A stretch of DNA of 56,991 bases from a virus: positions 1-56,991 of the IMG/VR virus record IMGVR_UViG_3300025098_000048; one strand, given 5' to 3'. Positions 1 to 56,991 of this stretch are shown here, piece after piece. Each line of letters starts with the position of its first letter. The first letter of the stretch is position 1. Below the pieces are notes generated by a model, which worked only from the letters and a program-made list of their open reading frames with translations, did not search any database and was not told where the DNA came from. Position numbers and translations under genes: made by a program.

Positions 1-54
1 GTATTAAAAAGTAAAAAAGTAATAAAAAAGCTTGTATTTTATAGCATATATTCA

Positions 55-60
55 TATAAT
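55..60 (+). promoter_or_regulatory. Putative -10 element for first gene
   Basis: A TATAAT hexamer lies in an AT-rich stretch about 47 bases before the first gene's ATG. No convincing -35 element is visible, so this is a pattern match only. Confidence 0.35.
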
Positions 61-106
61 GTATATGTATCAAACGGTGATACGTTCAACCAAAAAGGAA
101 AAAACA

Positions 107-421
107 ATGCAGATAAACATGGCATACTATGATAACAATCCGGTAGAAGAGATAATATTAACATTTAGAAACTTTGTTGAGGGGTTTGAGGGGGAGAAGC
201 GGGATAACCCATTGCTTGGTGCGCATGCTGAAATGGTATATTACGTAGATACTCGTTCATTGCATACGGTAGGGATGGATACGTTTTGTAGGTGGAAACT
301 GGGAATGAGTGAAGAACAAGCGCGGGAAACGTTTTGCTGGGAAAGAGCTTCGTTTGATAGCGACCAACATGTGGGTGCTGAATGTAAGATTGATAGTGAG
401 GGCAAGTGGTATGATGTGTAG
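107..421 (+). CDS. Unknown small phage protein (104 aa)
   Basis: The protein is acidic and soluble, with no recognised domain, signal peptide or membrane helix. The frame is open further upstream, but the ATG at 107 is chosen because an AAGGA ribosome-binding site lies at the right distance in the leader AACCAAAAAGGAAAAAAC. The same leader type precedes the next two genes. Small genes of this kind in a rightward cluster are usually early host-takeover genes. That role is inferred from context only. Confidence 0.65.
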   Translation: MQINMAYYDNNPVEEIILTFRNFVEGFEGEKRDNPLLGAHAEMVYYVDTRSLHTVGMDTFCRWKLGMSEEQARETFCWERASFDSDQHVGAECKIDSEGKWYDV

Positions 422-441
422 GCGCGTGCAATAAAATCAAA

Positions 442-458
442 TTGAATATATAATATGA
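442..458 (+). promoter_or_regulatory. Putative promoter of gene at 521
   Basis: The stretch TTGAATATATAATATGA contains TATAAT at 449-454 and is followed by ATAAGG and a purine-rich run. The same arrangement recurs before the gene at 945, which suggests a shared promoter-leader unit. Confidence 0.45.
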
Positions 459-520
459 GTATAAGGAGGAGGGAATACACCTTCGCTCTTTAACAAACCA
501 ACCAACCAATAAGGAAAAAC

Positions 521-835
521 ATGAACAAAGTAAAAATCACACGTGAAGTTGTTGTATATCTAACTGAAGAAGTAGATGTTAAAGATTTCTTAACAGAATC
601 AGCACAGCTAACAAGTGTAGATCAATTAGACGAGCTTGGGCACTTCGGCTTTACTCTTTATGAGCTTGACGTTAAGTTAAACCGTGAAACAGGCTACAAC
701 AGCATCACATTCGGCGGGCAAGAACATCCGTATTGCGACTATGAAGAACGCGAAGCAGTTAAAAATAAACTAATAAAACATATGGAAACAGAACACAACA
801 CTGGCTTCTTCGATTTAGATAATCGCGAGGGGTAG
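521..835 (+). CDS. Unknown small acidic phage protein (104 aa)
   Basis: No family is recognised. The protein is rich in Glu and Asp and has no membrane segment or cysteine pair suggesting metal binding. It starts at an ATG directly after AAGGAAAAAC and has its own promoter-like motif upstream. It is the same length as the preceding gene but shows no obvious sequence similarity to it. The likely role, a small early accessory protein, is inferred from position only. Confidence 0.7.
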   Translation: MNKVKITREVVVYLTEEVDVKDFLTESAQLTSVDQLDELGHFGFTLYELDVKLNRETGYNSITFGGQEHPYCDYEEREAVKNKLIKHMETEHNTGFFDLDNREG

Positions 836-872
836 TTAAGGGGTAAATCACCCACGTGTAATATATTCAAAT

Positions 873-885
873 GTGATATATAATA
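873..885 (+). promoter_or_regulatory. Promoter-like motif GTGATATATAATA
   Basis: This is one of the clearest copies of a motif that recurs before transcription units throughout the window (near 10498, 22690, 25537, 33948, 52618 and 56166, and in reverse at 46872). It contains TATAAT at 879-884 and is followed by ATAAGG, as at 451-466. The GTG inside it could be read as a start codon for the next gene, but the ATG at 945 has the ribosome-binding site. Confidence 0.55.
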
Positions 886-944
886 TTAATATAAGGCGGG
901 AGGAAACAATCCTTCACCTAAACCAACCCAAAAGGAAAAACAAC

Positions 945-1415
945 ATGGAAAACATTACCATTTCAGCTAACAACCCGGCACTCATCAACTACAACCAAGA
1001 AATGGCCGATAACATTTTGGCAGTTCAAATTCTACTCGATGCTGATGAGAAATACACCGACGAAATCAATAAACTCTTTGCACGTCGTCGTGCTATCGAA
1101 ACAAACCTAATCGAAGCAGCAACTAATACTAATAGAAACGATTGGCGCTTTACTGTTTGGATGAATAACGAACTCACAAACGAATACTCTTACTCCTTCA
1201 GTAAAGAAACTTGCTGTGATTACCTTGATGGTGTTGAATGGGCGTTTCAACCCGATTGGAATGAAGTAGTGGCCGAAGGGATTACCAAAGAACAAATCAG
1301 CAATAATAACACTCAATGGAATAAGGGCATGCTATACGCTGGCTGTGCCATCTGGGTAGATGATGTTTCTCTGGAAGAAGAAGGCTACTACATCGACGTT
1401 AGCGAAGGGCTATAA
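945..1415 (+). CDS. Unknown phage protein (156 aa)
   Basis: The protein is acidic, has several Trp residues and matches no recognised domain. The start at 945 is chosen because AAGGAAAAACAAC immediately precedes it. An in-frame GTG at 873 lies inside the promoter motif and would make the motif part of the coding sequence, which is unlikely. It belongs to the run of small rightward genes at the left end. Nothing in the sequence points to a specific function. Confidence 0.7.
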   Translation: MENITISANNPALINYNQEMADNILAVQILLDADEKYTDEINKLFARRRAIETNLIEAATNTNRNDWRFTVWMNNELTNEYSYSFSKETCCDYLDGVEWAFQPDWNEVVAEGITKEQISNNNTQWNKGMLYAGCAIWVDDVSLEEEGYYIDVSEGL

Positions 1416-1493
1416 GATTTAAAAACTCTAACAAACTACGGCAAACCTAAAAACCCAAAAATAGCTATATTTCAGGCTCCCGGCAGCGGCCAG

Positions 1494-1592
1494 ATGAGCC
1501 AGATTTCTACTTACGCGTATCATTTAACCGGCAATACATATACCGTGTGTTTGTGCAACGGGGATTACTGTAATCTGATGATACGTATATAA
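1494..1592 (+). CDS. Possible 32-aa small protein
   Basis: A short frame encodes MSQISTYAYHLTGNTYTVCL followed by a Cys-containing tail. It sits in the otherwise empty 228-base gap between 1415 and 1644, in a stretch that is GC-richer than its neighbours. There is no strong ribosome-binding site. Just after its stop, the leader element AACCAACCTTTAAGGAAAAC (1592-1611) appears without an ATG close behind. The gap may therefore hold the remains of another small gene. Confidence 0.25.
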   Translation: MSQISTYAYHLTGNTYTVCLCNGDYCNLMIRI

Positions 1593-1643
1593 ACCAACCT
1601 TTAAGGAAAACGCGAAAATAAATCGCAGAAAAGATATAAGAAT

Positions 1644-2417
1644 ATGCATAAGTTAAATGTAATGGAATTGAGCGCGCTAAATACTGCAGTTCATCAAGGG
1701 CAAAAGCCTAATAAGTTTCAGTCGATGATGAAAGCGGGAACGTTTCGCATTCGTAATCCACTTTACGCCCAGTGGTTATTTGGCACAAAGAGTGCAGAAG
1801 ATTGCCTGAAAGAATATAATGAAGAAGATTTCGTTTATGATAGTGATATTACACATATTCAAGAAGATAAGTGGGGAGTGAAGCATGTTTTTGGTATGTT
1901 TAGTGGCACTCATATGAGATTGCGAAATAGTGGTAAAGAAATGTATGTGGAGGTGGATAGTTATACGAGGCGCCTTTTGCAAGAAGAATATCCTCATATT
2001 GCGTATTGGGAAGCGAGTAGAGGGTATTATCGTTTCATGGGTTTGTTTTCGTTTGAAAGCATTCGTGAATCAACGCGTGGTTATCGTCGTGTGGGCACAA
2101 AATATAATCTAAATAATGGGCATGTTTCGGGTGGGGCAAGGGAGTTTGCAAGAAAGCATTCTTTGAATAACTGGAATGATGCTTGGATTGATGATGGCAG
2201 TGAGTTTGGTGCAAATCCTTTTGTGAAACGTAAGGATGAAGAGAAGTATGAACGCCTTCGTGGAGAACATCGTGATGATGAAGCCCAGGCATTTCTCGAG
2301 CAGTGCGCGTCTCCTCAAGCAAAGCTTGAATATTGTGAAGAGTTGGCTGCGTGTTTTGATGAATTGGAGGATGATGACGTTGCATTTCCGCAATCTTTCT
2401 TTGATGAGAAGGATTAA
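1644..2417 (+). CDS. Unknown phage protein (257 aa)
   Basis: This soluble protein is rich in aromatic and charged residues and has an acidic C terminus containing an ELEDDD run. It lacks signal peptide, membrane helix and Cys clusters, and I recognise no family. The start has only a weak ribosome-binding site (AAAAGATATAAGAAT before ATG). The next gene starts 8 bases after its stop, so the two are probably co-transcribed. Its partner there resembles a homing endonuclease. Confidence 0.7.
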   Translation: MHKLNVMELSALNTAVHQGQKPNKFQSMMKAGTFRIRNPLYAQWLFGTKSAEDCLKEYNEEDFVYDSDITHIQEDKWGVKHVFGMFSGTHMRLRNSGKEMYVEVDSYTRRLLQEEYPHIAYWEASRGYYRFMGLFSFESIRESTRGYRRVGTKYNLNNGHVSGGAREFARKHSLNNWNDAWIDDGSEFGANPFVKRKDEEKYERLRGEHRDDEAQAFLEQCASPQAKLEYCEELAACFDELEDDDVAFPQSFFDEKD

Positions 2418-2425
2418 TATTACCT

Positions 2426-2974
2426 ATGTTGGAAGAAGAAGAAACGTGCGTTAAACAGAGCATCACGAAGCATATGTCGTTGAGTAATGCGGAGAGAAAA
2501 GCTCACGTTGATTTAAATGCACCTTGTATTCCTGTGGTAAATATTTTAAATACTTCAGTTAAGAAAGCAGGTGAGTATTCAACAACGCAACATGGTGCTA
2601 AAGAAGCTAAAAAAGCTTTAACAGAGTATCATAACCTTGAGCCTTTTAAAGCAAGAGCAATAAAGGGATCTGTTAATACGTGCCATGTGTGCCCAAATGA
2701 TTCAGCAGCACCGAATGGGTTTTTATGTAAAAATCCTCTTCATCTGTATTTTGGCACATCATCTGAAAATATGCAAGATAAGCCAGCTAAAGTAAGAAAG
2801 AGGGCATCTATTATAGGTGCAGCAGCTGCTGTAGCTTCACCAAGAAACATGAATAAGCAAAAACGAATATGTATTCATTGTGGTTATGAAGGTAATCCTG
2901 GCGCTGTAGGCCAATGGCATAATGAAAACTGTAAATACAATCCCCTTTCAGCAAGATTTAAGCAAAGCAAATAA
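2426..2974 (+). CDS. His-Me finger (HNH-like) endonuclease with zinc finger
   Basis: This is a putative DNA endonuclease of 182 residues. The central segment contains CHVCPNDSAAPNGFLCKNPL followed by HLYFGTSSENMQDK. This resembles the zinc-binding loop of His-Me/HNH homing endonucleases, where a Cys-N-P-x-H-L...GT...N..DK signature is typical. A second zinc-finger motif near the C terminus, CxxCGYxxNPGxVG with a following His and Cys, is shared with the small gene at 9978-10397. Such genes are usually selfish mobile elements in phages. The catalytic His is not certain by eye, so the protein could be a DNA-binding relative without activity. Confidence 0.6.
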   Translation: MLEEEETCVKQSITKHMSLSNAERKAHVDLNAPCIPVVNILNTSVKKAGEYSTTQHGAKEAKKALTEYHNLEPFKARAIKGSVNTCHVCPNDSAAPNGFLCKNPLHLYFGTSSENMQDKPAKVRKRASIIGAAAAVASPRNMNKQKRICIHCGYEGNPGAVGQWHNENCKYNPLSARFKQSK

Positions 2975-2988
2975 AAAAGGATAAACAA

Positions 2989-3402
2989 ATGATTAGTAAT
3001 GATATTAAAAAGAGTATGAAGAGTGATGCAAAGCGCAAATGTGGTAGAGCTGGAACGTGGGTCGCACTCGTCCTCTCGGGCGGGCTAACAGTTTCGCTTA
3101 TGAATAACGGAGAAAAGCCTATTGATGGGCAATCGTTGTTATTTTATTGGGGAATGTGGTTTGCTATTTTGTGGCCGTGCTTCTTCTTCTGGATGAGAAG
3201 TAATCCTGCAAAGAAGGAATATCTGAAAAATATGCAAAAACATATTATGAGTGAGTTAGCTAATGCTGATGATCCGATTTTGATTCAAAAACTGGGTGTA
3301 GCAATGAGTTATTACGGTAATAAGATGAGTGAAGTGCAGATGGCAGAAGTAAAAGCACGGGCTGGCAGCCATTATACAAGCCACCACAATCATTATCGCT
3401 AA
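2989..3402 (+). CDS. Two-helix membrane protein (137 aa)
   Basis: Two hydrophobic segments, around residues 22-40 and 48-68, indicate an inner-membrane protein. A charged C-terminal half follows, rich in Lys and Met and ending in a His-rich tail. It is preceded by AAAAAAGGATAAACAA, a good ribosome-binding site. The topology would fit a holin-like or superinfection protein, but no family is recognised and it is not next to the amidase. It is the last gene before a strong rightward terminator. Confidence 0.65.
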   Translation: MISNDIKKSMKSDAKRKCGRAGTWVALVLSGGLTVSLMNNGEKPIDGQSLLFYWGMWFAILWPCFFFWMRSNPAKKEYLKNMQKHIMSELANADDPILIQKLGVAMSYYGNKMSEVQMAEVKARAGSHYTSHHNHYR

Positions 3403-3452
3403 CATAAAGTAAAAATATATTTAACATTTGTGCAAAATATTCATATACTCAA

Positions 3453-3637
3453 TATACCTGAACTTCCACTTTCCGAAACCCAACAAGTCGTTTCGTTATT
3501 GAGCCAGTTTTTGGTTCTCCTTGTTGTTTCTTAAGAAGATGGTAAGATTTAAGTATTCTTCGCTACAAAGGAATTTGTCACTCCTTTCCACAAAAACAGA
3601 AATGTTTTAGCCCTGGTCGAAAGATTGGGGTTTTTTT
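3453..3637 (+). ncRNA. Candidate multi-hairpin RNA ending in a terminator
   Basis: About 240 bases separate the membrane protein from the terminase gene, and most of them can fold. GAAACCCAACAAG (3475-3487) pairs with CTTGTTGTTTC (3520-3530) around an inner hairpin, GAGCCA/TGGTTC (3501-3517). GAAGA/TCTTC (3535-3561) and AAAGGA/TCCTTT (3567-3587) follow, and then the terminator. A TATACT-like element lies near 3443. It could be an independent RNA or just the 3' untranslated region of the preceding gene. No known RNA family is recognised. Confidence 0.35.
3611..3637 (+). terminator. Rho-independent terminator with GAAA tetraloop
   Basis: CCCTGGTC pairs with GATTGGGG around a GAAA loop (8 bp with G-T wobbles) and is followed by seven T residues. 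It ends the rightward left-end transcripts just before the stop codon of the oppositely oriented terminase gene. Confidence 0.85.
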
Positions 3638-3644
3638 ATGCTCG

Positions 3645-5360
3645 CTAATCGATAAGGCCAAAGCGCATAGCTACAAGCCTATCTTCTTCACTCCACTCAT
3701 CAATATCATCGTTTTTCGTAATGCCTTTTTCATTTAATACCTGCGTTACTACGTCTCCGTGCGTATTATTACCAGCAATGCGTTCTCCTTTATGATTTAA
3801 AATTACCTCACCTATTGCAATCGAGTAATCTCCGAAGCTTTTTTGTAGTTCGTTTAAGCCGTGATATAAACTATCGAGCAAATCGTCATGTTTTGCCACG
3901 GGGAATAGAGAAGCTTCGTTAATAAACTCATCCATTACGTTTCTGCTTCTTTCATCACCTATAGGAAACTTAATAAAATTGTTTTCGAATAAAACAGCAA
4001 CCTTGTGGATACCTACTTTCAGTGCATTATGCCTCGTCATAGCGATACCTTTTACAGGCATTGAAGTTCTTTGCAGTTGATTTACATATAGATTACCAAA
4101 AGAGTTCTTTTCTACTATAACACACCTAACGTAATCACTAAATTTGTTATACATAGAAGAAATAGCGTTAAGTATTTCAGTTTGTGTTAAACCTCTATCC
4201 CTGAAAACATCTATTACCCATACATTACCTTGCTCATCTCGGCATAACGTATAACCAACAGTGAAGTCGCTATCGTTCTTTGCTGCTTTTTTAGAATCAG
4301 ATTCGATAGATAAATCCCAAGATTGAACAACGGTGCATTCTGATATATCAAGGTTTGGAGGAAACGTCCCTAAGCTATAGTTTGTTTGAGCATTTCTTTT
4401 AACCCACTCTGGCTTAATAACAGCGCTTTCTAAAGCAAGGGGTTGATTCATCATCTCTCGAGCAAAAAGAGTTGCTCCCATGCTTCTTCTTTCCATAAGT
4501 AGATATTCTATAGGCCTAAATTCTGGCCATAAAACTTCGTAATCCCCTTCAACCTTAACACCTTTTAGAACTTCACGACCACGTGAATCAGCTTCTATGA
4601 TATATTCATACTTTTCAGGCCACTTTAGAATAGCAGGATCTTCTATAACTTCAAAAGTTGGGTCGTTTTTCATGTGAGAGTAAAGATCATCGTCGTGTTT
4701 TCTTGTGCCGATTACTAACATCAAACCACCTTGATTTAGAATAGGAGTTACAGTTGCACCTAACCATTCACGAGTTTTTGAGCGAACACCTGCTGATGCT
4801 GTTGTTAAATCATCTTCTAAGTCGTCAAATATAACAATATCAACATGCGCCCCAGTAATTTTACCTCCTACACCAATAGCTTCTATGGTTGGATCAACAG
4901 ATGTGCCATTTCTTTGAACATAAAGCTGTGTGCTCGTCCATTTACTATCTTTATCTCTAAACTTAGGCATATCTTCACCATTTGCCCAGTCGCCAACGAT
5001 TTTATCATCATCTAAATATTGTTTAATAAGCCTCACACGTTTCTCTGCTTGCCCTGCGCTGGCACTTATGAATAGGATAGATATGTTTCTATCCATACAG
5101 ATTTTCCTTACAGCGTATGAAATCGCAAGCAGCGATTTGCCATGTGAGCGAGGTGCAAGAACGAGTAGTTTTTTCTTATCGTTGCTTTGTTTAGCTTCGG
5201 CTTCTAATCTATCAATAGTTTTCAGCCAGTTTGTTCTATGTGGTGCTTTACGCATCTTAAGATAATGTGAATCGAAAAATACTGAAGATGCAGAACCTAA
5301 AGCTCTTCTCCCAGCTGTTGTATTTAAAAGTTGTGCTACATTAGCTTTATTATCACTCAT
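3645..5360 (-). CDS. terL: Terminase large subunit (packaging ATPase and nuclease)
   Basis: This is the DNA-packaging motor and cleavage enzyme that docks on the portal. The 571 residues show the expected two-domain order. A Walker A-like APRSHGKS is at residues 69-76, Walker B VDIVIFDDLED at 173-183 and a coupling-motif-like LMLVIGTR near 213-220. The RNase H-fold nuclease acids follow: Asp349 in SWDLS, Glu417 in VIVEKNS and Asp492/493 in HDDLLDS. The length is usual for the family. It overlaps the upstream small gene by 8 bases, so the two are translationally coupled. It is leftward, whereas the head and tail genes are rightward. Confidence 0.95.
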   Translation of the reverse strand: MSDNKANVAQLLNTTAGRRALGSASSVFFDSHYLKMRKAPHRTNWLKTIDRLEAEAKQSNDKKKLLVLAPRSHGKSLLAISYAVRKICMDRNISILFISASAGQAEKRVRLIKQYLDDDKIVGDWANGEDMPKFRDKDSKWTSTQLYVQRNGTSVDPTIEAIGVGGKITGAHVDIVIFDDLEDDLTTASAGVRSKTREWLGATVTPILNQGGLMLVIGTRKHDDDLYSHMKNDPTFEVIEDPAILKWPEKYEYIIEADSRGREVLKGVKVEGDYEVLWPEFRPIEYLLMERRSMGATLFAREMMNQPLALESAVIKPEWVKRNAQTNYSLGTFPPNLDISECTVVQSWDLSIESDSKKAAKNDSDFTVGYTLCRDEQGNVWVIDVFRDRGLTQTEILNAISSMYNKFSDYVRCVIVEKNSFGNLYVNQLQRTSMPVKGIAMTRHNALKVGIHKVAVLFENNFIKFPIGDERSRNVMDEFINEASLFPVAKHDDLLDSLYHGLNELQKSFGDYSIAIGEVILNHKGERIAGNNTHGDVVTQVLNEKGITKNDDIDEWSEEDRLVAMRFGLID

Positions 5361-5634
5361 TTTCTTCCATTTCTTTGTTTGTTAATATATCATAAATAAA
5401 AAGCTGCCATTCTTCACTTTCAGCTGCAGCTTTTACTTCTTCTTTTGTATATTCTAACTCGTTAGCTTCTAAAACAGGAACTAAAAGTTTTGCCATTGCT
5501 CTAATAAAAATATTTCTTGCAGTTGCTGTATTCATTTCCATATCTTCTTCCTCACGCATAGTTTTTGCAACTTTACGCCATGGCATAACATCAACTCCAT
5601 TTAAAATTGTATATTTTCCTCTTGATTTTCGCAT
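5353..5634 (-). CDS. Small HTH-like protein, possible terminase partner (93 aa)
   Basis: The 93-residue protein is encoded directly upstream of, and overlapping, the large terminase. Residues from about 17 to 50 (MPWRKVAKTM ... NTATARNIFIRAMAKLL) read like a sigma region 4-type helix-turn-helix, with the acidic stretch EEEDMEM in the turn region. The position suggests a small terminase subunit or a DNA-binding partner. A second terminase-small-subunit-like protein lies at 53887-54567, so the assignment is open. The start ATG is preceded by GGGATAAACAAAA. Confidence 0.6.
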   Translation of the reverse strand: MRKSRGKYTILNGVDVMPWRKVAKTMREEEDMEMNTATARNIFIRAMAKLLVPVLEANELEYTKEEVKAAAESEEWQLFIYDILTNKEMEENE

Positions 5635-5749
5635 TTTTGTTTATCCCTTTTTTTACATATTGTGTTTATTAAATATATTTATGTTTATACAAACAGAACT
5701 TTTTTTTTATTTTTTATGATAAAAGCTGAGTGAAGTGTATATGTATTAG

Positions 5750-5813
5750 TATAATACAGTTTCTCAATGGATAAAAGTATAATTTTTCTGTGTGAAAAAA
5801 TATCACAGAGAAA
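5750..5813 (+). promoter_or_regulatory. Divergent promoter region with leader hairpin
   Basis: The 197-base divergent gap carries two rightward TATAAT hexamers, at 5750-5755 and 5778-5783. An inverted repeat in the leader, TTTCTGTGTGA (5785-5795) with TCACAGAGAAA (5803-5813), pairs at 10 of 11 positions. The hairpin lies just before the KTSC gene and could affect its translation or mRNA stability. Confidence 0.45.
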
Positions 5814-5831
5814 GGTAAGCTCTATTAACAT

Positions 5832-6113
5832 ATGATTGATGCAAAAGATTTCGATACGTATTACCAAACCGATCCTCAATTTCTTCCAGCTGAAGTATTA
5901 CAGCGTGAAGTTAAAAGTAGGCATATTAAATCCGTATCATACGACACATACAAGCGAAGTATGTTTATAGAGTTTATAAATGGCGACCGGCATATGTTTG
6001 CTGGTGTGCCTATTAGTGTTTTCAACGAGTTCCTTACTGCGGAAAGTAAAGGAAAATATTTCAAACGTAAGATTGAAAACGCATATCCACACTTAAAAAT
6101 ACCTAAAAACTAA
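5832..6113 (+). CDS. KTSC domain protein (93 aa)
   Basis: Residues about 27-85 match the KTSC domain pattern (named after KTSC residues of lysyl-tRNA synthetase-associated proteins). There is a hydrophobic beta-rich segment MFIEFINGDRHMFAGVPISV, then a SKGKYFKRKI signature ending in Y. Stand-alone KTSC proteins are common in phages and bacteria, often of unknown function, with a suspected nucleic-acid link. It is the first gene of the rightward block after the divergent promoter. The ribosome-binding site (AAAGG) is rather distant from the ATG. Confidence 0.75.
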   Translation: MIDAKDFDTYYQTDPQFLPAEVLQREVKSRHIKSVSYDTYKRSMFIEFINGDRHMFAGVPISVFNEFLTAESKGKYFKRKIENAYPHLKIPKN

Positions 6114-6149
6114 TAGAGCGGATTACTCCCTCAGAAAGAATGGTTTCTA

Positions 6150-6878
6150 ATGCAGTATAAAGTAAGAACTTTTACAATTCCCAATAAAATAAATAAGGTT
6201 GCTGAAGAGGTTGATTTTGAAATCGCTGGTTTAGCATCTGACGCTATTACTATTACTATCAGTGATGTTGATGGTGATTCAAAGCAGTTTAAATTTGATA
6301 ACACAAGAGATACAGTAGGCGCAGATGGCGATGTTATTTTACTTCCATCATTGGATGCACCTTCTCAAGCTGTTAGAACTCAACGTTTATTTGATGAGTT
6401 TAATAACATTCAAGGTGCAAGTGGTTTAAATCTTCAGTTTCTTAAAGAAACAGATACAAAAATAAAGATTAAGCAACTAAAAGGTGGCGATGTTGTTTCT
6501 ATTGCTCTTTCTGCTGGTGCTGGTGGCACAATAACAGAGGTTACAGCAGGAACAGAAGGCGTTGCTAATCCTGCATATGGCGACCCACTCGTTTTAACTC
6601 CTTCAAATCTTGGATTTAATCCAGCAGCTGGAAACCTAAGCAAGGTTCAAGTTTCTTGCCTTGATTTTGGTGGAACTTTTGGCCTTAACTTCCGCCCAGT
6701 TGGAACAGGAGATTATATCACATTCACTGACCCAGTTAATGGTGTTGCTGCAGATGCAGGTGATGATTTAATCCTATTAGGTCGTGATGAAGATCCTATC
6801 TTTGACGCAATCGAAATCACATTCGCTAATCCTGATGATAGTGATATCACAGTATATTGCACTTTTATTGAGAGATAA
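6150..6878 (+). CDS. Putative virion structural protein (242 aa)
   Basis: The protein is beta-rich, with many Gly, Asp, Thr and Val residues, few Cys and no signal peptide or membrane helix. It lies directly before the first long fibre gene and has the composition of a phage surface or fibre-associated protein. I recognise no family. A decoration protein or fibre-attachment role is possible but is inferred from neighbourhood and composition only. Confidence 0.6.
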   Translation: MQYKVRTFTIPNKINKVAEEVDFEIAGLASDAITITISDVDGDSKQFKFDNTRDTVGADGDVILLPSLDAPSQAVRTQRLFDEFNNIQGASGLNLQFLKETDTKIKIKQLKGGDVVSIALSAGAGGTITEVTAGTEGVANPAYGDPLVLTPSNLGFNPAAGNLSKVQVSCLDFGGTFGLNFRPVGTGDYITFTDPVNGVAADAGDDLILLGRDEDPIFDAIEITFANPDDSDITVYCTFIER

Positions 6879-6923
6879 GGTAAAGAAACAAAAAATCATA
6901 AATTTTAGAAAGGTAAAATAAAT

Positions 6924-9900
6924 ATGGCTATTTTCAAAAGTGGGCAGGGATACGCTTCTACTACTGAAGGTGGATTACTGGCTCTTGCTACAGCTGCAGA
7001 ACATCTTGCAGGCTTAAACAGTAGTAAAGCAGCAACTCCGGCAGGTGTTAGAGCAATGCTCGACCAATTAATTGATGGAGCGCCAGGTTTGTTAGATTCG
7101 CTAAACGAGCTTGCAGCTGCTATCGGAGATGATGCAAATTTTTCAGTTACAGTAAATAATCAAATAACAAACCTACAGGATCAGATAAACTCATTATCTG
7201 GCGGTGGTGCTTCTAATCAAGCTGAAGTTGATAGAATTGAAGCCGGCGTTGGCTTAGGCTCAACAGGTTTATATGTCGCAAGAAGTGGCACAAACTATAT
7301 CGATTCAGCCAGCACAATCGCTGCAGAAATAGGATTATTAGATACACAAATTAAATCAAATGAAGATGTATCAACAGCACTTAACGTTCGTTTAACAACT
7401 GCAGAAAGCGAAGTTGATACACTTCAAACAGAAAGCACGGATTACGAAAGCCGAATATCTTCTTTAGAAGCAGGTGGAAGCCTTGGAGCATTACAAAGCG
7501 AACTTGATGCATCTCAAGCTTCTGTTGGCCTTAACGCTAACGGAACTTTAGGCACATATGCAAATACAAACTTTTACTCAGCATCTGCTACAATCAAAGA
7601 AGCTATTGAAGGTGTTGATGCACAGGCTAAACTAAACGATGACGATATTACTTCACAAGGTAATCGTATTACAGTATTAGAAGCAGGCGGAAGTATTTCT
7701 GCTCTTCAAAGTGAAGTTGATGCTTCTCAAGCAGCCGTTGGATTATCTGCATCTGGCGCTTACGTTTCACGAAGTGGTTCTAATTACTTAGATAGCGCTT
7801 CTACTATTGTTGCAGAAATAGGTTTATTAGACGCACAAGTCGATACTAATGAGCAAGATATCGCCACAATCAATACAACTATCAGCACACTTACTTCTGA
7901 AGGTGATAGTAATGGCGATGCTATTGATGCATTACAAATTGAGTTAGATGCTACTCAAGCTGGCGCTGGATTATCTAACTTAGGTTCATACTCTGCTCCT
8001 GGCGCATCTAACTATTTAACATCAGCATCTACATTAAAAGCTGCTGATTCACTGCTTGATACACAGATTAAGGTAAATGCAGACGCTATAGCATTAAAGG
8101 CTTCAACAAGCAGTGTTTCTGCGAATACTTCAAGTATCTCTACTAATACGTCTAATATATCTACCAACGCTTCAGATATTTCTGCGGCTGAAGTTGATAT
8201 TGCAGCTAATACATCAGCAATTGCAGGTAAAGCAGCAAGCTCTACAACTACAGCAATACAAACTGAAGTTGATGCTATTGAATCATCTGTGGGCTTAGGT
8301 TCTTCAGGTGGATTAAATTATTCAGGAACACCTGCATTATTTAGTGCTTCTGCTACATTAACTGCAGCAATTCAAGCATTAGATGGTGAAATAGTTACAA
8401 ATGCTGGTGATATTCTTGGTAATGCAAATCAGATTACTGCACAAATCGCATTAAACAATACACAGGAAACTGCGATAGGTTTATCATCAACAGGAACATA
8501 TGTTTCTCGCTCTGGCACAAACTATTTAGATAGTGCATCAAGCGTTGTGGGAGAAGCTACTCTACTTGATACTCAAGTTAAAGCTAACTTCGATTCATTA
8601 GCAACTAAAGCAACTGCAGTTCAATTATCAGCACTCGACATTAGGGTTACAAATAATGCAAGCGGTTTAGTTTCTAACGATACAGAGATTCAAGCTCTTG
8701 AGGATTTACAAACTGTTCAAGAAGCTGCTATCGGCCTTAATGCTAACGGAACTTATACAACTGTTGCTTCTTCTAACTACCTTGAGAGTGCAACAACCAT
8801 TAAGGCATCACTCGATGCATTAGATACACAGTTAAAATCCACACAGGATGATTTAGATACTGCTGAATCAACTATAGTTAGCCATACAAGTAGTTTATCA
8901 ACTAATGCTGCTGCAATCTCTGCTAACACTTCCAGTATCTCTTCTAATGATACAGAGATTCAAGCTCTTGAAGATTTAGCAGATACACACGAAACGAGTA
9001 TTGGTTTAGATAATGATGGTGGATATACCGCTATCAGTGGAGCAAACTATGCAACAAGTGGAGTAAGCATCAAAGCTGCTATCACTCAATTAGATACGCA
9101 GCTTAAAACTACTCAAGATGAAGTTGATGCAGAAGAAACAGCTCGAGCAAGTGCAGATAATACATTAGCAACAGCTATTAATACTGTTGAGGCATCTGTA
9201 GGTTTGGCAGCTGATGGTAGTTTAACCATTTCAGGAACAAACTTCCTTAACTCCTCATCAACAATCGTTGGCGCATTAAGCACATTAGATACTAATCAAA
9301 ATCTTTTGAGCGGCATTCGCACTAATATGATTGCTTCTCTTGGGCTTTCAACAACTGGTGAGAAAAACAGTTATGCTAATACAAACTTCATCTCAAACAG
9401 TGAAGATGTTATTGAAGCTATCGAAGCTCTCGATCGCCAAGTTAAAACTAATGAAACAGATATTTCAAGCGTTAGTGGTGGAAGTATTTCTGCACTACAA
9501 ACTGAAGTTGATGCAATTGAAACTGCAGCAGGTTTAAGTTCTTCTGGAGCATATGTTGCACACAGTGGCACTAACTTTATGGATAGTGCTTCTACAATGC
9601 CAGCTGCTCGTGAAGCATTAGATACAAAACTTAAAACTGTTGCTGATGATTTGGATACTGCAGAAGCTGCTATCGTAAGTAATGATACTGATATTACAGC
9701 ACTACAAACAAGAGCTACTTCATTGGAGCAACGTTGTGGTGGTATGTTTAAAAACGATACTTCAACAACTTCAGCAGTTATGGATAGCTCACCTATTATC
9801 AGAGGGCACGCAGGCCCATTCGCTTATAACTTAGGCCAATCATATCTTGATGGATTTGGAGCCGGAGGATTTGGTTTCGACTTTATCTTCTATGGCACAT

Positions 9901-9989
9901 CTGCTGAGAAATGTTCTGATATTCACTTTGACGTTCAATCTGATGGTGATGCAGTATTTACAGGCATAGTATCTGGATTAAATATCTAA
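6924..9989 (+). CDS. Long repetitive tail fibre protein (1021 aa)
   Basis: The N terminus contains APGLLDSLNELAAAIGDDAN, a pattern common in the attachment part of phage tail fibres. Residues about 105-960 consist of roughly eleven degenerate repeats of 60-100 residues. Each has a core like (V/I)GL..(S/N)G.Y...(G/S)(S/T)NYLDSAST, a following LD.Q(V/I)K.N..DI, and coiled-coil-like Ser/Thr/Asn spacers. The last 90 residues (from GGMFKND) are non-repetitive and Gly-rich and probably form the distal tip. It is probably a trimeric receptor-binding or side fibre. The last 12 bases overlap the opposite-strand gene that follows. Confidence 0.85.
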   Translation: MAIFKSGQGYASTTEGGLLALATAAEHLAGLNSSKAATPAGVRAMLDQLIDGAPGLLDSLNELAAAIGDDANFSVTVNNQITNLQDQINSLSGGGASNQAEVDRIEAGVGLGSTGLYVARSGTNYIDSASTIAAEIGLLDTQIKSNEDVSTALNVRLTTAESEVDTLQTESTDYESRISSLEAGGSLGALQSELDASQASVGLNANGTLGTYANTNFYSASATIKEAIEGVDAQAKLNDDDITSQGNRITVLEAGGSISALQSEVDASQAAVGLSASGAYVSRSGSNYLDSASTIVAEIGLLDAQVDTNEQDIATINTTISTLTSEGDSNGDAIDALQIELDATQAGAGLSNLGSYSAPGASNYLTSASTLKAADSLLDTQIKVNADAIALKASTSSVSANTSSISTNTSNISTNASDISAAEVDIAANTSAIAGKAASSTTTAIQTEVDAIESSVGLGSSGGLNYSGTPALFSASATLTAAIQALDGEIVTNAGDILGNANQITAQIALNNTQETAIGLSSTGTYVSRSGTNYLDSASSVVGEATLLDTQVKANFDSLATKATAVQLSALDIRVTNNASGLVSNDTEIQALEDLQTVQEAAIGLNANGTYTTVASSNYLESATTIKASLDALDTQLKSTQDDLDTAESTIVSHTSSLSTNAAAISANTSSISSNDTEIQALEDLADTHETSIGLDNDGGYTAISGANYATSGVSIKAAITQLDTQLKTTQDEVDAEETARASADNTLATAINTVEASVGLAADGSLTISGTNFLNSSSTIVGALSTLDTNQNLLSGIRTNMIASLGLSTTGEKNSYANTNFISNSEDVIEAIEALDRQVKTNETDISSVSGGSISALQTEVDAIETAAGLSSSGAYVAHSGTNFMDSASTMPAAREALDTKLKTVADDLDTAEAAIVSNDTDITALQTRATSLEQRCGGMFKNDTSTTSAVMDSSPIIRGHAGPFAYNLGQSYLDGFGAGGFGFDFIFYGTSAEKCSDIHFDVQSDGDAVFTGIVSGLNI

Positions 9990-10397
9990 TAAGCTTTGAA
10001 GAGCTTCTGCTGCTTGTTGCTTTAGGAGCTCTTCGACTTTCTTTTCATCTTCAGATAACTCTTTAGCTTCTACACACTTTTTCATATGACGACCAACTAC
10101 GCCTGGGTTATTAGTATATCCACAGTTAGGGCAGCTTTTCTGTTGATTATTCATAAAGTTTTTAGATTTAACAGCAGCTTTAGTGCCTGCTTTTCTAACT
10201 TCTTCGTTATATAAACCTTTATTACTTTCTTTAAGTATAGGTTGTGCAGCTTTACCACCCTTAACTTTATTTTCGGCATCAAAAAAACCGCTTTCTTCTT
10301 CTCTTTGTTTCTTAAGAGATGAAGCAGCACCACGTTTTCCTAACTCTTTTTGTATTTGGGGATTTTGAAAACCATTTTCGTATTTTTTATCACTCAT
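9978..10397 (-). CDS. Zinc-finger protein inserted between fibre genes (139 aa)
   Basis: This is the only leftward gene between 5.6 and 44.6 kb. The N-terminal half has modules such as SGFFDAENKVKGGK, of a type often found in phage homing-endonuclease-associated DNA-binding regions. Around residues 88-108 is CPNCGYTNNPGVVGRHMKKC, nearly the same finger as in the HNH-like gene at 2426. The C terminus is a charged helix. No nuclease core is visible, so it may be a degraded homing endonuclease, a DNA-binding accessory or a free-standing relative. The start is preceded by AGGATAAAATA. Confidence 0.7.
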   Translation of the reverse strand: MSDKKYENGFQNPQIQKELGKRGAASSLKKQREEESGFFDAENKVKGGKAAQPILKESNKGLYNEEVRKAGTKAAVKSKNFMNNQQKSCPNCGYTNNPGVVGRHMKKCVEAKELSEDEKKVEELLKQQAAEALQSLLDI

Positions 10398-10497
10398 TAT
10401 TTTATCCTTTCAGGATTTTTTCTATTATAAATATAACCAGCAATCTGCAATAATAAAAAAAATAAAATAGGGATTTTTAATAAATTAACCATTGTTT

Positions 10498-10510
10498 GAT
10501 ATATATAGTA
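10498..10510 (+). promoter_or_regulatory. Promoter-like motif GATATATATAGTA
   Basis: This is a variant of the recurrent GATATATAATA motif, 72 bases before the second fibre gene and in the divergent gap behind the zinc-finger gene. A related element, CGGCATCATAAAACA (10531-10545), lies downstream and resembles the 17-base repeat seen at 20071 and 38969. Confidence 0.45.
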
Positions 10511-10581
10511 TTACAGCGTCATAAAATGCTCGGCATCATAAAACATAAATATTAAAATAAAAATCTGAAAGGATTTACATC

Positions 10582-13101
10582 ATGGCAGCTTTACGACCAG
10601 ATTCAAACGAGGGCCACGACCTCGGAACCTCAAGTGTTAAATGGGGAACAGTTCATGCGGCTGACGTTCAAGTCGCAACTATGACAGCTTCAGGAAATGT
10701 TGAAGTTCAAGGTAATCTTACTGTTACAGGAACAAACACTTCTCTTCAAGTATCTAACTTAGATGTTGAAGATCCACTAATCAAACTTGCTCGCGGAAAC
10801 GATGGCGATGCACTCGACATTGGTTTTTACGGATTATATAACGACGGAGCTGATAAATATGCGGCTTTAGTTCGTGATGCAAATGATAGCGGTAAATTTA
10901 AACTATTAGAAGAGATTACTACTGAGCCTTCAACCACAGTTACTGGTGGATCAGCTGCTACTCTTGTTGCTGATATTGAAGGTGCTCTTAGTGGAAACGC
11001 TACTACTGCAACAGCTCTTGCAACTGCACGTAATCTTGGTATTACAGCAGGCCCTGTAAGAGCAGCTAATGTTTCTTTTGATGGTTCAGGAAATGTTGCA
11101 TTTACCTCTACTATCGCAGACGACCAGATTACTAACGATATGTTGGCAAACCCAGGATACTCTTTCGGTGATGGAACTACTCCAGCTACTATTGAGATTG
11201 GTGGAGCTCTCGTATTTCAAGGAACTTCTAATGAGCTTGAGGTATCTCGCTCAAATGGAACATACACATTCGGCCTACCTTCAGCTGTAAGTGGCCTTTC
11301 TTCTGTTAGCGCTACTTCACTCGTTGGTGCCTTAACTGGTAATGCTTCTACAGCAACCGCTTTAGAGAGTGCAAGAACTTTTGCAATCGGCGCAGGCCCA
11401 ATCAGAGCTGCTGCAGTTTCATTTGATGGAACAGGTAATCTTTCTCTTACTTCTTCTATTGCAGACGACCAAATCACTAACGATATGCTTGCTAACCCAG
11501 GTTTAGAACTTAAACTTGCTGGCTCTTCACAAGAAACAATCGAACTCGGTGGATTTATTGATATTGCAGGAACAGCTAACGAAATCGACGTTGCTTATAG
11601 CACTGGTGATAATAAATACACCTTTAGCTTACCTTCAACCATTTCAGCAGCATTAAGTGGAAACGCTTCTACAGCTTCTGCTCTTAATGCAGCAGTTAAT
11701 ATCGGTATTACTTCTGGCCCAGTTAGAGCATCTAATATTAGTTTTGATGGTTCTGGCGCTGTTGCAATGACGAGCACAATCGCAGATGAGCAAATCACAA
11801 ACGATATGCTTGTTAGCGATTCAATTACCTTCGCAGGTGGAAGTGGCTCACAAGCTCTTCAACTTGGTGATACCTTTACTATTAATGGAACATCAAATGA
11901 GATTGTTACTGCAGTATCTGGCGATGCTATCACTATCTCACTCCCTGACGATGTTAGTGGATTAGATTCAGTTTCTGCTACAAGCCTTGTTGGTGCTCTT
12001 ACAGGTAATGCTTCAACAGCAACAACTCTTGCAAATGCAAGAAACTTCGGAATCACAAGCGGCCCGGTTCGTGCTGCTAACGTAAGTTTTGATGGTTCTG
12101 GTAATGTTGCTTTCACTTCTTCTATTGCTGATGAGCAAATCACAAATGATATGCTTGCAAATGATACACTTGTTATTTCAGTTGATGGTGTTGGCCATAA
12201 TAGAGCATTAGGTTCAACTCTTAAGTTTGCTGCTTCTGGCCTTAGTGTAAATTACAGTGCAGTTGATAATGAGCTTACTTATACTCTTCCTGCTTCAATC
12301 AGTAGCGCAACTTCTGGTAATGCAGGATCAGCTACAGTTCTTGAAACTGCAAGAAACGTTGGTATTACCTCAGGCCCAGTTACAGCTGCTAACGTATCAT
12401 TTAATGGTTCAGGCAATGTTGCTCTAACTTCAGCAATTGCTGACGATGCAATTACTAATGATATGATTGCTAACGACCACCTTACTCTTGCTGCTGGTAG
12501 CGGAACTTCTAATGATATTCTTCTTGGTGGAACTCTTACTATCGCCGGAACTACTGATGAGATTGAAACTTCTATTAGTGATGATACTATTACTATCGGT
12601 TTGCCTTCTGACGTCACCATCGCTGATGATTTAGCTGTTGGTGGTAATATAACTTCAACTGGTAATGTTGTTGTTGGTGGTAATCTTACTGCTGCAGCTG
12701 CTACCGTGACGCTTGGTGATACATTGTTAGAGCTTGGTGTAAATAATACATCAGCTAAAGATCATGGTTTCTATTCACAACGTGCCGCAAACAGCTTCTG
12801 TGGCTTCTTCTTCGACGAAACTGATGATAAATTCAAGGTATTTACCCACGATACTGAGCCTTCATCTGATGTTGTTGCTGTTTCAGGAAACTATACTAAG
12901 GGTGCAATGGATATCGGCGCTTTGGAAGTTGCTTCTATTGATTGTGCTGGCGATGTTGTTGGTAAGCTTCGTATGGAAGGTGATGAACCTGCTTCTGCTT
13001 CTGCATCAGGAACAGCTGGCGATATGAGATTTGACTCAGGCTTTATTTATGTATGTGTTTCATCTGATACTTGGAAACGAGTAGCCATAGGTTCATTCTA
13101 A
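10582..13101 (+). CDS. Second repetitive tail fibre / structural protein (839 aa)
   Basis: The N terminus carries a segment common in marine phage fibres (LGTSSVKWGTVHAADVQV, then GNLTVTGTN). Residues about 135-640 hold five repeats with GNASTATAL, then ITSGPVRAANVSFDGSGNVA, then IADDQITNDML. The C-terminal 150 residues (from LGDTLLELGVNN) are typical of these fibres and end in a small beta domain, WKRVAIGSF. The protein is probably a trimeric fibre for host attachment. It follows the first fibre gene after the inserted leftward gene. A strong ribosome-binding site (GAAAGGATTTACATC) precedes the ATG. Confidence 0.85.
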   Translation: MAALRPDSNEGHDLGTSSVKWGTVHAADVQVATMTASGNVEVQGNLTVTGTNTSLQVSNLDVEDPLIKLARGNDGDALDIGFYGLYNDGADKYAALVRDANDSGKFKLLEEITTEPSTTVTGGSAATLVADIEGALSGNATTATALATARNLGITAGPVRAANVSFDGSGNVAFTSTIADDQITNDMLANPGYSFGDGTTPATIEIGGALVFQGTSNELEVSRSNGTYTFGLPSAVSGLSSVSATSLVGALTGNASTATALESARTFAIGAGPIRAAAVSFDGTGNLSLTSSIADDQITNDMLANPGLELKLAGSSQETIELGGFIDIAGTANEIDVAYSTGDNKYTFSLPSTISAALSGNASTASALNAAVNIGITSGPVRASNISFDGSGAVAMTSTIADEQITNDMLVSDSITFAGGSGSQALQLGDTFTINGTSNEIVTAVSGDAITISLPDDVSGLDSVSATSLVGALTGNASTATTLANARNFGITSGPVRAANVSFDGSGNVAFTSSIADEQITNDMLANDTLVISVDGVGHNRALGSTLKFAASGLSVNYSAVDNELTYTLPASISSATSGNAGSATVLETARNVGITSGPVTAANVSFNGSGNVALTSAIADDAITNDMIANDHLTLAAGSGTSNDILLGGTLTIAGTTDEIETSISDDTITIGLPSDVTIADDLAVGGNITSTGNVVVGGNLTAAAATVTLGDTLLELGVNNTSAKDHGFYSQRAANSFCGFFFDETDDKFKVFTHDTEPSSDVVAVSGNYTKGAMDIGALEVASIDCAGDVVGKLRMEGDEPASASASGTAGDMRFDSGFIYVCVSSDTWKRVAIGSF

Positions 13102-13251
13102 GAATAACGAGGATGATGTAGGTTTTTTATTCTTTCGAGGTTTATATGTTTAATCATATTTACTAAGAAAGTTTTACAGAAGTTAAATGAGATACCCTTA
13201 TTTGATATAGGGTGGCCGCAATAGCGGGAATACAGGAGGAGGAGCCTGTTT

Positions 13252-13551
13252 ATGAAAGATAACATACCCAGAAGAAAAGGCATCAAAACTATGGAGACGA
13301 ATGTAGCTGTTTCAATCGGAACAATAATTTCGGGTTTAGGTTTCTTTTTTGCTTGGCACAAAGATAGTAAAGAAACAGCAAAAAATATACAGAAACTTGA
13401 AACTGAAGTTGAACAACTTAGAGAACAAAGGCGTGATATTAGAGATTTAAAGTTAGAAACAAGCGAAATCAAAGAAGAGATGAGCAATATGAAGCAAACT
13501 TTAACTCGAATAGATACTAATATTGCGCATTTAATGCAAAGAGATAACTAA
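13252..13551 (+). CDS. Membrane-anchored coiled-coil protein (99 aa)
   Basis: A hydrophobic segment around residues 18-36 (VAVSIGTIISGLGFFFAW) is followed by about 55 residues of heptad-like coiled coil rich in Glu, Lys and Leu. The architecture resembles small haemolysin XhlA-type or holin-accessory proteins, but similarity is architectural only. An unusually strong ribosome-binding site, AGGAGGAGGAG, lies about 10 bases before the ATG. It lies between the fibre and portal genes, an odd place for a lysis gene. Confidence 0.65.
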   Translation: MKDNIPRRKGIKTMETNVAVSIGTIISGLGFFFAWHKDSKETAKNIQKLETEVEQLREQRRDIRDLKLETSEIKEEMSNMKQTLTRIDTNIAHLMQRDN

Positions 13552-13576
13552 TAGTAAATCTTTTTGAGTTTTTACT

Positions 13577-13582
13577 TATAAT
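13577..13582 (+). promoter_or_regulatory. Putative -10 element before portal gene
   Basis: TATAAT lies 36 bases before the portal ATG, in the AT-rich gap between two genes. No clear -35 box is visible. It may drive the head module. Confidence 0.4.
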
Positions 13583-13617
13583 AGTTATACTTATTATTAA
13601 AACAAACGGAGTTAAGC

Positions 13618-15939
13618 ATGCCTAATTGGTTTGAAAGATTTAAAGCAGCAAATGATGGAGAAGATAACGAAATAAATAAAAGCGTTATTGATGAACTTCA
13701 AAAAGAAGCAAGGTCGTATGAGTTAAACCCATACGATTCAGCTAATATTAGTATGTTAAGTGATTCGAAAGGTAAAAGTGATTATTACTATGATGTAGGT
13801 GGCCGAGGCGCTATCACTTATCATCAGTTAGAAAACTTAACAAAACACCCAATCGTATCAAGTATCTTACAAACCAGGATTAATCAGGTTGCTGAGTTTG
13901 CTCGATTTACAGATGATGATGATTTAGGTTTTTCAATAAAACTTAAAGATGCAGAAGCTGAGCCGAGTGATGATGATAAAGAAACAATGAAGATGCTTAG
14001 AGCATTTATTGAAAATTGTGGCTCAGAACCTACAGATTTTGAACTTAACTTCGAAAATTTCTTAAAGCAAATAGTTAGAGATAGTTTAGCATACGACCAG
14101 TGCAACTTTGAAATAGTAAGAAATAGATTAGGTGAGGTTGTTGCTTTTCAGCCAGTTGATGCAAAAACTGTAAGAAGAGCAAAACTTTCTGAATCTGAGA
14201 TTAAAGCTGGTAGAAGAGATAAAGATAGAGCGGCATATGTTCAAGTAATATCTAATAAAGTTGTTGCTGAATATAGCCAAAAAGATTTATGTTTTGGTAT
14301 TAGACGACCAAGAACAGATTTAAGCTCACTTAAATACGGATATCCTGAGTTAGAAGAGCTCGTAGGTGTTATACAAAACATCTATCAGGCTGAAACATAT
14401 AATGCATCAAACTTTACTAATGGTATAAACGCAAACGGTATCATTGCTGTTAAAAGCAAAATGAACCCAAACCTTTTCAGAGCATTTAGACGTGAGTTTT
14501 ATCAAATGTTAAATGGCGTTCAAAACGCTAAAAGAACTCCACTAATACAACTCGACCCAGAAGGTGATGAAGCTATATCATCTATTAATCTTAGCAACTC
14601 TAATAAAGAAATGGAATATGATAACTGGCTTAAATATTTAATAAAGCTATCATGTTCAGTATTTCAAATGGATCCTGCAGAGATTGGATTTGTTTTTGGT
14701 AATGAAGGTAGCGGAAACTCTTTTGTTACAGCTGACCCAAATGCAAGAATACTCATGGGTAAAGAAAAAGGTTTGCGACCACTTATTCGAAGTATCGAAG
14801 GGTGGATAAACAAGTATATTATTTCGCAAATTGATGATAGATTTGAGATTACATTCAACTACTTAGATAGCATTTCTTTGCTTGATAAGATGAAAGTTGA
14901 AGAGCATCGAATGAAGTATTTAACTCTTAATGAAATAAGAGCTTCACACGATTTAACAGAGTTAGAAGATGGTGATGTTGTTGCTGCATATTACGCTCAA
15001 CTAAAAGTTGCTGGTGTTAAAGCAGGTATTGCTGATATTACACAAGATATTGATAAAAGTGTTGATACAGATAACGATGGTGAATCACATCCTTCAGAAT
15101 ACTTTGAAGGTTTAGATGAAGATACAAAAAGAAAACGTGAAAAAGAAATAGAACGACGTAAAAAAGTTTATAGAGAAACTGGAAAGCCAGTATATGGGCC
15201 ACTCCCAGGTGATGAAGATATTGAAAAAGCCAAACAAAACAAAGGCACTAAATCTAAAAAGGCTGATGAAGTAAGAGAAGAGATTAAAAAGCCCGGTAAA
15301 GATGAGTTCATTAGAGCAGCAAGTAAAGTATCAGGCGTTTCTAAAAAGATTATTGAAGAAGTTTATGATAAAGGTTTAGCAGCATATGCAACATCAGGCC
15401 ATCGCCCTGGTGCAACACCTCAATCTTGGTCGAGGGCAAGAGTTTATTCCTTCTTGTTTGATTCAAAATCTGGTGCAAGAAAAGTTGATATGCACCTTTG
15501 GGAAGAACATTTAGAAAGCAAAAAATCAGTTTCTAATGATAATATACCTAACGAAGAAGAAATCAAAACAGAGATTAACGTAGATACTCTATTGAAGGCT
15601 TATACATATAAACCAACTCAAACAGTTGCAGATGTAGCACAAAGAGCTATAGACGCAAGAGAAGAACACGGTGATAAAGTAAAAGGTGGAACAAGAGTTG
15701 GTTGGACGCGAGCAAGGCAACTGGCAAATAGAGATGTAGTTTCATATGATACAGTTAGAAGAATGAAAGCTTTCTTTGATAGGCACGAAAAAAATAAAGA
15801 AGTTTCTGAAGAAGATAAAGATTTTCCATGGGCAGATGCCGGTTATACAGCTTGGCAAATTTGGGCCGGAGATGAAGGAAGAGCTTGGGCAGAAATGATT
15901 GTTGAAAGAGTTAAAAAAGAAGAGGAAGACGATGAGTAA
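13618..15939 (+). CDS. Portal protein with extra C-terminal domains (773 aa)
   Basis: The portal forms the dodecameric ring at the packaging vertex and docks the terminase and neck. Residues 1 to about 480 match a portal: the early segment ITYHQLENLTKHPIVSSILQ, a clip/stem region, and FQMDPAEIGF near 350. The sequence then continues far beyond a normal portal. There is a charged linker, then a segment near 560-640 with HRPGATPQSWSRARVYSFL, of a kind seen in other phage proteins. Last is a domain at about 665-765 with TRARQLANRDVVSYDTVRRM, FFDRHEKNK and AWQIWAGDEGRAWA. That last domain occurs in various phage structural and DNA-handling proteins. It is followed by scaffold and protease genes, as expected. 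Confidence 0.88.
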   Translation: MPNWFERFKAANDGEDNEINKSVIDELQKEARSYELNPYDSANISMLSDSKGKSDYYYDVGGRGAITYHQLENLTKHPIVSSILQTRINQVAEFARFTDDDDLGFSIKLKDAEAEPSDDDKETMKMLRAFIENCGSEPTDFELNFENFLKQIVRDSLAYDQCNFEIVRNRLGEVVAFQPVDAKTVRRAKLSESEIKAGRRDKDRAAYVQVISNKVVAEYSQKDLCFGIRRPRTDLSSLKYGYPELEELVGVIQNIYQAETYNASNFTNGINANGIIAVKSKMNPNLFRAFRREFYQMLNGVQNAKRTPLIQLDPEGDEAISSINLSNSNKEMEYDNWLKYLIKLSCSVFQMDPAEIGFVFGNEGSGNSFVTADPNARILMGKEKGLRPLIRSIEGWINKYIISQIDDRFEITFNYLDSISLLDKMKVEEHRMKYLTLNEIRASHDLTELEDGDVVAAYYAQLKVAGVKAGIADITQDIDKSVDTDNDGESHPSEYFEGLDEDTKRKREKEIERRKKVYRETGKPVYGPLPGDEDIEKAKQNKGTKSKKADEVREEIKKPGKDEFIRAASKVSGVSKKIIEEVYDKGLAAYATSGHRPGATPQSWSRARVYSFLFDSKSGARKVDMHLWEEHLESKKSVSNDNIPNEEEIKTEINVDTLLKAYTYKPTQTVADVAQRAIDAREEHGDKVKGGTRVGWTRARQLANRDVVSYDTVRRMKAFFDRHEKNKEVSEEDKDFPWADAGYTAWQIWAGDEGRAWAEMIVERVKKEEEDDE

Positions 15940-16036
15940 GCAACAAAGAGATGAACTACAAAAACAAATAGATTACTGGACGTTAGTTTATATGAAATCT
16001 GCGGATAGATATACTAAGCCAACCTACAAACTATAA
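15932..16036 (+). CDS. Small overlapping protein (34 aa)
   Basis: The ATG overlaps the portal stop codon (GATGAGTAA), and AAGAGGAAGAC upstream gives a good ribosome-binding site. It encodes MSKQQRDELQKQIDYWTLVY and a short basic tail. Translational coupling to the portal makes it likely to be real, but no function is visible. Confidence 0.5.
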   Translation: MSKQQRDELQKQIDYWTLVYMKSADRYTKPTYKL

Positions 16037-16065
16037 TAAATAAAACTAAAGCATGAGAGGGCATA

Positions 16066-16461
16066 ATGAGTTTTACAGCGTTATTAAGAAAAGCAAGAGG
16101 TGAAGAAACAGTTGTTGAACAACCTATTATTGAAGAAACTGTTGTCGAAGAACCCAAGAAACCTATTTATATTGAACTTGGTGAAGCTATTATTAGAACA
16201 TCAATACATTCAGTTTCTAAATACAGAAAACTTAAAAGAGGCTCAAATGCTTCTTTAAGGATTGCTAAAAGTTTAGCTGCCGGAGAACTAAGGATATCAC
16301 AGTTTGAAAAAGCTTGGAATATTCAAAAGAGATATAGTTCAAAACGGCCAGATTGGCATATTGTAGGAGGAAAAGCAATGAAACTTCTTGAAACTGCAGT
16401 TAAAGAAAGAAATGTTGATTTAACTGAAGCACTAAAACTAAAAATAGAGATAAAGGAATAA
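16066..16461 (+). CDS. Unknown head-module protein (131 aa)
   Basis: The N-terminal third is acidic, with VVE repeats (EETVVEQ, EETVVEE). The rest is basic and helical. It lies between portal and protease, just upstream of and nearly touching the protease gene. A packaging or assembly accessory role fits the location, but no family is recognised. The ribosome-binding site GAGAGGGCATA lies before the ATG. Confidence 0.65.
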   Translation: MSFTALLRKARGEETVVEQPIIEETVVEEPKKPIYIELGEAIIRTSIHSVSKYRKLKRGSNASLRIAKSLAAGELRISQFEKAWNIQKRYSSKRPDWHIVGGKAMKLLETAVKERNVDLTEALKLKIEIKE

Positions 16462-16466
16462 ATGAT

Positions 16467-17525
16467 ATGATTAAAACTGATAACAATTATTTTGTTGCTT
16501 ATCAACCCATTTCTCTTGATATTAAAAAAGCTAAAGATGATAAAGTTTTTATTGAAGGCGTAATATCCTCCGAAAAAACAGATGCATCTGGCGAAATCAT
16601 TAAACAAGATGGTTTAGATTTCAGCTATTTAATGTCGAGTGGTTATTTAAACTATGAACATAGAACTGGCGTTGAAAATATACTTGGTGAAGCTCTTAAG
16701 ATTGTGCCTTCTGAAAAGGAAGGTTTAAAAGCAACTGTTATGAAAGGTATGCTTTACAAAAAGAAGAAAATTGTTAAAGATATATTAGAAACAATCGATG
16801 CAATGAAAGATGCGGGTTCTAACCGTAAGCTTGGATTCTCTGTTGAAGGCAGAGTTATGGCACGCGACCCAAGAAATCCTAAAATAATAACTAAAGCAAA
16901 AGTATTAAACGTAAGCATTACAGCCAACCCATGTAATACAGATGCTGATTTTGAAATAGTAAAAAAGAATATACAATCAAAAGAAGAAGAAATGCAAAAA
17001 GAATATTCAGATCTATCAATGAGCTATAAACAAAGCAAAATGCTTGAAGATTACTCCATGAAACTATGTGAGCTATTAGGTTCATTACCTGAAGATGCTG
17101 ATTTACCAGAATGGGTTCAAGCTAAAATAACAAAAGCTTTAGATTACCTTCAGGCTTCTTACCACTATCTTGATGTAGAAATGAAAGAAATGGATATGAG
17201 TTATCAAGATAAAAAAGATGAAGAGATGGATAAGAATTTGCCTGAGCTTAAAGAAGAAGCTGTTTTGCCTAAGAATGATGAAGAAGAAAGCGGTGATATT
17301 AAACATGATATTGCCCCCTTTGAAGGCGCACAAGCTATAGAAGAAGCACGAATGGAGATGGATAAGAACGAAGAAATAAGAGTTCAATCCATAGATGATG
17401 AAAAAAGTTCTGAAGATTTTGGAGATGAGAAAGTACGTGAGTTAATACAAGAAATACTTTCAAAATATCCAGAATTGAAAGATGAGAAGATAATGGAACT
17501 CGTGCATGAAATGCTGCACGAATAG
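16467..17525 (+). CDS. Prohead protease with acidic C-terminal extension (352 aa)
   Basis: This is the serine protease that matures the capsid by cleaving scaffold and capsid N termini. Residues 1-170 match the HK97-type/XkdF-like fold: FIEGVISSEKTDASGEII at the start, the likely catalytic His65 in NYEHRTG and Ser125 in LGFSVEGRV, followed by NVSITANPCN. Residues about 170-352 are charged, helical and low in complexity, as in protease-scaffold fusions. The portal-protease-scaffold-capsid order supports the call. The ATG at 16462 is rejected because it meets a stop two codons later. Confidence 0.88.
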   Translation: MIKTDNNYFVAYQPISLDIKKAKDDKVFIEGVISSEKTDASGEIIKQDGLDFSYLMSSGYLNYEHRTGVENILGEALKIVPSEKEGLKATVMKGMLYKKKKIVKDILETIDAMKDAGSNRKLGFSVEGRVMARDPRNPKIITKAKVLNVSITANPCNTDADFEIVKKNIQSKEEEMQKEYSDLSMSYKQSKMLEDYSMKLCELLGSLPEDADLPEWVQAKITKALDYLQASYHYLDVEMKEMDMSYQDKKDEEMDKNLPELKEEAVLPKNDEEESGDIKHDIAPFEGAQAIEEARMEMDKNEEIRVQSIDDEKSSEDFGDEKVRELIQEILSKYPELKDEKIMELVHEMLHE

Positions 17526-17583
17526 CAAAACGTTAAATAAATAAAAAAAAATTAGCCTAAAACTAATAAAACATAAAAGTAAA

Positions 17584-17595
17584 GATATATATAAT
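17584..17595 (+). promoter_or_regulatory. Promoter-like motif before scaffold/capsid genes
   Basis: GATATATATAAT matches the recurrent motif and lies in the 245-base gap before the scaffold gene. A second TATAAT at 17669-17674 sits in the GC-rich context GCGCGCTATAATGCAC, closer to the gene. Two promoters before the capsid genes would suit their high expression. Confidence 0.5.
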
Positions 17596-17770
17596 AATAT
17601 GAATGTTGGTAATATGCTCAGGAAAAGTTTTTTGCCGGCCGCTATTAAGTTAAATAAAGAATGCGCGCTATAATGCACACCATTTTTGTTACATAATACA
17701 CAATAGTTAAACAATGTTCAGTAATATTATTATAATAGCTTTCAACTCAATTCAAAAATAGGAGATACAT

Positions 17771-18427
17771 ATGAAAACCGAAAGTGATAACAATCGTATC
17801 GAAGAGCTTCTTAAAAACATTAAGGAAGCACTTGATAGCGAAGCAAAAGCTTCTGAAGTTATTGCAAAAGGTGCCGATGAATTGATTGAGGTTCAAACTG
17901 AAAAGCTGGAAACATTTTCTAAAGCGTTAGATATTCTTAATGAGAAGATTGATGCTGTGATGGAAAAGTTTGAAAGCTTAGCTATTCCTTCTGTTGAAGA
18001 TATTGAAAAAAGTATCAACGACAAAGCAGAAGAAATTGCAAAGAACCTCGACGAAAAAGTCGAACCGATTGCAAAGCGTGTCGTTGATGCCGAAGAAAAA
18101 ACTGAAGCGTTGGCCAAGAAGAATGAAGAACTAACAGCTCAAAATGATGAGTTGGTTAAAACAGTTGAAGAATCTGTTTGTGAAAACGAAGAGCTTATTA
18201 AGAAAGTTGATGAACTTGAAAAAGAGCCAATCGTTAAAACAGTTTCAGAACCTGTAGAAGTTCGTGAAGAAGTTGTAGTTGAAGAAACTACAGAACTAAC
18301 TCGTCCTGAGCTCATCAGCAAAGCTCTTGTTGAAATCAAAACCGCTGATTTACCACGCCGTAAAGAACTGTTCAAGGCAGTATCTAAGCTCGAAGCTGGC
18401 GTATCATTAACTGAAATAAAACTTTAA
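17771..18427 (+). CDS. Putative capsid scaffold protein (218 aa)
   Basis: The protein is almost entirely charged and helical, with coiled-coil heptads through residues 20-150. It is rich in Glu, Lys, Val and Ala and has no Cys or aromatic core. This composition, plus its place between the protease and the major capsid gene, is typical of a scaffold that is removed during maturation. A strong ribosome-binding site, TAGGAGATACAT, precedes the ATG, and the capsid gene follows 12 bases after its stop. Confidence 0.75.
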   Translation: MKTESDNNRIEELLKNIKEALDSEAKASEVIAKGADELIEVQTEKLETFSKALDILNEKIDAVMEKFESLAIPSVEDIEKSINDKAEEIAKNLDEKVEPIAKRVVDAEEKTEALAKKNEELTAQNDELVKTVEESVCENEELIKKVDELEKEPIVKTVSEPVEVREEVVVEETTELTRPELISKALVEIKTADLPRRKELFKAVSKLEAGVSLTEIKL

Positions 18428-18439
18428 TAGGAGATACAG

Positions 18440-19942
18440 ATGTTACCTAACATTAACGAAAACGTAGATATTAACGATCTAACCCGTCTTAACGATGCAC
18501 TTAAAAAGAACAGTGAAGTTGGTTATCAAACCCAAGCTGGCACTGCAGGCTTTAATGCTATCGTTCCACAATCAATCGAAGGAACTCTTGCTTCTGCTAC
18601 TCATAGCATGCAAGATTTGGCTCTTTGGCCGATGCTTCCTAAGGTTCAAGTTTCTAATACACTACATGAATATGCAGTAATCAAAGAGCACGGTCAAGAT
18701 CTCGACCCCTTCATTTCAGAGGGTGGCGGAGCTCAAAGTGATTTTGGTTCAACTGCTTCTGTTTATGAGCGTAAAAACGTAAAAATCAAGTATATGGCCG
18801 AAAGACGTCAGATTTCTGATGTTGCGACTCTTGTTGGTATTCTTGGAAGCAACCCAAATGGTTTAGCTGAAGAAACTGAAAGAGGAACAATGAGCCTCAT
18901 GCGCAAAGTTGAGCAACAGTTATTCTGGGGCGACGAAGAGCTTGATGCAGCAGGAAGCACTCCTTTCGACGGTATCTTAAAGCAAATTGAGCGTGCAGGT
19001 GGAGCAAGAACTGACGCAAACGGTGGGCAGGCTTTCTCTGAGAATACTGTTTCTAACGAAGGCGCTTCTCTCGACCCAACTAAACTTCACGACATTCTTG
19101 GTGAGCTTCACAGCGCACCTCGTTTTGGTCGTCCTGATACTGTTATGATGGAGCCTCGTTTATACAGCCAGCTTATCAAGCAATCAGTTCAAAACGGTCG
19201 TCATGATTCACTTCTTATGGTAGATCGTGGAGCTAACGGTGTTCAAACTCTTGGTGCTGGGCCAAAACTTCACATTATGGGACCCATGGGCCCAGTTCCT
19301 GTTGTTTCAGCTCCTTTCCTTAGCCGCCACTTCTCTGCAAGTGCTGCAGGTTCAGCCACAATCGGTGGTGCATTTACTCAGGTTCCTGTAGCTTCTGGCG
19401 CAGGCGTAGCTAAATGGGATCTTGCTGGTGGTGCAACTGATAATCATAATGGTTTCTTCCGTTATGTTGTAGTTCCAGTTAGCAAGCAAGGATACGGCGC
19501 ACCTATCGTTTCTGTAGCTTCTATCCAAGGTGATAGTGGTGCTCAAGCAGAGCCGATTAAGTTCCAAGTAAGTAATCCTAACGGAGCACATTACTATCGT
19601 ATCTATCGCCTCAAACCAGGATATAGCCAAGCAGCTGCTGACGCTCTTACTTCTGCTGAGGTTATTCGTGATAGTAAGCTTATTGCTGAGGTTCCTGCTG
19701 CAGAAATCGTTGGACGTGAGTTCGAGGATTATGGTATTGAGCGTTGGGGCCACGGACGTATCGTTTTCGCACAAATGGATCAAGGCGTTATCGAGTTTGC
19801 TCGTCTTCTCGATTTCCTTCGTCGTCCTTTGGCAGAAACCGGTTCAGCACGACAATTCCTATTGATGCTCTTCGGATCACCTGTAGTGAAAATTCCTTCT
19901 AAGTGCTTCACTCTTCGTGATGTTCCTTCAGTATTACTTTAA
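18440..19942 (+). CDS. Major capsid protein with Ig-like insertion (500 aa)
   Basis: This is the main shell subunit. The protein starts with a helical N-terminal arm and contains an HK97-like region (IVPQSIEGTLASATHSMQDL near 41-60, then RQISDVATLVG). It follows protease and scaffold and is itself followed by a very strong terminator. Residues about 340-432 look like an inserted immunoglobulin or fibronectin type III-like beta domain, with VVVPVSKQGYGAPIVSVAS, then YYRIYRLKPG and FEDYG. Codon use is GC-richer than in its neighbours, as often seen for highly expressed genes. The ribosome-binding site is TAGGAGATACAG. Confidence 0.88.
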   Translation: MLPNINENVDINDLTRLNDALKKNSEVGYQTQAGTAGFNAIVPQSIEGTLASATHSMQDLALWPMLPKVQVSNTLHEYAVIKEHGQDLDPFISEGGGAQSDFGSTASVYERKNVKIKYMAERRQISDVATLVGILGSNPNGLAEETERGTMSLMRKVEQQLFWGDEELDAAGSTPFDGILKQIERAGGARTDANGGQAFSENTVSNEGASLDPTKLHDILGELHSAPRFGRPDTVMMEPRLYSQLIKQSVQNGRHDSLLMVDRGANGVQTLGAGPKLHIMGPMGPVPVVSAPFLSRHFSASAAGSATIGGAFTQVPVASGAGVAKWDLAGGATDNHNGFFRYVVVPVSKQGYGAPIVSVASIQGDSGAQAEPIKFQVSNPNGAHYYRIYRLKPGYSQAAADALTSAEVIRDSKLIAEVPAAEIVGREFEDYGIERWGHGRIVFAQMDQGVIEFARLLDFLRRPLAETGSARQFLLMLFGSPVVKIPSKCFTLRDVPSVLL

Positions 19943-20021
19943 GCCTTAGCTTTTAGTTTATTGAAATACTTCTGAGGGGAGTATTTATATACAGTTCATT
20001 TTTTCGAGTTTTAAACTCGCT

Positions 20022-20070
20022 GAAGCCTTTAGTTTGCCCTCTCTCAATAGCTTGCTAAAGGCTTCTTTTT
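20022..20070 (+). terminator. Strong terminator after capsid gene
   Basis: GAAGCCTTTAG (20022-20032) and CTAAAGGCTTC (20055-20065) form a perfect 11-bp stem, and five T residues follow directly. A smaller hairpin, CGAGTTTTAAACTCG (20005-20019), lies just before it. It separates capsid from neck genes. Confidence 0.85.
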
Positions 20071-20087
20071 AGGCATCAAATAAAACA
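20071..20087 (+). repeat. 17-base repeat AGGCATCAAATAAAACA, copy 1
   Basis: An identical copy is at 38969-38985 and a shortened relative is at 10532-10545. Each copy lies in the leader of a structural gene, downstream of a hairpin or promoter. It may be a processing site or a regulatory site. Confidence 0.5.
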
Positions 20088-20181
20088 CGAGGTTAAACAC
20101 AGTTAAAATAAAACTTTATACTTGTTTAAACCTAAATAAAACTTACAAAAGTTCAAACAGATTAAAACAGGAGATACAAAG

Positions 20182-21186
20182 ATGGCAGCATTTGGTATTC
20201 GCGACATCATAACACCACAATATCTGAAAGATACATTACTGTTTGGCATTGATTTAACAGATGATTCAGGTAATGATTATCCAGACGATTTGTTTGAAGC
20301 CTGTATCGACCAATCTGTTTCTGTTATTGAGAATGAGTTAGGTATCACTATTGATGAATATTCAAATAAGGGTGAGCGACACGATGGTTATAGTGGAAAC
20401 AAATATAGTTTTTGGGGCTCACAATTAGATTATAGGCCTGTTAAAAGCGTTGATAAAGTAGAAATAACATATGGAAACTATCCATCAACATCAATACCTT
20501 TAGCTTGGGTGAATATATCTTCACCAGAAGCAGGTTCAATTCATTTAATACCCACTTCAGAAACATTAGGCACATTTACTTTCAGTAATAGCTTACCACT
20601 TTTAACAGATCCGATTACAGCTTTTAGAGCATATGAAAGAGTTCCTGCATATTTCAACTATGATTATACAGCAGGATTTAACTTTATAGAACAAACAATA
20701 ACTATACCTCAAAACTCAACTGAAGTATTGGATATAGCAATAGGTGAAAACTTAATAGCTAAACCTAACTTTGTTTTTGAAATAGTTGATGATGGAAATG
20801 GAAACATTGCGGGTGCAGCTGTTCCTAAAATAAAATCTTTCAATGCACACGAAGATAAATACTCAATAAAAATATCTATTACTCCTACAGTTGGAGATGC
20901 AGTTATTAAAGTTAAACTACATACAGTTCCTCAAGCAATGGTTAAAGCAATATCCTATATGGCTGCAATGCTTCCTCTTGATACTGCAGGTGATTTAGCT
21001 CTTTCTGCAGGTGTTGGAGCTTTTGCATTAGAGGTTGATGGATTAAAACAAAACATACAATCTACAGCATCAGCAACATCAGCAGCTTACGGTGCAAGAA
21101 TGTTAAGTTATAGAAGGCAGTTAAAAGATGCAGTTTCTATAATCAAAGCAAGATATAAAATCGCTGGCTTAGCTATAGGATTTTAA
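20182..21186 (+). CDS. Putative head-tail connector protein (334 aa)
   Basis: It is the first gene after the capsid terminator and precedes two other neck genes and the sheath. Residues 1-80 (DLFEACIDQSVSVIENELGI) are like adaptor-type connectors that bind the portal. The middle is beta-rich and the C-terminal 90 residues are helical (MVKAISYMAAMLPLDTAGDL). The size and position fit a head-completion or connector protein. This is inferred mainly from gene order, and no diagnostic motif is seen. The ribosome-binding site is CAGGAGATACAAAG. Confidence 0.65.
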   Translation: MAAFGIRDIITPQYLKDTLLFGIDLTDDSGNDYPDDLFEACIDQSVSVIENELGITIDEYSNKGERHDGYSGNKYSFWGSQLDYRPVKSVDKVEITYGNYPSTSIPLAWVNISSPEAGSIHLIPTSETLGTFTFSNSLPLLTDPITAFRAYERVPAYFNYDYTAGFNFIEQTITIPQNSTEVLDIAIGENLIAKPNFVFEIVDDGNGNIAGAAVPKIKSFNAHEDKYSIKISITPTVGDAVIKVKLHTVPQAMVKAISYMAAMLPLDTAGDLALSAGVGAFALEVDGLKQNIQSTASATSAAYGARMLSYRRQLKDAVSIIKARYKIAGLAIGF

Positions 21187-21188
21187 AA

Positions 21189-22037
21189 ATGGCTATACTT
21201 ACACCAAAATCACAAAGCCTTACTAAAGCACGTTCTGATTTTATGTCGGAAGAGTTTAGAAGGTTTCACGCACAAAAAGGTATTGATGTGGAGTGGGAGC
21301 AAACTGCTAAATGCCCATCACGCGTAAATACTAATGATTATGGTTTAGATTTGAAAATGACGACAGGTTTATCTGATGATTTTTCTGATGAAGGAAACAT
21401 TTCAGATTCACATCCCTCAACTTGCCCAGTATGTGGTGGTAGCGGTATTATTCGTCATTCAAAACAATCGATTAAAGCTATAGTTACAAATGCTGCAGGT
21501 GAAGAAAAAACAGATATTAAAGGCACAACAAGATATGATGAAGTTAAACTATCATTATTACCAGAGCATTTACCTGCATACGGTGATAGATTTAGATTAA
21601 AAAACTCTCATATAGTGCAAAACGAAATATTAAAACGAGGCTCAACAACTTCAACAGTTGCTGGGTTAGATAAAACATCACATATACTTTCACAAAGAAC
21701 ATTAAAGCTTGCTGCAGGTGATATACAAAGAGGAACTTTATACCTTCATAAAACAGATGCATCAGGATTAGCTGTTGTAAATGGTAGTTTAGAAGAAGGT
21801 GTAGATTACGAAATAACACTTAACGGTGATGATTTATATATTGATTTTACTTTAGGTGATGCATTAGCATCTGCACCTTTAGATGGCCAATATTATACAA
21901 TAGTTTATTACGCAAACCCAATCTATGTTGTTTCTTCGTATCCACACTCACTGCGTGATACTGTTATTAGAGAAAAAGGTGTAGAAACACCAACTCCAAT
22001 GATAGTTCAAGCGTATGCAAAACTGGAGATACTATAA
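21189..22037 (+). CDS. Putative neck protein with zinc-ribbon-like Cys motif (282 aa)
   Basis: It follows the connector with a 2-base gap. Around residues 78-84 it has CPVCGGSG, a DnaJ-like Cys pair, with another CPSRVNTN upstream at about 38. The four positions could bind one metal ion. The rest is beta-rich. Its stop codon overlaps the ATG of the next gene, so the two are coupled. Gene order suggests a neck or tail-completion protein. Metal binding in such a protein is an inference. Confidence 0.65.
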   Translation: MAILTPKSQSLTKARSDFMSEEFRRFHAQKGIDVEWEQTAKCPSRVNTNDYGLDLKMTTGLSDDFSDEGNISDSHPSTCPVCGGSGIIRHSKQSIKAIVTNAAGEEKTDIKGTTRYDEVKLSLLPEHLPAYGDRFRLKNSHIVQNEILKRGSTTSTVAGLDKTSHILSQRTLKLAAGDIQRGTLYLHKTDASGLAVVNGSLEEGVDYEITLNGDDLYIDFTLGDALASAPLDGQYYTIVYYANPIYVVSSYPHSLRDTVIREKGVETPTPMIVQAYAKLEIL

Positions 22038-22657
22038 TGATTGATTTACATATTCTGCATGCTATTTCTAATGGCATTAAAGCTTATCAAGGTAATCAAG
22101 CAGCATTTGAAGGTTTGTTTCCTGAGTTAGGGCAAAATCTTCGAACTAAATACTGGAACAAGTTTTCTGTATCCGATGTTTCTTTTACAAAAGGCTTTTC
22201 AAGAAAGATAGAAAAAACTCCAGCCATTTCAGTTGCTTACGAAGAAGCTTCTTCTATGAATGAGCAATTATTATCAAATGGCGGAAGAAATAAACAACTG
22301 TTTTTATCCCTTGAAAGCAGAATAAAAATATGTGATAAAGATTATGATTTAACCAGAATATTACATAGAGTTATTCAGAGTGTTTTATTACTTTTTAAAA
22401 ATGGCTTCTTACAAAATGGTTATCTTAACTTTGATTTTGTATCATCAGAAGCTTTAGAAAACGATGAAGGTTATACAAGCTCAGATGAGATATATTATGC
22501 TCGTGAGCTATCTTATAACGCACAGAGAATCTTAGAAGTTCAGCCTTTCAGCGACGAAGTTGAAGTATTCTGGCAACTCAACTTAAATATACCTTTTGAT
22601 TATAATGATGCTGATAGTATTGTTGAAAATGTTTTAGCTGTTCCTTCAACAGAATAG
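22037..22657 (+). CDS. Putative tail terminator / neck protein (206 aa)
   Basis: The start overlaps the preceding stop. The protein is mixed alpha/beta with no metal motif or membrane segment. It sits right before the sheath gene, where tail terminator or tail-completion proteins of contractile-tailed phages usually lie. No family signature is recognised, so the call rests on position and size. Confidence 0.6.
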   Translation: MIDLHILHAISNGIKAYQGNQAAFEGLFPELGQNLRTKYWNKFSVSDVSFTKGFSRKIEKTPAISVAYEEASSMNEQLLSNGGRNKQLFLSLESRIKICDKDYDLTRILHRVIQSVLLLFKNGFLQNGYLNFDFVSSEALENDEGYTSSDEIYYARELSYNAQRILEVQPFSDEVEVFWQLNLNIPFDYNDADSIVENVLAVPSTE

Positions 22658-22689
22658 TTAAACAAAAGTTAAATATTAATGCTGTTAGT

Positions 22690-22700
22690 GATATATAATA
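22690..22700 (+). promoter_or_regulatory. Promoter motif GATATATAATA before sheath gene
   Basis: AGTGATATATAATA lies 50 bases before the sheath gene's ATG. Two GTTAAA elements (22657 and 22668) lie upstream at a distance that could make one a -35-like site. This is one of the best copies of the recurrent motif. Confidence 0.6.
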
Positions 22701-22739
22701 AAGGATAAACATCCAATTTCGAAATAGGAGATAACAATT

Positions 22740-24725
22740 ATGCCAAGTTCAATAAGTTTTAGAGGGAGAAATCTTTACCTTCCCTCTGTTGTTGTCGATA
22801 TAAACAATCAGCTTTTAGCATCAGAAAGTTTAGATGCTAAGAATATGTGCGTTATCGGCCACTTTCCAAAGCTCAAACCAAAAACCGCAAATGTTTTTAG
22901 AAACGGTAGCGGCCCAACGGTTCCTGAGCTTTACCCCACAGATTATGAAATGCTTTTACTTAATAAAATGTTTCAATCACCAATCGTGGATAGCTCAGCA
23001 GCTGCAGCGTCTTTAACATATGTAAATGCAGGAAGTGAAACTATTGCTTCAAATTACATTAACGGACGACACCTTGATGGTGTAAATGCAATCGTTGGAG
23101 AAACTATCGTTGGTGCAAACCCAGGTGCTAATGAATCAGTAATGAATGCAATCAAACTTGAATCACTAACATATGGTGCTGAAGGTAATAATATTCGTTT
23201 TAAATCTTCAGTTGATTCAACAGATTTAGATGCATTTTATAAACTAAATACCCTTTATGGAGCAGATGCCGCAGAAGAAGCAACAGGTGCTCAAGAACAA
23301 TTTAACATCACACCCAAAGCAAATAAAAAATTCAAGATGTGGATTACTGGTGGTGAGCGATATAATAGAGGTGCAGGCGCAGCTCAAGTTGATGAAGGAA
23401 CAGAAAATGCTCGTTATTTAAACATTGAGCTTTATGCTGATGGATATGATGATAGTGGTAATGGAAGTGCTATCTTTGCAACACAAAGCGTTGATCTATC
23501 AGGTGATTTTGCTGCAGACGTTGTTGCAATAAATACTGATAAAGCTACAGATACAGCTGCTGCTCTGGCAACAGTTCAATACGAGCTAACAGATTATGCA
23601 TCATACGACGCTTTAGCACAAGGATTAACAAACGCAGTTATTTCAAATAGTGGCGTTGATTATCCTCTTAACACATATTTTGATATTCAAGCTATTAACT
23701 ATGATGCAGGTGCTGCACCTAAAAACTTAGATGCTGTGTATCTTGAACAAGATGCTTCAGGCGATGCTAAAATGTATTTTACTGCTCACGTTGCTGAGTT
23801 TGAAAGATATATCAAAGTTTTAGCATCTGCAAACTTCTATCCTGTTGATGCTAAAATAGTTGGTTGGCCTATCGTTTTAGAAAACATGGCTGAGTTTAGA
23901 GATTTAACAGGCGGAGCAACTGTTGCTCCTACAGATTCAGATTTTGAAGCTGCTTTAGATGCTATGAGAACAAAAGATATTCAGCTCATCACTTGTTTAA
24001 CAACTGATACTGATACGACTAAAGCATTGAGCTTACACTTAGACGAAGTATTAGCTTACAGCCGTGATAGGCAAGGTTATGCTGGAGCTCCTGCAGGAAG
24101 CACAATCGACCAAGCATATGGAACTGTTGTTTCACAGTTTGCTAATAAGCATATGGCAGTTTGCAACCAAAGTATGAGCGTTCAAAATCATAACGGTGAT
24201 GTTGTTGATTTAGGGCCTGAGTATTTTGCATTCCTTATGATGTGTATGCAAGGCGCAATTCCTTACTCACAACCTCTAACAGGTTTGAAACCTAACCTTA
24301 TCAGCACAGAAGAAAACTTCAATAGAGAGCTTGATGTAGATAAACTAATCAGAAAATGCCAGTTAGGTGTTTATTTAGCTTTTGATAATGCATTGAAAGT
24401 TGCAAGAGGAGTTTCTTCTTATAATAAAGATAACGAAACTATTAACTGTGAAATGAGTGCTCGTGAGAGTATCTTAGGTGCAGCACGTTTCTTAAGAAGC
24501 ATCTTAACAAAAGAACTTGGCTCAAAAGTTTTGGCAGGTTCAACTGGTAGAATCATTAACTTGGTTAATACAAGATGCAAAAGATTAAAAGATGAAGGTA
24601 TTATTAAAAACTTCAGAAACATTAAGGTTAATATTGTAGATGATACAGCTTTTATAACCTTAGATTTAGCTGTTGTTAAACCTTTAAACTTTGTTGAATT
24701 TACAATGAACATTAGTGATTTTTAA
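22740..24725 (+). CDS. Tail sheath protein (661 aa)
   Basis: This is the contractile sheath subunit. The C-terminal third shows the pattern of tail sheath proteins: ARGVSSYNKDNETINCEMSA, ILGAARFLRSILTKELGSK, NFRNIKVNIVDDTAFITLDL and a final FVEFTMNISDF. The middle is a variable beta-rich insertion. The tube gene follows 16 bases downstream. The size is at the upper end for sheaths, as in larger myoviruses. Its own promoter and a strong ribosome-binding site (TAGGAGATAACAATT) precede it. Confidence 0.9.
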   Translation: MPSSISFRGRNLYLPSVVVDINNQLLASESLDAKNMCVIGHFPKLKPKTANVFRNGSGPTVPELYPTDYEMLLLNKMFQSPIVDSSAAAASLTYVNAGSETIASNYINGRHLDGVNAIVGETIVGANPGANESVMNAIKLESLTYGAEGNNIRFKSSVDSTDLDAFYKLNTLYGADAAEEATGAQEQFNITPKANKKFKMWITGGERYNRGAGAAQVDEGTENARYLNIELYADGYDDSGNGSAIFATQSVDLSGDFAADVVAINTDKATDTAAALATVQYELTDYASYDALAQGLTNAVISNSGVDYPLNTYFDIQAINYDAGAAPKNLDAVYLEQDASGDAKMYFTAHVAEFERYIKVLASANFYPVDAKIVGWPIVLENMAEFRDLTGGATVAPTDSDFEAALDAMRTKDIQLITCLTTDTDTTKALSLHLDEVLAYSRDRQGYAGAPAGSTIDQAYGTVVSQFANKHMAVCNQSMSVQNHNGDVVDLGPEYFAFLMMCMQGAIPYSQPLTGLKPNLISTEENFNRELDVDKLIRKCQLGVYLAFDNALKVARGVSSYNKDNETINCEMSARESILGAARFLRSILTKELGSKVLAGSTGRIINLVNTRCKRLKDEGIIKNFRNIKVNIVDDTAFITLDLAVVKPLNFVEFTMNISDF

Positions 24726-24741
24726 GAAAGGATAAAATAAA

Positions 24742-25332
24742 ATGGCTAACAATCCAAAAAATATAATAACGGGTGCCAAAGCTATCGTTAAAATCGACGG
24801 CAAAGTCGCTGGTTATGCTACCGGTGTTTCTATTTCTGAAAACACTTTAAATGGTCGCGTTGAGAGTTTAGGCTTTATTGATACAAGAGAGCTTACACCA
24901 ATATCACGCCAAGTATCTGCTTCAATAAACCTTATCAGAATATTCCAAAGCACAACTGCTAATGGATTAAATGATGAGGAAGTTGATGAAGCAGGTGATG
25001 CTTTGGGGCAAAGAACTTACGGCAAAGGTATGATAAATACTGAGATATCTTCAGATGGATCTACAGAGATAGGTGAAGACGATAGAACTGATAATATGTT
25101 TAGAGGTGGTGGTATTTCTTTTGATTTAGAAATATGGGATAGCGCTCCTGGAACTGCTCCAGCTGGCAATACTTCTTCTGAAAATAGAATATATACTCTC
25201 AAAGGATGCAAAGTTGCTTCACACAATATTGTTGTTGATAGAACTTCTCTAATGGGCGTTCAGATATTCGTTGAAGGTTTATATCTAATACGACATTTCC
25301 CAGCAGCACTCGTTTCTGTTGCAGATGATTGA
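24742..25332 (+). CDS. Tail tube protein (196 aa)
   Basis: This is the inner tube subunit that stacks inside the sheath. It has the expected size and place right after the sheath gene, and a beta-rich sequence with AIVKIDGKVAGYATGVSISE at the start and RTSLMGVQIFVEGLYLIRHF near the end. It is followed by a terminator and then the chaperone genes, the usual order in contractile tails. Confidence 0.85.
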   Translation: MANNPKNIITGAKAIVKIDGKVAGYATGVSISENTLNGRVESLGFIDTRELTPISRQVSASINLIRIFQSTTANGLNDEEVDEAGDALGQRTYGKGMINTEISSDGSTEIGEDDRTDNMFRGGGISFDLEIWDSAPGTAPAGNTSSENRIYTLKGCKVASHNIVVDRTSLMGVQIFVEGLYLIRHFPAALVSVADD

Positions 25333-25473
25333 TACGTATATCCAGTTTTAACTCTGTTAAATCTGCTGGGTTTATTTGAATATATACCTATTTAACAAAA
25401 AAAAGTTTATCCTACTTAAACGTCATTAATGTTTAGTTTATCAAGATACTAATCTTTAATAATGTTATGAAAG

Positions 25474-25507
25474 TGCCGTTGTTGTAAAAACTTCGGCATT
25501 TTTTTTT
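25474..25507 (+). terminator. Terminator after tube gene
   Basis: TGCCG (25474-25478) pairs with CGGCA (25494-25498), and nine T residues follow. The rest of the 248-base gap holds AT-rich sequence and the promoter just downstream. Confidence 0.75.
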
Positions 25508-25523
25508 ATTTAAAGAATAAACT

Positions 25524-25547
25524 TGCTATAATGGTTGATATATACTA
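25524..25547 (+). promoter_or_regulatory. Promoter for tail chaperone operon
   Basis: An extended -10 element, TGCTATAAT (25524-25532), is followed by the recurrent motif GATATATACTA (25537-25547). It follows the terminator directly and precedes the chaperone ATG by about 35-50 bases. Confidence 0.6.
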
Positions 25548-25580
25548 TTAATAGAACAAAAAATACGAGAGAGGTATTGT

Positions 25581-26087
25581 ATGAGTAATTTAAACTTGGT
25601 TGATTTAAAAAAGAAGGCAGAAGACGCTTCAGTTGTTGATGTTAGAGATGTTGGCAAAGAGAAAGAAGCTGCTAAAGAAGTTGCACAAAAGATTAAGAAA
25701 GAGTATGTTGATAGAGAACTTAAGTTTGAAATATCATACGAAACTGAAAAGGGTTTGAAGAAAGCCACATTGTGCTCTGCCATTTTAGATAGCGAAGGAA
25801 GATTACGACAAGATAAAATTCTTATGCGACTATGTGATGGTTATGCATATGATGATTATCCTGTTGATACAAAAACACGTTATCAGTGTGTAGCAAGAAT
25901 TGTTTCACAGTTAAAAGATCCACCTGAGTGGGTTTTAGAAGTTGTAGGTTCTGATTTAGAGTTTTGTTATCATTTGGCCACGAGGTTAGTTGAGCACGAA
26001 ACCCGATACTTTCGAAACAGCAGTGATGAGAGTAGCGGAGAGAAGAAACCACAACGCTTTTCCATTGATTTTCCAGCGCTTAGCTAA
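25581..26087 (+). CDS. Tail assembly chaperone, upstream frame (168 aa)
   Basis: A helical, charged protein is encoded between tube and tape measure, the canonical site of G/GT-type chaperones that coat the tape measure during tail assembly. The coding frame overlaps a second frame (open from 25990 to 26337), which is the layout of a programmed frameshift pair. The second frame is displaced by +1 (equivalently -2), not the usual -1. Ribosome-binding site: GAGAGAGG. Confidence 0.75.
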   Translation: MSNLNLVDLKKKAEDASVVDVRDVGKEKEAAKEVAQKIKKEYVDRELKFEISYETEKGLKKATLCSAILDSEGRLRQDKILMRLCDGYAYDDYPVDTKTRYQCVARIVSQLKDPPEWVLEVVGSDLEFCYHLATRLVEHETRYFRNSSDESSGEKKPQRFSIDFPALS

Positions 26088-26337
26088 ATTACAGCTTCCA
26101 AACATAAATATCTTTAATGATGATGATTTATATTGCTGGGAGAATGTTGAGTTTTCATTGATGGCAATGCCTGATGATATATTTCAAGAGATGTATCAGC
26201 GACACTGGGAAGATCAGAACAACAAAAAGTTTGTTGAATCAATCGGCGACCCAATAATAGATGAAATAGAACAAGCATTCGTTAATGGTGGAAATCCAGA
26301 AGAAGCAATGCAACAATTCTTCTCAAAATATACTTAA
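26026..26337 (+). CDS. Tail assembly chaperone, frameshifted extension
   Basis: The frame is open from 25990 and has an ATG at 26026, but there is no good ribosome-binding site. Its product is therefore probably made by frameshifting from the upstream chaperone gene within the 98-base overlap. Candidate +1 slip sites are CGC TTT T (26055-26061) and GAT TTT C (26067-26073), where Phe tRNA could re-pair with TTT or TTC. The fusion would be about 250 residues. The sequence is acidic at the end (PEEAMQQFFSKYT). Confidence 0.65.
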   Translation: MRVAERRNHNAFPLIFQRLAKLQLPNINIFNDDDLYCWENVEFSLMAMPDDIFQEMYQRHWEDQNNKKFVESIGDPIIDEIEQAFVNGGNPEEAMQQFFSKYT

Positions 26338-26355
26338 ACAAATAGGAGATATTTT

Positions 26356-28563
26356 ATGCGACCAATACAAGGCACACCTTTCAGCGGAGGCTCCCCGATG
26401 GCTTCATCACCCGGAGCAAGAGCAATGGGTAAAGGTTTCGGAACATCAGCAATGAGTGGTGGTATGGGAGGTTTTTCAATGCCTCCTTTTGCTGCTGCAG
26501 GTATGATGGGTAAAAGTAGCCCTTTCGGTGGCGGTGGTTCTTCACCTTTTGGTGGTGGAGGCAAAGCCTTAGGTGATGGTATTAAAAAGCTTGTTTCAAG
26601 CAATAAAGATTTAATAGCAGCAATAAAAGATTTAACAAAGAGTATTCGAAGCTTAGAAAAAGGTGGAGGAATGGGCGGCGGTGCCGGTGGTGGTGCTGGT
26701 CGTATAGGCTTAGGTGGAGGAGGCTCTGATAACTTGAGCTCTCGTCTTCTCCAAAGAGCTGGCGGCGACACATCCCGGGTGAGCCAGGGCCTTGCTCAAG
26801 ATCGCTTGGCTGCTCTTCGTCAGCAAGGTGAGAATGCTGGACGAGGATTAAGCGGGCTACCCCAACAAGTATCAGGCGCAGCGCACGACCCTGCAAACAT
26901 AAATATGGGTGGAGGTGGAGGATTTGGAAACTTTGCAAGAGGTATTTTCGGTAGGGGTGCTTTATCTCCAACTGCTGGCATGCCATCAACCGTTCCTACA
27001 AGTGCTACTGGTTTGCCAGATGCGCCGTTTGATCCAAAAAATCCAGTGCATAGAAAATACGGCAGGGCTCAACAAGGTGTTCAGCAGGGAATAAATGATA
27101 GAAACTCAGCTGCTGCAAATTCACGTGGCGCACAGGCCGGCAGAATAGCACAAGCTGGATTTGGGCACTTATCAAATATGGGTTCAGGAACGAATATGGC
27201 TGAGATTGTTTCTCAGATACCATACGTTGGTGGTTTGCTTGCTGCTCCATTACAAGCATTAGCAGGACGTCAAAATATGGCTGCACAGATTGAAATGCCT
27301 TCTATGGTTTATTCAGGTGCTTCAACAGGTATGGCACAAGCTGGAAGCCCTATGGCGGCTAATGGAACGCTAATAAGCAATGCTGCTTCTAACTTAGGTA
27401 TGCAAGCTGGTGAAGCTTTAAATGCAGCAACACAAATAGTTCAGAGTGGTGGAACAAGAAGAAGAGTTTCAGCTGATGAACTAAGCAAAGCCGTTTCAAG
27501 CGGTTTAGGTTTTGGTTTGTATGGCCAAGCAGATGCTGGTATGCTAAGAGGTAGTGGCGTAAATGGATTAAGAGGATTTAGTGGGGATGATTTAAGAGGG
27601 CAAATGAATGCTCGAGGTTTAACAGGTGCAGGAGCAGCTAAGTATTTAGGATCAAGATTAGCTGTTGGTGAGCAATTCACAGCAATGGGTATAAGTTTAG
27701 GCAATGGAACTGATGCTCAGATAAACGGCCTTGAAAGTAGGGGTGGTCGAAGTTTCCAAGGTGATGCAGCAGCAAGTGCATATTCAAGAATAAGAATGAA
27801 AGGTGGCGTTCAAGCAGGCCAACAGTTAGGCAATACATTTTCAGGATTAGGTAATAACATACTAATGAGTGATGCTTTAGCTCAAACTGGCGGTGATTTT
27901 AAGAAGGCAAGAAGATTATTAGAAAGAATGGAGCCTTCTGTTATGAAAAACAAACTTCGTGAGCTATTAGGCGACGATGTTGGTGATATGGCAATGATGG
28001 GTATGGGATATACAACTGAAGAGATTGATGCTATCGGAACGGGAGGCGGGAAAACAACACCTCTAACAGGCGGTAAAAATGCAGGTGCTATTATAACTAA
28101 GGCAGATGCAGAAGCTAACTCAAGAAAACTAAAAGATACATACGATAATCAAGTAGAAAACATTAAGGCACTCATTAAAACAAATGAGAGAATCGAACAG
28201 AAACTACTTGATGGTTTAGATGTAAAAGATATGGAGGCTTTAATAGATACTATGTTAGGCCTTTCTGGCGTCATGAGAACAATAGCAACGGCAATACCTT
28301 TAGCGATTAAGAAATTTGCAGATATCTTTAGCGACGAAAGATTAAAAGAAAACATTAAACACATTGGCTATTCACCTTCAGGCTTAAAGGTATATACTTG
28401 GAAATATAAACATAATCCTTGTGCAACTTTTAGTGGTGTAATGGCGCAAGATTTATTAAAAACTAAACCTGAAGTATTATGTAAAGACGAGAGAGGTTTC
28501 TATATGGTAGATTACAGATTATTAGATGTTGAATGTAAAAACATAACGTTAGGAGCTTTCTAA
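26356..28563 (+). CDS. Tape measure protein with C-terminal S74-like chaperone domain (735 aa)
   Basis: It lies right after the chaperone pair, where the tape measure is expected, and sets tail length. The N-terminal 250 residues are very Gly/Met/Ala-rich, and the middle is Ala/Gly-rich with helical stretches. The last 77 residues are unexpected: SDERLKENIKHIGYSPSGLK, TWKYK, TFSGVMAQDLLKTKPEVL and FYMVDYRLL. This matches the intramolecular chaperone (peptidase S74) domain normally found on tail fibres and endosialidases, with the usual cleavage site Ser659-Asp660. Its stop codon overlaps the next ATG. Confidence 0.75.
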   Translation: MRPIQGTPFSGGSPMASSPGARAMGKGFGTSAMSGGMGGFSMPPFAAAGMMGKSSPFGGGGSSPFGGGGKALGDGIKKLVSSNKDLIAAIKDLTKSIRSLEKGGGMGGGAGGGAGRIGLGGGGSDNLSSRLLQRAGGDTSRVSQGLAQDRLAALRQQGENAGRGLSGLPQQVSGAAHDPANINMGGGGGFGNFARGIFGRGALSPTAGMPSTVPTSATGLPDAPFDPKNPVHRKYGRAQQGVQQGINDRNSAAANSRGAQAGRIAQAGFGHLSNMGSGTNMAEIVSQIPYVGGLLAAPLQALAGRQNMAAQIEMPSMVYSGASTGMAQAGSPMAANGTLISNAASNLGMQAGEALNAATQIVQSGGTRRRVSADELSKAVSSGLGFGLYGQADAGMLRGSGVNGLRGFSGDDLRGQMNARGLTGAGAAKYLGSRLAVGEQFTAMGISLGNGTDAQINGLESRGGRSFQGDAAASAYSRIRMKGGVQAGQQLGNTFSGLGNNILMSDALAQTGGDFKKARRLLERMEPSVMKNKLRELLGDDVGDMAMMGMGYTTEEIDAIGTGGGKTTPLTGGKNAGAIITKADAEANSRKLKDTYDNQVENIKALIKTNERIEQKLLDGLDVKDMEALIDTMLGLSGVMRTIATAIPLAIKKFADIFSDERLKENIKHIGYSPSGLKVYTWKYKHNPCATFSGVMAQDLLKTKPEVLCKDERGFYMVDYRLLDVECKNITLGAF

Positions 28564-31127
28564 TGGCAACAGGTGGTTCAACAGCAGGAACTCCTATTAA
28601 AGCATCAGGAGCAGCACCTGCATCTCAAAGTTATGAGTTTAATGATATGACGATATCTGCAAGGTTAAAAACAAACACTATACCTAATAGAGAGAATATG
28701 CGTAATGTTATATCACGTTCATTAAAGGAAGTTTATAACGAAACTAAAAATTCAAAAAACGATTTTTATCTATTACATACGTGGAGCTCTCCTATACCTA
28801 TTTCTTTAACAAGTTATATTACTGCAGTTTCAAGAAATGAAGGTTTAAAAGGCGGAAATCTTAGCTTAACCTTGAAAATGCCTTTTGCATTAATGAGAAC
28901 AGTATTTTCAGATGAAGTTGATACTATAACAACAGGCCAGTTTATAACAGTTAGGCATTATGCATCATTAGATATGAAAACAGAAACAGCTTCTGTTTAT
29001 GAAAAGTTAGATAATGGTTCTTTAAAGATAACAAAATCTAAAGTTAAACCGAGAACTACTTCTTTTTTTGGTATGATAACAAGCATACAGCAAACATTTT
29101 CAAATGTTGATGGAATAGATAACTATGCACAGGTTCAAATTGAAGCAAGAGATTTTATTGAGCCTATAAGAAACTGCAACTATGTTGTTATGCCAGGAAA
29201 CTTGCAAAAATCTGAAGATGGTGGAACTGAATCTGTTGCTAATAATAGTGAAATGAAGTTTTTATCAAACTTTATTATGTCGAGCAAAGAATGGGCAAAA
29301 CACATTAAAGAGATGGCTGATTTTGCTTCTGCAGAACATGATTTTCAAGAAGTAATACAAAACTTCATAACAAACTTTGGTTATATGTTAGTGCCACCTT
29401 CAGTAGGAATGAGTGTGTTAGAGTTTGTAAAAATATCAAAAGCATATCATCTCACGATCAGCAAAGGTGTTGCAGCACAAGTAGGTGTAGGTAATCAACA
29501 AACAAATACATCAGCTGGTAGCACTTGGACGACTTCTGGTGATATGCAATTCACAGCATTTCTAATGAGTATGCAAAGCCAATATCAATATTTTAAATCA
29601 ATGGATATGCTTTCATCAATGGCAGGAAGAGAGCTTGGGTTTTTATCACGTAAAGAAATCATTGCAAGAGCAAAAGCCAGAGCTAAAGCAGGTGGAAGTG
29701 CAGCTGGTGCAAGAGGAAAAGCAGATGCATCTGTAGAGAATGCAACAACTGGCCCATCTCCACGTTCATCAAGAACTGGTGGTATGAATAATACTTTACT
29801 TGGTGATAGAATAGGTGATATAATCGTAGTTGCAACAAAAAAATCAGATGTGCCAAAGAGCTCAATATGGTATCAGATGTTGCCAGAAAAACCTCCATAT
29901 CAAAGATTTATAACAAAGTTTCAGGGTGCTTTAAACACAAGAGGATCTGCTTGGAATAGAGTAATAGGCACATTTGTTTCTGATGATAGAATGATAGAGA
30001 TGATACCCACGTTAATACCTTTTTATAAAGAAGATTTACAAAGTGATGTTACAGGTGAGATTAGAAAAGTTGAAGGAAAAGATACATTAGTTTCAGAAGG
30101 AACCACAGCATTTAAACCTCGTGGGCGCATAACAAAAGCATTAGGTGCTCAACCAACGCTAATATATAGAATAAAACCTCGGCACTGGAATACACAGCTA
30201 AACAAAGATTTTTTAAATAAACAGTATTCATCTTTTGTTGAAAGCTATGATGCAGAAGCTATATACCCAATCCAATATCCTTTATCAGCTGAAGATGATT
30301 CAGTAAAAAGCAATGTTTCAATTAAAACAGATGAGTTATTACAAAACTCTTTATTACCTTTGAGTGGTGATAATGTTTTTGATTTTAATGCAACTTGGGT
30401 AGAAGCTAATAGAATAAACGGAACGTATATTGAAAGTTCTCTTTTAACAAACAGATCAGGTTTTGAAACAGGTGTTTTATCATCACCTATTATTGATATA
30501 TACGATGCATATAAATATGGCTTACGTTTATTCGAAGGCACATATCCGTATTTTAATGTTAGAAAGAAAAACGGTGATAAACTGCCAACAGCAGCAGCAG
30601 CTTCTAAAGGTGGTAAAAATTCAGCAGCAAGATTACTACATAAAAAAATAAATACTGCTTTTGCTGAAGAAATGTATTTAACATATGGTAATGGTAATAG
30701 ATATGCACAAGGAAGTTTAACATGCAACTTTCAGGGAAGCGCAGATTGGGGCCCAGGTAAATGGGGTTATATGTTTTTACGACCATTCGGCGAAGGCTCA
30801 GATGAAGTTATTTCACAGATAGGTTCAGATAGATATCAAGAAGTTGCAGGTCGAGGTGCTTCAAAAAATGGAAGAGTTCCAGGTGGCAGCAATGATTATT
30901 CAGATCCAACTCAAGCTGCTTATAAGTTTGGCAACTATAATACATTAGGAGGCACAGAAAATGTTTTCTTCTTTTACATCGACAGCATATCACATAATCA
31001 ATCTGTTGATTTTAGAGGCCATAAGATGGAAAGAACAACCATAAACTTCAGTAGAGGGAGTTGGCATAAACTCCCACCGATTATGCCAGAAGTTAGATTC
31101 GTTGAAAAAGCAGTAGGGAATAAATAA
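28563..31127 (+). CDS. Putative baseplate hub / tail protein (854 aa)
   Basis: A large protein follows the tape measure and precedes the spike gene, in the usual place of the central hub. Residues about 70-210 are beta-rich and hub-like (SSPIPISLTSYITAVSRNEG, FGMITSIQQTFSNVDG). An Ala/Lys-rich linker with RAKARAKAGGSAAGARGKAD lies near 370. The remainder includes many Tyr and Asn. No enzyme motif is seen. The hub call rests on gene order and length. The start overlaps the previous stop and the end overlaps the next ATG. Confidence 0.65.
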   Translation: MATGGSTAGTPIKASGAAPASQSYEFNDMTISARLKTNTIPNRENMRNVISRSLKEVYNETKNSKNDFYLLHTWSSPIPISLTSYITAVSRNEGLKGGNLSLTLKMPFALMRTVFSDEVDTITTGQFITVRHYASLDMKTETASVYEKLDNGSLKITKSKVKPRTTSFFGMITSIQQTFSNVDGIDNYAQVQIEARDFIEPIRNCNYVVMPGNLQKSEDGGTESVANNSEMKFLSNFIMSSKEWAKHIKEMADFASAEHDFQEVIQNFITNFGYMLVPPSVGMSVLEFVKISKAYHLTISKGVAAQVGVGNQQTNTSAGSTWTTSGDMQFTAFLMSMQSQYQYFKSMDMLSSMAGRELGFLSRKEIIARAKARAKAGGSAAGARGKADASVENATTGPSPRSSRTGGMNNTLLGDRIGDIIVVATKKSDVPKSSIWYQMLPEKPPYQRFITKFQGALNTRGSAWNRVIGTFVSDDRMIEMIPTLIPFYKEDLQSDVTGEIRKVEGKDTLVSEGTTAFKPRGRITKALGAQPTLIYRIKPRHWNTQLNKDFLNKQYSSFVESYDAEAIYPIQYPLSAEDDSVKSNVSIKTDELLQNSLLPLSGDNVFDFNATWVEANRINGTYIESSLLTNRSGFETGVLSSPIIDIYDAYKYGLRLFEGTYPYFNVRKKNGDKLPTAAAASKGGKNSAARLLHKKINTAFAEEMYLTYGNGNRYAQGSLTCNFQGSADWGPGKWGYMFLRPFGEGSDEVISQIGSDRYQEVAGRGASKNGRVPGGSNDYSDPTQAAYKFGNYNTLGGTENVFFFYIDSISHNQSVDFRGHKMERTTINFSRGSWHKLPPIMPEVRFVEKAVGNK

Positions 31128-31969
31128 TGTTTAATATTAGTGATAAGCCTTTTGTTTTTGCTGGTAAAAAAGCTTCATTTATAAATGCACAGATAACTGA
31201 TGTTTCAATAGATGAAGATACAAATAAAGTTTTTGTTGATTGCGTTGATGATAGAGGTGAAGTTTATATAGAAGTTTTTGTTTTATTGCCGGTTGGTGGA
31301 GGAATGAATACTTGGGGTAATTTGCCTGTTGAGGTAGATAATCAAGTAGTTATATTTACTCCAGCAGAAGGTGAGCCTATGGTTATAGGAAGCCAGTTTA
31401 AACCAAACGACGTTGATGTTATTTCAGAGCAAACAGTTGCAACAGATGCAGATAGTGATGTTATTGAGTATTCAACAAGTGATTACGTCGTATCAAACTA
31501 TAACTCAGAAATGACGTTAGCAAAACTTAATGGGCTTATCCTTAATACCAATCAAGATGCAAGATTACAACTAAACGGGGATAACTCTGTGTTTCGTATT
31601 TCAAAAGGCGGAGCAACTATAGATAATCCTCTGAATGGCCAACAGTTTATAGATACTCTATTTTCATACCTTGCACTATTAGAAGCTAAAGTAAATGCAA
31701 ACAGCGCAGCAATAGGAGCACAAGCACCTTATTCAAGTGCAGCAGCAACGGCAGCAGCAGGCGTTCATACCGCAGCAGCAGCAACAGCAACCGGAGCAGG
31801 CAATGCAGTATTAGCAGCATCAGAAACAGCAGCTGCCGAACAAGATGCTGCAGCAGCAGCAAACATAACATCAACTGCTTCAACTGCTGCAACAGCTTTA
31901 ACAACAACTTCAGCTCAAACTAAAACTCAAGCTGAAGGTAATTTAAATCTAAATATAAAGATACCATAG
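31127..31969 (+). CDS. Putative baseplate spike protein (280 aa)
   Basis: The N-terminal 110 residues are an OB-fold-like beta domain (VFVDCVDDRGEVYIEVFVLL, then GNLPVEVDNQVVIFTP and GEPMVIGSQF), as in gpV/gp5-type spike proteins. A short beta stretch follows. The last 90 residues are an Ala/Thr-rich low-complexity helix rather than a clear spike helix. It lies between the hub and the gp25-containing gene. The ORF has no Cys-rich apex that would mark a PAAR-type tip. Confidence 0.65.
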   Translation: MFNISDKPFVFAGKKASFINAQITDVSIDEDTNKVFVDCVDDRGEVYIEVFVLLPVGGGMNTWGNLPVEVDNQVVIFTPAEGEPMVIGSQFKPNDVDVISEQTVATDADSDVIEYSTSDYVVSNYNSEMTLAKLNGLILNTNQDARLQLNGDNSVFRISKGGATIDNPLNGQQFIDTLFSYLALLEAKVNANSAAIGAQAPYSSAAATAAAGVHTAAAATATGAGNAVLAASETAAAEQDAAAAANITSTASTAATALTTTSAQTKTQAEGNLNLNIKIP

Positions 31970-31977
31970 GAGAAATA

Positions 31978-33912
31978 ATGTCGAACTATAACCCTGCGAA
32001 AGGTTTTTTAGATGCAATAAAAGGTTTTTCGTCAAGATACTCAAGAGCTTATGTTGCTGGTATAACACCACCTTTTGGAATGGGTGGAGCGTATGGTTTA
32101 TTACGAATCCCTGCTAAATATTACTTAGAAGTTAGAGACGCAACTGGTATAATCTTTACAACAGCTTTTCCGATTGATCCATCAAACGTTCAAATAGGTA
32201 GAGCAAACCCAATACGTTTAACACATACTTTAACTGGAACATTTAGAGAGATATCACAACATAAAGAACATCAAATAACTATTTCAGGTAGAACAGGATT
32301 AGATAGCAGAGGAGGATATAATAGAGATGGTGGAGTAATGTTTCAAGACGCAATCACAATCTTTAAAGAGTTTGATGAAATGCTTAAACATTATGTTGAA
32401 ACTGCAGCATTAGAATTTGGCCAAACATCTAATCTAAGAACAAGAGATGCTTACAGAGTAGTTGATGGTTCAATGAATATAACCGGCGGCACAGGCCCTG
32501 GTGGATTACATATGGTTTTAAGATGTATTGATGAAGATGCACATTTTATAGTTGAGCCGATGGCATTTAACTATGGTCGTGATGCAAATACAAATAGATT
32601 TGATTTTCAATACTCTATTCAATTCAAAGCATATGATTTTGCTTACTTAACGAAAGATTACCCAGCTATTCTTGGAGTTTTAGATGGTGTAGATAGCACA
32701 GTAGGAGCCGCATTAGGATACGTTCAGTTGCTTGATAACGCTGTTAATAATGTAAGTAATGATTACGTTGATGGATTTAGAGATTCAATATCACAGATAA
32801 AAGATGTTTCTAAAGTTATTGCTAATCTAATGAACTCAACTGGTGGATTACTAACAAATATCGGTGGCATAGTTTCAGATTTTAATGAAGTTATTGATAC
32901 CTTTAGAAGTGGTGGGCCGATAAATAGCTCTATTGAAAATCTTCAAGCATCTGCAGGTTTATTAGGTGCAAGCCTTGGTTTAACAGCTGAAGAAGTGGCA
33001 GCAGAAGATGCTAATGCATATCCACAAAATCAAGCTATTTTAGAAATACAGAAACAAGCAATAGTTACACACAAAGAAGCAGATATTGAACCTCCTGAGC
33101 CTGAATCTGAGCAAGAGTTTCATGAGTTTGCAAACTTTACTGCTATTTCAAACATAATAAAAAATACTTCACAAATAGCAAGAAAAAGTGTTGATAGAAA
33201 CTATTTTGAAAACAGAAGAAGAAATAAAGCTGGCAATAAATATGTATTAGGAGAATACTTGAGTAATGAGAGTAATCTTTCAGCATTAACAAAAGGTGCC
33301 GGTATTTCTGCAGCAGGAACTGGATTTTCAAAAAATGTTCCAAGATATGTTCATACTCTGCAAAAAGATGATGATTTAAGAAGAATATCTTTAAAATATT
33401 TTCAAACAGATACAGTTGCTGAAGAAATAAAAGATTTAAATGGTTGGAGAGATTTTAGGCGAATGGCTAACGGAAACTTCCCAGAAATAGGTGATAAGAT
33501 TTATATTCCACTCGAAGGAATGCAAAAAAGAATGAACCCGTTTGCACCATTAGGTGATTACCATTCAACTGATATACAGTGTGAAATAGATGATTTAGAG
33601 TTTAACAACATTTCAGGTGATATTGAGTTAGTGGGTGGAAGAGAAAATATTAAACAAACTATAAAAAATATTTTATTTACTAATGAAGGTGATGTATGTT
33701 TATACCCTTCTTTTGGTGTTAAAAACGTTACAATTGATGATCCAGTTTATGCAGCTGCTGTTATTCGAGAAGCTGTTATTGCAAACCCTCGTATTGTTGA
33801 TGTAAATAATATAGTTATTGAGCAAGTAGATGATAGGCTTGTTATAACAATGAACGTTAAACTTGTTGATAATGATACTATGCAAGTTACAGCGCCTATA
33901 CCTGGCGCATAA
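31978..33912 (+). CDS. Baseplate wedge protein with LysM and gp25 domains (644 aa)
   Basis: Three parts are visible. The N-terminal 330 residues are a beta-rich region with no recognised family. Residues about 455-510 resemble a LysM peptidoglycan-binding or structural domain (YVHTLQKDDDLRRISLKYFQ, then IGDKIYIPLEG). Residues 525-644 match the GPW/gp25 baseplate wedge family (IKQTIKNILFTNEGDVCLYP and SFGVKN). Joining LysM and gp25 in one chain after a large N-terminal part is unusual, as these are often separate genes. The start follows TAGGAGAAATA. Confidence 0.75.
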   Translation: MSNYNPAKGFLDAIKGFSSRYSRAYVAGITPPFGMGGAYGLLRIPAKYYLEVRDATGIIFTTAFPIDPSNVQIGRANPIRLTHTLTGTFREISQHKEHQITISGRTGLDSRGGYNRDGGVMFQDAITIFKEFDEMLKHYVETAALEFGQTSNLRTRDAYRVVDGSMNITGGTGPGGLHMVLRCIDEDAHFIVEPMAFNYGRDANTNRFDFQYSIQFKAYDFAYLTKDYPAILGVLDGVDSTVGAALGYVQLLDNAVNNVSNDYVDGFRDSISQIKDVSKVIANLMNSTGGLLTNIGGIVSDFNEVIDTFRSGGPINSSIENLQASAGLLGASLGLTAEEVAAEDANAYPQNQAILEIQKQAIVTHKEADIEPPEPESEQEFHEFANFTAISNIIKNTSQIARKSVDRNYFENRRRNKAGNKYVLGEYLSNESNLSALTKGAGISAAGTGFSKNVPRYVHTLQKDDDLRRISLKYFQTDTVAEEIKDLNGWRDFRRMANGNFPEIGDKIYIPLEGMQKRMNPFAPLGDYHSTDIQCEIDDLEFNNISGDIELVGGRENIKQTIKNILFTNEGDVCLYPSFGVKNVTIDDPVYAAAVIREAVIANPRIVDVNNIVIEQVDDRLVITMNVKLVDNDTMQVTAPIPGA

Positions 33913-33947
33913 AAATGTTAAAATAACTTCAAAATGAGGTTAAAAAT

Positions 33948-33958
33948 AATATATACTA
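33948..33958 (+). promoter_or_regulatory. Promoter-like motif AATATATACTA
   Basis: A copy of the recurrent motif lies in the 69-base gap before baseplate J, with GTTAAAA elements at 33917 and 33939. ATATATGAGGAGA provides the ribosome-binding site just downstream. Confidence 0.45.
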
Positions 33959-33981
33959 ATATATGAGGAGATTAAAAACAA

Positions 33982-35388
33982 ATGGCATTTACACCGAGAA
34001 CAAACGGCCAAATTCTTAGAGAGCTAACTTCTAAGGTAGTTGCCCGAACTGATTTAAATGATGTGCAAGTTGGTAGCACATTACATATTATACTTCAAGC
34101 TTTAGCAACAGAAATCGGCAATACAGAAGCTCGTATGTATAATGTTAGAGAAAGCTTCAATATCAATAGTGCAACCGGCATTGATTTAGATGAAAGAGTT
34201 GCTGATTTACCACCCGTTGGTATATCAAGAAAGAAATCTGCAAGAGCTGCTGGTGCTGTATTAAAAATAACTATTCTGGCTCAAGCACAAGATTTATTAA
34301 TCCCAGCTGGCTCTCGAGTTAGTAGAAGTTCAGATGGAACAACGTATGAAACAGCATTAGATTATATTATCCCAGCAGGTGATGATGATATTGATGGAGT
34401 TTATATTGTTGCAACAACTGGTGGATTAATAGGCAATGCAGATGCAGGTAATATAGATACAATAGCAACAATGCCTTCTGAAGTTATTAAAGTTGAGAAT
34501 CTTCAGCCACTTACAAATGGTATTGATGAAGAAGAAGATAATAGTTTAAGAGATAGAGCACTAAGATACATTAGAAGTTTAGGTCGCTCACAAAAAGAAG
34601 CTATAGAGTTTTTAGGTTTAAACTTCATTGATAGTAATGGAACCTCGTTTAAGTTTGCAAAGGTATGGGAAAATCCTGAAAAACTGGGTTATTCTGAGCT
34701 TATTGTTGATGATGGTAGTGGATTATCAAACATGGCTGTGCCGGGAACAACATATACAGATACAGTTCCTGCTGGTGGCTGTGATATGATACAACACGAA
34801 CGTCCTGCAACTGATGTTATCAAAGCATCAGAAGGCCAACTAACTATATCACGAGGCGGAGTTCCTGTGCTTATAGGAGAAAGCTCTTATACATCAATAC
34901 CAGAACGAGGTTTAATATTTTTTAACGACCCAACGTTTTTACAAGAAGGTGATGTTTGGAGCATACAAAATTACGATGTTTATAGAGGTGCTATTGCAGA
35001 ACTTCAAAGTGAAATAGAAGGTAATCCAAATAGAGCAAGTATTCTCACAGGATTTAGAGCTGCTGGAACACGTGTTAAAGTTGAAGCGCCAGATGTTAAA
35101 TACATTGGTTTATCAATAGGTATATACGTTGCTACAGATGCAAATTATCCTGCTGTTAAAACTGCAGTTGAGAAAACAACTCTAAACTTTATAAATAATC
35201 TTGGAATAGGTGTTGCGCTTTATCCTTCACAGCTTGCTCGAGCAATACAAGATGCTTCTCCAGTTAGAGGCGTTGAACTATATGTGAAAAATACAACAAA
35301 CAAACTTGGTATAATATACCCAGGCTCAAACAGAAGAGTTCTTAGAGCAAGAGCTGTAGATATTATAACATCAAATCAGTCGTCATAA
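33982..35388 (+). CDS. Baseplate J-like protein (468 aa)
   Basis: This protein joins wedges around the baseplate. Residues 1-80 and the mid-section (QDLLIPAGSRVSRSSDGTTY, AGDDDIDGVYIVATTGGLIG, NIDTIATMPSEV) match the baseplate J/gp47 family. The C-terminal half has the usual beta-rich region and ends near LYPSQLARAIQDASPVRGV. It follows the gp25 domain gene, as in Mu- and P2-type baseplates. Confidence 0.88.
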   Translation: MAFTPRTNGQILRELTSKVVARTDLNDVQVGSTLHIILQALATEIGNTEARMYNVRESFNINSATGIDLDERVADLPPVGISRKKSARAAGAVLKITILAQAQDLLIPAGSRVSRSSDGTTYETALDYIIPAGDDDIDGVYIVATTGGLIGNADAGNIDTIATMPSEVIKVENLQPLTNGIDEEEDNSLRDRALRYIRSLGRSQKEAIEFLGLNFIDSNGTSFKFAKVWENPEKLGYSELIVDDGSGLSNMAVPGTTYTDTVPAGGCDMIQHERPATDVIKASEGQLTISRGGVPVLIGESSYTSIPERGLIFFNDPTFLQEGDVWSIQNYDVYRGAIAELQSEIEGNPNRASILTGFRAAGTRVKVEAPDVKYIGLSIGIYVATDANYPAVKTAVEKTTLNFINNLGIGVALYPSQLARAIQDASPVRGVELYVKNTTNKLGIIYPGSNRRVLRARAVDIITSNQSS

Positions 35389-35405
35389 CATTAACGGAGT
35401 TTTAA

Positions 35406-36881
35406 ATGATAAACAAAATAAATTTTTATTCACTTGAACAGTTTATATTATCAGATGCGCAAAATCTTCAGTCGCATTTGTTTGATTATAACGAACAAGT
35501 AATCTCAAGCCTTTTAGGTGCAGAAAATAACGGTGCGCTATCAAGAATAACGAGGAAATCATATTCATCATCTACTGAAACGTTGGTGTTGAATGATTTT
35601 AGATGTGTTCTTCAGGGAAAGATTTTAAGGCAAACATCTGATATTGCAATAGATTTTTCATCAATGGATACGTTAGCAAACTTATATTACACAGCTAATC
35701 AAAATGCAATGACGGATTTTCAGGATGTTAATCTTTATGCAAGAGTTGCTGATGAATCGACTGCAAATGAAACAAGAAACTTTTGGAGCCCAATAAATCA
35801 AGCCTCAATACAACAAGATGTTGATACTCGAACAGTGCAAACTATGGATATTAAAGCTGCTCTTTCAACACCTTCAGCAGTTGGATCTTATGAATACAAG
35901 AAAATAGGTTCAATAAAAGCAGATGGTTGGTTGGTTTCTGTGGATATAAACACAGGGCAGAATAGAGTTACACCACAAACTATTACAACAAACTATTTGT
36001 TTAATAACTACTTTGCAAGCATTAGAATCGCTGATTTAATATCAAATGGTTTAAGAGGCCCATTCTTTGCTTTGGAAAGTGCGCTTGATAACATTCTTAA
36101 AAATGGCCTAAACGACCCAGCTGCTACAGATAACTCACCATTAGTTGGAGGGCAACCAACCCTTTCACTTCAGGGATTAGCAGCATTCGTCGGTAATAAT
36201 ATCCATAAAGTTAGAGCGCGTATTCACTTAAGCGCAACAGCTAATAATAACTGGCCTGCAAATACTGAGGTTGATTTTGATAATCTAACAACAGTTGCTC
36301 CATATACAGAATTGTTTCCTATTGCTATAGGTGGAGCTCAACCTAATAGTTTTGGGTTTAATGGAACTGTAGTAAATCACAGCTTTGATTCTGCGCTTTG
36401 GGCATTACCTTTTGATAAATCAGAAGTTTTGGATGCCACAGGAGGTGCAGGATTAGCAGCTGATACTAATATGTTATTGATTGTTCAAGATCTTGATAAC
36501 CCTATCGATGGGCCAGATGGTGAAGATATAAACGTTAATACGACTTTTGGATATCACTTAAAACAAGGATTTAATAATCTATGGGGCTTTACAGGAACTA
36601 TGGCATTAGGTGGCCCAGTTGATTATCTAAACGTAGGTGGTGGTTTAGCATGGAATACATCAGCTAACTCACAAACAGCTATTACTTTTTGGACGAATCT
36701 AACTCAAAACAAAGCAGAAAATAATAGATATGAAGAAATGATTAAATCACACTTTATTAATTATAACGGCTCAGTTATTGATGGTTATACATCAGATTCT
36801 CCACCACAGCCTATTATCAGAAATACACCAACATACATAAACTTACCTACTATTAAGTTTATATGCACAATAAAGAACTAA
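35406..36881 (+). CDS. Unknown baseplate/tail protein (491 aa)
   Basis: No family signature is recognised. The sequence is beta-rich with many Asn, Thr and Ala and no signal peptide. It follows the baseplate J gene after 17 bases and precedes a fibre-like gene. Gene order suggests a baseplate wedge or fibre-attachment protein. The assignment is from position only. Confidence 0.6.
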   Translation: MINKINFYSLEQFILSDAQNLQSHLFDYNEQVISSLLGAENNGALSRITRKSYSSSTETLVLNDFRCVLQGKILRQTSDIAIDFSSMDTLANLYYTANQNAMTDFQDVNLYARVADESTANETRNFWSPINQASIQQDVDTRTVQTMDIKAALSTPSAVGSYEYKKIGSIKADGWLVSVDINTGQNRVTPQTITTNYLFNNYFASIRIADLISNGLRGPFFALESALDNILKNGLNDPAATDNSPLVGGQPTLSLQGLAAFVGNNIHKVRARIHLSATANNNWPANTEVDFDNLTTVAPYTELFPIAIGGAQPNSFGFNGTVVNHSFDSALWALPFDKSEVLDATGGAGLAADTNMLLIVQDLDNPIDGPDGEDINVNTTFGYHLKQGFNNLWGFTGTMALGGPVDYLNVGGGLAWNTSANSQTAITFWTNLTQNKAENNRYEEMIKSHFINYNGSVIDGYTSDSPPQPIIRNTPTYINLPTIKFICTIKN

Positions 36882-36897
36882 GGAGAGGAAATAAAAA

Positions 36898-38904
36898 ATG
36901 GCAATTACTTTAGCTTTAACGGCGTCAAACGCAACGCCTAATCAAGAAGATTTACCAGAAAGTATCACAGTTAGTGCAGTCGCTACAGATAGCGATGATA
37001 GCTCAGCAGTTTTCGCATTTAGCTGGCACTTTTTAGGAAAACCTCCTTCAACTACGGCTGCGCTTCTTAATCCAAGAGCAGCTTCAACAACTTTCAGTGC
37101 AGATTTATGGGGTAGTTATAGATTATTCTGTATAGCACAAAATACATCATCAGGTGCTACAAGCATAGTTGATCCACTTGCTGCACCTTCATCTTCTTTC
37201 TTAGATATTGAAGTATTATCAACAAATCACGACTTAGTTAAACCTGCTAAAACTCAAAGAGAATGGCAAGGAAGATATTGGGAGTTAGTTGATGTTGTTG
37301 AAAACCTTACAGTAAATGGAGATAATGCAAGCACAACAGTTAAAGGTGTTGTGGAGTTAGCTAATGAGGTTGAAGCAGCAACAGCAGCTGGCTCAGCTGA
37401 TAGTTCAACAGGTGCAGATTTTTGTATTTCACCTGAAGTATTAGTTACAGTTTTAGGAAGCAACGATGCTAACGGAAACTTACCTTCTTCAACAGTTAAT
37501 GTTTTAAGAAATACAGTTAAAACAGCTGCACTCGAAAAGATGAATGAGGTATCAATAACAGAATTAGCAGATGTTGATACAACTACAAATGCTCCATCTG
37601 CTGGCCAAGTTTTAGTTTGGGATGCAACAGCTTCTGATGATAGTGGTGATAATGATACAGGTGCTTGGGTGCCGGGCAGCATGCTTACTGGTGATATTAC
37701 TTCTGTTATAGCAGGATTAGGCCTAACTGGTGGTGGAACAAGTGGAGATGTTACTCTTAACGTTGCAAACTTAGATACAACACATATTAATGCATCAGCT
37801 TTATTAGTAAGTGGTGAAGCCTTTGTTGATAATGATGCATCACTAATGAGTGCTGCTGCTATTAAAGATTTAATCGATGCAAATGTTGGTGGTGGCTCAG
37901 CTTCTGTTGGTGATGCAAGAGATATACAACTTTCAGATGGCTCAGGTGCATTCTTAGAATCAAACTGGCAGATATCTGCAGGTGATGATTTTATCCCAGT
38001 TACAGATAATGCTTTTGATATAGGTTCAACAACAAAACGCGTCCAAAAAATATATGCATACGATGCTAAGTTTTATGATGATGTTGTGATTGATGATAAT
38101 CTAACAGTTTCAGGAACAGCAACGGTTATAGAAGATGTAGTTCTTCAGGATTTCGCAACTTTAGGTGATAATGGAAGTGCTGGAACTTTACTATTTACTG
38201 CAGGAGATAATGGTTCTTTAGCAGGTAGTATTACTAACAGTGCAGATGAAACTATTATAAAAGCAGAAACAAGTGGAACAGAAGCTAAGTTATCATTGCA
38301 AAATAGTGCAGCATCTAAGGTTACATTAACTACTCAAGGAAAACAAGGAACAGCACATACTATTGAACTACCTTCAGCAAGTGGAGAGCAAGGTGATGTT
38401 TTATACGTTACTGATCACGCAACTAACGAAACTGAGGTAGAGTTTAGAACTCCTAAGCAGAGAGTAGCTTATACAGGATTTACTGAAATTGATGGAGTTG
38501 CATCTTCTTTCTCTGGTAGTAATATGGCATCTTATGCAACAGACGAACAAGCTTGCGTATATTGGGTTAAGAATAACTCAGGGAAAACTATTACTTGGAA
38601 AGCTGCACATATTCACGTTGGGCATATGATGAATGCAACTCTTAAATTTGCACTATGCACAGCAGCATCTGATTCTGCAGCATTAGCAAACACTTGGACG
38701 TTAGTTGGAACCGCATTTACTATCACTAACTCAAGTGGATCAGATAATACTTTAGGCCAAGCACAAAACTCTGTTTATATTAATCAGGATATTGCTGCTG
38801 GTGAATATTTCGGTATTACTTGCACTAATATACCTCAGGCATCTCGAGATGATAAAAAGATAAGCATTTCATTCGAAGGCGAAAAAGAGTTAGATTACGC
38901 TTAA
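36898..38904 (+). CDS. Third tail fibre-like protein (668 aa)
   Basis: An Ig-like N-terminal portion (SITVSAVATDSDDSSAVFAF, FSWHF) is followed by a beta-rich fibre. Middle segments such as SITELADVDTTTNAPSAGQV and LTGDITSVIAGLGLTGGG, and later FIPVTDNAFDIGSTTKRVQK, are common to marine phage fibres. The latter resembles the start of the second fibre gene in this window. The C-terminal 130 residues form a compact domain with Trp and Cys that may be the receptor-binding head. The ribosome-binding site is AAGGAGAGGAAA. Confidence 0.75.
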   Translation: MAITLALTASNATPNQEDLPESITVSAVATDSDDSSAVFAFSWHFLGKPPSTTAALLNPRAASTTFSADLWGSYRLFCIAQNTSSGATSIVDPLAAPSSSFLDIEVLSTNHDLVKPAKTQREWQGRYWELVDVVENLTVNGDNASTTVKGVVELANEVEAATAAGSADSSTGADFCISPEVLVTVLGSNDANGNLPSSTVNVLRNTVKTAALEKMNEVSITELADVDTTTNAPSAGQVLVWDATASDDSGDNDTGAWVPGSMLTGDITSVIAGLGLTGGGTSGDVTLNVANLDTTHINASALLVSGEAFVDNDASLMSAAAIKDLIDANVGGGSASVGDARDIQLSDGSGAFLESNWQISAGDDFIPVTDNAFDIGSTTKRVQKIYAYDAKFYDDVVIDDNLTVSGTATVIEDVVLQDFATLGDNGSAGTLLFTAGDNGSLAGSITNSADETIIKAETSGTEAKLSLQNSAASKVTLTTQGKQGTAHTIELPSASGEQGDVLYVTDHATNETEVEFRTPKQRVAYTGFTEIDGVASSFSGSNMASYATDEQACVYWVKNNSGKTITWKAAHIHVGHMMNATLKFALCTAASDSAALANTWTLVGTAFTITNSSGSDNTLGQAQNSVYINQDIAAGEYFGITCTNIPQASRDDKKISISFEGEKELDYA

Positions 38905-38948
38905 AATGAATAACGACGTTTAATCCTGGTTAAACTTTTATAAACGCT

Positions 38949-38985
38949 CTATGGTAAAACATAGGGTGAGGCATCAAATAAAACA
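38949..38985 (+). promoter_or_regulatory. Leader hairpin plus 17-base repeat, copy 2
   Basis: CTATGGTAAAACATAG forms a short hairpin (5-bp stem). AGGCATCAAATAAAACA at 38969-38985 then repeats exactly the sequence at 20071-20087. Both copies are followed by GAGG and by a gene of the tail or head. The 95-base gap lacks a T-run, so it is not an obvious terminator. Confidence 0.45.
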
Positions 38986-38999
38986 GAGAGGAAACAGAT

Positions 39000-40643
39000 A
39001 TGGGTATTACTAATATCGTTCATACAAATTACGAAATTGGGTTCGGAACTCCAAACTCAGTGCCAGATCCAACGTATTACGACATGGGTTTTGGCGCAAC
39101 AGAAAGTATAACAATCAATAATCCGTTCGATGAAGTTGAAGATTATGTTTATAAAAATACATCCGAAAGAAACTTTGGCGACCCACACGGAAATATTGGA
39201 GCGTATGTTGATGGTGATGATGTTAGATTTAGTGATAACGGTGGCCAAATAGCTGTTATCAGAGCTAAGTTTAAAGATACTTATGAAAACAATTTTCCAC
39301 AAAATAAAAGCTTAGGCCCATATCGTGTCGTTTTTGAAAGCATTACAAACGATGGCGTTATATTTCCTTCTTATAGTGGAGTTGCAGGAAGAGGAAAAAA
39401 TCTATATACAACAATAAATCAAGATAAACTTTATGCTTGTTTGCCGGTTATGCCTAAAGGCCAGTATAATGCAAGGATTTATTGGGGTGATGGATTTTTA
39501 AACAGAATAGATATTTTTAATGCACTTACTGTTGTTCATCGTAATAGATATGATGCTGCAATATCAATAAAAAGCAAAATGCCAGCTTGGCTTAAACGTG
39601 GTAAAGTTTCTGATAACTATTTGCCTTCTCAAAATTATAAAAAAGGTGAAGATAGTAAAATCGCAGTATTAACAGAGAGTTTTGCTGAAGTATTGGATTA
39701 TACAGTTTCAAGTTCTTACACGGTTACCACTGCAATAGTTAAAAAAGGTGCTACAAGCATTCCTGTTGAAACGACGTTAAGCTTTCCAGATAAAGGGTAT
39801 ATTTATATTGGTCGTCAAAAACTTTATTACAAGAGTAAAACAGATGTTTCATTTGATGGTATAGAAACTTCTCTTACACACATTATTAGAAAAAACGCAA
39901 GAGTGGAGCCTGATGTTAGTGAATTTGCTCAGCTTTATAACTTTTTCGATAGAAATCACTTAGATATTTTAAAACCTAAATGGCAAATGCGTGATGAAGA
40001 TTGGATGAAAGCTTTTAAAGTTATAAAGTTTGGTGAAAAGCAAAACACACCCGTAATATTTCAGTATTTGTATCATCTATTAGCTTCATCAATAACACCA
40101 GTTCCTTGCACAGTTTCTTCAAGTGGAGAAGTTTTAGTTCCAACTACAGCAGCAACATTTGTTGAAGCTTATAGAAATAAGTTTGTTGTTTTAGAAAAAG
40201 ATTTAGGCAATGAAGAATATGAGTATCGCTGGTTTAAGTTAAATACAACTTCAGCAGGCGTTGGTTATATGGCTAAGTATGGATGCTCATATCATATGGG
40301 CACATTCTTTGGTGAAAACGCAGATTGGCTTAATGAAACAGTTACAGCAAGAGTTTTACCTTTCTGGATTGAAAAAGATTCAGGCTGCCAGTTTAAAATA
40401 GTTTTAGATGAAGCTGTTTTACCTATAAACCCAGGATTTATTGATAAAGATTTTATTGATTTTAACGTATATTTAGGTGCTGATGATATTGGTAGAGGCA
40501 CGAACATCTTTAAGTTTTTAGTTGCAGGAGTAAAAGGAGAATTTACAACAAGAGATTGGGGCCACGATGCTGATTGGCCTCGCTCTTTAATACAAGATTT
40601 CAGGCCTCAATCTTTGGTGCTTGAACCTTCACGTCAGTTTTAG
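39000..40643 (+). CDS. Putative baseplate / tail protein (547 aa)
   Basis: This is the last gene with structural character before the envelope cassette. The protein is beta-rich, with a helical patch (FFDRNHLDILKPKWQMRDED). No family is recognised. Its position after the fibre suggests a baseplate or fibre-connecting role. The next gene follows after 12 bases, so the cassette downstream is probably read through from here. Confidence 0.6.
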   Translation: MGITNIVHTNYEIGFGTPNSVPDPTYYDMGFGATESITINNPFDEVEDYVYKNTSERNFGDPHGNIGAYVDGDDVRFSDNGGQIAVIRAKFKDTYENNFPQNKSLGPYRVVFESITNDGVIFPSYSGVAGRGKNLYTTINQDKLYACLPVMPKGQYNARIYWGDGFLNRIDIFNALTVVHRNRYDAAISIKSKMPAWLKRGKVSDNYLPSQNYKKGEDSKIAVLTESFAEVLDYTVSSSYTVTTAIVKKGATSIPVETTLSFPDKGYIYIGRQKLYYKSKTDVSFDGIETSLTHIIRKNARVEPDVSEFAQLYNFFDRNHLDILKPKWQMRDEDWMKAFKVIKFGEKQNTPVIFQYLYHLLASSITPVPCTVSSSGEVLVPTTAATFVEAYRNKFVVLEKDLGNEEYEYRWFKLNTTSAGVGYMAKYGCSYHMGTFFGENADWLNETVTARVLPFWIEKDSGCQFKIVLDEAVLPINPGFIDKDFIDFNVYLGADDIGRGTNIFKFLVAGVKGEFTTRDWGHDADWPRSLIQDFRPQSLVLEPSRQF

Positions 40644-40655
40644 AAAGAGCTAATA

Positions 40656-41024
40656 ATGTTTCCTGTATTTTTTGAAAACAGTAAAGTTCCTAAGGTTTTG
40701 AGCAAGGTTGCACCAATAGAAATAAATGCAATAACGCTTGGGCCTTTAGTTTTTAGTCGTGGTGAGTTATCTGATAAGGTTAAAAGGCACGAAACAATTC
40801 ACTGGATGCAATACAAAGAGCTTTTGATTATAGGCTTCTTGATTGTATATCTATATGATTATCTGTTTGCTGCTGTTTTAAAGAAAAAGGGCTTTAATAG
40901 GCAATCCTATTTAGCAATAAGATTTGAACAAGAAGCATACGATAATGATACTAACGAAAATTATTTAAAAGAAAGAAAACCATATAAGTGGTTAGATTAT
41001 CCACTCGGAGGAAACAATGAATAA
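40656..41024 (+). CDS. HExxH metallopeptidase-like membrane protein (122 aa)
   Basis: His45-Glu46-Thr-Ile-His49 (RHETIHWMQ) is a zinc-binding HExxH motif. A hydrophobic helix at 55-75 follows, then FEQEAYDNDTNENYL, which could supply the third zinc ligand (Glu91 or Glu93) as in gluzincin-type enzymes. The motif sits just before the membrane segment, so the active site may lie at the membrane surface. It is small for a free peptidase. It begins the envelope cassette after the tail genes. Its stop overlaps the next start. Confidence 0.65.
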   Translation: MFPVFFENSKVPKVLSKVAPIEINAITLGPLVFSRGELSDKVKRHETIHWMQYKELLIIGFLIVYLYDYLFAAVLKKKGFNRQSYLAIRFEQEAYDNDTNENYLKERKPYKWLDYPLGGNNE

Positions 41025-41295
41025 AGATAAAAAAACACTTTCACCAATGCAAAGCAAAAAGTTTTTAGCATATTTGTTTGCAGATATCGGATGGAAAGCT
41101 ATTATCCTATATCAGTTAATGCACCTTAAAGGAAAACTGGAGCTAAATGAGCTAACTTTTTTAATAACAACAGTAATAACAGCTGGTGTAATACAGATTG
41201 GTTATATATTAGGGCAAAATTCACTTGATAAATACTTGAGTTCAGCCGTAGAGATATTTGATAGAGACGATAAACCCCCAAAAAAAGAGGGGTAA
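41017..41295 (+). CDS. Small two-helix membrane protein, holin-like (92 aa)
   Basis: Two hydrophobic stretches, about residues 14-35 and 46-66 (LTFLITTVITAGVIQIGYIL), with a charged C-terminal tail resemble holins. It is encoded with a strong GGAGGA ribosome-binding site inside the end of the preceding gene. The amidase is on the other strand 5 kb away, so a lysis role is not proven. Other possible roles are membrane anchoring for the cassette. Confidence 0.55.
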   Translation: MNKDKKTLSPMQSKKFLAYLFADIGWKAIILYQLMHLKGKLELNELTFLITTVITAGVIQIGYILGQNSLDKYLSSAVEIFDRDDKPPKKEG

Positions 41296-41296
41296 T

Positions 41297-41488
41297 ATGA
41301 TTTTTGATGAAAAAACAGTGTGTGCTCTCTGTAAAAAGATAGAGTGCCAATGCACATATTACAAATGCCCTTGTGGAAAGTTAGAAATAAACTGTAAATG
41401 GCCAGAAGATAGCTTTTGCCCTTGTAGAATATGTGATGAGTTAGCTCATAACTGCTCATGCCATAAACCTTTGGAGAAGAAAGAATGA
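41297..41488 (+). CDS. Cysteine-rich mini-protein (63 aa)
   Basis: Twelve cysteines occur in 63 residues, arranged largely as CxC and CxxC pairs (CALC, CQC, CPC, CPCRIC, CSCH), with several His. It may bind two or more zinc ions. The frame is open further upstream, but the ATG at 41297 lies just behind the previous stop and has a nearby AGAGGGG run. The next gene's ATG overlaps its end. No family is recognised. Confidence 0.6.
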
Positions 41489-42186
41489 AAAAAGTTTTAT
41501 TATTCATATCTATTGTTTTTATTTACTGCTATATAAATCTGATTCAAATATTTCCAAGTTGGGCTCAAAGCTATGAATGTGATAACAACTTTGAAGATTG
41601 TGGAACACCTGAACAGAGTGGTGGTGGAGGCGGAGGAAAAGGCAGCGTTTTAATAGCAAATACAGATTTAGGTGATAGTTATCAACATGCAGATGATTAT
41701 GATGATGATGGCATTGAAGATCCATCTGATAACTGTATGAGAATGCCTAATCCACAACAACTTGATAGAGATGGAGATGGTGTAGGTGATGCTTGTGATA
41801 ACTGCCTATCAATACATAACCCCTATCAGCAAGATATGGATGGTGATATTTTAGGAGATTACTGTGATGATGATATTGATGGTGATACGTTATTAAACAG
41901 TGATGACGAATGCCCGTTTATGTATGGAAATAGTTATTGCTTTGAAGAGTTAAGCAGAGAGCATCCTCGTGATTCACAGCAAGCTATATGGATATCAGAT
42001 GAACAACCTTATAGCATAACAAGTAGGAATAAAAATCATACTAATGAGTTAGATGATAAAGAAGGCTGTAATCAAAGTTATAAAAAAGGAAGTGGGAATT
42101 GGTTATGGTGGGGTTTCTTTTTTTGGTTTATTTATTTATTCTTAAACTGGGAGAAGCCTAACAAAAACAACAAGAAAGATGATTAA
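41485..42186 (+). CDS. Exported TSP3-repeat calcium-binding membrane protein (233 aa)
   Basis: A Sec signal peptide covers about residues 1-27 (hydrophobic core, cut after SWA). A Gly-rich linker is followed at 70-143 by thrombospondin type 3 repeats: [20 protein letters not shown] and then [14 protein letters not shown], a near-perfect calcium-binding pattern with paired Cys. A single membrane helix rich in Trp/Phe lies at about 205-221, with a short basic tail. The protein should be anchored in the inner membrane with its repeats in the periplasm. Such repeats are rare in phages. The neighbouring cyclase follows 5 bases downstream. Confidence 0.8.
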
Positions 42187-42191
42187 ACATT

Positions 42192-43037
42192 ATGGAAGAA
42201 AACAACGTTGTTGAAGCTGAAATAGCTATTGTAATAACAGATATTATTGCGAGCACTCGTTTCGTTCAAAAGAACGGTAAATATGCTGCTGCACGTTGGT
42301 TTTCCACACACGATAAGCTCGTTATGAGTTTAATAACGAAACATAATGGGCAATGGTTAGATAACAGCGATGGCACTTTGATGTATTTTGGTAATGTGCC
42401 AGATGCTATTGCTTTTGCATTTGCTTATAAAAAGTTTTTAAGAGTTAAGAAGTTTCCTTTTAGGAGCAGGATTGGCATTCACTGGGAAAGTATGCTGATT
42501 GTTAAAACAGAACAAAGTATGATATCAGGAGGAGCTAAACGATTAGCTATCGAAGGTATAGGTAAAAACATAGCAGCAAGAACAATGAGTTTATGCGGAT
42601 CTGAGCAAATACTTTTATCACATTCAGCTTATACAATATTTAAAAGATACGGGCACAAAAACCCATTCATACCTAAAAATGCATTATCAGCACTTGTAGG
42701 ATTATACAAGTTTAAAGGTGTTTCTGAACCTGAGCGTATTTATGCTGTTGGCTTGATTACGGAACAAATGCAACCTCCACCCGATTCAGAGAAAGCAAAG
42801 AGGATTGGTGGTGCAAAGAAAATAAAAACAAGAATGAAACATAAACGATGGAGTGAAATATTTTTTTACTTTTTATATCGCATCGGCTTTATAATGTTTT
42901 GTTATTTGATATATACTTTCTGGCCTTTACTTTCAAATGGGCAAGCTAAAGCAAGTTGGAATATTGATTACCTCGTTTTACGACCATTTGAATATATAGA
43001 TTTACTAATATGTTTTATCAAGGATTTAATAAAATGA
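42192..43037 (+). CDS. Class III nucleotidyl cyclase-like protein with membrane helices (281 aa)
   Basis: Residues 10-190 match the class III adenylate/guanylate cyclase fold. Metal-binding Asp17 is in VITDIIASTRF, and Asp60 is in NSDGTLMYF where GDG is usual. RSRIGIHWE follows, and Asn126 and Arg130 (GKNIAAR) are the transition-state residues. The normal ATP-specifying Lys (about residue 56, here Leu) and Asp (about 119, here Ala) are not present in my alignment, so a substrate other than ATP is possible. Two membrane helices lie at about 221-245 and 257-280. The product, a cyclic nucleotide, could act on host signalling. The start has no obvious ribosome-binding site and may be coupled to the TSP3 gene. 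Confidence 0.75.
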   Translation: MEENNVVEAEIAIVITDIIASTRFVQKNGKYAAARWFSTHDKLVMSLITKHNGQWLDNSDGTLMYFGNVPDAIAFAFAYKKFLRVKKFPFRSRIGIHWESMLIVKTEQSMISGGAKRLAIEGIGKNIAARTMSLCGSEQILLSHSAYTIFKRYGHKNPFIPKNALSALVGLYKFKGVSEPERIYAVGLITEQMQPPPDSEKAKRIGGAKKIKTRMKHKRWSEIFFYFLYRIGFIMFCYLIYTFWPLLSNGQAKASWNIDYLVLRPFEYIDLLICFIKDLIK

Positions 43038-43165
43038 AAAACAGCAGCATTCTGGAATACATCTGGATTGGTTTTCTAATAAGTGTTATCTTAACACAGT
43101 TATATATTACAAGAATTGAAATGGATAAACCTTATGGGATTGAAAAAGCAGCCAGAAGGCGCTGA
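43034..43165 (+). CDS. Single-helix membrane mini-protein (43 aa)
   Basis: The ATG overlaps the cyclase stop (ATGA). One hydrophobic helix (about residues 8-25, EYIWIGFLISVILTQLYI) with a charged tail ending in RRR predicts an inner-membrane protein. It may be part of the same complex as the cyclase. Translational coupling supports it as real. Confidence 0.6.
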   Translation: MKNSSILEYIWIGFLISVILTQLYITRIEMDKPYGIEKAARRR

Positions 43166-43601
43166 TAAAGAAGTCGTTCAACAGAAAAGAGAAACAAGAG
43201 GCTGGTTATTTAGCGTTGTTTTCTTATTTACAATAATAATGCTGATTATTTTTTTAGCGTTATTTGATTTTAAAGAGAGTAATCGTGAAGTTTTAATCGG
43301 GTTGTTTGGTATTTTATTTGGTAATATACCTTCGATGATTATCATTGCGAGTGGAAGAAGCCCTGAAGAAATAGATGAATTGAAATCTAAACTTTCAAAA
43401 AGTGATGGTGATAGGCAAGCTTTGATTGCAAGGCTTAGAGATTCACAAATACAACTTCAGTTAGCGCGTCAGCAAATGTTTGAGTTGCAAGATAGTGTTA
43501 TTAATGAACTTTCTATACTTAGAGGAAAAAATCCTATTAAGAGTAGAAACGAATCAGATGTAATACTGCCTGAAATAGTTGATGAATGGACGTTAAAATA
43601 A
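43134..43601 (+). CDS. Membrane protein with coiled-coil tail (155 aa)
   Basis: Two hydrophobic segments near residues 25-45 and 55-72 are followed by a helical coiled-coil region with LLSL-type heptads (RQALIARLRDSQIQLQLARQ) and a charged C terminus. The upstream in-frame TTG at 43116 is an alternative start. The ATG at 43134 has GGATAAACCTT before it. Architecture, not sequence, suggests a membrane-anchored scaffold. No family is recognised. Confidence 0.6.
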   Translation: MGLKKQPEGADKEVVQQKRETRGWLFSVVFLFTIIMLIIFLALFDFKESNREVLIGLFGILFGNIPSMIIIASGRSPEEIDELKSKLSKSDGDRQALIARLRDSQIQLQLARQQMFELQDSVINELSILRGKNPIKSRNESDVILPEIVDEWTLK

Positions 43602-43656
43602 ACATGTATATCTTAAGTTTTATAATAAAATAAAGAAATCTTGAAAGGATTTTAAA

Positions 43657-44070
43657 ATGAAAAAACTAATATTAACAGCACTAATGCTAATTTTGCCACT
43701 TGTTGGTTGTGAAAAAGATGAAGAAAAGAAATGTGATTGCGATGAATGCCCATGTGAGCAAATTCGTGATGCAGAGCCAGAAATGGAAGATGGTGATATG
43801 GGCCTGGAGGGTGGTGCAGAACAAGAAGATTTGCCGGCTGGAGGCCAAGATGCATCTGGTGGAATGGAGCAGGACGAAGAAGAAGAAGGTGGTGAGCAAA
43901 TGGAAGAGCCTGTATTGCCTGTTGCAGGTGAGATGATGCCAGAAGAGGATTGCGGAGAAATGCCTGAGGATGAAGAAATGTGTGTTCCTGAGATGATGCC
44001 TGAGGAAGATCCTGAAGAAGATGAAGTTGTTGATTGTGAATGTGAGAGCTCAGAAGATTGTGAGTGTTAA
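43657..44070 (+). CDS. Acidic, Met-rich lipoprotein (137 aa)
   Basis: The signal sequence MKKLILTALMLILPLVGC ends in a lipobox (LVGC), so Cys18 would be lipidated. The mature chain is strongly acidic, with many Glu, Asp, Met and Gly, and several Cys. There are Cys pairs (CDCDECPC) at the start and at the end (CECESSEDCEC). Such a protein could bind metal ions. It has a strong AAAGGA ribosome-binding site. In a Gram-negative host it would sit in the inner or outer membrane facing the periplasm. No family is recognised. Confidence 0.75.
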   Translation: MKKLILTALMLILPLVGCEKDEEKKCDCDECPCEQIRDAEPEMEDGDMGLEGGAEQEDLPAGGQDASGGMEQDEEEEGGEQMEEPVLPVAGEMMPEEDCGEMPEDEEMCVPEMMPEEDPEEDEVVDCECESSEDCEC

Positions 44071-44239
44071 AACAGCATCAATAAACGAAGAAATAGAAAA
44101 GCTTATTTCTTTAATCTTAGATAGTGATTTATCTAATAAAATAAAAGATGAATCAATAGCTTTGTTAAGATATAACATCATAAAAGAACATCAAGTAAGA
44201 AGTTATAATGAAGGTGTTAGGCCAGATGGTTTAAACTAA
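44060..44239 (+). CDS. Possible small helical protein (59 aa)
   Basis: The frame overlaps the end of the lipoprotein gene. A GTG at 44060 or an ATG at 44021 could start it, and neither has a clear ribosome-binding site. The product is helical and charged (INEEIEKLISLILDSDLSNK). It is the last frame before the cassette terminator. It may be real through coupling. Confidence 0.4.
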   Translation: MSVKTASINEEIEKLISLILDSDLSNKIKDESIALLRYNIIKEHQVRSYNEGVRPDGLN

Positions 44240-44263
44240 CATAAACTTCGAAGCAGATACAAG

Positions 44264-44289
44264 AAAACCAGCGATAAGCTGGTTTTTTT
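44264..44289 (+). terminator. Strong terminator closing the envelope cassette
   Basis: AAAACCAGC (44264-44272) pairs perfectly with GCTGGTTTT (44278-44286) around a GATAA loop, and T residues follow. It closes the rightward tail-plus-envelope transcript. Confidence 0.9.
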
Positions 44290-44302
44290 ATGTTTGATGA
44301 TT

Positions 44303-44308
44303 TATAAT
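44303..44308 (+). promoter_or_regulatory. Putative -10 element for gene at 44349
   Basis: TATAAT lies about 40 bases before the ATG. The leader ends in GTATATAAGGAAAAAAA, very close to the leader of the gene at 53887, which suggests a shared unit. Confidence 0.4.
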
Positions 44309-44348
44309 GCGCACGTTTTACATATATATAAGTATATAAGGAAAAAAA

Positions 44349-44636
44349 ATGAATGCGTCATATAACATCACAGATATCAACGTTAGGTATTTACCAGAAG
44401 ATACATTTTTTGGCAGGTGTTTGAGTATTCAAAATTGTGGTAAAGGCAATATGTTTGTTTTAAAAATAGAACACATAATAGCTAAACGAAACTACAACAA
44501 GTATGAAAAGATAAAAGTTAAGTTAAACGACCCAGATAGTATTGTTTATTTTTTTAGCAATAACATCTTTAAAGAAAGCCATTTTTTTTATTTCAAATTA
44601 AATGAAATGGGTATTCATTCTATAACAAGAATATAA
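44349..44636 (+). CDS. Unknown small protein (95 aa)
   Basis: A small basic protein, beta-rich at the start (DTFFGRCLSIQNCGKGNMFV) with no recognised family. Its stop meets the stop of the leftward RuvC-like gene without a gap, so the two units converge. The AAGGAAAAAAA ribosome-binding site is good. Confidence 0.65.
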   Translation: MNASYNITDINVRYLPEDTFFGRCLSIQNCGKGNMFVLKIEHIIAKRNYNKYEKIKVKLNDPDSIVYFFSNNIFKESHFFYFKLNEMGIHSITRI

Positions 44637-45173
44637 CTATTTACTTAGCTTAATACCTGCTTTGCAAACAACATAAGCATCAGCCATATCATTTACCCAT
44701 TTTTCATAAACAACATTACCTTTGTTTTTACCTCTTGATAACACTTTTGTTTCAAATTTGTATCCACGTAAATCTTTTACAACCCATTTAATAACTTGTT
44801 CCTTTTTATCCTCTGTTTTAACTATTTTGATATTTAATGTTTTCCTACAAGTATTAACGTTTAAATAAACAGGCGTTAAACCTGTATGGTTATATGCTAT
44901 GAATGAAACAATGCCGTTAAATCTTGCAAGCTGTGATATTGTTTTAGCTGAAGATAAGCCTCTTGAAAAGCTTTGAAATATATCTTCGATGTATAGTTCA
45001 GTTATATCGTAATCTTCACATAGTTTTTTGATGTAGCTATTAACTCTATCAGCTTTATGAAAAAACTCTTTATCTTTACCTGTTTCTATTTTATCCATCA
45101 TAAAAAACTTATGATTTTTAAACAAGCAAACACCTATCATTGAAGTAGATACATCTAAACCAAGCTGAAACAT
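44637..45173 (-). CDS. RuvC-like Holliday junction resolvase family nuclease (178 aa)
   Basis: The RNase H fold is visible: Asp7 in QLGLDVSTSMIG, Glu63 in LYIEDIF and Asp162/Asp165 in NDMADAYVV make the metal site of RuvC-type resolvases. The length is near the usual 150-180 residues. The function would be to resolve recombination or branched replication DNA before packaging. It is the last gene of the leftward cluster at 44.6-46.8 kb. Confidence 0.8.
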   Translation of the reverse strand: MFQLGLDVSTSMIGVCLFKNHKFFMMDKIETGKDKEFFHKADRVNSYIKKLCEDYDITELYIEDIFQSFSRGLSSAKTISQLARFNGIVSFIAYNHTGLTPVYLNVNTCRKTLNIKIVKTEDKKEQVIKWVVKDLRGYKFETKVLSRGKNKGNVVYEKWVNDMADAYVVCKAGIKLSK

Positions 45174-45175
45174 TG

Positions 45176-45406
45176 TTATGAGGCTTCTTTTTCTTCAGAA
45201 ACTTCTTCTTGTGGCACTTCAGTTCTAAAACAAGCTAATGTTTCATAAATATGTGCGCTATCCTTAAGTGAAAATGCGCCTGCTTTTTGTGCAACAGTAA
45301 TAGCTGCAATCATAACATTAACTGCCTTAGCTTGCTCAGTTGTAATAAAAATTCCCTCTGCGGGTTGTGCTTTCATATTAATCTGTTGGCTATCTTCGAA
45401 ACTCAT
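45176..45406 (-). CDS. Unknown small protein (76 aa)
   Basis: The protein is mostly helical with an acidic C-terminal tail. It is encoded 2 bases upstream of the RuvC-like gene, so it is probably translated in the same unit. No motif is recognised. The ribosome-binding site is GAAAGGTAAAACAAC. Confidence 0.65.
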   Translation of the reverse strand: MSFEDSQQINMKAQPAEGIFITTEQAKAVNVMIAAITVAQKAGAFSLKDSAHIYETLACFRTEVPQEEVSEEKEAS

Positions 45407-45447
45407 GTTGTTTTACCTTTCAAGTAAATGTTTATTTTATTTTATTT

Positions 45448-46068
45448 CTATTTATTTTTTTGTTTAATGTTTTCTATTACAGAAACTAAATCTTTCTGCA
45501 AGTATTTTTCTTCTAATGAATATCCCGGTTTGCGCAATGTTAAATCATAATTTGCAGCAACATCTTCAAACCCTGTAATACCTTTGATGCAGTATCTTTT
45601 TTCATCTATCATACATATAAGGATTAACAGATCTGGCTTTTTATCTTTCTTAGCTTGATGAGCAGGTAAAATAAGTTTAGCTTTCATAGGCTTAGTTGTT
45701 GATTTTATTTCAACGCTGTAAGAATCGCCATTAAAAACAATATCAGTATCAAACCCATCTTCTTCAGCATCAGCTGAAACAGTTAAGAAAGCTTTTTTTG
45801 AAGGTTCATATCCATTTTCTTTTAGCCATTTTATAGTTGCTAACTCTGATAAGGCACCATCAATATCTCTTTGAGGATTAGCTTTTTTATTGCCCCAGTT
45901 AGATTTATAAGTTTTTAGTTTTCTATTATTTTGAAAACGTTTATGGCCTATTTTAGTAGCAAGTGCAACTTCAGTATCATCAAGCTCTATAATAAATTCA
46001 GCATAACGTTCAGATGCTATCCATTTTGAATATAGATTTTCTTTTATTTCTTGATGACGTCGATTCAT
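45448..46068 (-). CDS. PD-(D/E)XK-like nuclease (206 aa)
   Basis: Glu75 in GALSELATIKWL, Asp109 in DTDIVFNGD and Glu120-x-Lys122 in SYSVEIKSTT form the core pattern of PD-(D/E)XK nucleases, with a following KLILPAHQAKKDKKPDLLIL strand-helix. The frame is open to 46101 but the ATG at 46068 is chosen because it lies 1 base after the amidase stop. The likely role is DNA processing or host-DNA degradation. The exact substrate is unknown. Confidence 0.7.
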   Translation of the reverse strand: MNRRHQEIKENLYSKWIASERYAEFIIELDDTEVALATKIGHKRFQNNRKLKTYKSNWGNKKANPQRDIDGALSELATIKWLKENGYEPSKKAFLTVSADAEEDGFDTDIVFNGDSYSVEIKSTTKPMKAKLILPAHQAKKDKKPDLLILICMIDEKRYCIKGITGFEDVAANYDLTLRKPGYSLEEKYLQKDLVSVIENIKQKNK

Positions 46069-46069
46069 T

Positions 46070-46846
46070 TTAGCAGCTGCTTTCTTTACCCCACAAATCA
46101 CCTAACCAAGGTGCAACATCATATTTTTGTTTGCTTAAGTTATGATGGCCAACAACAGAATAGTTTGTTGCTTCTTTAATACCTAAAACTTCATCAGAAT
46201 CTAACATAGGTTTTTCTTCTAAATCCATAATCATTCGTAAATCATTAATAAACTCATTAGTAATATCAGCTATTTCTGGGCATAACGAAACAACTTGTCG
46301 AGGCCCTCTTGAAGAAGGGTTAGGAACCATTTCTGCTGAAGGATGAAATACTCTTGTTTTAGCAATATGCTTTTCTACAGGGCTTTGGCAAATATCTAAC
46401 CCGATTGAATAACCATTAAACTTACCAGCGTGATACGAAACTAAACCTGTATCTAACCATTGGCTTACCTCAAAACGTTTTTCATTCGGATCATAACCAA
46501 TACCAAAATGGCTTGATACGTGCCGTGATTTAGTATTGTAAAAAATCATATAGCAATGTTTTACGTTTAAACCACCCCAATGAGCACAAATAGTATCAGC
46601 TTTACCTTTTCGCATCCTCCAGTTTTTTGTGCCATCAGGAAGTTGAAAAAGCGAATCTTTATGATCCACAACATAGCTTGCGCCAGGGATAGGAACAATT
46701 TCACCCATATGAGCAATAACTGGGCCACCAAAGTATTTTTCTGCTGCTGCTAATGAGTTTTTACCAAATACACCATCAGATGCAACACCTATTTCTTTTT
46801 GTAGGTTTTTTACATAAATCTTGTTTCTATTTACCAGTTCAAACAT
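46070..46846 (-). CDS. N-acetylmuramoyl-L-alanine amidase (endolysin) (258 aa)
   Basis: This enzyme cuts the bond between muramic acid and the stem peptide. Residues 1-40 look like a peptidoglycan-binding domain (YVKNLQKEIGVASDGVFGKN). Then the amidase_2/T7-lysozyme-like domain has zinc ligands His89 (AHWGG) and His234 (VGHHNLSKQKYDVAPW), with Asp243 in place of Cys as in many family members, and His139. There is no signal peptide, so it probably needs a holin to reach the wall. A promoter-like motif in reverse orientation lies just upstream. Confidence 0.88.
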   Translation of the reverse strand: MFELVNRNKIYVKNLQKEIGVASDGVFGKNSLAAAEKYFGGPVIAHMGEIVPIPGASYVVDHKDSLFQLPDGTKNWRMRKGKADTICAHWGGLNVKHCYMIFYNTKSRHVSSHFGIGYDPNEKRFEVSQWLDTGLVSYHAGKFNGYSIGLDICQSPVEKHIAKTRVFHPSAEMVPNPSSRGPRQVVSLCPEIADITNEFINDLRMIMDLEEKPMLDSDEVLGIKEATNYSVVGHHNLSKQKYDVAPWLGDLWGKESSC

Positions 46847-47782
46847 TGTTTATCTTTCATTTTATCTTATATAGTATATATATCTTTCATTGTAGCAATT
46901 ATATAAAAAAAGTTAATATAATACAAAAAAAAAGTTAATATAATGTGTTTAGTTATGTTTTGAGCATATTAAAAACTTAAAAACTTAAATAAACACGACG
47001 TTAAATCAGATTTAATCTTTGCCCTTTAGTGAATATGTTTTAATGTATTTTAAGTAAAAATAAAACAGACGTTAATCTGCATATCTGAAATGTTATTGTT
47101 TTGTTATTCTGATAGGTGTAATAAATAACTGGTTATTATTTGCCTGAAAATGTATTGTTGTTTCTTTGAGTTTAGTAATCTTCTTAGAGTTTTTAGATTG
47201 CTTTTTTATTGAAAATGATTTAGCAGATTTTATTTACAACTTTTTAAAAATATTTTTTTTATTTTTTTTGTATGCTGAAAGTGTATGTATAATCATACTT
47301 TATTTAGTTTTAGAACTTTAGTAGAAAAAATAAATTGTAGTTTTTTGATTTTTTAGATATAGTTATCTTTGCCTACCTACCTACCACCACCCAAACAAAA
47401 ACAGATAAACAGTTCATTTAAATTCCATTCGTTACACTCATTACATTTAAATAAACATATTATTATTACTTTTACTCCACTCACTTCGTTCGTTACATAA
47501 AAGATAATATAATATATCAGGGTTCATCAACTAATAAAAAAAGCTCTGCGAGGGTTCCCCCGCTAGTTCATACAGTTATACAGATCTTCTAATATACTAA
47601 TCTACTATAGATACTAATATACTTTCAGTTAGTTATAACTATAACTTTAGTAATCTGAAATATATAATTTGTAATTTTTAATATAATATCTTAAAATAGT
47701 TTTACTAAAACAAGTTTATTACTAAGTTAGAGAATACTTATACTAAACTAATCTATAATATTTCAGAAAGTTATATACAAAG
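46847..47782. other. 936-base divergent AT-rich non-coding region (possible origin)
   Basis: No coding frame is supported between the leftward amidase cluster and the rightward PhoH cluster. The stretch holds many repeats: two AAAAAAAGTTAATATAAT units, paired AAAACTTA units near 46971, ACGACGTTAAA and CAGACGTTAATC (46995 and 47067), two CATTTAAAT palindromic units (47414 and 47444), a CCTA microsatellite (47371-47384), a GC-rich hairpin GCGAGGGTTCCCCCGC (47548-47563), direct repeats CTAATATACT (47589 and 47614) and the palindrome AGTTATAACT (47631). The position and composition suit an origin of replication or a large regulatory region. This is inference. Confidence 0.45.
46872..46884 (-). 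promoter_or_regulatory. Reverse promoter motif for amidase operon
   Basis: On the minus strand the sequence reads GATATATATACTA, a copy of the recurrent motif, 26 bases before the amidase start. Farther upstream, two direct copies of AAAAAAAGTTAATATAAT (46905-46922 and 46927-46944 on the plus strand) lie next to it. Confidence 0.55.
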
Positions 47783-48166
47783 ATGGAACTTGATTTTAAT
47801 AAAATACTAAGCACTAAAGAAACTACAGAAACAGTAAATTTAGAAGATAACAAAGTATCATATTTAGATTTACTTGATACTTTATTTGAAAAATATGAGT
47901 GGTTCAAAAACAGATTTCATAATATGGATCCTCAGCATCAGAATGGTTTTAAGTTATCTTTAGATAATACAAACTCTATAGCACATCACTTAGATTTAAT
48001 TTTCAGTAAGAACTTATCTAAAGATGGTAAAACATTACCTTTAAATACTTGGCGACTAAAGAAACTTGAATACAGATTATTTATGATGCTTGGTGTGCCT
48101 GATGAAGGTGATTGTATCGAACCTGTAAATGATTTGATTTTGCCAGCAGGTATGGAACTCAAATAA
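47783..48166 (+). CDS. Unknown protein (127 aa)
   Basis: A helical protein with a charged, Leu-rich sequence (YLDLLDTLFEKYEWFKNRFH). No family is recognised. The ribosome-binding site is weak. Its stop meets the stop of the leftward gene 48167-48352. It is the first gene of the right-hand cluster after the non-coding region. Confidence 0.65.
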   Translation: MELDFNKILSTKETTETVNLEDNKVSYLDLLDTLFEKYEWFKNRFHNMDPQHQNGFKLSLDNTNSIAHHLDLIFSKNLSKDGKTLPLNTWRLKKLEYRLFMMLGVPDEGDCIEPVNDLILPAGMELK

Positions 48167-48352
48167 CTATAAATCTATTTCAAAGTTATTATCATCAGAG
48201 TTTAAATCTATGATTATTACTCTTTTAGGTTCTTTAGTAATTTTAGGTTCCACAGGCTCTCTAACTTCAGGTAAAGGCAACTCTAAATAGGGTCGTTCTT
48301 CACATTCAGATTGTTTTTTTTGAATATCTTGAATAATTAGCTCATCATACAT
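48167..48352 (-). CDS. Small Pro/Glu-rich protein (61 aa)
   Basis: A short protein with a Pro/Glu-rich middle (ELPLPEVREPVEPKITKEPK) and a hydrophobic-acidic end. It has a strong AAAGGAG ribosome-binding site and is in the opposite direction from its neighbours. No function is visible. Confidence 0.6.
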   Translation of the reverse strand: MYDELIIQDIQKKQSECEERPYLELPLPEVREPVEPKITKEPKRVIIIDLNSDDNNFEIDL

Positions 48353-48395
48353 TTTAAAACTCCTTTATTAATAACTATAAAAGAAAAAGCTTTAT

Positions 48396-48406
48396 AATAT
48401 ATAATA
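48396..48406 (+). promoter_or_regulatory. Putative promoter of phoH gene
   Basis: AATATATAATA matches the recurrent motif and lies 22-32 bases before the PhoH ATG. A strong AAGAAGGAGA ribosome-binding site follows. Confidence 0.45.
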
Positions 48407-48427
48407 AAACAAAGAAGGAGAAAATGT

Positions 48428-49723
48428 ATGAATGAAATTGAATCTAATCTTAAACAAAAATGCGTAATCATTGATACGTCAGTATTACTATACGATGCAC
48501 AATCAATATACAACTTTGGTTCTAACGATATTTACCTCCCTTTCGCAGTTTTAGAGGAGCTTGATAAGAAGAAAACTGAAGCAGGTTCTATTGGTGAAAA
48601 CGCAAGATTTATAAACCGTTTATTAGATAAGCTAAGAGCAGAAGGCCCTCTTCACGAAGGTGTTCCGTTTAACGACGTTAAGCTCACAGTTCTTACTAAT
48701 ATAAAACTATGTGATGAGTTAGAAGAGGAAAACAACGATAACGTCATATTATCTGCTGCTTTATTTGTAAGCGAGCAATATGATTATAACAAAGTTAAGC
48801 TGATAACTAAAGATATTAACCTAAGAGTTAAATCAGATGTATTAGGCATTATTTCAGCAGATTACTATGCTAATTACGAAGGTTTAGATACACAGTGGAG
48901 TGGTTGGAGAAAAGTAGATACAGTTTCTAAAGAGCAGATTGATGAGCTATATAAAAAAGGTTCATTACAAACAAAAGAAAAATATTATCAAAATGAGTTT
49001 CTTGTTTTAGAAAGTGAATCAAATACAGCTTTAGGGCAATACAAAGGTGGTAAGATTATTCTTGTATCATCAAAAGATGCTTGCCATAAAGAAACTGGTT
49101 GCACTCCTAAAAATAAAGAACAACAGTTTGCCTTACATACATTAACTGATGATGATATACCTATGATTACTTTAACAGGTTTGCCCGGAAGTGGTAAAAC
49201 ATTCTTATCATTTATGGCTGGTATTAAACTTGTTTCTGATGGAGCTTATGCTCGTATTATTTATACAAGGCCTATTACAACAGTTGGTAAATCATTAGGA
49301 TTTCTACCCGGTGATATCGAAGAGAAATGGGCACCTTACTTAGCACCTATTGAAGATAACTTTAGAAATGCATTTGGTGATCTAACATATTTCAGTTTAA
49401 TGCGTGAAAAAGGGCAGATTGATATCTCTCCGATTAGTTATATGCGAGGTAGAAGTTTTAAAAACTGCTATATCATTGTTGATGAAGCACAAAACTGCAC
49501 ACCACACGAACTGAAAACTATTATTACTCGTATGGCAGAAAATTCGAAGCTCATACTTTGCGGTGATACCAAACAAATAGATGATGTTTATATGAATGAA
49601 AGCTCTAATGGCTTATCAATCATACAAGGTAAGTTTCAAAACTCCAATCTATCAGCCCACGTTAAATTTACAAAGGGTTATAGAAGTAGGTTGGCAACAG
49701 AAGCTGATAGAATATTAGAATAG
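48428..49723 (+). CDS. phoH: PIN-PhoH family protein (ATPase/RNase) (431 aa)
   Basis: Residues 10-150 form a PIN-type nuclease domain with Asp16 (CVIIDTSVLL), Glu44 (VLEELDKKK) and Asp129 (ITKDINLR). The C-terminal half is a PhoH P-loop ATPase with Walker A GLPGSGKT (251-258) and Walker B IIVDEAQN (349-356). The two-domain form is like PhoH2 proteins, which have RNA helicase and RNase activity in mycobacteria. In phages PhoH is common, possibly for stress metabolism or RNA control. An ATG 4 bases upstream is out of frame and stops at once, so the start is at 48428. Confidence 0.88.
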   Translation: MNEIESNLKQKCVIIDTSVLLYDAQSIYNFGSNDIYLPFAVLEELDKKKTEAGSIGENARFINRLLDKLRAEGPLHEGVPFNDVKLTVLTNIKLCDELEEENNDNVILSAALFVSEQYDYNKVKLITKDINLRVKSDVLGIISADYYANYEGLDTQWSGWRKVDTVSKEQIDELYKKGSLQTKEKYYQNEFLVLESESNTALGQYKGGKIILVSSKDACHKETGCTPKNKEQQFALHTLTDDDIPMITLTGLPGSGKTFLSFMAGIKLVSDGAYARIIYTRPITTVGKSLGFLPGDIEEKWAPYLAPIEDNFRNAFGDLTYFSLMREKGQIDISPISYMRGRSFKNCYIIVDEAQNCTPHELKTIITRMAENSKLILCGDTKQIDDVYMNESSNGLSIIQGKFQNSNLSAHVKFTKGYRSRLATEADRILE

Positions 49724-49789
49724 ATAACGACGTTGATTCACGTTAAAACAACAAAGCTTATATGATAAAACATATTAGAGGAAAAAACA

Positions 49790-49885
49790 ATGAAAACAGA
49801 AGATAAAATAGTATTAAGAGTTTCACTAACATATTTTTTATGTTTTTTAACTCCCGCGTTAATAAATTCACTTTCTTGTGTATAG
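49790..49885 (+). CDS. Possible 31-aa membrane peptide
   Basis: A short frame follows a good ribosome-binding site (TTAGAGGAAAAAACA). It encodes MKTEDKIVLRVSLTYFLCFL and a hydrophobic tail. The leader is like those of other small genes here. A reverse frame at 49738-49965 overlaps but lacks a ribosome-binding site. It may be a remnant of a longer gene. Confidence 0.35.
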   Translation: MKTEDKIVLRVSLTYFLCFLTPALINSLSCV

Positions 49886-50021
49886 TTATAATATATCAAA
49901 CTGCTAAAGGTAAAGCTTTCTAAAACATCACGCTTTTTCAATGGTTCAAACTCTTCGTAAGCCACCTGAAAACAATTATTTTAGTATTAGTTTAAAAAAG
50001 TTTTATCTTTGGTAGTTTTTT

Positions 50022-50030
50022 TGTTATAAT
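50022..50030 (+). promoter_or_regulatory. Extended -10 promoter for small RNA
   Basis: TGTTATAAT is an extended -10 element. Transcription would start about 7 bases downstream, near 50037, just before the hairpin unit. The upstream part of the gap (49886-50020) is AT-rich with nothing else recognised. Confidence 0.5.
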
Positions 50031-50036
50031 GTATAT

Positions 50037-50122
50037 GGATTTAAAGGCGCTCACCTTTAAGTTCTCCTAAGATAATTTTGTTATTTGAAAGGCGCTGGTT
50101 AATCACTGGCGCCTTTTTTTTT
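50037..50122 (+). ncRNA. Candidate ~85-nt small RNA or attenuator
   Basis: A promoter, a hairpin (TTAAAGG/CCTTTAA, 50041-50060), an unpaired stretch with TTCTCCTA (50062-50069), and a terminator form a compact unit. The direct repeat AAAGGCGCT occurs at 50043 and 50088, so the first hairpin and the terminator could compete for GCGCCTTT. This allows an attenuator role for the downstream SSB-like gene. TTCTCCTA is complementary to TAGGAGA(A), the ribosome-binding site of many late genes here. Confidence 0.5.
50088..50122 (+). terminator. Terminator with AAAGGCGC stem
   Basis: AAAGGCGC (50088-50095) pairs with GCGCCTTT (50109-50116), followed by a T-run to 50122. It ends the small RNA before the SSB-like gene. 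Confidence 0.85.
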
Positions 50123-50247
50123 GCTTATTTCTAAACTTTTTTAACTTTTTAAGCATTTATTTTGTATTTATTTAACAAAAGTAATATAATTCATAATGTA
50201 AGTAATACTTATAAAAGAAAAACAAAAATCATTTAAAAGGAGAACAA

Positions 50248-50787
50248 ATGAGCGTTGATTTAAACCAAATGTTAAACACATACAAAAAAGAAAACGAAAC
50301 CCCACGACTAACATATATTCGTTCGGGTAAATACATTGCAGAGATTGAAAGTTTTACAACTACACCTGATAAAAACAATAAGCCTTGCTTTTTGGTTGGG
50401 TTTAAGATCTGCGCATTGCATTCAAAAGCATCTTCACACGATGTTGGTGATATTGTTTATTGGAAGAGAAGCATTAACAAGTTCAATATTAGAAGCCTTG
50501 ATGAAATAACTAAAGCTTTAAATATTGATACAGATACAACAGATTTAAATAATCTGTTTGACGATGAAAAATCTGGTGAAAAAGGCATTGGCTACGGAAA
50601 GAAACTAATCGTTGAGCTATTTAGGCCTGAAGGTAAGCAGTTTGATGAAACTAAGTTTTTGGAATATGATTTATCATCACAATCCTTCAGTAAGAACTTA
50701 GATTTGGCAAAAAAGTTAGCAGATATAAAAAAAAAGCAAGTTAAAAAAGAGTTTAGCATAGGCGACGAAGAAGTGGTTCCATTTTAG
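50248..50787 (+). CDS. SSB-like single-stranded DNA-binding protein (179 aa)
   Basis: The N-terminal 130 residues are beta-rich, like the DUF669-type phage family (SGKYIAEIESFTTTPDKNNK, then PCFLVGFKICALHSKASSHD). The C terminus is acidic and ends in GDEEVVPF, like the acidic tip ending in PF by which SSB proteins recruit partners. It is likely a replication or recombination ssDNA-binding protein. The ribosome-binding site AAAAGGAGAACAA is strong. Confidence 0.65.
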   Translation: MSVDLNQMLNTYKKENETPRLTYIRSGKYIAEIESFTTTPDKNNKPCFLVGFKICALHSKASSHDVGDIVYWKRSINKFNIRSLDEITKALNIDTDTTDLNNLFDDEKSGEKGIGYGKKLIVELFRPEGKQFDETKFLEYDLSSQSFSKNLDLAKKLADIKKKQVKKEFSIGDEEVVPF

Positions 50788-50798
50788 AAAGGATATAA

Positions 50799-51392
50799 AT
50801 GATAAACGCTAATAAAATATATATTGAAAATAATAAAAAAGGCAAAAGCCCAGGCCAGTGGTTAATGCTGAAAGATACTAAAAAGCTTCTAAAGCTACAT
50901 GATTTTCAGCATACTAAAGAAGAAGAGGGTGATTACTTATTTGATGAGCAGTTAGCGTTTCATTATGAATATCATTTAAACCCTTTGATAGCTCATAACA
51001 TTAAAACAGAAGTTAAATCAGATATACCAGAAGTTAAACCTGATGTTGATTATTCTGATTTATTTAAAACGCTTTTCGTTGAAATAAGTGATGCAACAAT
51101 CAGAACAAACTTTATTCAACAGTTAGAATCGATTTCTAATATGAGTATCGATGCAATGATAAGAAATGCAACCGGGCCAATGCAACACATTATCAGTTTA
51201 TCAAAAGCTTTTGATTCAACCCTACAACTAAGATTAGCAGGAATGAATCAGCTTAAGAATAAAGCAAGAGCTGCTGCACAACACATACCTATACTACTAT
51301 TTAGTTCAGGTGAAACAATTTTTGAAGATAGCAAATTTGAATATTACATCAATAAAGCTAACGTTTTATCTAAAAGAGGAAAACAGATATGA
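50799..51392 (+). CDS. Unknown protein (197 aa)
   Basis: The protein is soluble and mixed, with a helical second half (MQHIISLSKAFDSTLQLRLA). It follows the SSB-like gene after 11 bases and overlaps the next start, so it is part of the same operon. No family is recognised. A replication accessory role is only suggested by neighbourhood. Confidence 0.65.
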   Translation: MINANKIYIENNKKGKSPGQWLMLKDTKKLLKLHDFQHTKEEEGDYLFDEQLAFHYEYHLNPLIAHNIKTEVKSDIPEVKPDVDYSDLFKTLFVEISDATIRTNFIQQLESISNMSIDAMIRNATGPMQHIISLSKAFDSTLQLRLAGMNQLKNKARAAAQHIPILLFSSGETIFEDSKFEYYINKANVLSKRGKQI

Positions 51393-51613
51393 GTGAAATA
51401 CAAAATAAAGATAAACTATTTTTAGCATATGCTGATTTACAAAGAAACCTTAACGAAAGTTCTGTAGATTTAGAAAAGCTTTGCATTAAAGGTAATATTA
51501 CAAGTGCAAGAGATTTGCGACGTTTTCTAAGAGAAATGAAACAGATTACAACTAAAGCTATTGATATTACAAAAAAAATCGAAGCTGAAAACAGAGAGAT
51601 AAAGAAAGGTTAA
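51389..51613 (+). CDS. Small helical protein (74 aa)
   Basis: It is almost fully helical and charged, with coiled-coil potential. The ATG overlaps the preceding stop. No function is recognised. Confidence 0.65.
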   Translation: MSEIQNKDKLFLAYADLQRNLNESSVDLEKLCIKGNITSARDLRRFLREMKQITTKAIDITKKIEAENREIKKG

Positions 51614-51616
51614 GTT

Positions 51617-51982
51617 ATGAGCCCATTGATTTCAGAAGTTGCATTAAGTTTTTTAAAAGATGCAAAAAATCAAAGAACAATTATTCTTGTGCTGAGCGGA
51701 ATACTCGCTTTTGGTTTTGGCTATTGGTCGAAACATTGCCCACCTAAATCAGTTGTATGCAAAGCAGAAGAAAAACTAATATTAGGATTAACTGCTGAGG
51801 TAGCAGGAAAAGATGCAACAAGAATAGAACAACTAAGAAAACAAAAAGATGCAGATAGATTAGTTTGTGATGAACGAGTTGAAACTGCAAAAGATTCGCA
51901 AAGAGCATCAAACGATTTTCTCGAATGCTCTGATATCTGCGTTATGTATTCTCAATGTGAAGAACAAGGAAGATGTAGGTAA
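51617..51982 (+). CDS. Membrane-anchored protein, spanin-like (121 aa)
   Basis: A single N-terminal membrane helix (about residues 22-38, IILVLSGILAFGFGYW) is followed by a charged, helical segment and several Cys. This is the topology of an inner-membrane spanin (Rz). The neighbouring gene encodes an exported protein, so the two could be a spanin pair. The classical nested layout is absent and the sequence is not diagnostic. Confidence 0.5.
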   Translation: MSPLISEVALSFLKDAKNQRTIILVLSGILAFGFGYWSKHCPPKSVVCKAEEKLILGLTAEVAGKDATRIEQLRKQKDADRLVCDERVETAKDSQRASNDFLECSDICVMYSQCEEQGRCR

Positions 51983-51983
51983 T

Positions 51984-52493
51984 ATGTTTAAGAGAATAAT
52001 CTCTGCTTTTCTTTCTTTAAGTTTATGTATAAACACAGTATTTGCGCAAGAACTTAAAACAGAAAACAACTTCGACTTATCTGAAGCACCAATGGTTTGG
52101 TCGCCGCAAAAGAAGAAGATTAAGGTAGGAAGTTTAGAACTTACTGTTTGGATTATGCCGAAACCTAATCTTTTAGCACCAAATGCCGGTTATTTACTTT
52201 TTAGATCTGATTTCGGTCAAATCAAACAAAGAATGGATAATATGGCAGCTGAAATAGCAAGATTAATTGCAGAAGAGAGAACTGCATGTGATTTACAGCT
52301 AAAAGAAAAAGATGCAAGCTGTATCAGGCAACAATCAGAACTAAGAGCTTCGTTTGATGCACAAGTAATACAGATAAAAGGTTTGAATACATCAATAGAT
52401 GATAAAGATGATTTGATTTTTTATTGGCAGTTAGGCGCAGGGGGTGCCGCAGTATTAGCTCTTTCATTAGGTTTGTTTGCTATTTCAAAATAG
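51984..52493 (+). CDS. Exported protein with C-terminal membrane helix (169 aa)
   Basis: A Sec signal peptide (FKRIISAFLSLSLCINTVFA) is followed by a charged middle with coiled-coil character and a C-terminal membrane helix (YWQLGAGGAAVLALSLGLFA). It may face the periplasm and be anchored at the C terminus. The upstream open frame reaches 51867, but the ATG at 51984 gives a proper signal peptide and lies 1 base after the preceding stop. It may be a partner of the spanin-like gene or an envelope protein of unknown use. Confidence 0.65.
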   Translation: MFKRIISAFLSLSLCINTVFAQELKTENNFDLSEAPMVWSPQKKKIKVGSLELTVWIMPKPNLLAPNAGYLLFRSDFGQIKQRMDNMAAEIARLIAEERTACDLQLKEKDASCIRQQSELRASFDAQVIQIKGLNTSIDDKDDLIFYWQLGAGGAAVLALSLGLFAISK

Positions 52494-52567
52494 TTTTACA
52501 GTTTTCTGATTTAACATATATATAGTAGTAATAGCTAAATTTATGCGGTTATTATTATTGCTTTAAG

Positions 52568-52602
52568 AAATGCACTTCTATTATTAGTTGTGCATTTTTT
52601 TT
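52568..52602 (+). terminator. Terminator after exported protein gene
   Basis: AAATGCAC (52568-52575) pairs with GTGCATTT (52590-52597), followed by more T residues. It ends the operon from the SSB-like gene. Confidence 0.85.
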
Positions 52603-52617
52603 ACAAAATGTTAAGTT

Positions 52618-52633
52618 GTGATATACTTATACT
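52618..52633 (+). promoter_or_regulatory. Promoter-like motif for RNA unit
   Basis: GTGATATACTTATACT resembles the recurrent motif and contains two adjacent TATACT elements. It follows the terminator and starts the RNA unit that ends at 52769. Confidence 0.5.
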
Positions 52634-52636
52634 ATA

Positions 52637-52769
52637 GATTAGAACTTTTGGTTTGTTTGTGTGTTCAAGTTTGCTACTCCTTTAGCTGTTGTTGATTCTT
52701 TTTAAGTGTTAAAAAAGGTTCTAATCTTAACTAAAAGCTCAAGTATTTATTTACTTGGGCTTTTTTTTT
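52637..52769 (+). ncRNA. Candidate structured small RNA
   Basis: After a promoter-like motif, GATTAGAAC pairs with GTTCTAATC over a long distance (52636-52644 with 52719-52727), closing a loop that contains ACTCCTTT, complementary to a ribosome-binding site. A terminator follows. No coding frame is supported. The next 210 bases before the GIY-YIG gene contain only a small hairpin (GTAAAAC/GTTTTAC, 52922-52944) in its leader. Confidence 0.4.
52735..52769 (+). terminator. Terminator of small RNA unit
   Basis: AAGCTCAAGTA (52735-52745) pairs with TACTTGGGCTT (52752-52762, one wobble), and a T-run follows. Confidence 0.85.
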
Positions 52770-52982
52770 ATTTTTTTTAAACTCAAAATAATTTAAGAAA
52801 AACCTATAAAAAGATACCATAATGTAAGCTTTTGCTCATTGCTATCACAACTAAATAGAAAAAAGTGATGTTTTTTTTAACAAAATCTCCAGGTTTTCTA
52901 AGATAGCGTATAGTTAGTAATGTAAAACAAAAAAACAGTTTTACGAAGCAATAAAAAAAACAGCTAAAGAAAGGCTATCAAA

Positions 52983-53738
52983 ATGCTTACAAAAACATTT
53001 AATAACATCAAACTTACAAATACAGAACTACAATATGTTTGGATGAAGAACGTGCAAGAAGATGGTAAATGCTATATGCTTTACCGTATAATCGATTTAA
53101 CAAATGGTTTTGAATATACAGGAAGAAAAACAGCATCATCATTTAATGAGCTAAACAACTACACAGGGAGTGGTTCTCTTATTTCAGATACACAAGAGAG
53201 AAAACCTGAAGGATATTTTGAGATGCAAGTTATTGCTTTCTTTGAAAACTCTAAAGATTTAGGTGCGGCTGAAGAATTTGTTGTTACAGATGAATACTGC
53301 TTAAGAGATGATACATATAACGTTCAACCTGCTCGAAAAGGTGGAATGGGATTTTGCGATACTTGGTATCACGACCCAATCGTTGGCACACATGTTAGAG
53401 CAAACTCAAAAGCTATAGCAAAAATGAAAAGATTAGGTTTTGTTAAAGGCCGTTCTCATGCTGCTATTAAAAAGGCTTCTTACAGCTCACGTGGTATGAA
53501 AATGTGGTTTAATAATACTGTTGTTAAACTTTCAGATTCAAATGATATCGATATTGCACTTTCAAACGGCGCAGAGTTTATAAACAAAAGAGTATGGATG
53601 CATAAGCCTGGGCAACGAACACAAAGTTTCCTAAAAGGTAGCAATAAAAACTTATTACGACCACAAGCTTCAAACATTAAAAACATCCTAAAGTATCGAA
53701 GCGAAGGATGGGAGTTTGGTTTAGAAAAAGCCGTTTAA
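52983..53738 (+). CDS. GIY-YIG (Seg-like) homing endonuclease-like protein (251 aa)
   Basis: Residues 33-110 resemble the N-terminal GIY-YIG core of T4 Seg-type enzymes: CYMLYRIIDLTNGFEYTGRK, then YTGSGSLI, and AAEEFVVTDEYC containing the Glu. The motif is MLY...YTG instead of GIY...YIG, so activity is uncertain. The C-terminal half is basic and likely DNA-binding (IKKASYSSRGMKMWFNNTVV). Such enzymes spread by cleaving DNA of phages without them. A leader hairpin precedes the gene. A terminator follows, as in a free-standing insertion. Confidence 0.7.
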   Translation: MLTKTFNNIKLTNTELQYVWMKNVQEDGKCYMLYRIIDLTNGFEYTGRKTASSFNELNNYTGSGSLISDTQERKPEGYFEMQVIAFFENSKDLGAAEEFVVTDEYCLRDDTYNVQPARKGGMGFCDTWYHDPIVGTHVRANSKAIAKMKRLGFVKGRSHAAIKKASYSSRGMKMWFNNTVVKLSDSNDIDIALSNGAEFINKRVWMHKPGQRTQSFLKGSNKNLLRPQASNIKNILKYRSEGWEFGLEKAV

Positions 53739-53793
53739 AATACTAATCCTTATTTACAAATAAAAATAAGATAATACAATACTACTATCGTTC

Positions 53794-53820
53794 AAAACCC
53801 TATTTATTTAGGGTTTTTTT
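53794..53820 (+). terminator. Terminator after GIY-YIG gene
   Basis: AAAACCCTA (53794-53802) pairs with TAGGGTTTT (53809-53817), followed by T residues. Confidence 0.85.
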
Positions 53821-53841
53821 GTATTATTTGCATATATTTTA

Positions 53842-53847
53842 TATAAT
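53842..53847 (+). promoter_or_regulatory. Putative -10 of HTH gene
   Basis: TATAAT lies 40 bases before the gene at 53887, in a leader ending TATATAAGGAAAAAAC, like that before 44349. Confidence 0.4.
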
Positions 53848-53886
53848 GTTAGAGTTAGTGTATATTTAGTTATATAAGGAAAAAAC

Positions 53887-54567
53887 ATGAAAACAATAAA
53901 GCTAAAAGATAAAGTATTAACAGATAAAAAGCTTGTTAAAGAAACAGAAGCTTTAACAGGTGAGATTATTGAAGCTGATGAGTATGTTTCACCTTCTCAA
54001 ACTAACTTACCAGAAATTGCAAGAGGTTTAGATTTACCAAGCCAAGTTAAAGGCCCGTGGTCGCATTCTGATAAACAAAGATGGTTATCAGCAACAGAAC
54101 AACTTTTAACAAGAGGCGTAAAAAGCGGTAGAGAACTGGGCAGAATAACTGGCTTAAATGCAATGGCATCATCAAAGTTTATAAAAGATATTAAGGAAAG
54201 CTGGTCGCAAAACTTAACAGTTAGCAGAGTAAATATTGAAAGAGAAAAACTTTATTCTGAAAATGAACGTATTGCAGATTTTGCGTGGAACTTAATCGGT
54301 ATAGATCCAACAGATAATAAAGTTCCATCACTCCTAAAGATTATAGGTGAAACAAATACAAGAAGAAGCAGATTAGTAGGTGCAGAACAAATAAATCTTC
54401 AGGTTACAGCGAATGTTGAAGAACGACATTTAACTATTGAAGAAACACAAAGAACGGCAGCAGCACGTTTAGGTGTTAAAATAGAAGCCTTAGAAGATTT
54501 AGGCGATAGCATTGCTGATATATTGATACCCTATGAATTTGAAAAAGATGACGAAGAAAGCGAGTAA
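53887..54567 (+). CDS. HTH protein, terminase small subunit-like (226 aa)
   Basis: Residues about 70-112 form a helix-turn-helix (KQRWLSATEQLLTRG, then GRELGRITGL and SSKFIKDIKESW). Residues 115-175 have the long helix and RRSRLVGAEQ region seen in phage HTH proteins often annotated as small terminases. The end is acidic (EFEKDDEESE). It could recognise packaging DNA. However, it lies 48 kb from the large terminase in this window, which is possible on a circularly permuted genome. Confidence 0.6.
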   Translation: MKTIKLKDKVLTDKKLVKETEALTGEIIEADEYVSPSQTNLPEIARGLDLPSQVKGPWSHSDKQRWLSATEQLLTRGVKSGRELGRITGLNAMASSKFIKDIKESWSQNLTVSRVNIEREKLYSENERIADFAWNLIGIDPTDNKVPSLLKIIGETNTRRSRLVGAEQINLQVTANVEERHLTIEETQRTAAARLGVKIEALEDLGDSIADILIPYEFEKDDEESE

Positions 54568-54572
54568 TAAAA

Positions 54573-54752
54573 ATGGCACAACAGAATCACATTAAAAAAG
54601 AAAGAGATATGAACAAAACATATTTCAGCATAATGAAAACCTTAGGCTCTATTGAGCAGTTGGTAAAATCTATTGAAGAAAAAGTAGATAGGCTTACAGA
54701 AGATACACAAAACAGCAAGAAGGTTAAAAACGATGAACGAAACACCATCTGA
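54573..54752 (+). CDS. Small helical protein (59 aa)
   Basis: A short charged frame encodes a helical product (FSIMKTLGSIEQLVKSIEEK). It starts 5 bases after the preceding stop and overlaps the next gene by 20 bases. It is likely to be real by position, but its function is unknown. Confidence 0.5.
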   Translation: MAQQNHIKKERDMNKTYFSIMKTLGSIEQLVKSIEEKVDRLTEDTQNSKKVKNDERNTI

Positions 54753-55107
54753 GGATTTTCTAAATGAAAATACTGTATATTCTATCGAAACTTGGCAAAA
54801 CATTAAAACAGATGCATTCTATGCACTTGCTTTGATTAAGCAGCCACATAAAGATAATAAAGATGCTTTAATAGTCGCAGGCTCAGATACGTTTGTATTA
54901 GATACATATAAACAAATTGATAACCCAGAGATTGTTAAAACAGATGTTATTGCTGAATGGAAAGGCGTTGAGAATATGCCTATCTGGAGAGATTTTTTTA
55001 CACATTTCGTTACAGAAATCAAAGCAACATATTTTAACGAGCAAGCTTTTGAAGCCTTAGGCTTAGGGCTTTTTACTGAAGATAAACAAGAAGAAAGCGA
55101 GCAGTAA
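54733..55107 (+). CDS. Unknown acidic protein (124 aa)
   Basis: The protein is acidic and soluble, with several aromatic residues (FYALALIKQPHKDNKDALIV). No family is recognised. Its start overlaps the preceding small gene. It is one of a run of small genes at the right end. Confidence 0.65.
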   Translation: MNETPSEDFLNENTVYSIETWQNIKTDAFYALALIKQPHKDNKDALIVAGSDTFVLDTYKQIDNPEIVKTDVIAEWKGVENMPIWRDFFTHFVTEIKATYFNEQAFEALGLGLFTEDKQEESEQ

Positions 55108-55175
55108 ATGTTTTACGAAGATCTAAGTTTAGAAACCTGGGTTGCAATACTCATTTAACACGAAAGGATTTAACA

Positions 55176-55433
55176 ATGGCAACATATCAATATCAATGTA
55201 AAAATGAAGAATGTAATCTGGAAGGATTTACCTTTTCTCGACCAATGGCTGAGTATCTTGAACCTAAAGAATGCCCTGAATGTAATACTATGTGCAAAAG
55301 AGCACAAGGTGATTGGTGCAGAAACTTTAGATTAAAAGGCAATTATTGGTATAGAGATGGATATTCTGGAAACAACTACAAAGATGAGTTAAGAAAAGCA
55401 GGTAAAGATGCCAGCAAGTGGGATGGAATATGA
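55176..55433 (+). CDS. FmdB-like zinc-ribbon protein (85 aa)
   Basis: The N-terminal part is a zinc-ribbon: CKNEEC, then CPECNTMC at about residues 33-40, as in the FmdB regulatory protein family. A basic, aromatic C-terminal part follows. It may be a small regulator or DNA/RNA-binding protein. The ribosome-binding site is GAAAGGATTTAACA. Confidence 0.65.
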   Translation: MATYQYQCKNEECNLEGFTFSRPMAEYLEPKECPECNTMCKRAQGDWCRNFRLKGNYWYRDGYSGNNYKDELRKAGKDASKWDGI

Positions 55434-55792
55434 ATGAAATTAATCTTCAAACTGCATTCGAAGAAGAATACGTTTCAGAACTTCACGAGAATGCATCAAA
55501 AACGAGCCTAATGTTTTTCGATATCGTTTTATCAAATATGGAATGGTATCACAAAGATGTTGATGGTGAGATACCTGCTGATGAAGGAAACGGTTTCTAT
55601 GTAGATGATATGTTTCAGTTTTATATCTATATTGATGCTCTTGATAACGTTTGCAAAGCATATCCAAGCTTAAAATATCACGATATCATAACATCTATAG
55701 CGTTTGATACATACTTACAGAATTTTCCTGAAGGTTATGATATTGCTGCAAACATAACAGTTAGAGATTTATGGGTAGAAGAAGTTCATTAA
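55430..55792 (+). CDS. Unknown acidic protein (120 aa)
   Basis: The ATG overlaps the preceding stop (ATGA). An upstream GTG at 55418 is an alternative but is less likely. The product is acidic and aromatic-rich, with helices (MFFDIVLSNMEWYHKDVDGE). No family is recognised. Confidence 0.6.
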   Translation: MNEINLQTAFEEEYVSELHENASKTSLMFFDIVLSNMEWYHKDVDGEIPADEGNGFYVDDMFQFYIYIDALDNVCKAYPSLKYHDIITSIAFDTYLQNFPEGYDIAANITVRDLWVEEVH

Positions 55793-55821
55793 ACAAATAA
55801 CAAAAGTAAAGGAAAAAATAA

Positions 55822-56067
55822 ATGATGATACGTGATAAATTTGATAGAGCAATAGCTATGCGACAACTTGAAGAGTTAGTTAGCAAGATAGAAGAGTTTG
55901 ATAAGCAGAATAACACAGATGATGCAGAAAGATACCATTCGTTTTTTACATATGAAAACACATTGGTAGATAAAGTTTTACTGAATGAAAAACTGCGCAA
56001 AGCTAATAATCCAAGCTGTAATGATCCTCGCGGCGTTCTTTTCTTTAATGTTGTAAGAAAGAAATAA
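55822..56067 (+). CDS. Small helical protein (81 aa)
   Basis: It is helical and charged at the start (FDRAIAMRQLEELVSKIEEF). No motif is seen. The ribosome-binding site is AAAGGAAAAAATAA. A second ATG, directly after the first, could also serve. Confidence 0.6.
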   Translation: MMIRDKFDRAIAMRQLEELVSKIEEFDKQNNTDDAERYHSFFTYENTLVDKVLLNEKLRKANNPSCNDPRGVLFFNVVRKK

Positions 56068-56165
56068 TTTGATACGTGCAACTTTTTGTAATGCTTAGTA
56101 TGATATAACATCAAACAAAAAATAAAAAAACTTTTTTTTAAAAAAACTTAACATTTTCGGACTTT

Positions 56166-56177
56166 GTGATATAATTA
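56166..56177 (+). promoter_or_regulatory. Promoter-like motif GTGATATAATTA
   Basis: It contains TATAAT at 56170-56175, lies 35 bases before the next ATG, and is preceded by an A/T-rich region. It matches the GTGATATA type of the recurrent motif. A TAGGAGCAG ribosome-binding site follows. Confidence 0.5.
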
Positions 56178-56200
56178 CTTATAACAAATAGGAGCAGATT

Positions 56201-56563
56201 ATGAATGATATTGAACAAGATTTTTTAGTTACACAGTTTGAAGATTTAGATACTTCTAAGCTAATACACTTATCTTCAATCGAAGAAGGCCACAAGCTTT
56301 TACTGATGAAGGGTTTGAAAAACGAATACTACAGTGAAGATTACCATTATTTTGTAATATCACAAGATGCTTATTTAAAAGCAATGAAAGAATATCTACA
56401 ACTTAAAGGTGATTACGTTTCACGCTACGACGGATTTCAAAAAGTTGGGGTTGGTTATGTTAGTTTTTCTCCTTCAAATACTTTTATAAAAGTTAAGATT
56501 AATGATGACGTAATTGAGTTAAACTTAGCAAGCTTCGACTATGTTGAAATGGAAAGAGGCTAA
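56201..56563 (+). CDS. Unknown protein (120 aa)
   Basis: The protein is acidic and soluble with beta-rich segments (SFSPSNTFIKVKINDDVIEL). No family is recognised. It overlaps no other gene and the next ATG directly follows its stop. It continues the series of small right-end genes. Confidence 0.65.
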   Translation: MNDIEQDFLVTQFEDLDTSKLIHLSSIEEGHKLLLMKGLKNEYYSEDYHYFVISQDAYLKAMKEYLQLKGDYVSRYDGFQKVGVGYVSFSPSNTFIKVKINDDVIELNLASFDYVEMERG

Positions 56564-56991
56564 ATGCTTAAAACTATTCTACTTATTTCATCAATCATAA
56601 CTTCAGGGCTTTTAATGAGTTTAAAAAACAATAGAACTAATGCTGATTGCAGCCAGAAATATTCAACTGTAGCATTAGTAAATACAGAAATGCATCCTAA
56701 TGTTATAGGTGTATGGCGAAACTCAATGTATGGAAATACAAGAGTTATTACAGAATATGATTATTTAAATGAGTATCACATTATTGAGCTCAGAGCTAAA
56801 GGTGCAGAATCAAGCAGTAAAGATGTAGAAGAAAAAGTTTATATCTTCGCAGATGATTTTGATGAAAGCATTATTAAAGATACTTGCGAATATCCTATTA
56901 CAAAAATACTAACATTCAGCAGGAACATCCCAAACAACTTATTTGATTTAGCAACTGATACAGCTATCATTAAGGATATTACAGATGAGCA
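56564..56991 (+). CDS. Exported protein, truncated by window end
   Basis: The frame is open to the window edge, so only the first 142 residues are seen. The N terminus (MLKTILLISSIITSGLLMSL, then NNRTNADC) looks like a signal peptide or anchor. The rest is mixed with several acidic residues. The product is probably exported or membrane-anchored. No family is recognised. Confidence 0.6.
   Translation, partial: MLKTILLISSIITSGLLMSLKNNRTNADCSQKYSTVALVNTEMHPNVIGVWRNSMYGNTRVITEYDYLNEYHIIELRAKGAESSSKDVEEKVYIFADDFDESIIKDTCEYPITKILTFSRNIPNNLFDLATDTAIIKDITDE

What the first reader, a model, noticed from the sequence alone, without database searches (positions are those of the whole stretch)
42192..43037. 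Phage-encoded class III nucleotidyl cyclase with membrane helices and altered substrate residues
The sequence shows a class III cyclase core with the metal-binding Asp17 and Asp60 and the Asn126/Arg130 pair. The Lys and Asp that normally fix ATP as substrate seem replaced by Leu56 and Ala119, though the alignment in that loop is one residue short and must be checked. Two membrane helices follow at the C terminus. Cyclases of this class make cAMP or cGMP, and related pyrimidine cyclases drive the bacterial Pycsar anti-phage system. A phage version could send its own signal, flood or mimic host signalling, or act with the neighbouring envelope proteins. This is the best candidate for an undescribed system.
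Basis: partly seen in the sequence, partly recalled or inferred. Interest (0 to 1): 0.85.

Follow-up and report, generated by a model that had tools for sequence, protein, structure and literature searches.

The report
Phage nucleotide cyclase with obligate membrane partner
Many uncultured tailed phages carry an enzyme of the family that makes cAMP- or cGMP-like signal molecules, and next to it they always carry the same small membrane protein, which suggests that these viruses run their own two-gene signalling device inside infected bacteria.

Summary
[quoted passage not shown] Pfam barely sees it, but NCBIfam TIGR04510 (E 6.6e-36), PDB sequences and fold comparison (Ma1120, Rv1900c) agree. 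Metal Asp17/Asp60 and Arg130 are present in essentially all of 101 relatives, Asn126 in 98. One correction: the ATP-fixing Lys aligns to an invariant Asp57, not Leu56; the Asp position is Ala119 here but Glu or Asn in 96 of 101. There is one clear C-terminal membrane helix plus a weaker hydrophobic stretch. It comes with an obligate partner, a 155-aa protein (43134-43601) with two membrane helices and a long coiled coil. Searched independently, each gene was always found with the other unless the contig ended; always same strand, usually overlapping, in at least four genome contexts. No cNMP-binding domain was found in 19 records. Best reading: a viral membrane-bound cyclase complex; product and target unknown. 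It resembles Pycsar in layout but is not shown to be Pycsar.

The parts
42192..43037 (+). Class III nucleotide cyclase gene (281 aa): catalytic domain residues about 10-190, basic linker 200-221, C-terminal membrane anchor
42240..42242 (+). Codon of Asp17, first metal ligand (100/100 of family rows with a residue there)
42360..42362 (+). Codon of Asp57, at the substrate-specifying Lys position (Ma1120 Lys101); invariant 101/101
   Evidence: PMC4215837
42369..42371 (+). Codon of Asp60, second metal ligand (101/101)
42546..42548 (+). Codon of Ala119, at the second substrate-specifying position (Ma1120 Asp157); Glu/Asn in most relatives
42567..42581 (+). Codons of Asn126 to Arg130, transition-state pair (Asn 98/101, Arg 101/101)
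42858..42914 (+). Clear C-terminal transmembrane helix (residues 223-241) after a strongly basic linker, so the catalytic domain should face the cytosol
   Evidence: hydropathy; topology inferred from the positive-inside rule
43134..43601 (+). Obligate partner F1 (155 aa from ATG 43134; a longer TTG start at 43116 is possible): two TM helices, then a 49-residue cytosolic coiled-coil helix and a conserved V..EW tail
41017..41295 (+). F2, 92-aa protein with 1-2 predicted TM helices, near the cyclase in about half of relatives, but also found alone; accessory, not obligate
41258..41488 (+). Small Cys-rich (zinc-ribbon-like) protein, family F11, in 14 of 25 close relatives by ORF clustering (its window copy seen); accessory

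Best explanation
This is a virus-specific family of class III nucleotide cyclases, anchored in the inner membrane by the C terminus, working as one unit with an obligate small membrane protein (F1). F1 has a two-helix membrane hairpin and a long coiled coil pointing into the cytosol, where the cyclase domain also lies; I infer that the coiled coil contacts and controls the cyclase, as the helical transducing elements of other membrane class III cyclases do (own knowledge). During (probably late) infection the pair makes a 3',5'-cyclic nucleotide. The acidic residue at the base-reading position argues against a classical ATP enzyme and is compatible with GTP or a pyrimidine. With no cNMP-binding domain found in the phages, the signal most likely acts on host receptors, to reprogram the infected cell or keep out competitors. 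Shown: fold, catalytic residues, family, strict pairing, predicted membrane segments. Inferred: activity, product, physical complex, target, timing.
For: Cyclase identity. Catalytic residues kept over relatives down to about 24% pairwise identity. Pairing: independent F1 scans returned loci that all carry the cyclase except L164, where F1 starts 71 bases from the contig end; cyclase-only loci lie at contig ends (six with 0-70 bases left or a cyclase fragment, and L247 with 1,092 bases). Same strand in 223/223 co-occurring loci; 71 of 72 clusters at 95% identity have F1; 43/71 overlap and 62/71 lie within 150 bases (one overlap, L127, may reflect a mis-set start; one pair, L072, has F1 upstream). 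F1: two TM helices in 70/71 and a helix 77-125 modelled with block pLDDT 67-95. Different genome contexts: tail/lysis (window), helicase/nudix, between terminase and portal, thyX region and jumbo-sized contigs; 13 context changes on the cyclase tree against a minimum of 5. No PF00027 in 19 viral records while 10 of 14 control genomes ring.
Against: No activity, product or interaction is measured. F1 is more conserved than the cyclase (median pairwise identity 65% against 46%) and their divergences correlate only loosely (Spearman 0.33), which a mere regulator of this cyclase does not explain; F1 may have its own conserved target and could be the effector. Product choice from residues is uncertain: in Ma1120 even the Lys101Glu/Asp157Gly change left ATP preferred (PMC4215837). 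A non-canonical cNMP receptor in the phages would have been missed, and many records are fragments. Late timing is inferred only from position in structural operons.
Confidence: 0.5

Rival explanations
1. Pycsar-like signal-plus-effector pair owned by the phage: the cyclase makes the signal and F1 is the effector, a 2-TM protein that perturbs the membrane when the signal rises, used against superinfecting phages or as a late killing/lysis trigger.
For: Two-gene cyclase + TM protein layout as in Pycsar PycC/PycTM (PMC11224242). F1 more conserved than the cyclase. Scattered weak hits of F1 to 2-TM effector profiles: PycTM 0.013, SLATT_fungal 0.007, RTasSLATT 0.00036 in one of 23.
Against: Those hits are below cut-offs, inconsistent between members and shared with unrelated TM families. 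F1's soluble part is a single long helix with no known ligand-binding fold; fold and sequence searches of PDB found nothing. No CNB domain.
Confidence: 0.25
2. Counter-defence: the cyclase floods the cell with a competing or decoy cyclic nucleotide, or drains a substrate, to blunt host cyclic-nucleotide defences such as Pycsar or CBASS.
For: Phages do attack second-messenger defences, and hosts answer with decoy nucleotides (Panoptes, PMC12657218). The module moves between phage contexts as an accessory.
Against: Known anti-defence proteins of this kind are sponges or hydrolases; an obligate membrane coiled-coil partner is not expected. No link to defence genes was tested.
Confidence: 0.12
3. 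Lysis control: F1 and F2 are holin-like proteins and the cyclase sets lysis timing.
For: In the window the set lies between tail-fibre genes and an amidase/lipoprotein region; F1 and F2 are small proteins with predicted TM helices.
Against: In other lineages the pair sits between terminase and portal or next to a helicase, not with lysis genes, and F2 is absent from the terminase-portal group. No holin family matches F1.
Confidence: 0.08
4. Catalytically dead cyclase-fold protein used as a binding module.
For: Substrate-specifying residues are non-canonical and the hairpin is one residue short.
Against: Both metal Asp, the Arg and nearly always the Asn are kept over deep divergence; Ma1120, which lacks the Asn, is active (PMC4215837).
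Confidence: 0.05

Closest known systems
NCBIfam TIGR04510 'putative peptide modification system cyclase', N-terminal cyclase domain
   Same: Best profile match over the whole catalytic domain (residues 12-204 to model positions 7-204; E 6.6e-36; all 12 diverse relatives, best 5.7e-47).
   Different: Far below the curated cut-off (124 of 400 bits): the C-terminal three quarters of the 814-position model are absent, replaced by a TM anchor; phage-borne; paired with F1.
Class III adenylyl cyclases Ma1120 (M. avium) and Rv1900c/LipJ (M. tuberculosis)
   Same: Closest solved structures by sequence and fold; same metal Asp pair and Arg.
   Different: Lys101/Asp157 of Ma1120 replaced by invariant Asp and by Ala/Asn/Glu; hairpin one residue shorter; TM anchor and partner protein.
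Pycsar (PycC + PycTM/PycTIR)
   Same: Two-gene layout of class III-fold cyclase plus membrane protein; weak PycC profile matches.
   Different: Carried by phages, not hosts; the PycC substrate residues described so far (aromatic residue two before the first metal Asp, Arg/Lys/Gln in the hairpin; PMC11224242) are not present; partner lacks a CNB domain.
Guanylate-cyclase-domain proteins of uncultured Caudovirales phages in UniProt (e.g. A0A6J5KRX6, 287 aa)
   Same: Viral proteins with this fold are already deposited; similar length.
   Different: Named by domain only; the literature terms tried returned no study of phage nucleotide cyclases; weak fold match (E 2e-3), membership in this family untested.

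Membership tests
Class III nucleotide cyclase | Catalytic-domain homology by profile or fold | tested here: met
Class III nucleotide cyclase | Two metal-binding Asp and transition-state Asn/Arg | tested here: met
   D17, D60, N126, R130; family counts
Class III nucleotide cyclase | Cyclase activity | not testable with these tools
   needs enzyme assay
Classical ATP-specific class III cyclase | Lys/Asp (or Lys/Thr) substrate pair | tested here: not met
   Asp57 and Ala119 by profile alignments
Classical guanylyl cyclase | Glu/Cys (or Glu/Gly) substrate pair | tested here: not met
   Asp at the first position, Ala/Asn/Glu at the second; same charge at the first position only
TIGR04510 mod_pep_cyc | Full-length score above 400 bits | tested here: not met
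   124 bits, 149 bits for L177
Pycsar | PycC cyclase profile match | tested here: inconclusive
   7e-5 for this protein; 4 of 12 relatives match the best-matching PycC model, best 4e-6; TIGR04510 is far stronger
Pycsar | Receptor/effector with cyclic-nucleotide-binding domain | tested here: not met
   PF00027 absent from 19 viral records, controls positive; F1 has no such domain
Pycsar | Anti-phage activity and cUMP/cCMP product | not testable with these tools
   needs experiment
SLATT/PycTM 2-TM effectors (for F1) | Profile match above cut-off | tested here: not met
   SLATT_fungal 16.9 bits against 26.5; PycTM E 0.013

The most novel reading that the evidence does not exclude
Tailed phages carry a mobile two-gene cyclic-nucleotide signalling system of their own (cyclase plus a dedicated 2-TM coiled-coil receptor/effector) that acts inside the infected cell, for example to exclude rival phages: a viral counterpart of Pycsar with an unrelated partner protein.
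Probability: 0.28. Interest if true: 0.9.

Novelty: new variant of a known kind. Interest (0 to 1): 0.72.

Why it matters
Cyclic mononucleotides are known as bacterial signals and as alarm signals against phages; phages are known to destroy or mop up such signals. A widespread phage cyclase family that never travels without one particular membrane protein indicates that viruses also make such signals, and gives a defined two-gene cassette on which product, receptor and role can be tested directly.

Tried and rejected
Pfam alone (missed the cyclase) and PHROGs (no family). Cellular relatives: two scans of 84,980 species genomes gave none; these scans use short exact back-translated patterns, so distant cellular relatives would be missed. 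F1 as SLATT/PycTM: weak, inconsistent hits, not accepted. F1 fold search: no meaningful match. F2 as an obligate third component: rejected, 35 of 80 F2 loci lack the cyclase nearby, and only 33 of 72 cyclase clusters have F2 in the neighbourhood clustering. Antisense and short ORFs around the gene were not pursued. The literature terms tried for phage nucleotide cyclases returned nothing relevant.

Full report
What is there. The ORF at 42192-43037 (+) runs from ATG to stop and encodes 281 aa. The window is a 56,991-base IMG/VR virus record with terminase (3645-5360, Terminase_6C), portal (13618-15939), major head protein (18440-19942, phrog_752), baseplate wedge proteins and tail genes, so it is a contractile-tailed phage and the gene is not a misbinned bacterial one. 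Pfam's cyclase model hardly sees the protein (E 0.18; only 1 of 23 relatives reaches 0.01), but NCBIfam TIGR04510 matches its whole catalytic domain at 6.6e-36 and LipJ at 9e-6; all 12 diverse relatives match both. Among solved structures the family profile finds Rv1900c (1.3e-14), Ma1120 (2e-12) and GRESAG 4.1 (1.3e-10), and Foldseek of an AlphaFold2 model (pLDDT 57, so modest) gives Ma1120 and Rv1900c at E 2e-8 to 4e-7 with probability 1.0.

Catalytic and substrate residues. Over 101 distinct relatives Asp17 (100 of 100), Asp60, Arg93, Arg130 and Lys175 are invariant and Asn126 is present in 98. The three exceptions have Ala, as Ma1120 itself does while being active (PMC4215837). The base-reading loop is one residue shorter than in Ma1120. 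Asp57 is invariant (101/101), as are Lys116 and Lys125, which mark this family. The second position (Ma1120 Asp157) is Ala here, Asn in 24 and Glu in 72 relatives. A carboxylate at the Lys position recalls guanylyl cyclases (Glu) and argues against a classical adenylyl cyclase, but the Ma1120 mutants show that such changes do not by themselves fix the product. The pyrimidine-reading residues described for PycC clades (PMC11224242) are not there.

How widespread. Pattern scans of IMG/VR found at least 269 contigs with the cyclase; those fetched hold at least 134 distinct full-length proteins, and the first 105 fell into 72 clusters at 95% identity, on contigs from about 4 to 376 kb. No match was found in 50,697 annotated phage records nor, at the sensitivity of that scan, in 84,980 bacterial and archaeal species genomes; plasmids gave only generic cyclases at 24-29%. 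UniProt does hold uncultured Caudovirales proteins named for a guanylate cyclase domain, so the existence of viral cyclase domains is not new, but the literature terms tried returned no study of them.

The obligate partner. Gene-neighbour clustering showed one family, F1 (window 43134-43601), in 24 of 25 close relatives. F1 was then searched on its own with its own patterns: 298 and 278 contigs in two scans, the best 80 of each fetched. Every F1 locus fetched carries the cyclase, except L164 where F1 begins 71 bases from the contig end; all cyclase loci without F1 end at or shortly after the cyclase (0-70 bases, a cyclase fragment at an edge, or L247 with 1,092 bases, while F1 lies 1.3-4.0 kb away in 8 of 71 clusters). 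Where both are present they are on the same strand in 223 of 223 loci, which include repeats of some contigs; in 71 clusters the genes overlap in 43 and lie within 150 bases in 62. The pair occurs in different settings: between tail-fibre and lysis genes (window type), beside a helicase and a nudix hydrolase, between terminase and portal, and in thyX-type and jumbo-sized contigs; the cyclase tree needs 13 changes of setting against a minimum of 5, so the module has probably moved.

What F1 looks like. Two predicted TM helices in 70 of 71, then a helix of about 49 residues modelled with high confidence in its middle (pLDDT 85-95), then a conserved tail ending V..EW. Basic residues before the first helix place both ends in the cytosol, the side on which the cyclase domain should also lie (inference). 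F1 is more conserved (median 65%) than the cyclase (46%) and the two diverge with only loose correlation (Spearman 0.33). It matches no curated family above cut-off and no solved structure. Weak hits to 2-TM effector profiles (PycTM, SLATT, RTasSLATT) are inconsistent between members and are recorded only as a lead.

Mechanism. I consider a membrane-bound cyclase complex most likely: strict co-occurrence, gene overlap and the facing cytosolic parts suggest a physical unit, and a TM hairpin plus coiled coil is a plausible transducer but a poor ligand-binding receptor. No canonical cNMP-binding domain was found in 19 of these viral records, so the signal is expected to act on host receptors. The main rival, a Pycsar-like signal-plus-effector pair, gains from the stronger conservation of F1 and cannot be excluded. 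Activity, product, interaction, timing and target are all untested.

Membership. It is a member of the class III cyclase superfamily by fold and residues. It is not filed under TIGR04510 (124 of 400 bits), under classical adenylyl or guanylyl cyclases (substrate pair not met) or under Pycsar (no CNB receptor, weak PycC match). The new part is the virus-borne family and its obligate partner, hence 'new variant of a known kind'.

Noticed in passing
window 41485-42186: Secreted or membrane protein with thrombospondin type 3 (calcium-binding) repeats (PF02412 5e-14) directly before the cyclase; among close relatives only in the nearest (L003/L004 type).
   Followed up: partly
window 41017-41295; loci L183-L262: F2, a 92-aa protein with 1-2 predicted TM helices and an invariant SKKF.AY / G..G...L.KY pattern, found in at least 82 viral contigs, 35 of the 80 fetched without the cyclase nearby, some on contigs over 200 kb; family unnamed.
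   Followed up: partly
L015, L020, L023, L024, L027, L031: Small, variable genes (families F28, F34, F36, F43, F44, several on the opposite strand, possibly fibre-like) are inserted between the cyclase and F1 in several phages, yet the pair stays together on one strand.
   Followed up: no
L178:7145-7951: The most divergent cyclase (about 28% identity to L177) has Ala for the catalytic Asn, but its F1 is nearly standard; shows the two proteins diverge at different rates.
   Followed up: partly
window 13618-15939: Portal protein carries an extra DUF5824 domain (E 5e-17) at its C-terminal part.
   Followed up: no
window 43657-44070: Very acidic short lipoprotein-like protein (MPEE-rich) after F1, spanin-like position before a reverse-strand amidase (46070-46846).
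   Followed up: no
window 48428-49723: PhoH ATPase fused to an N-terminal PIN domain.
   Followed up: no
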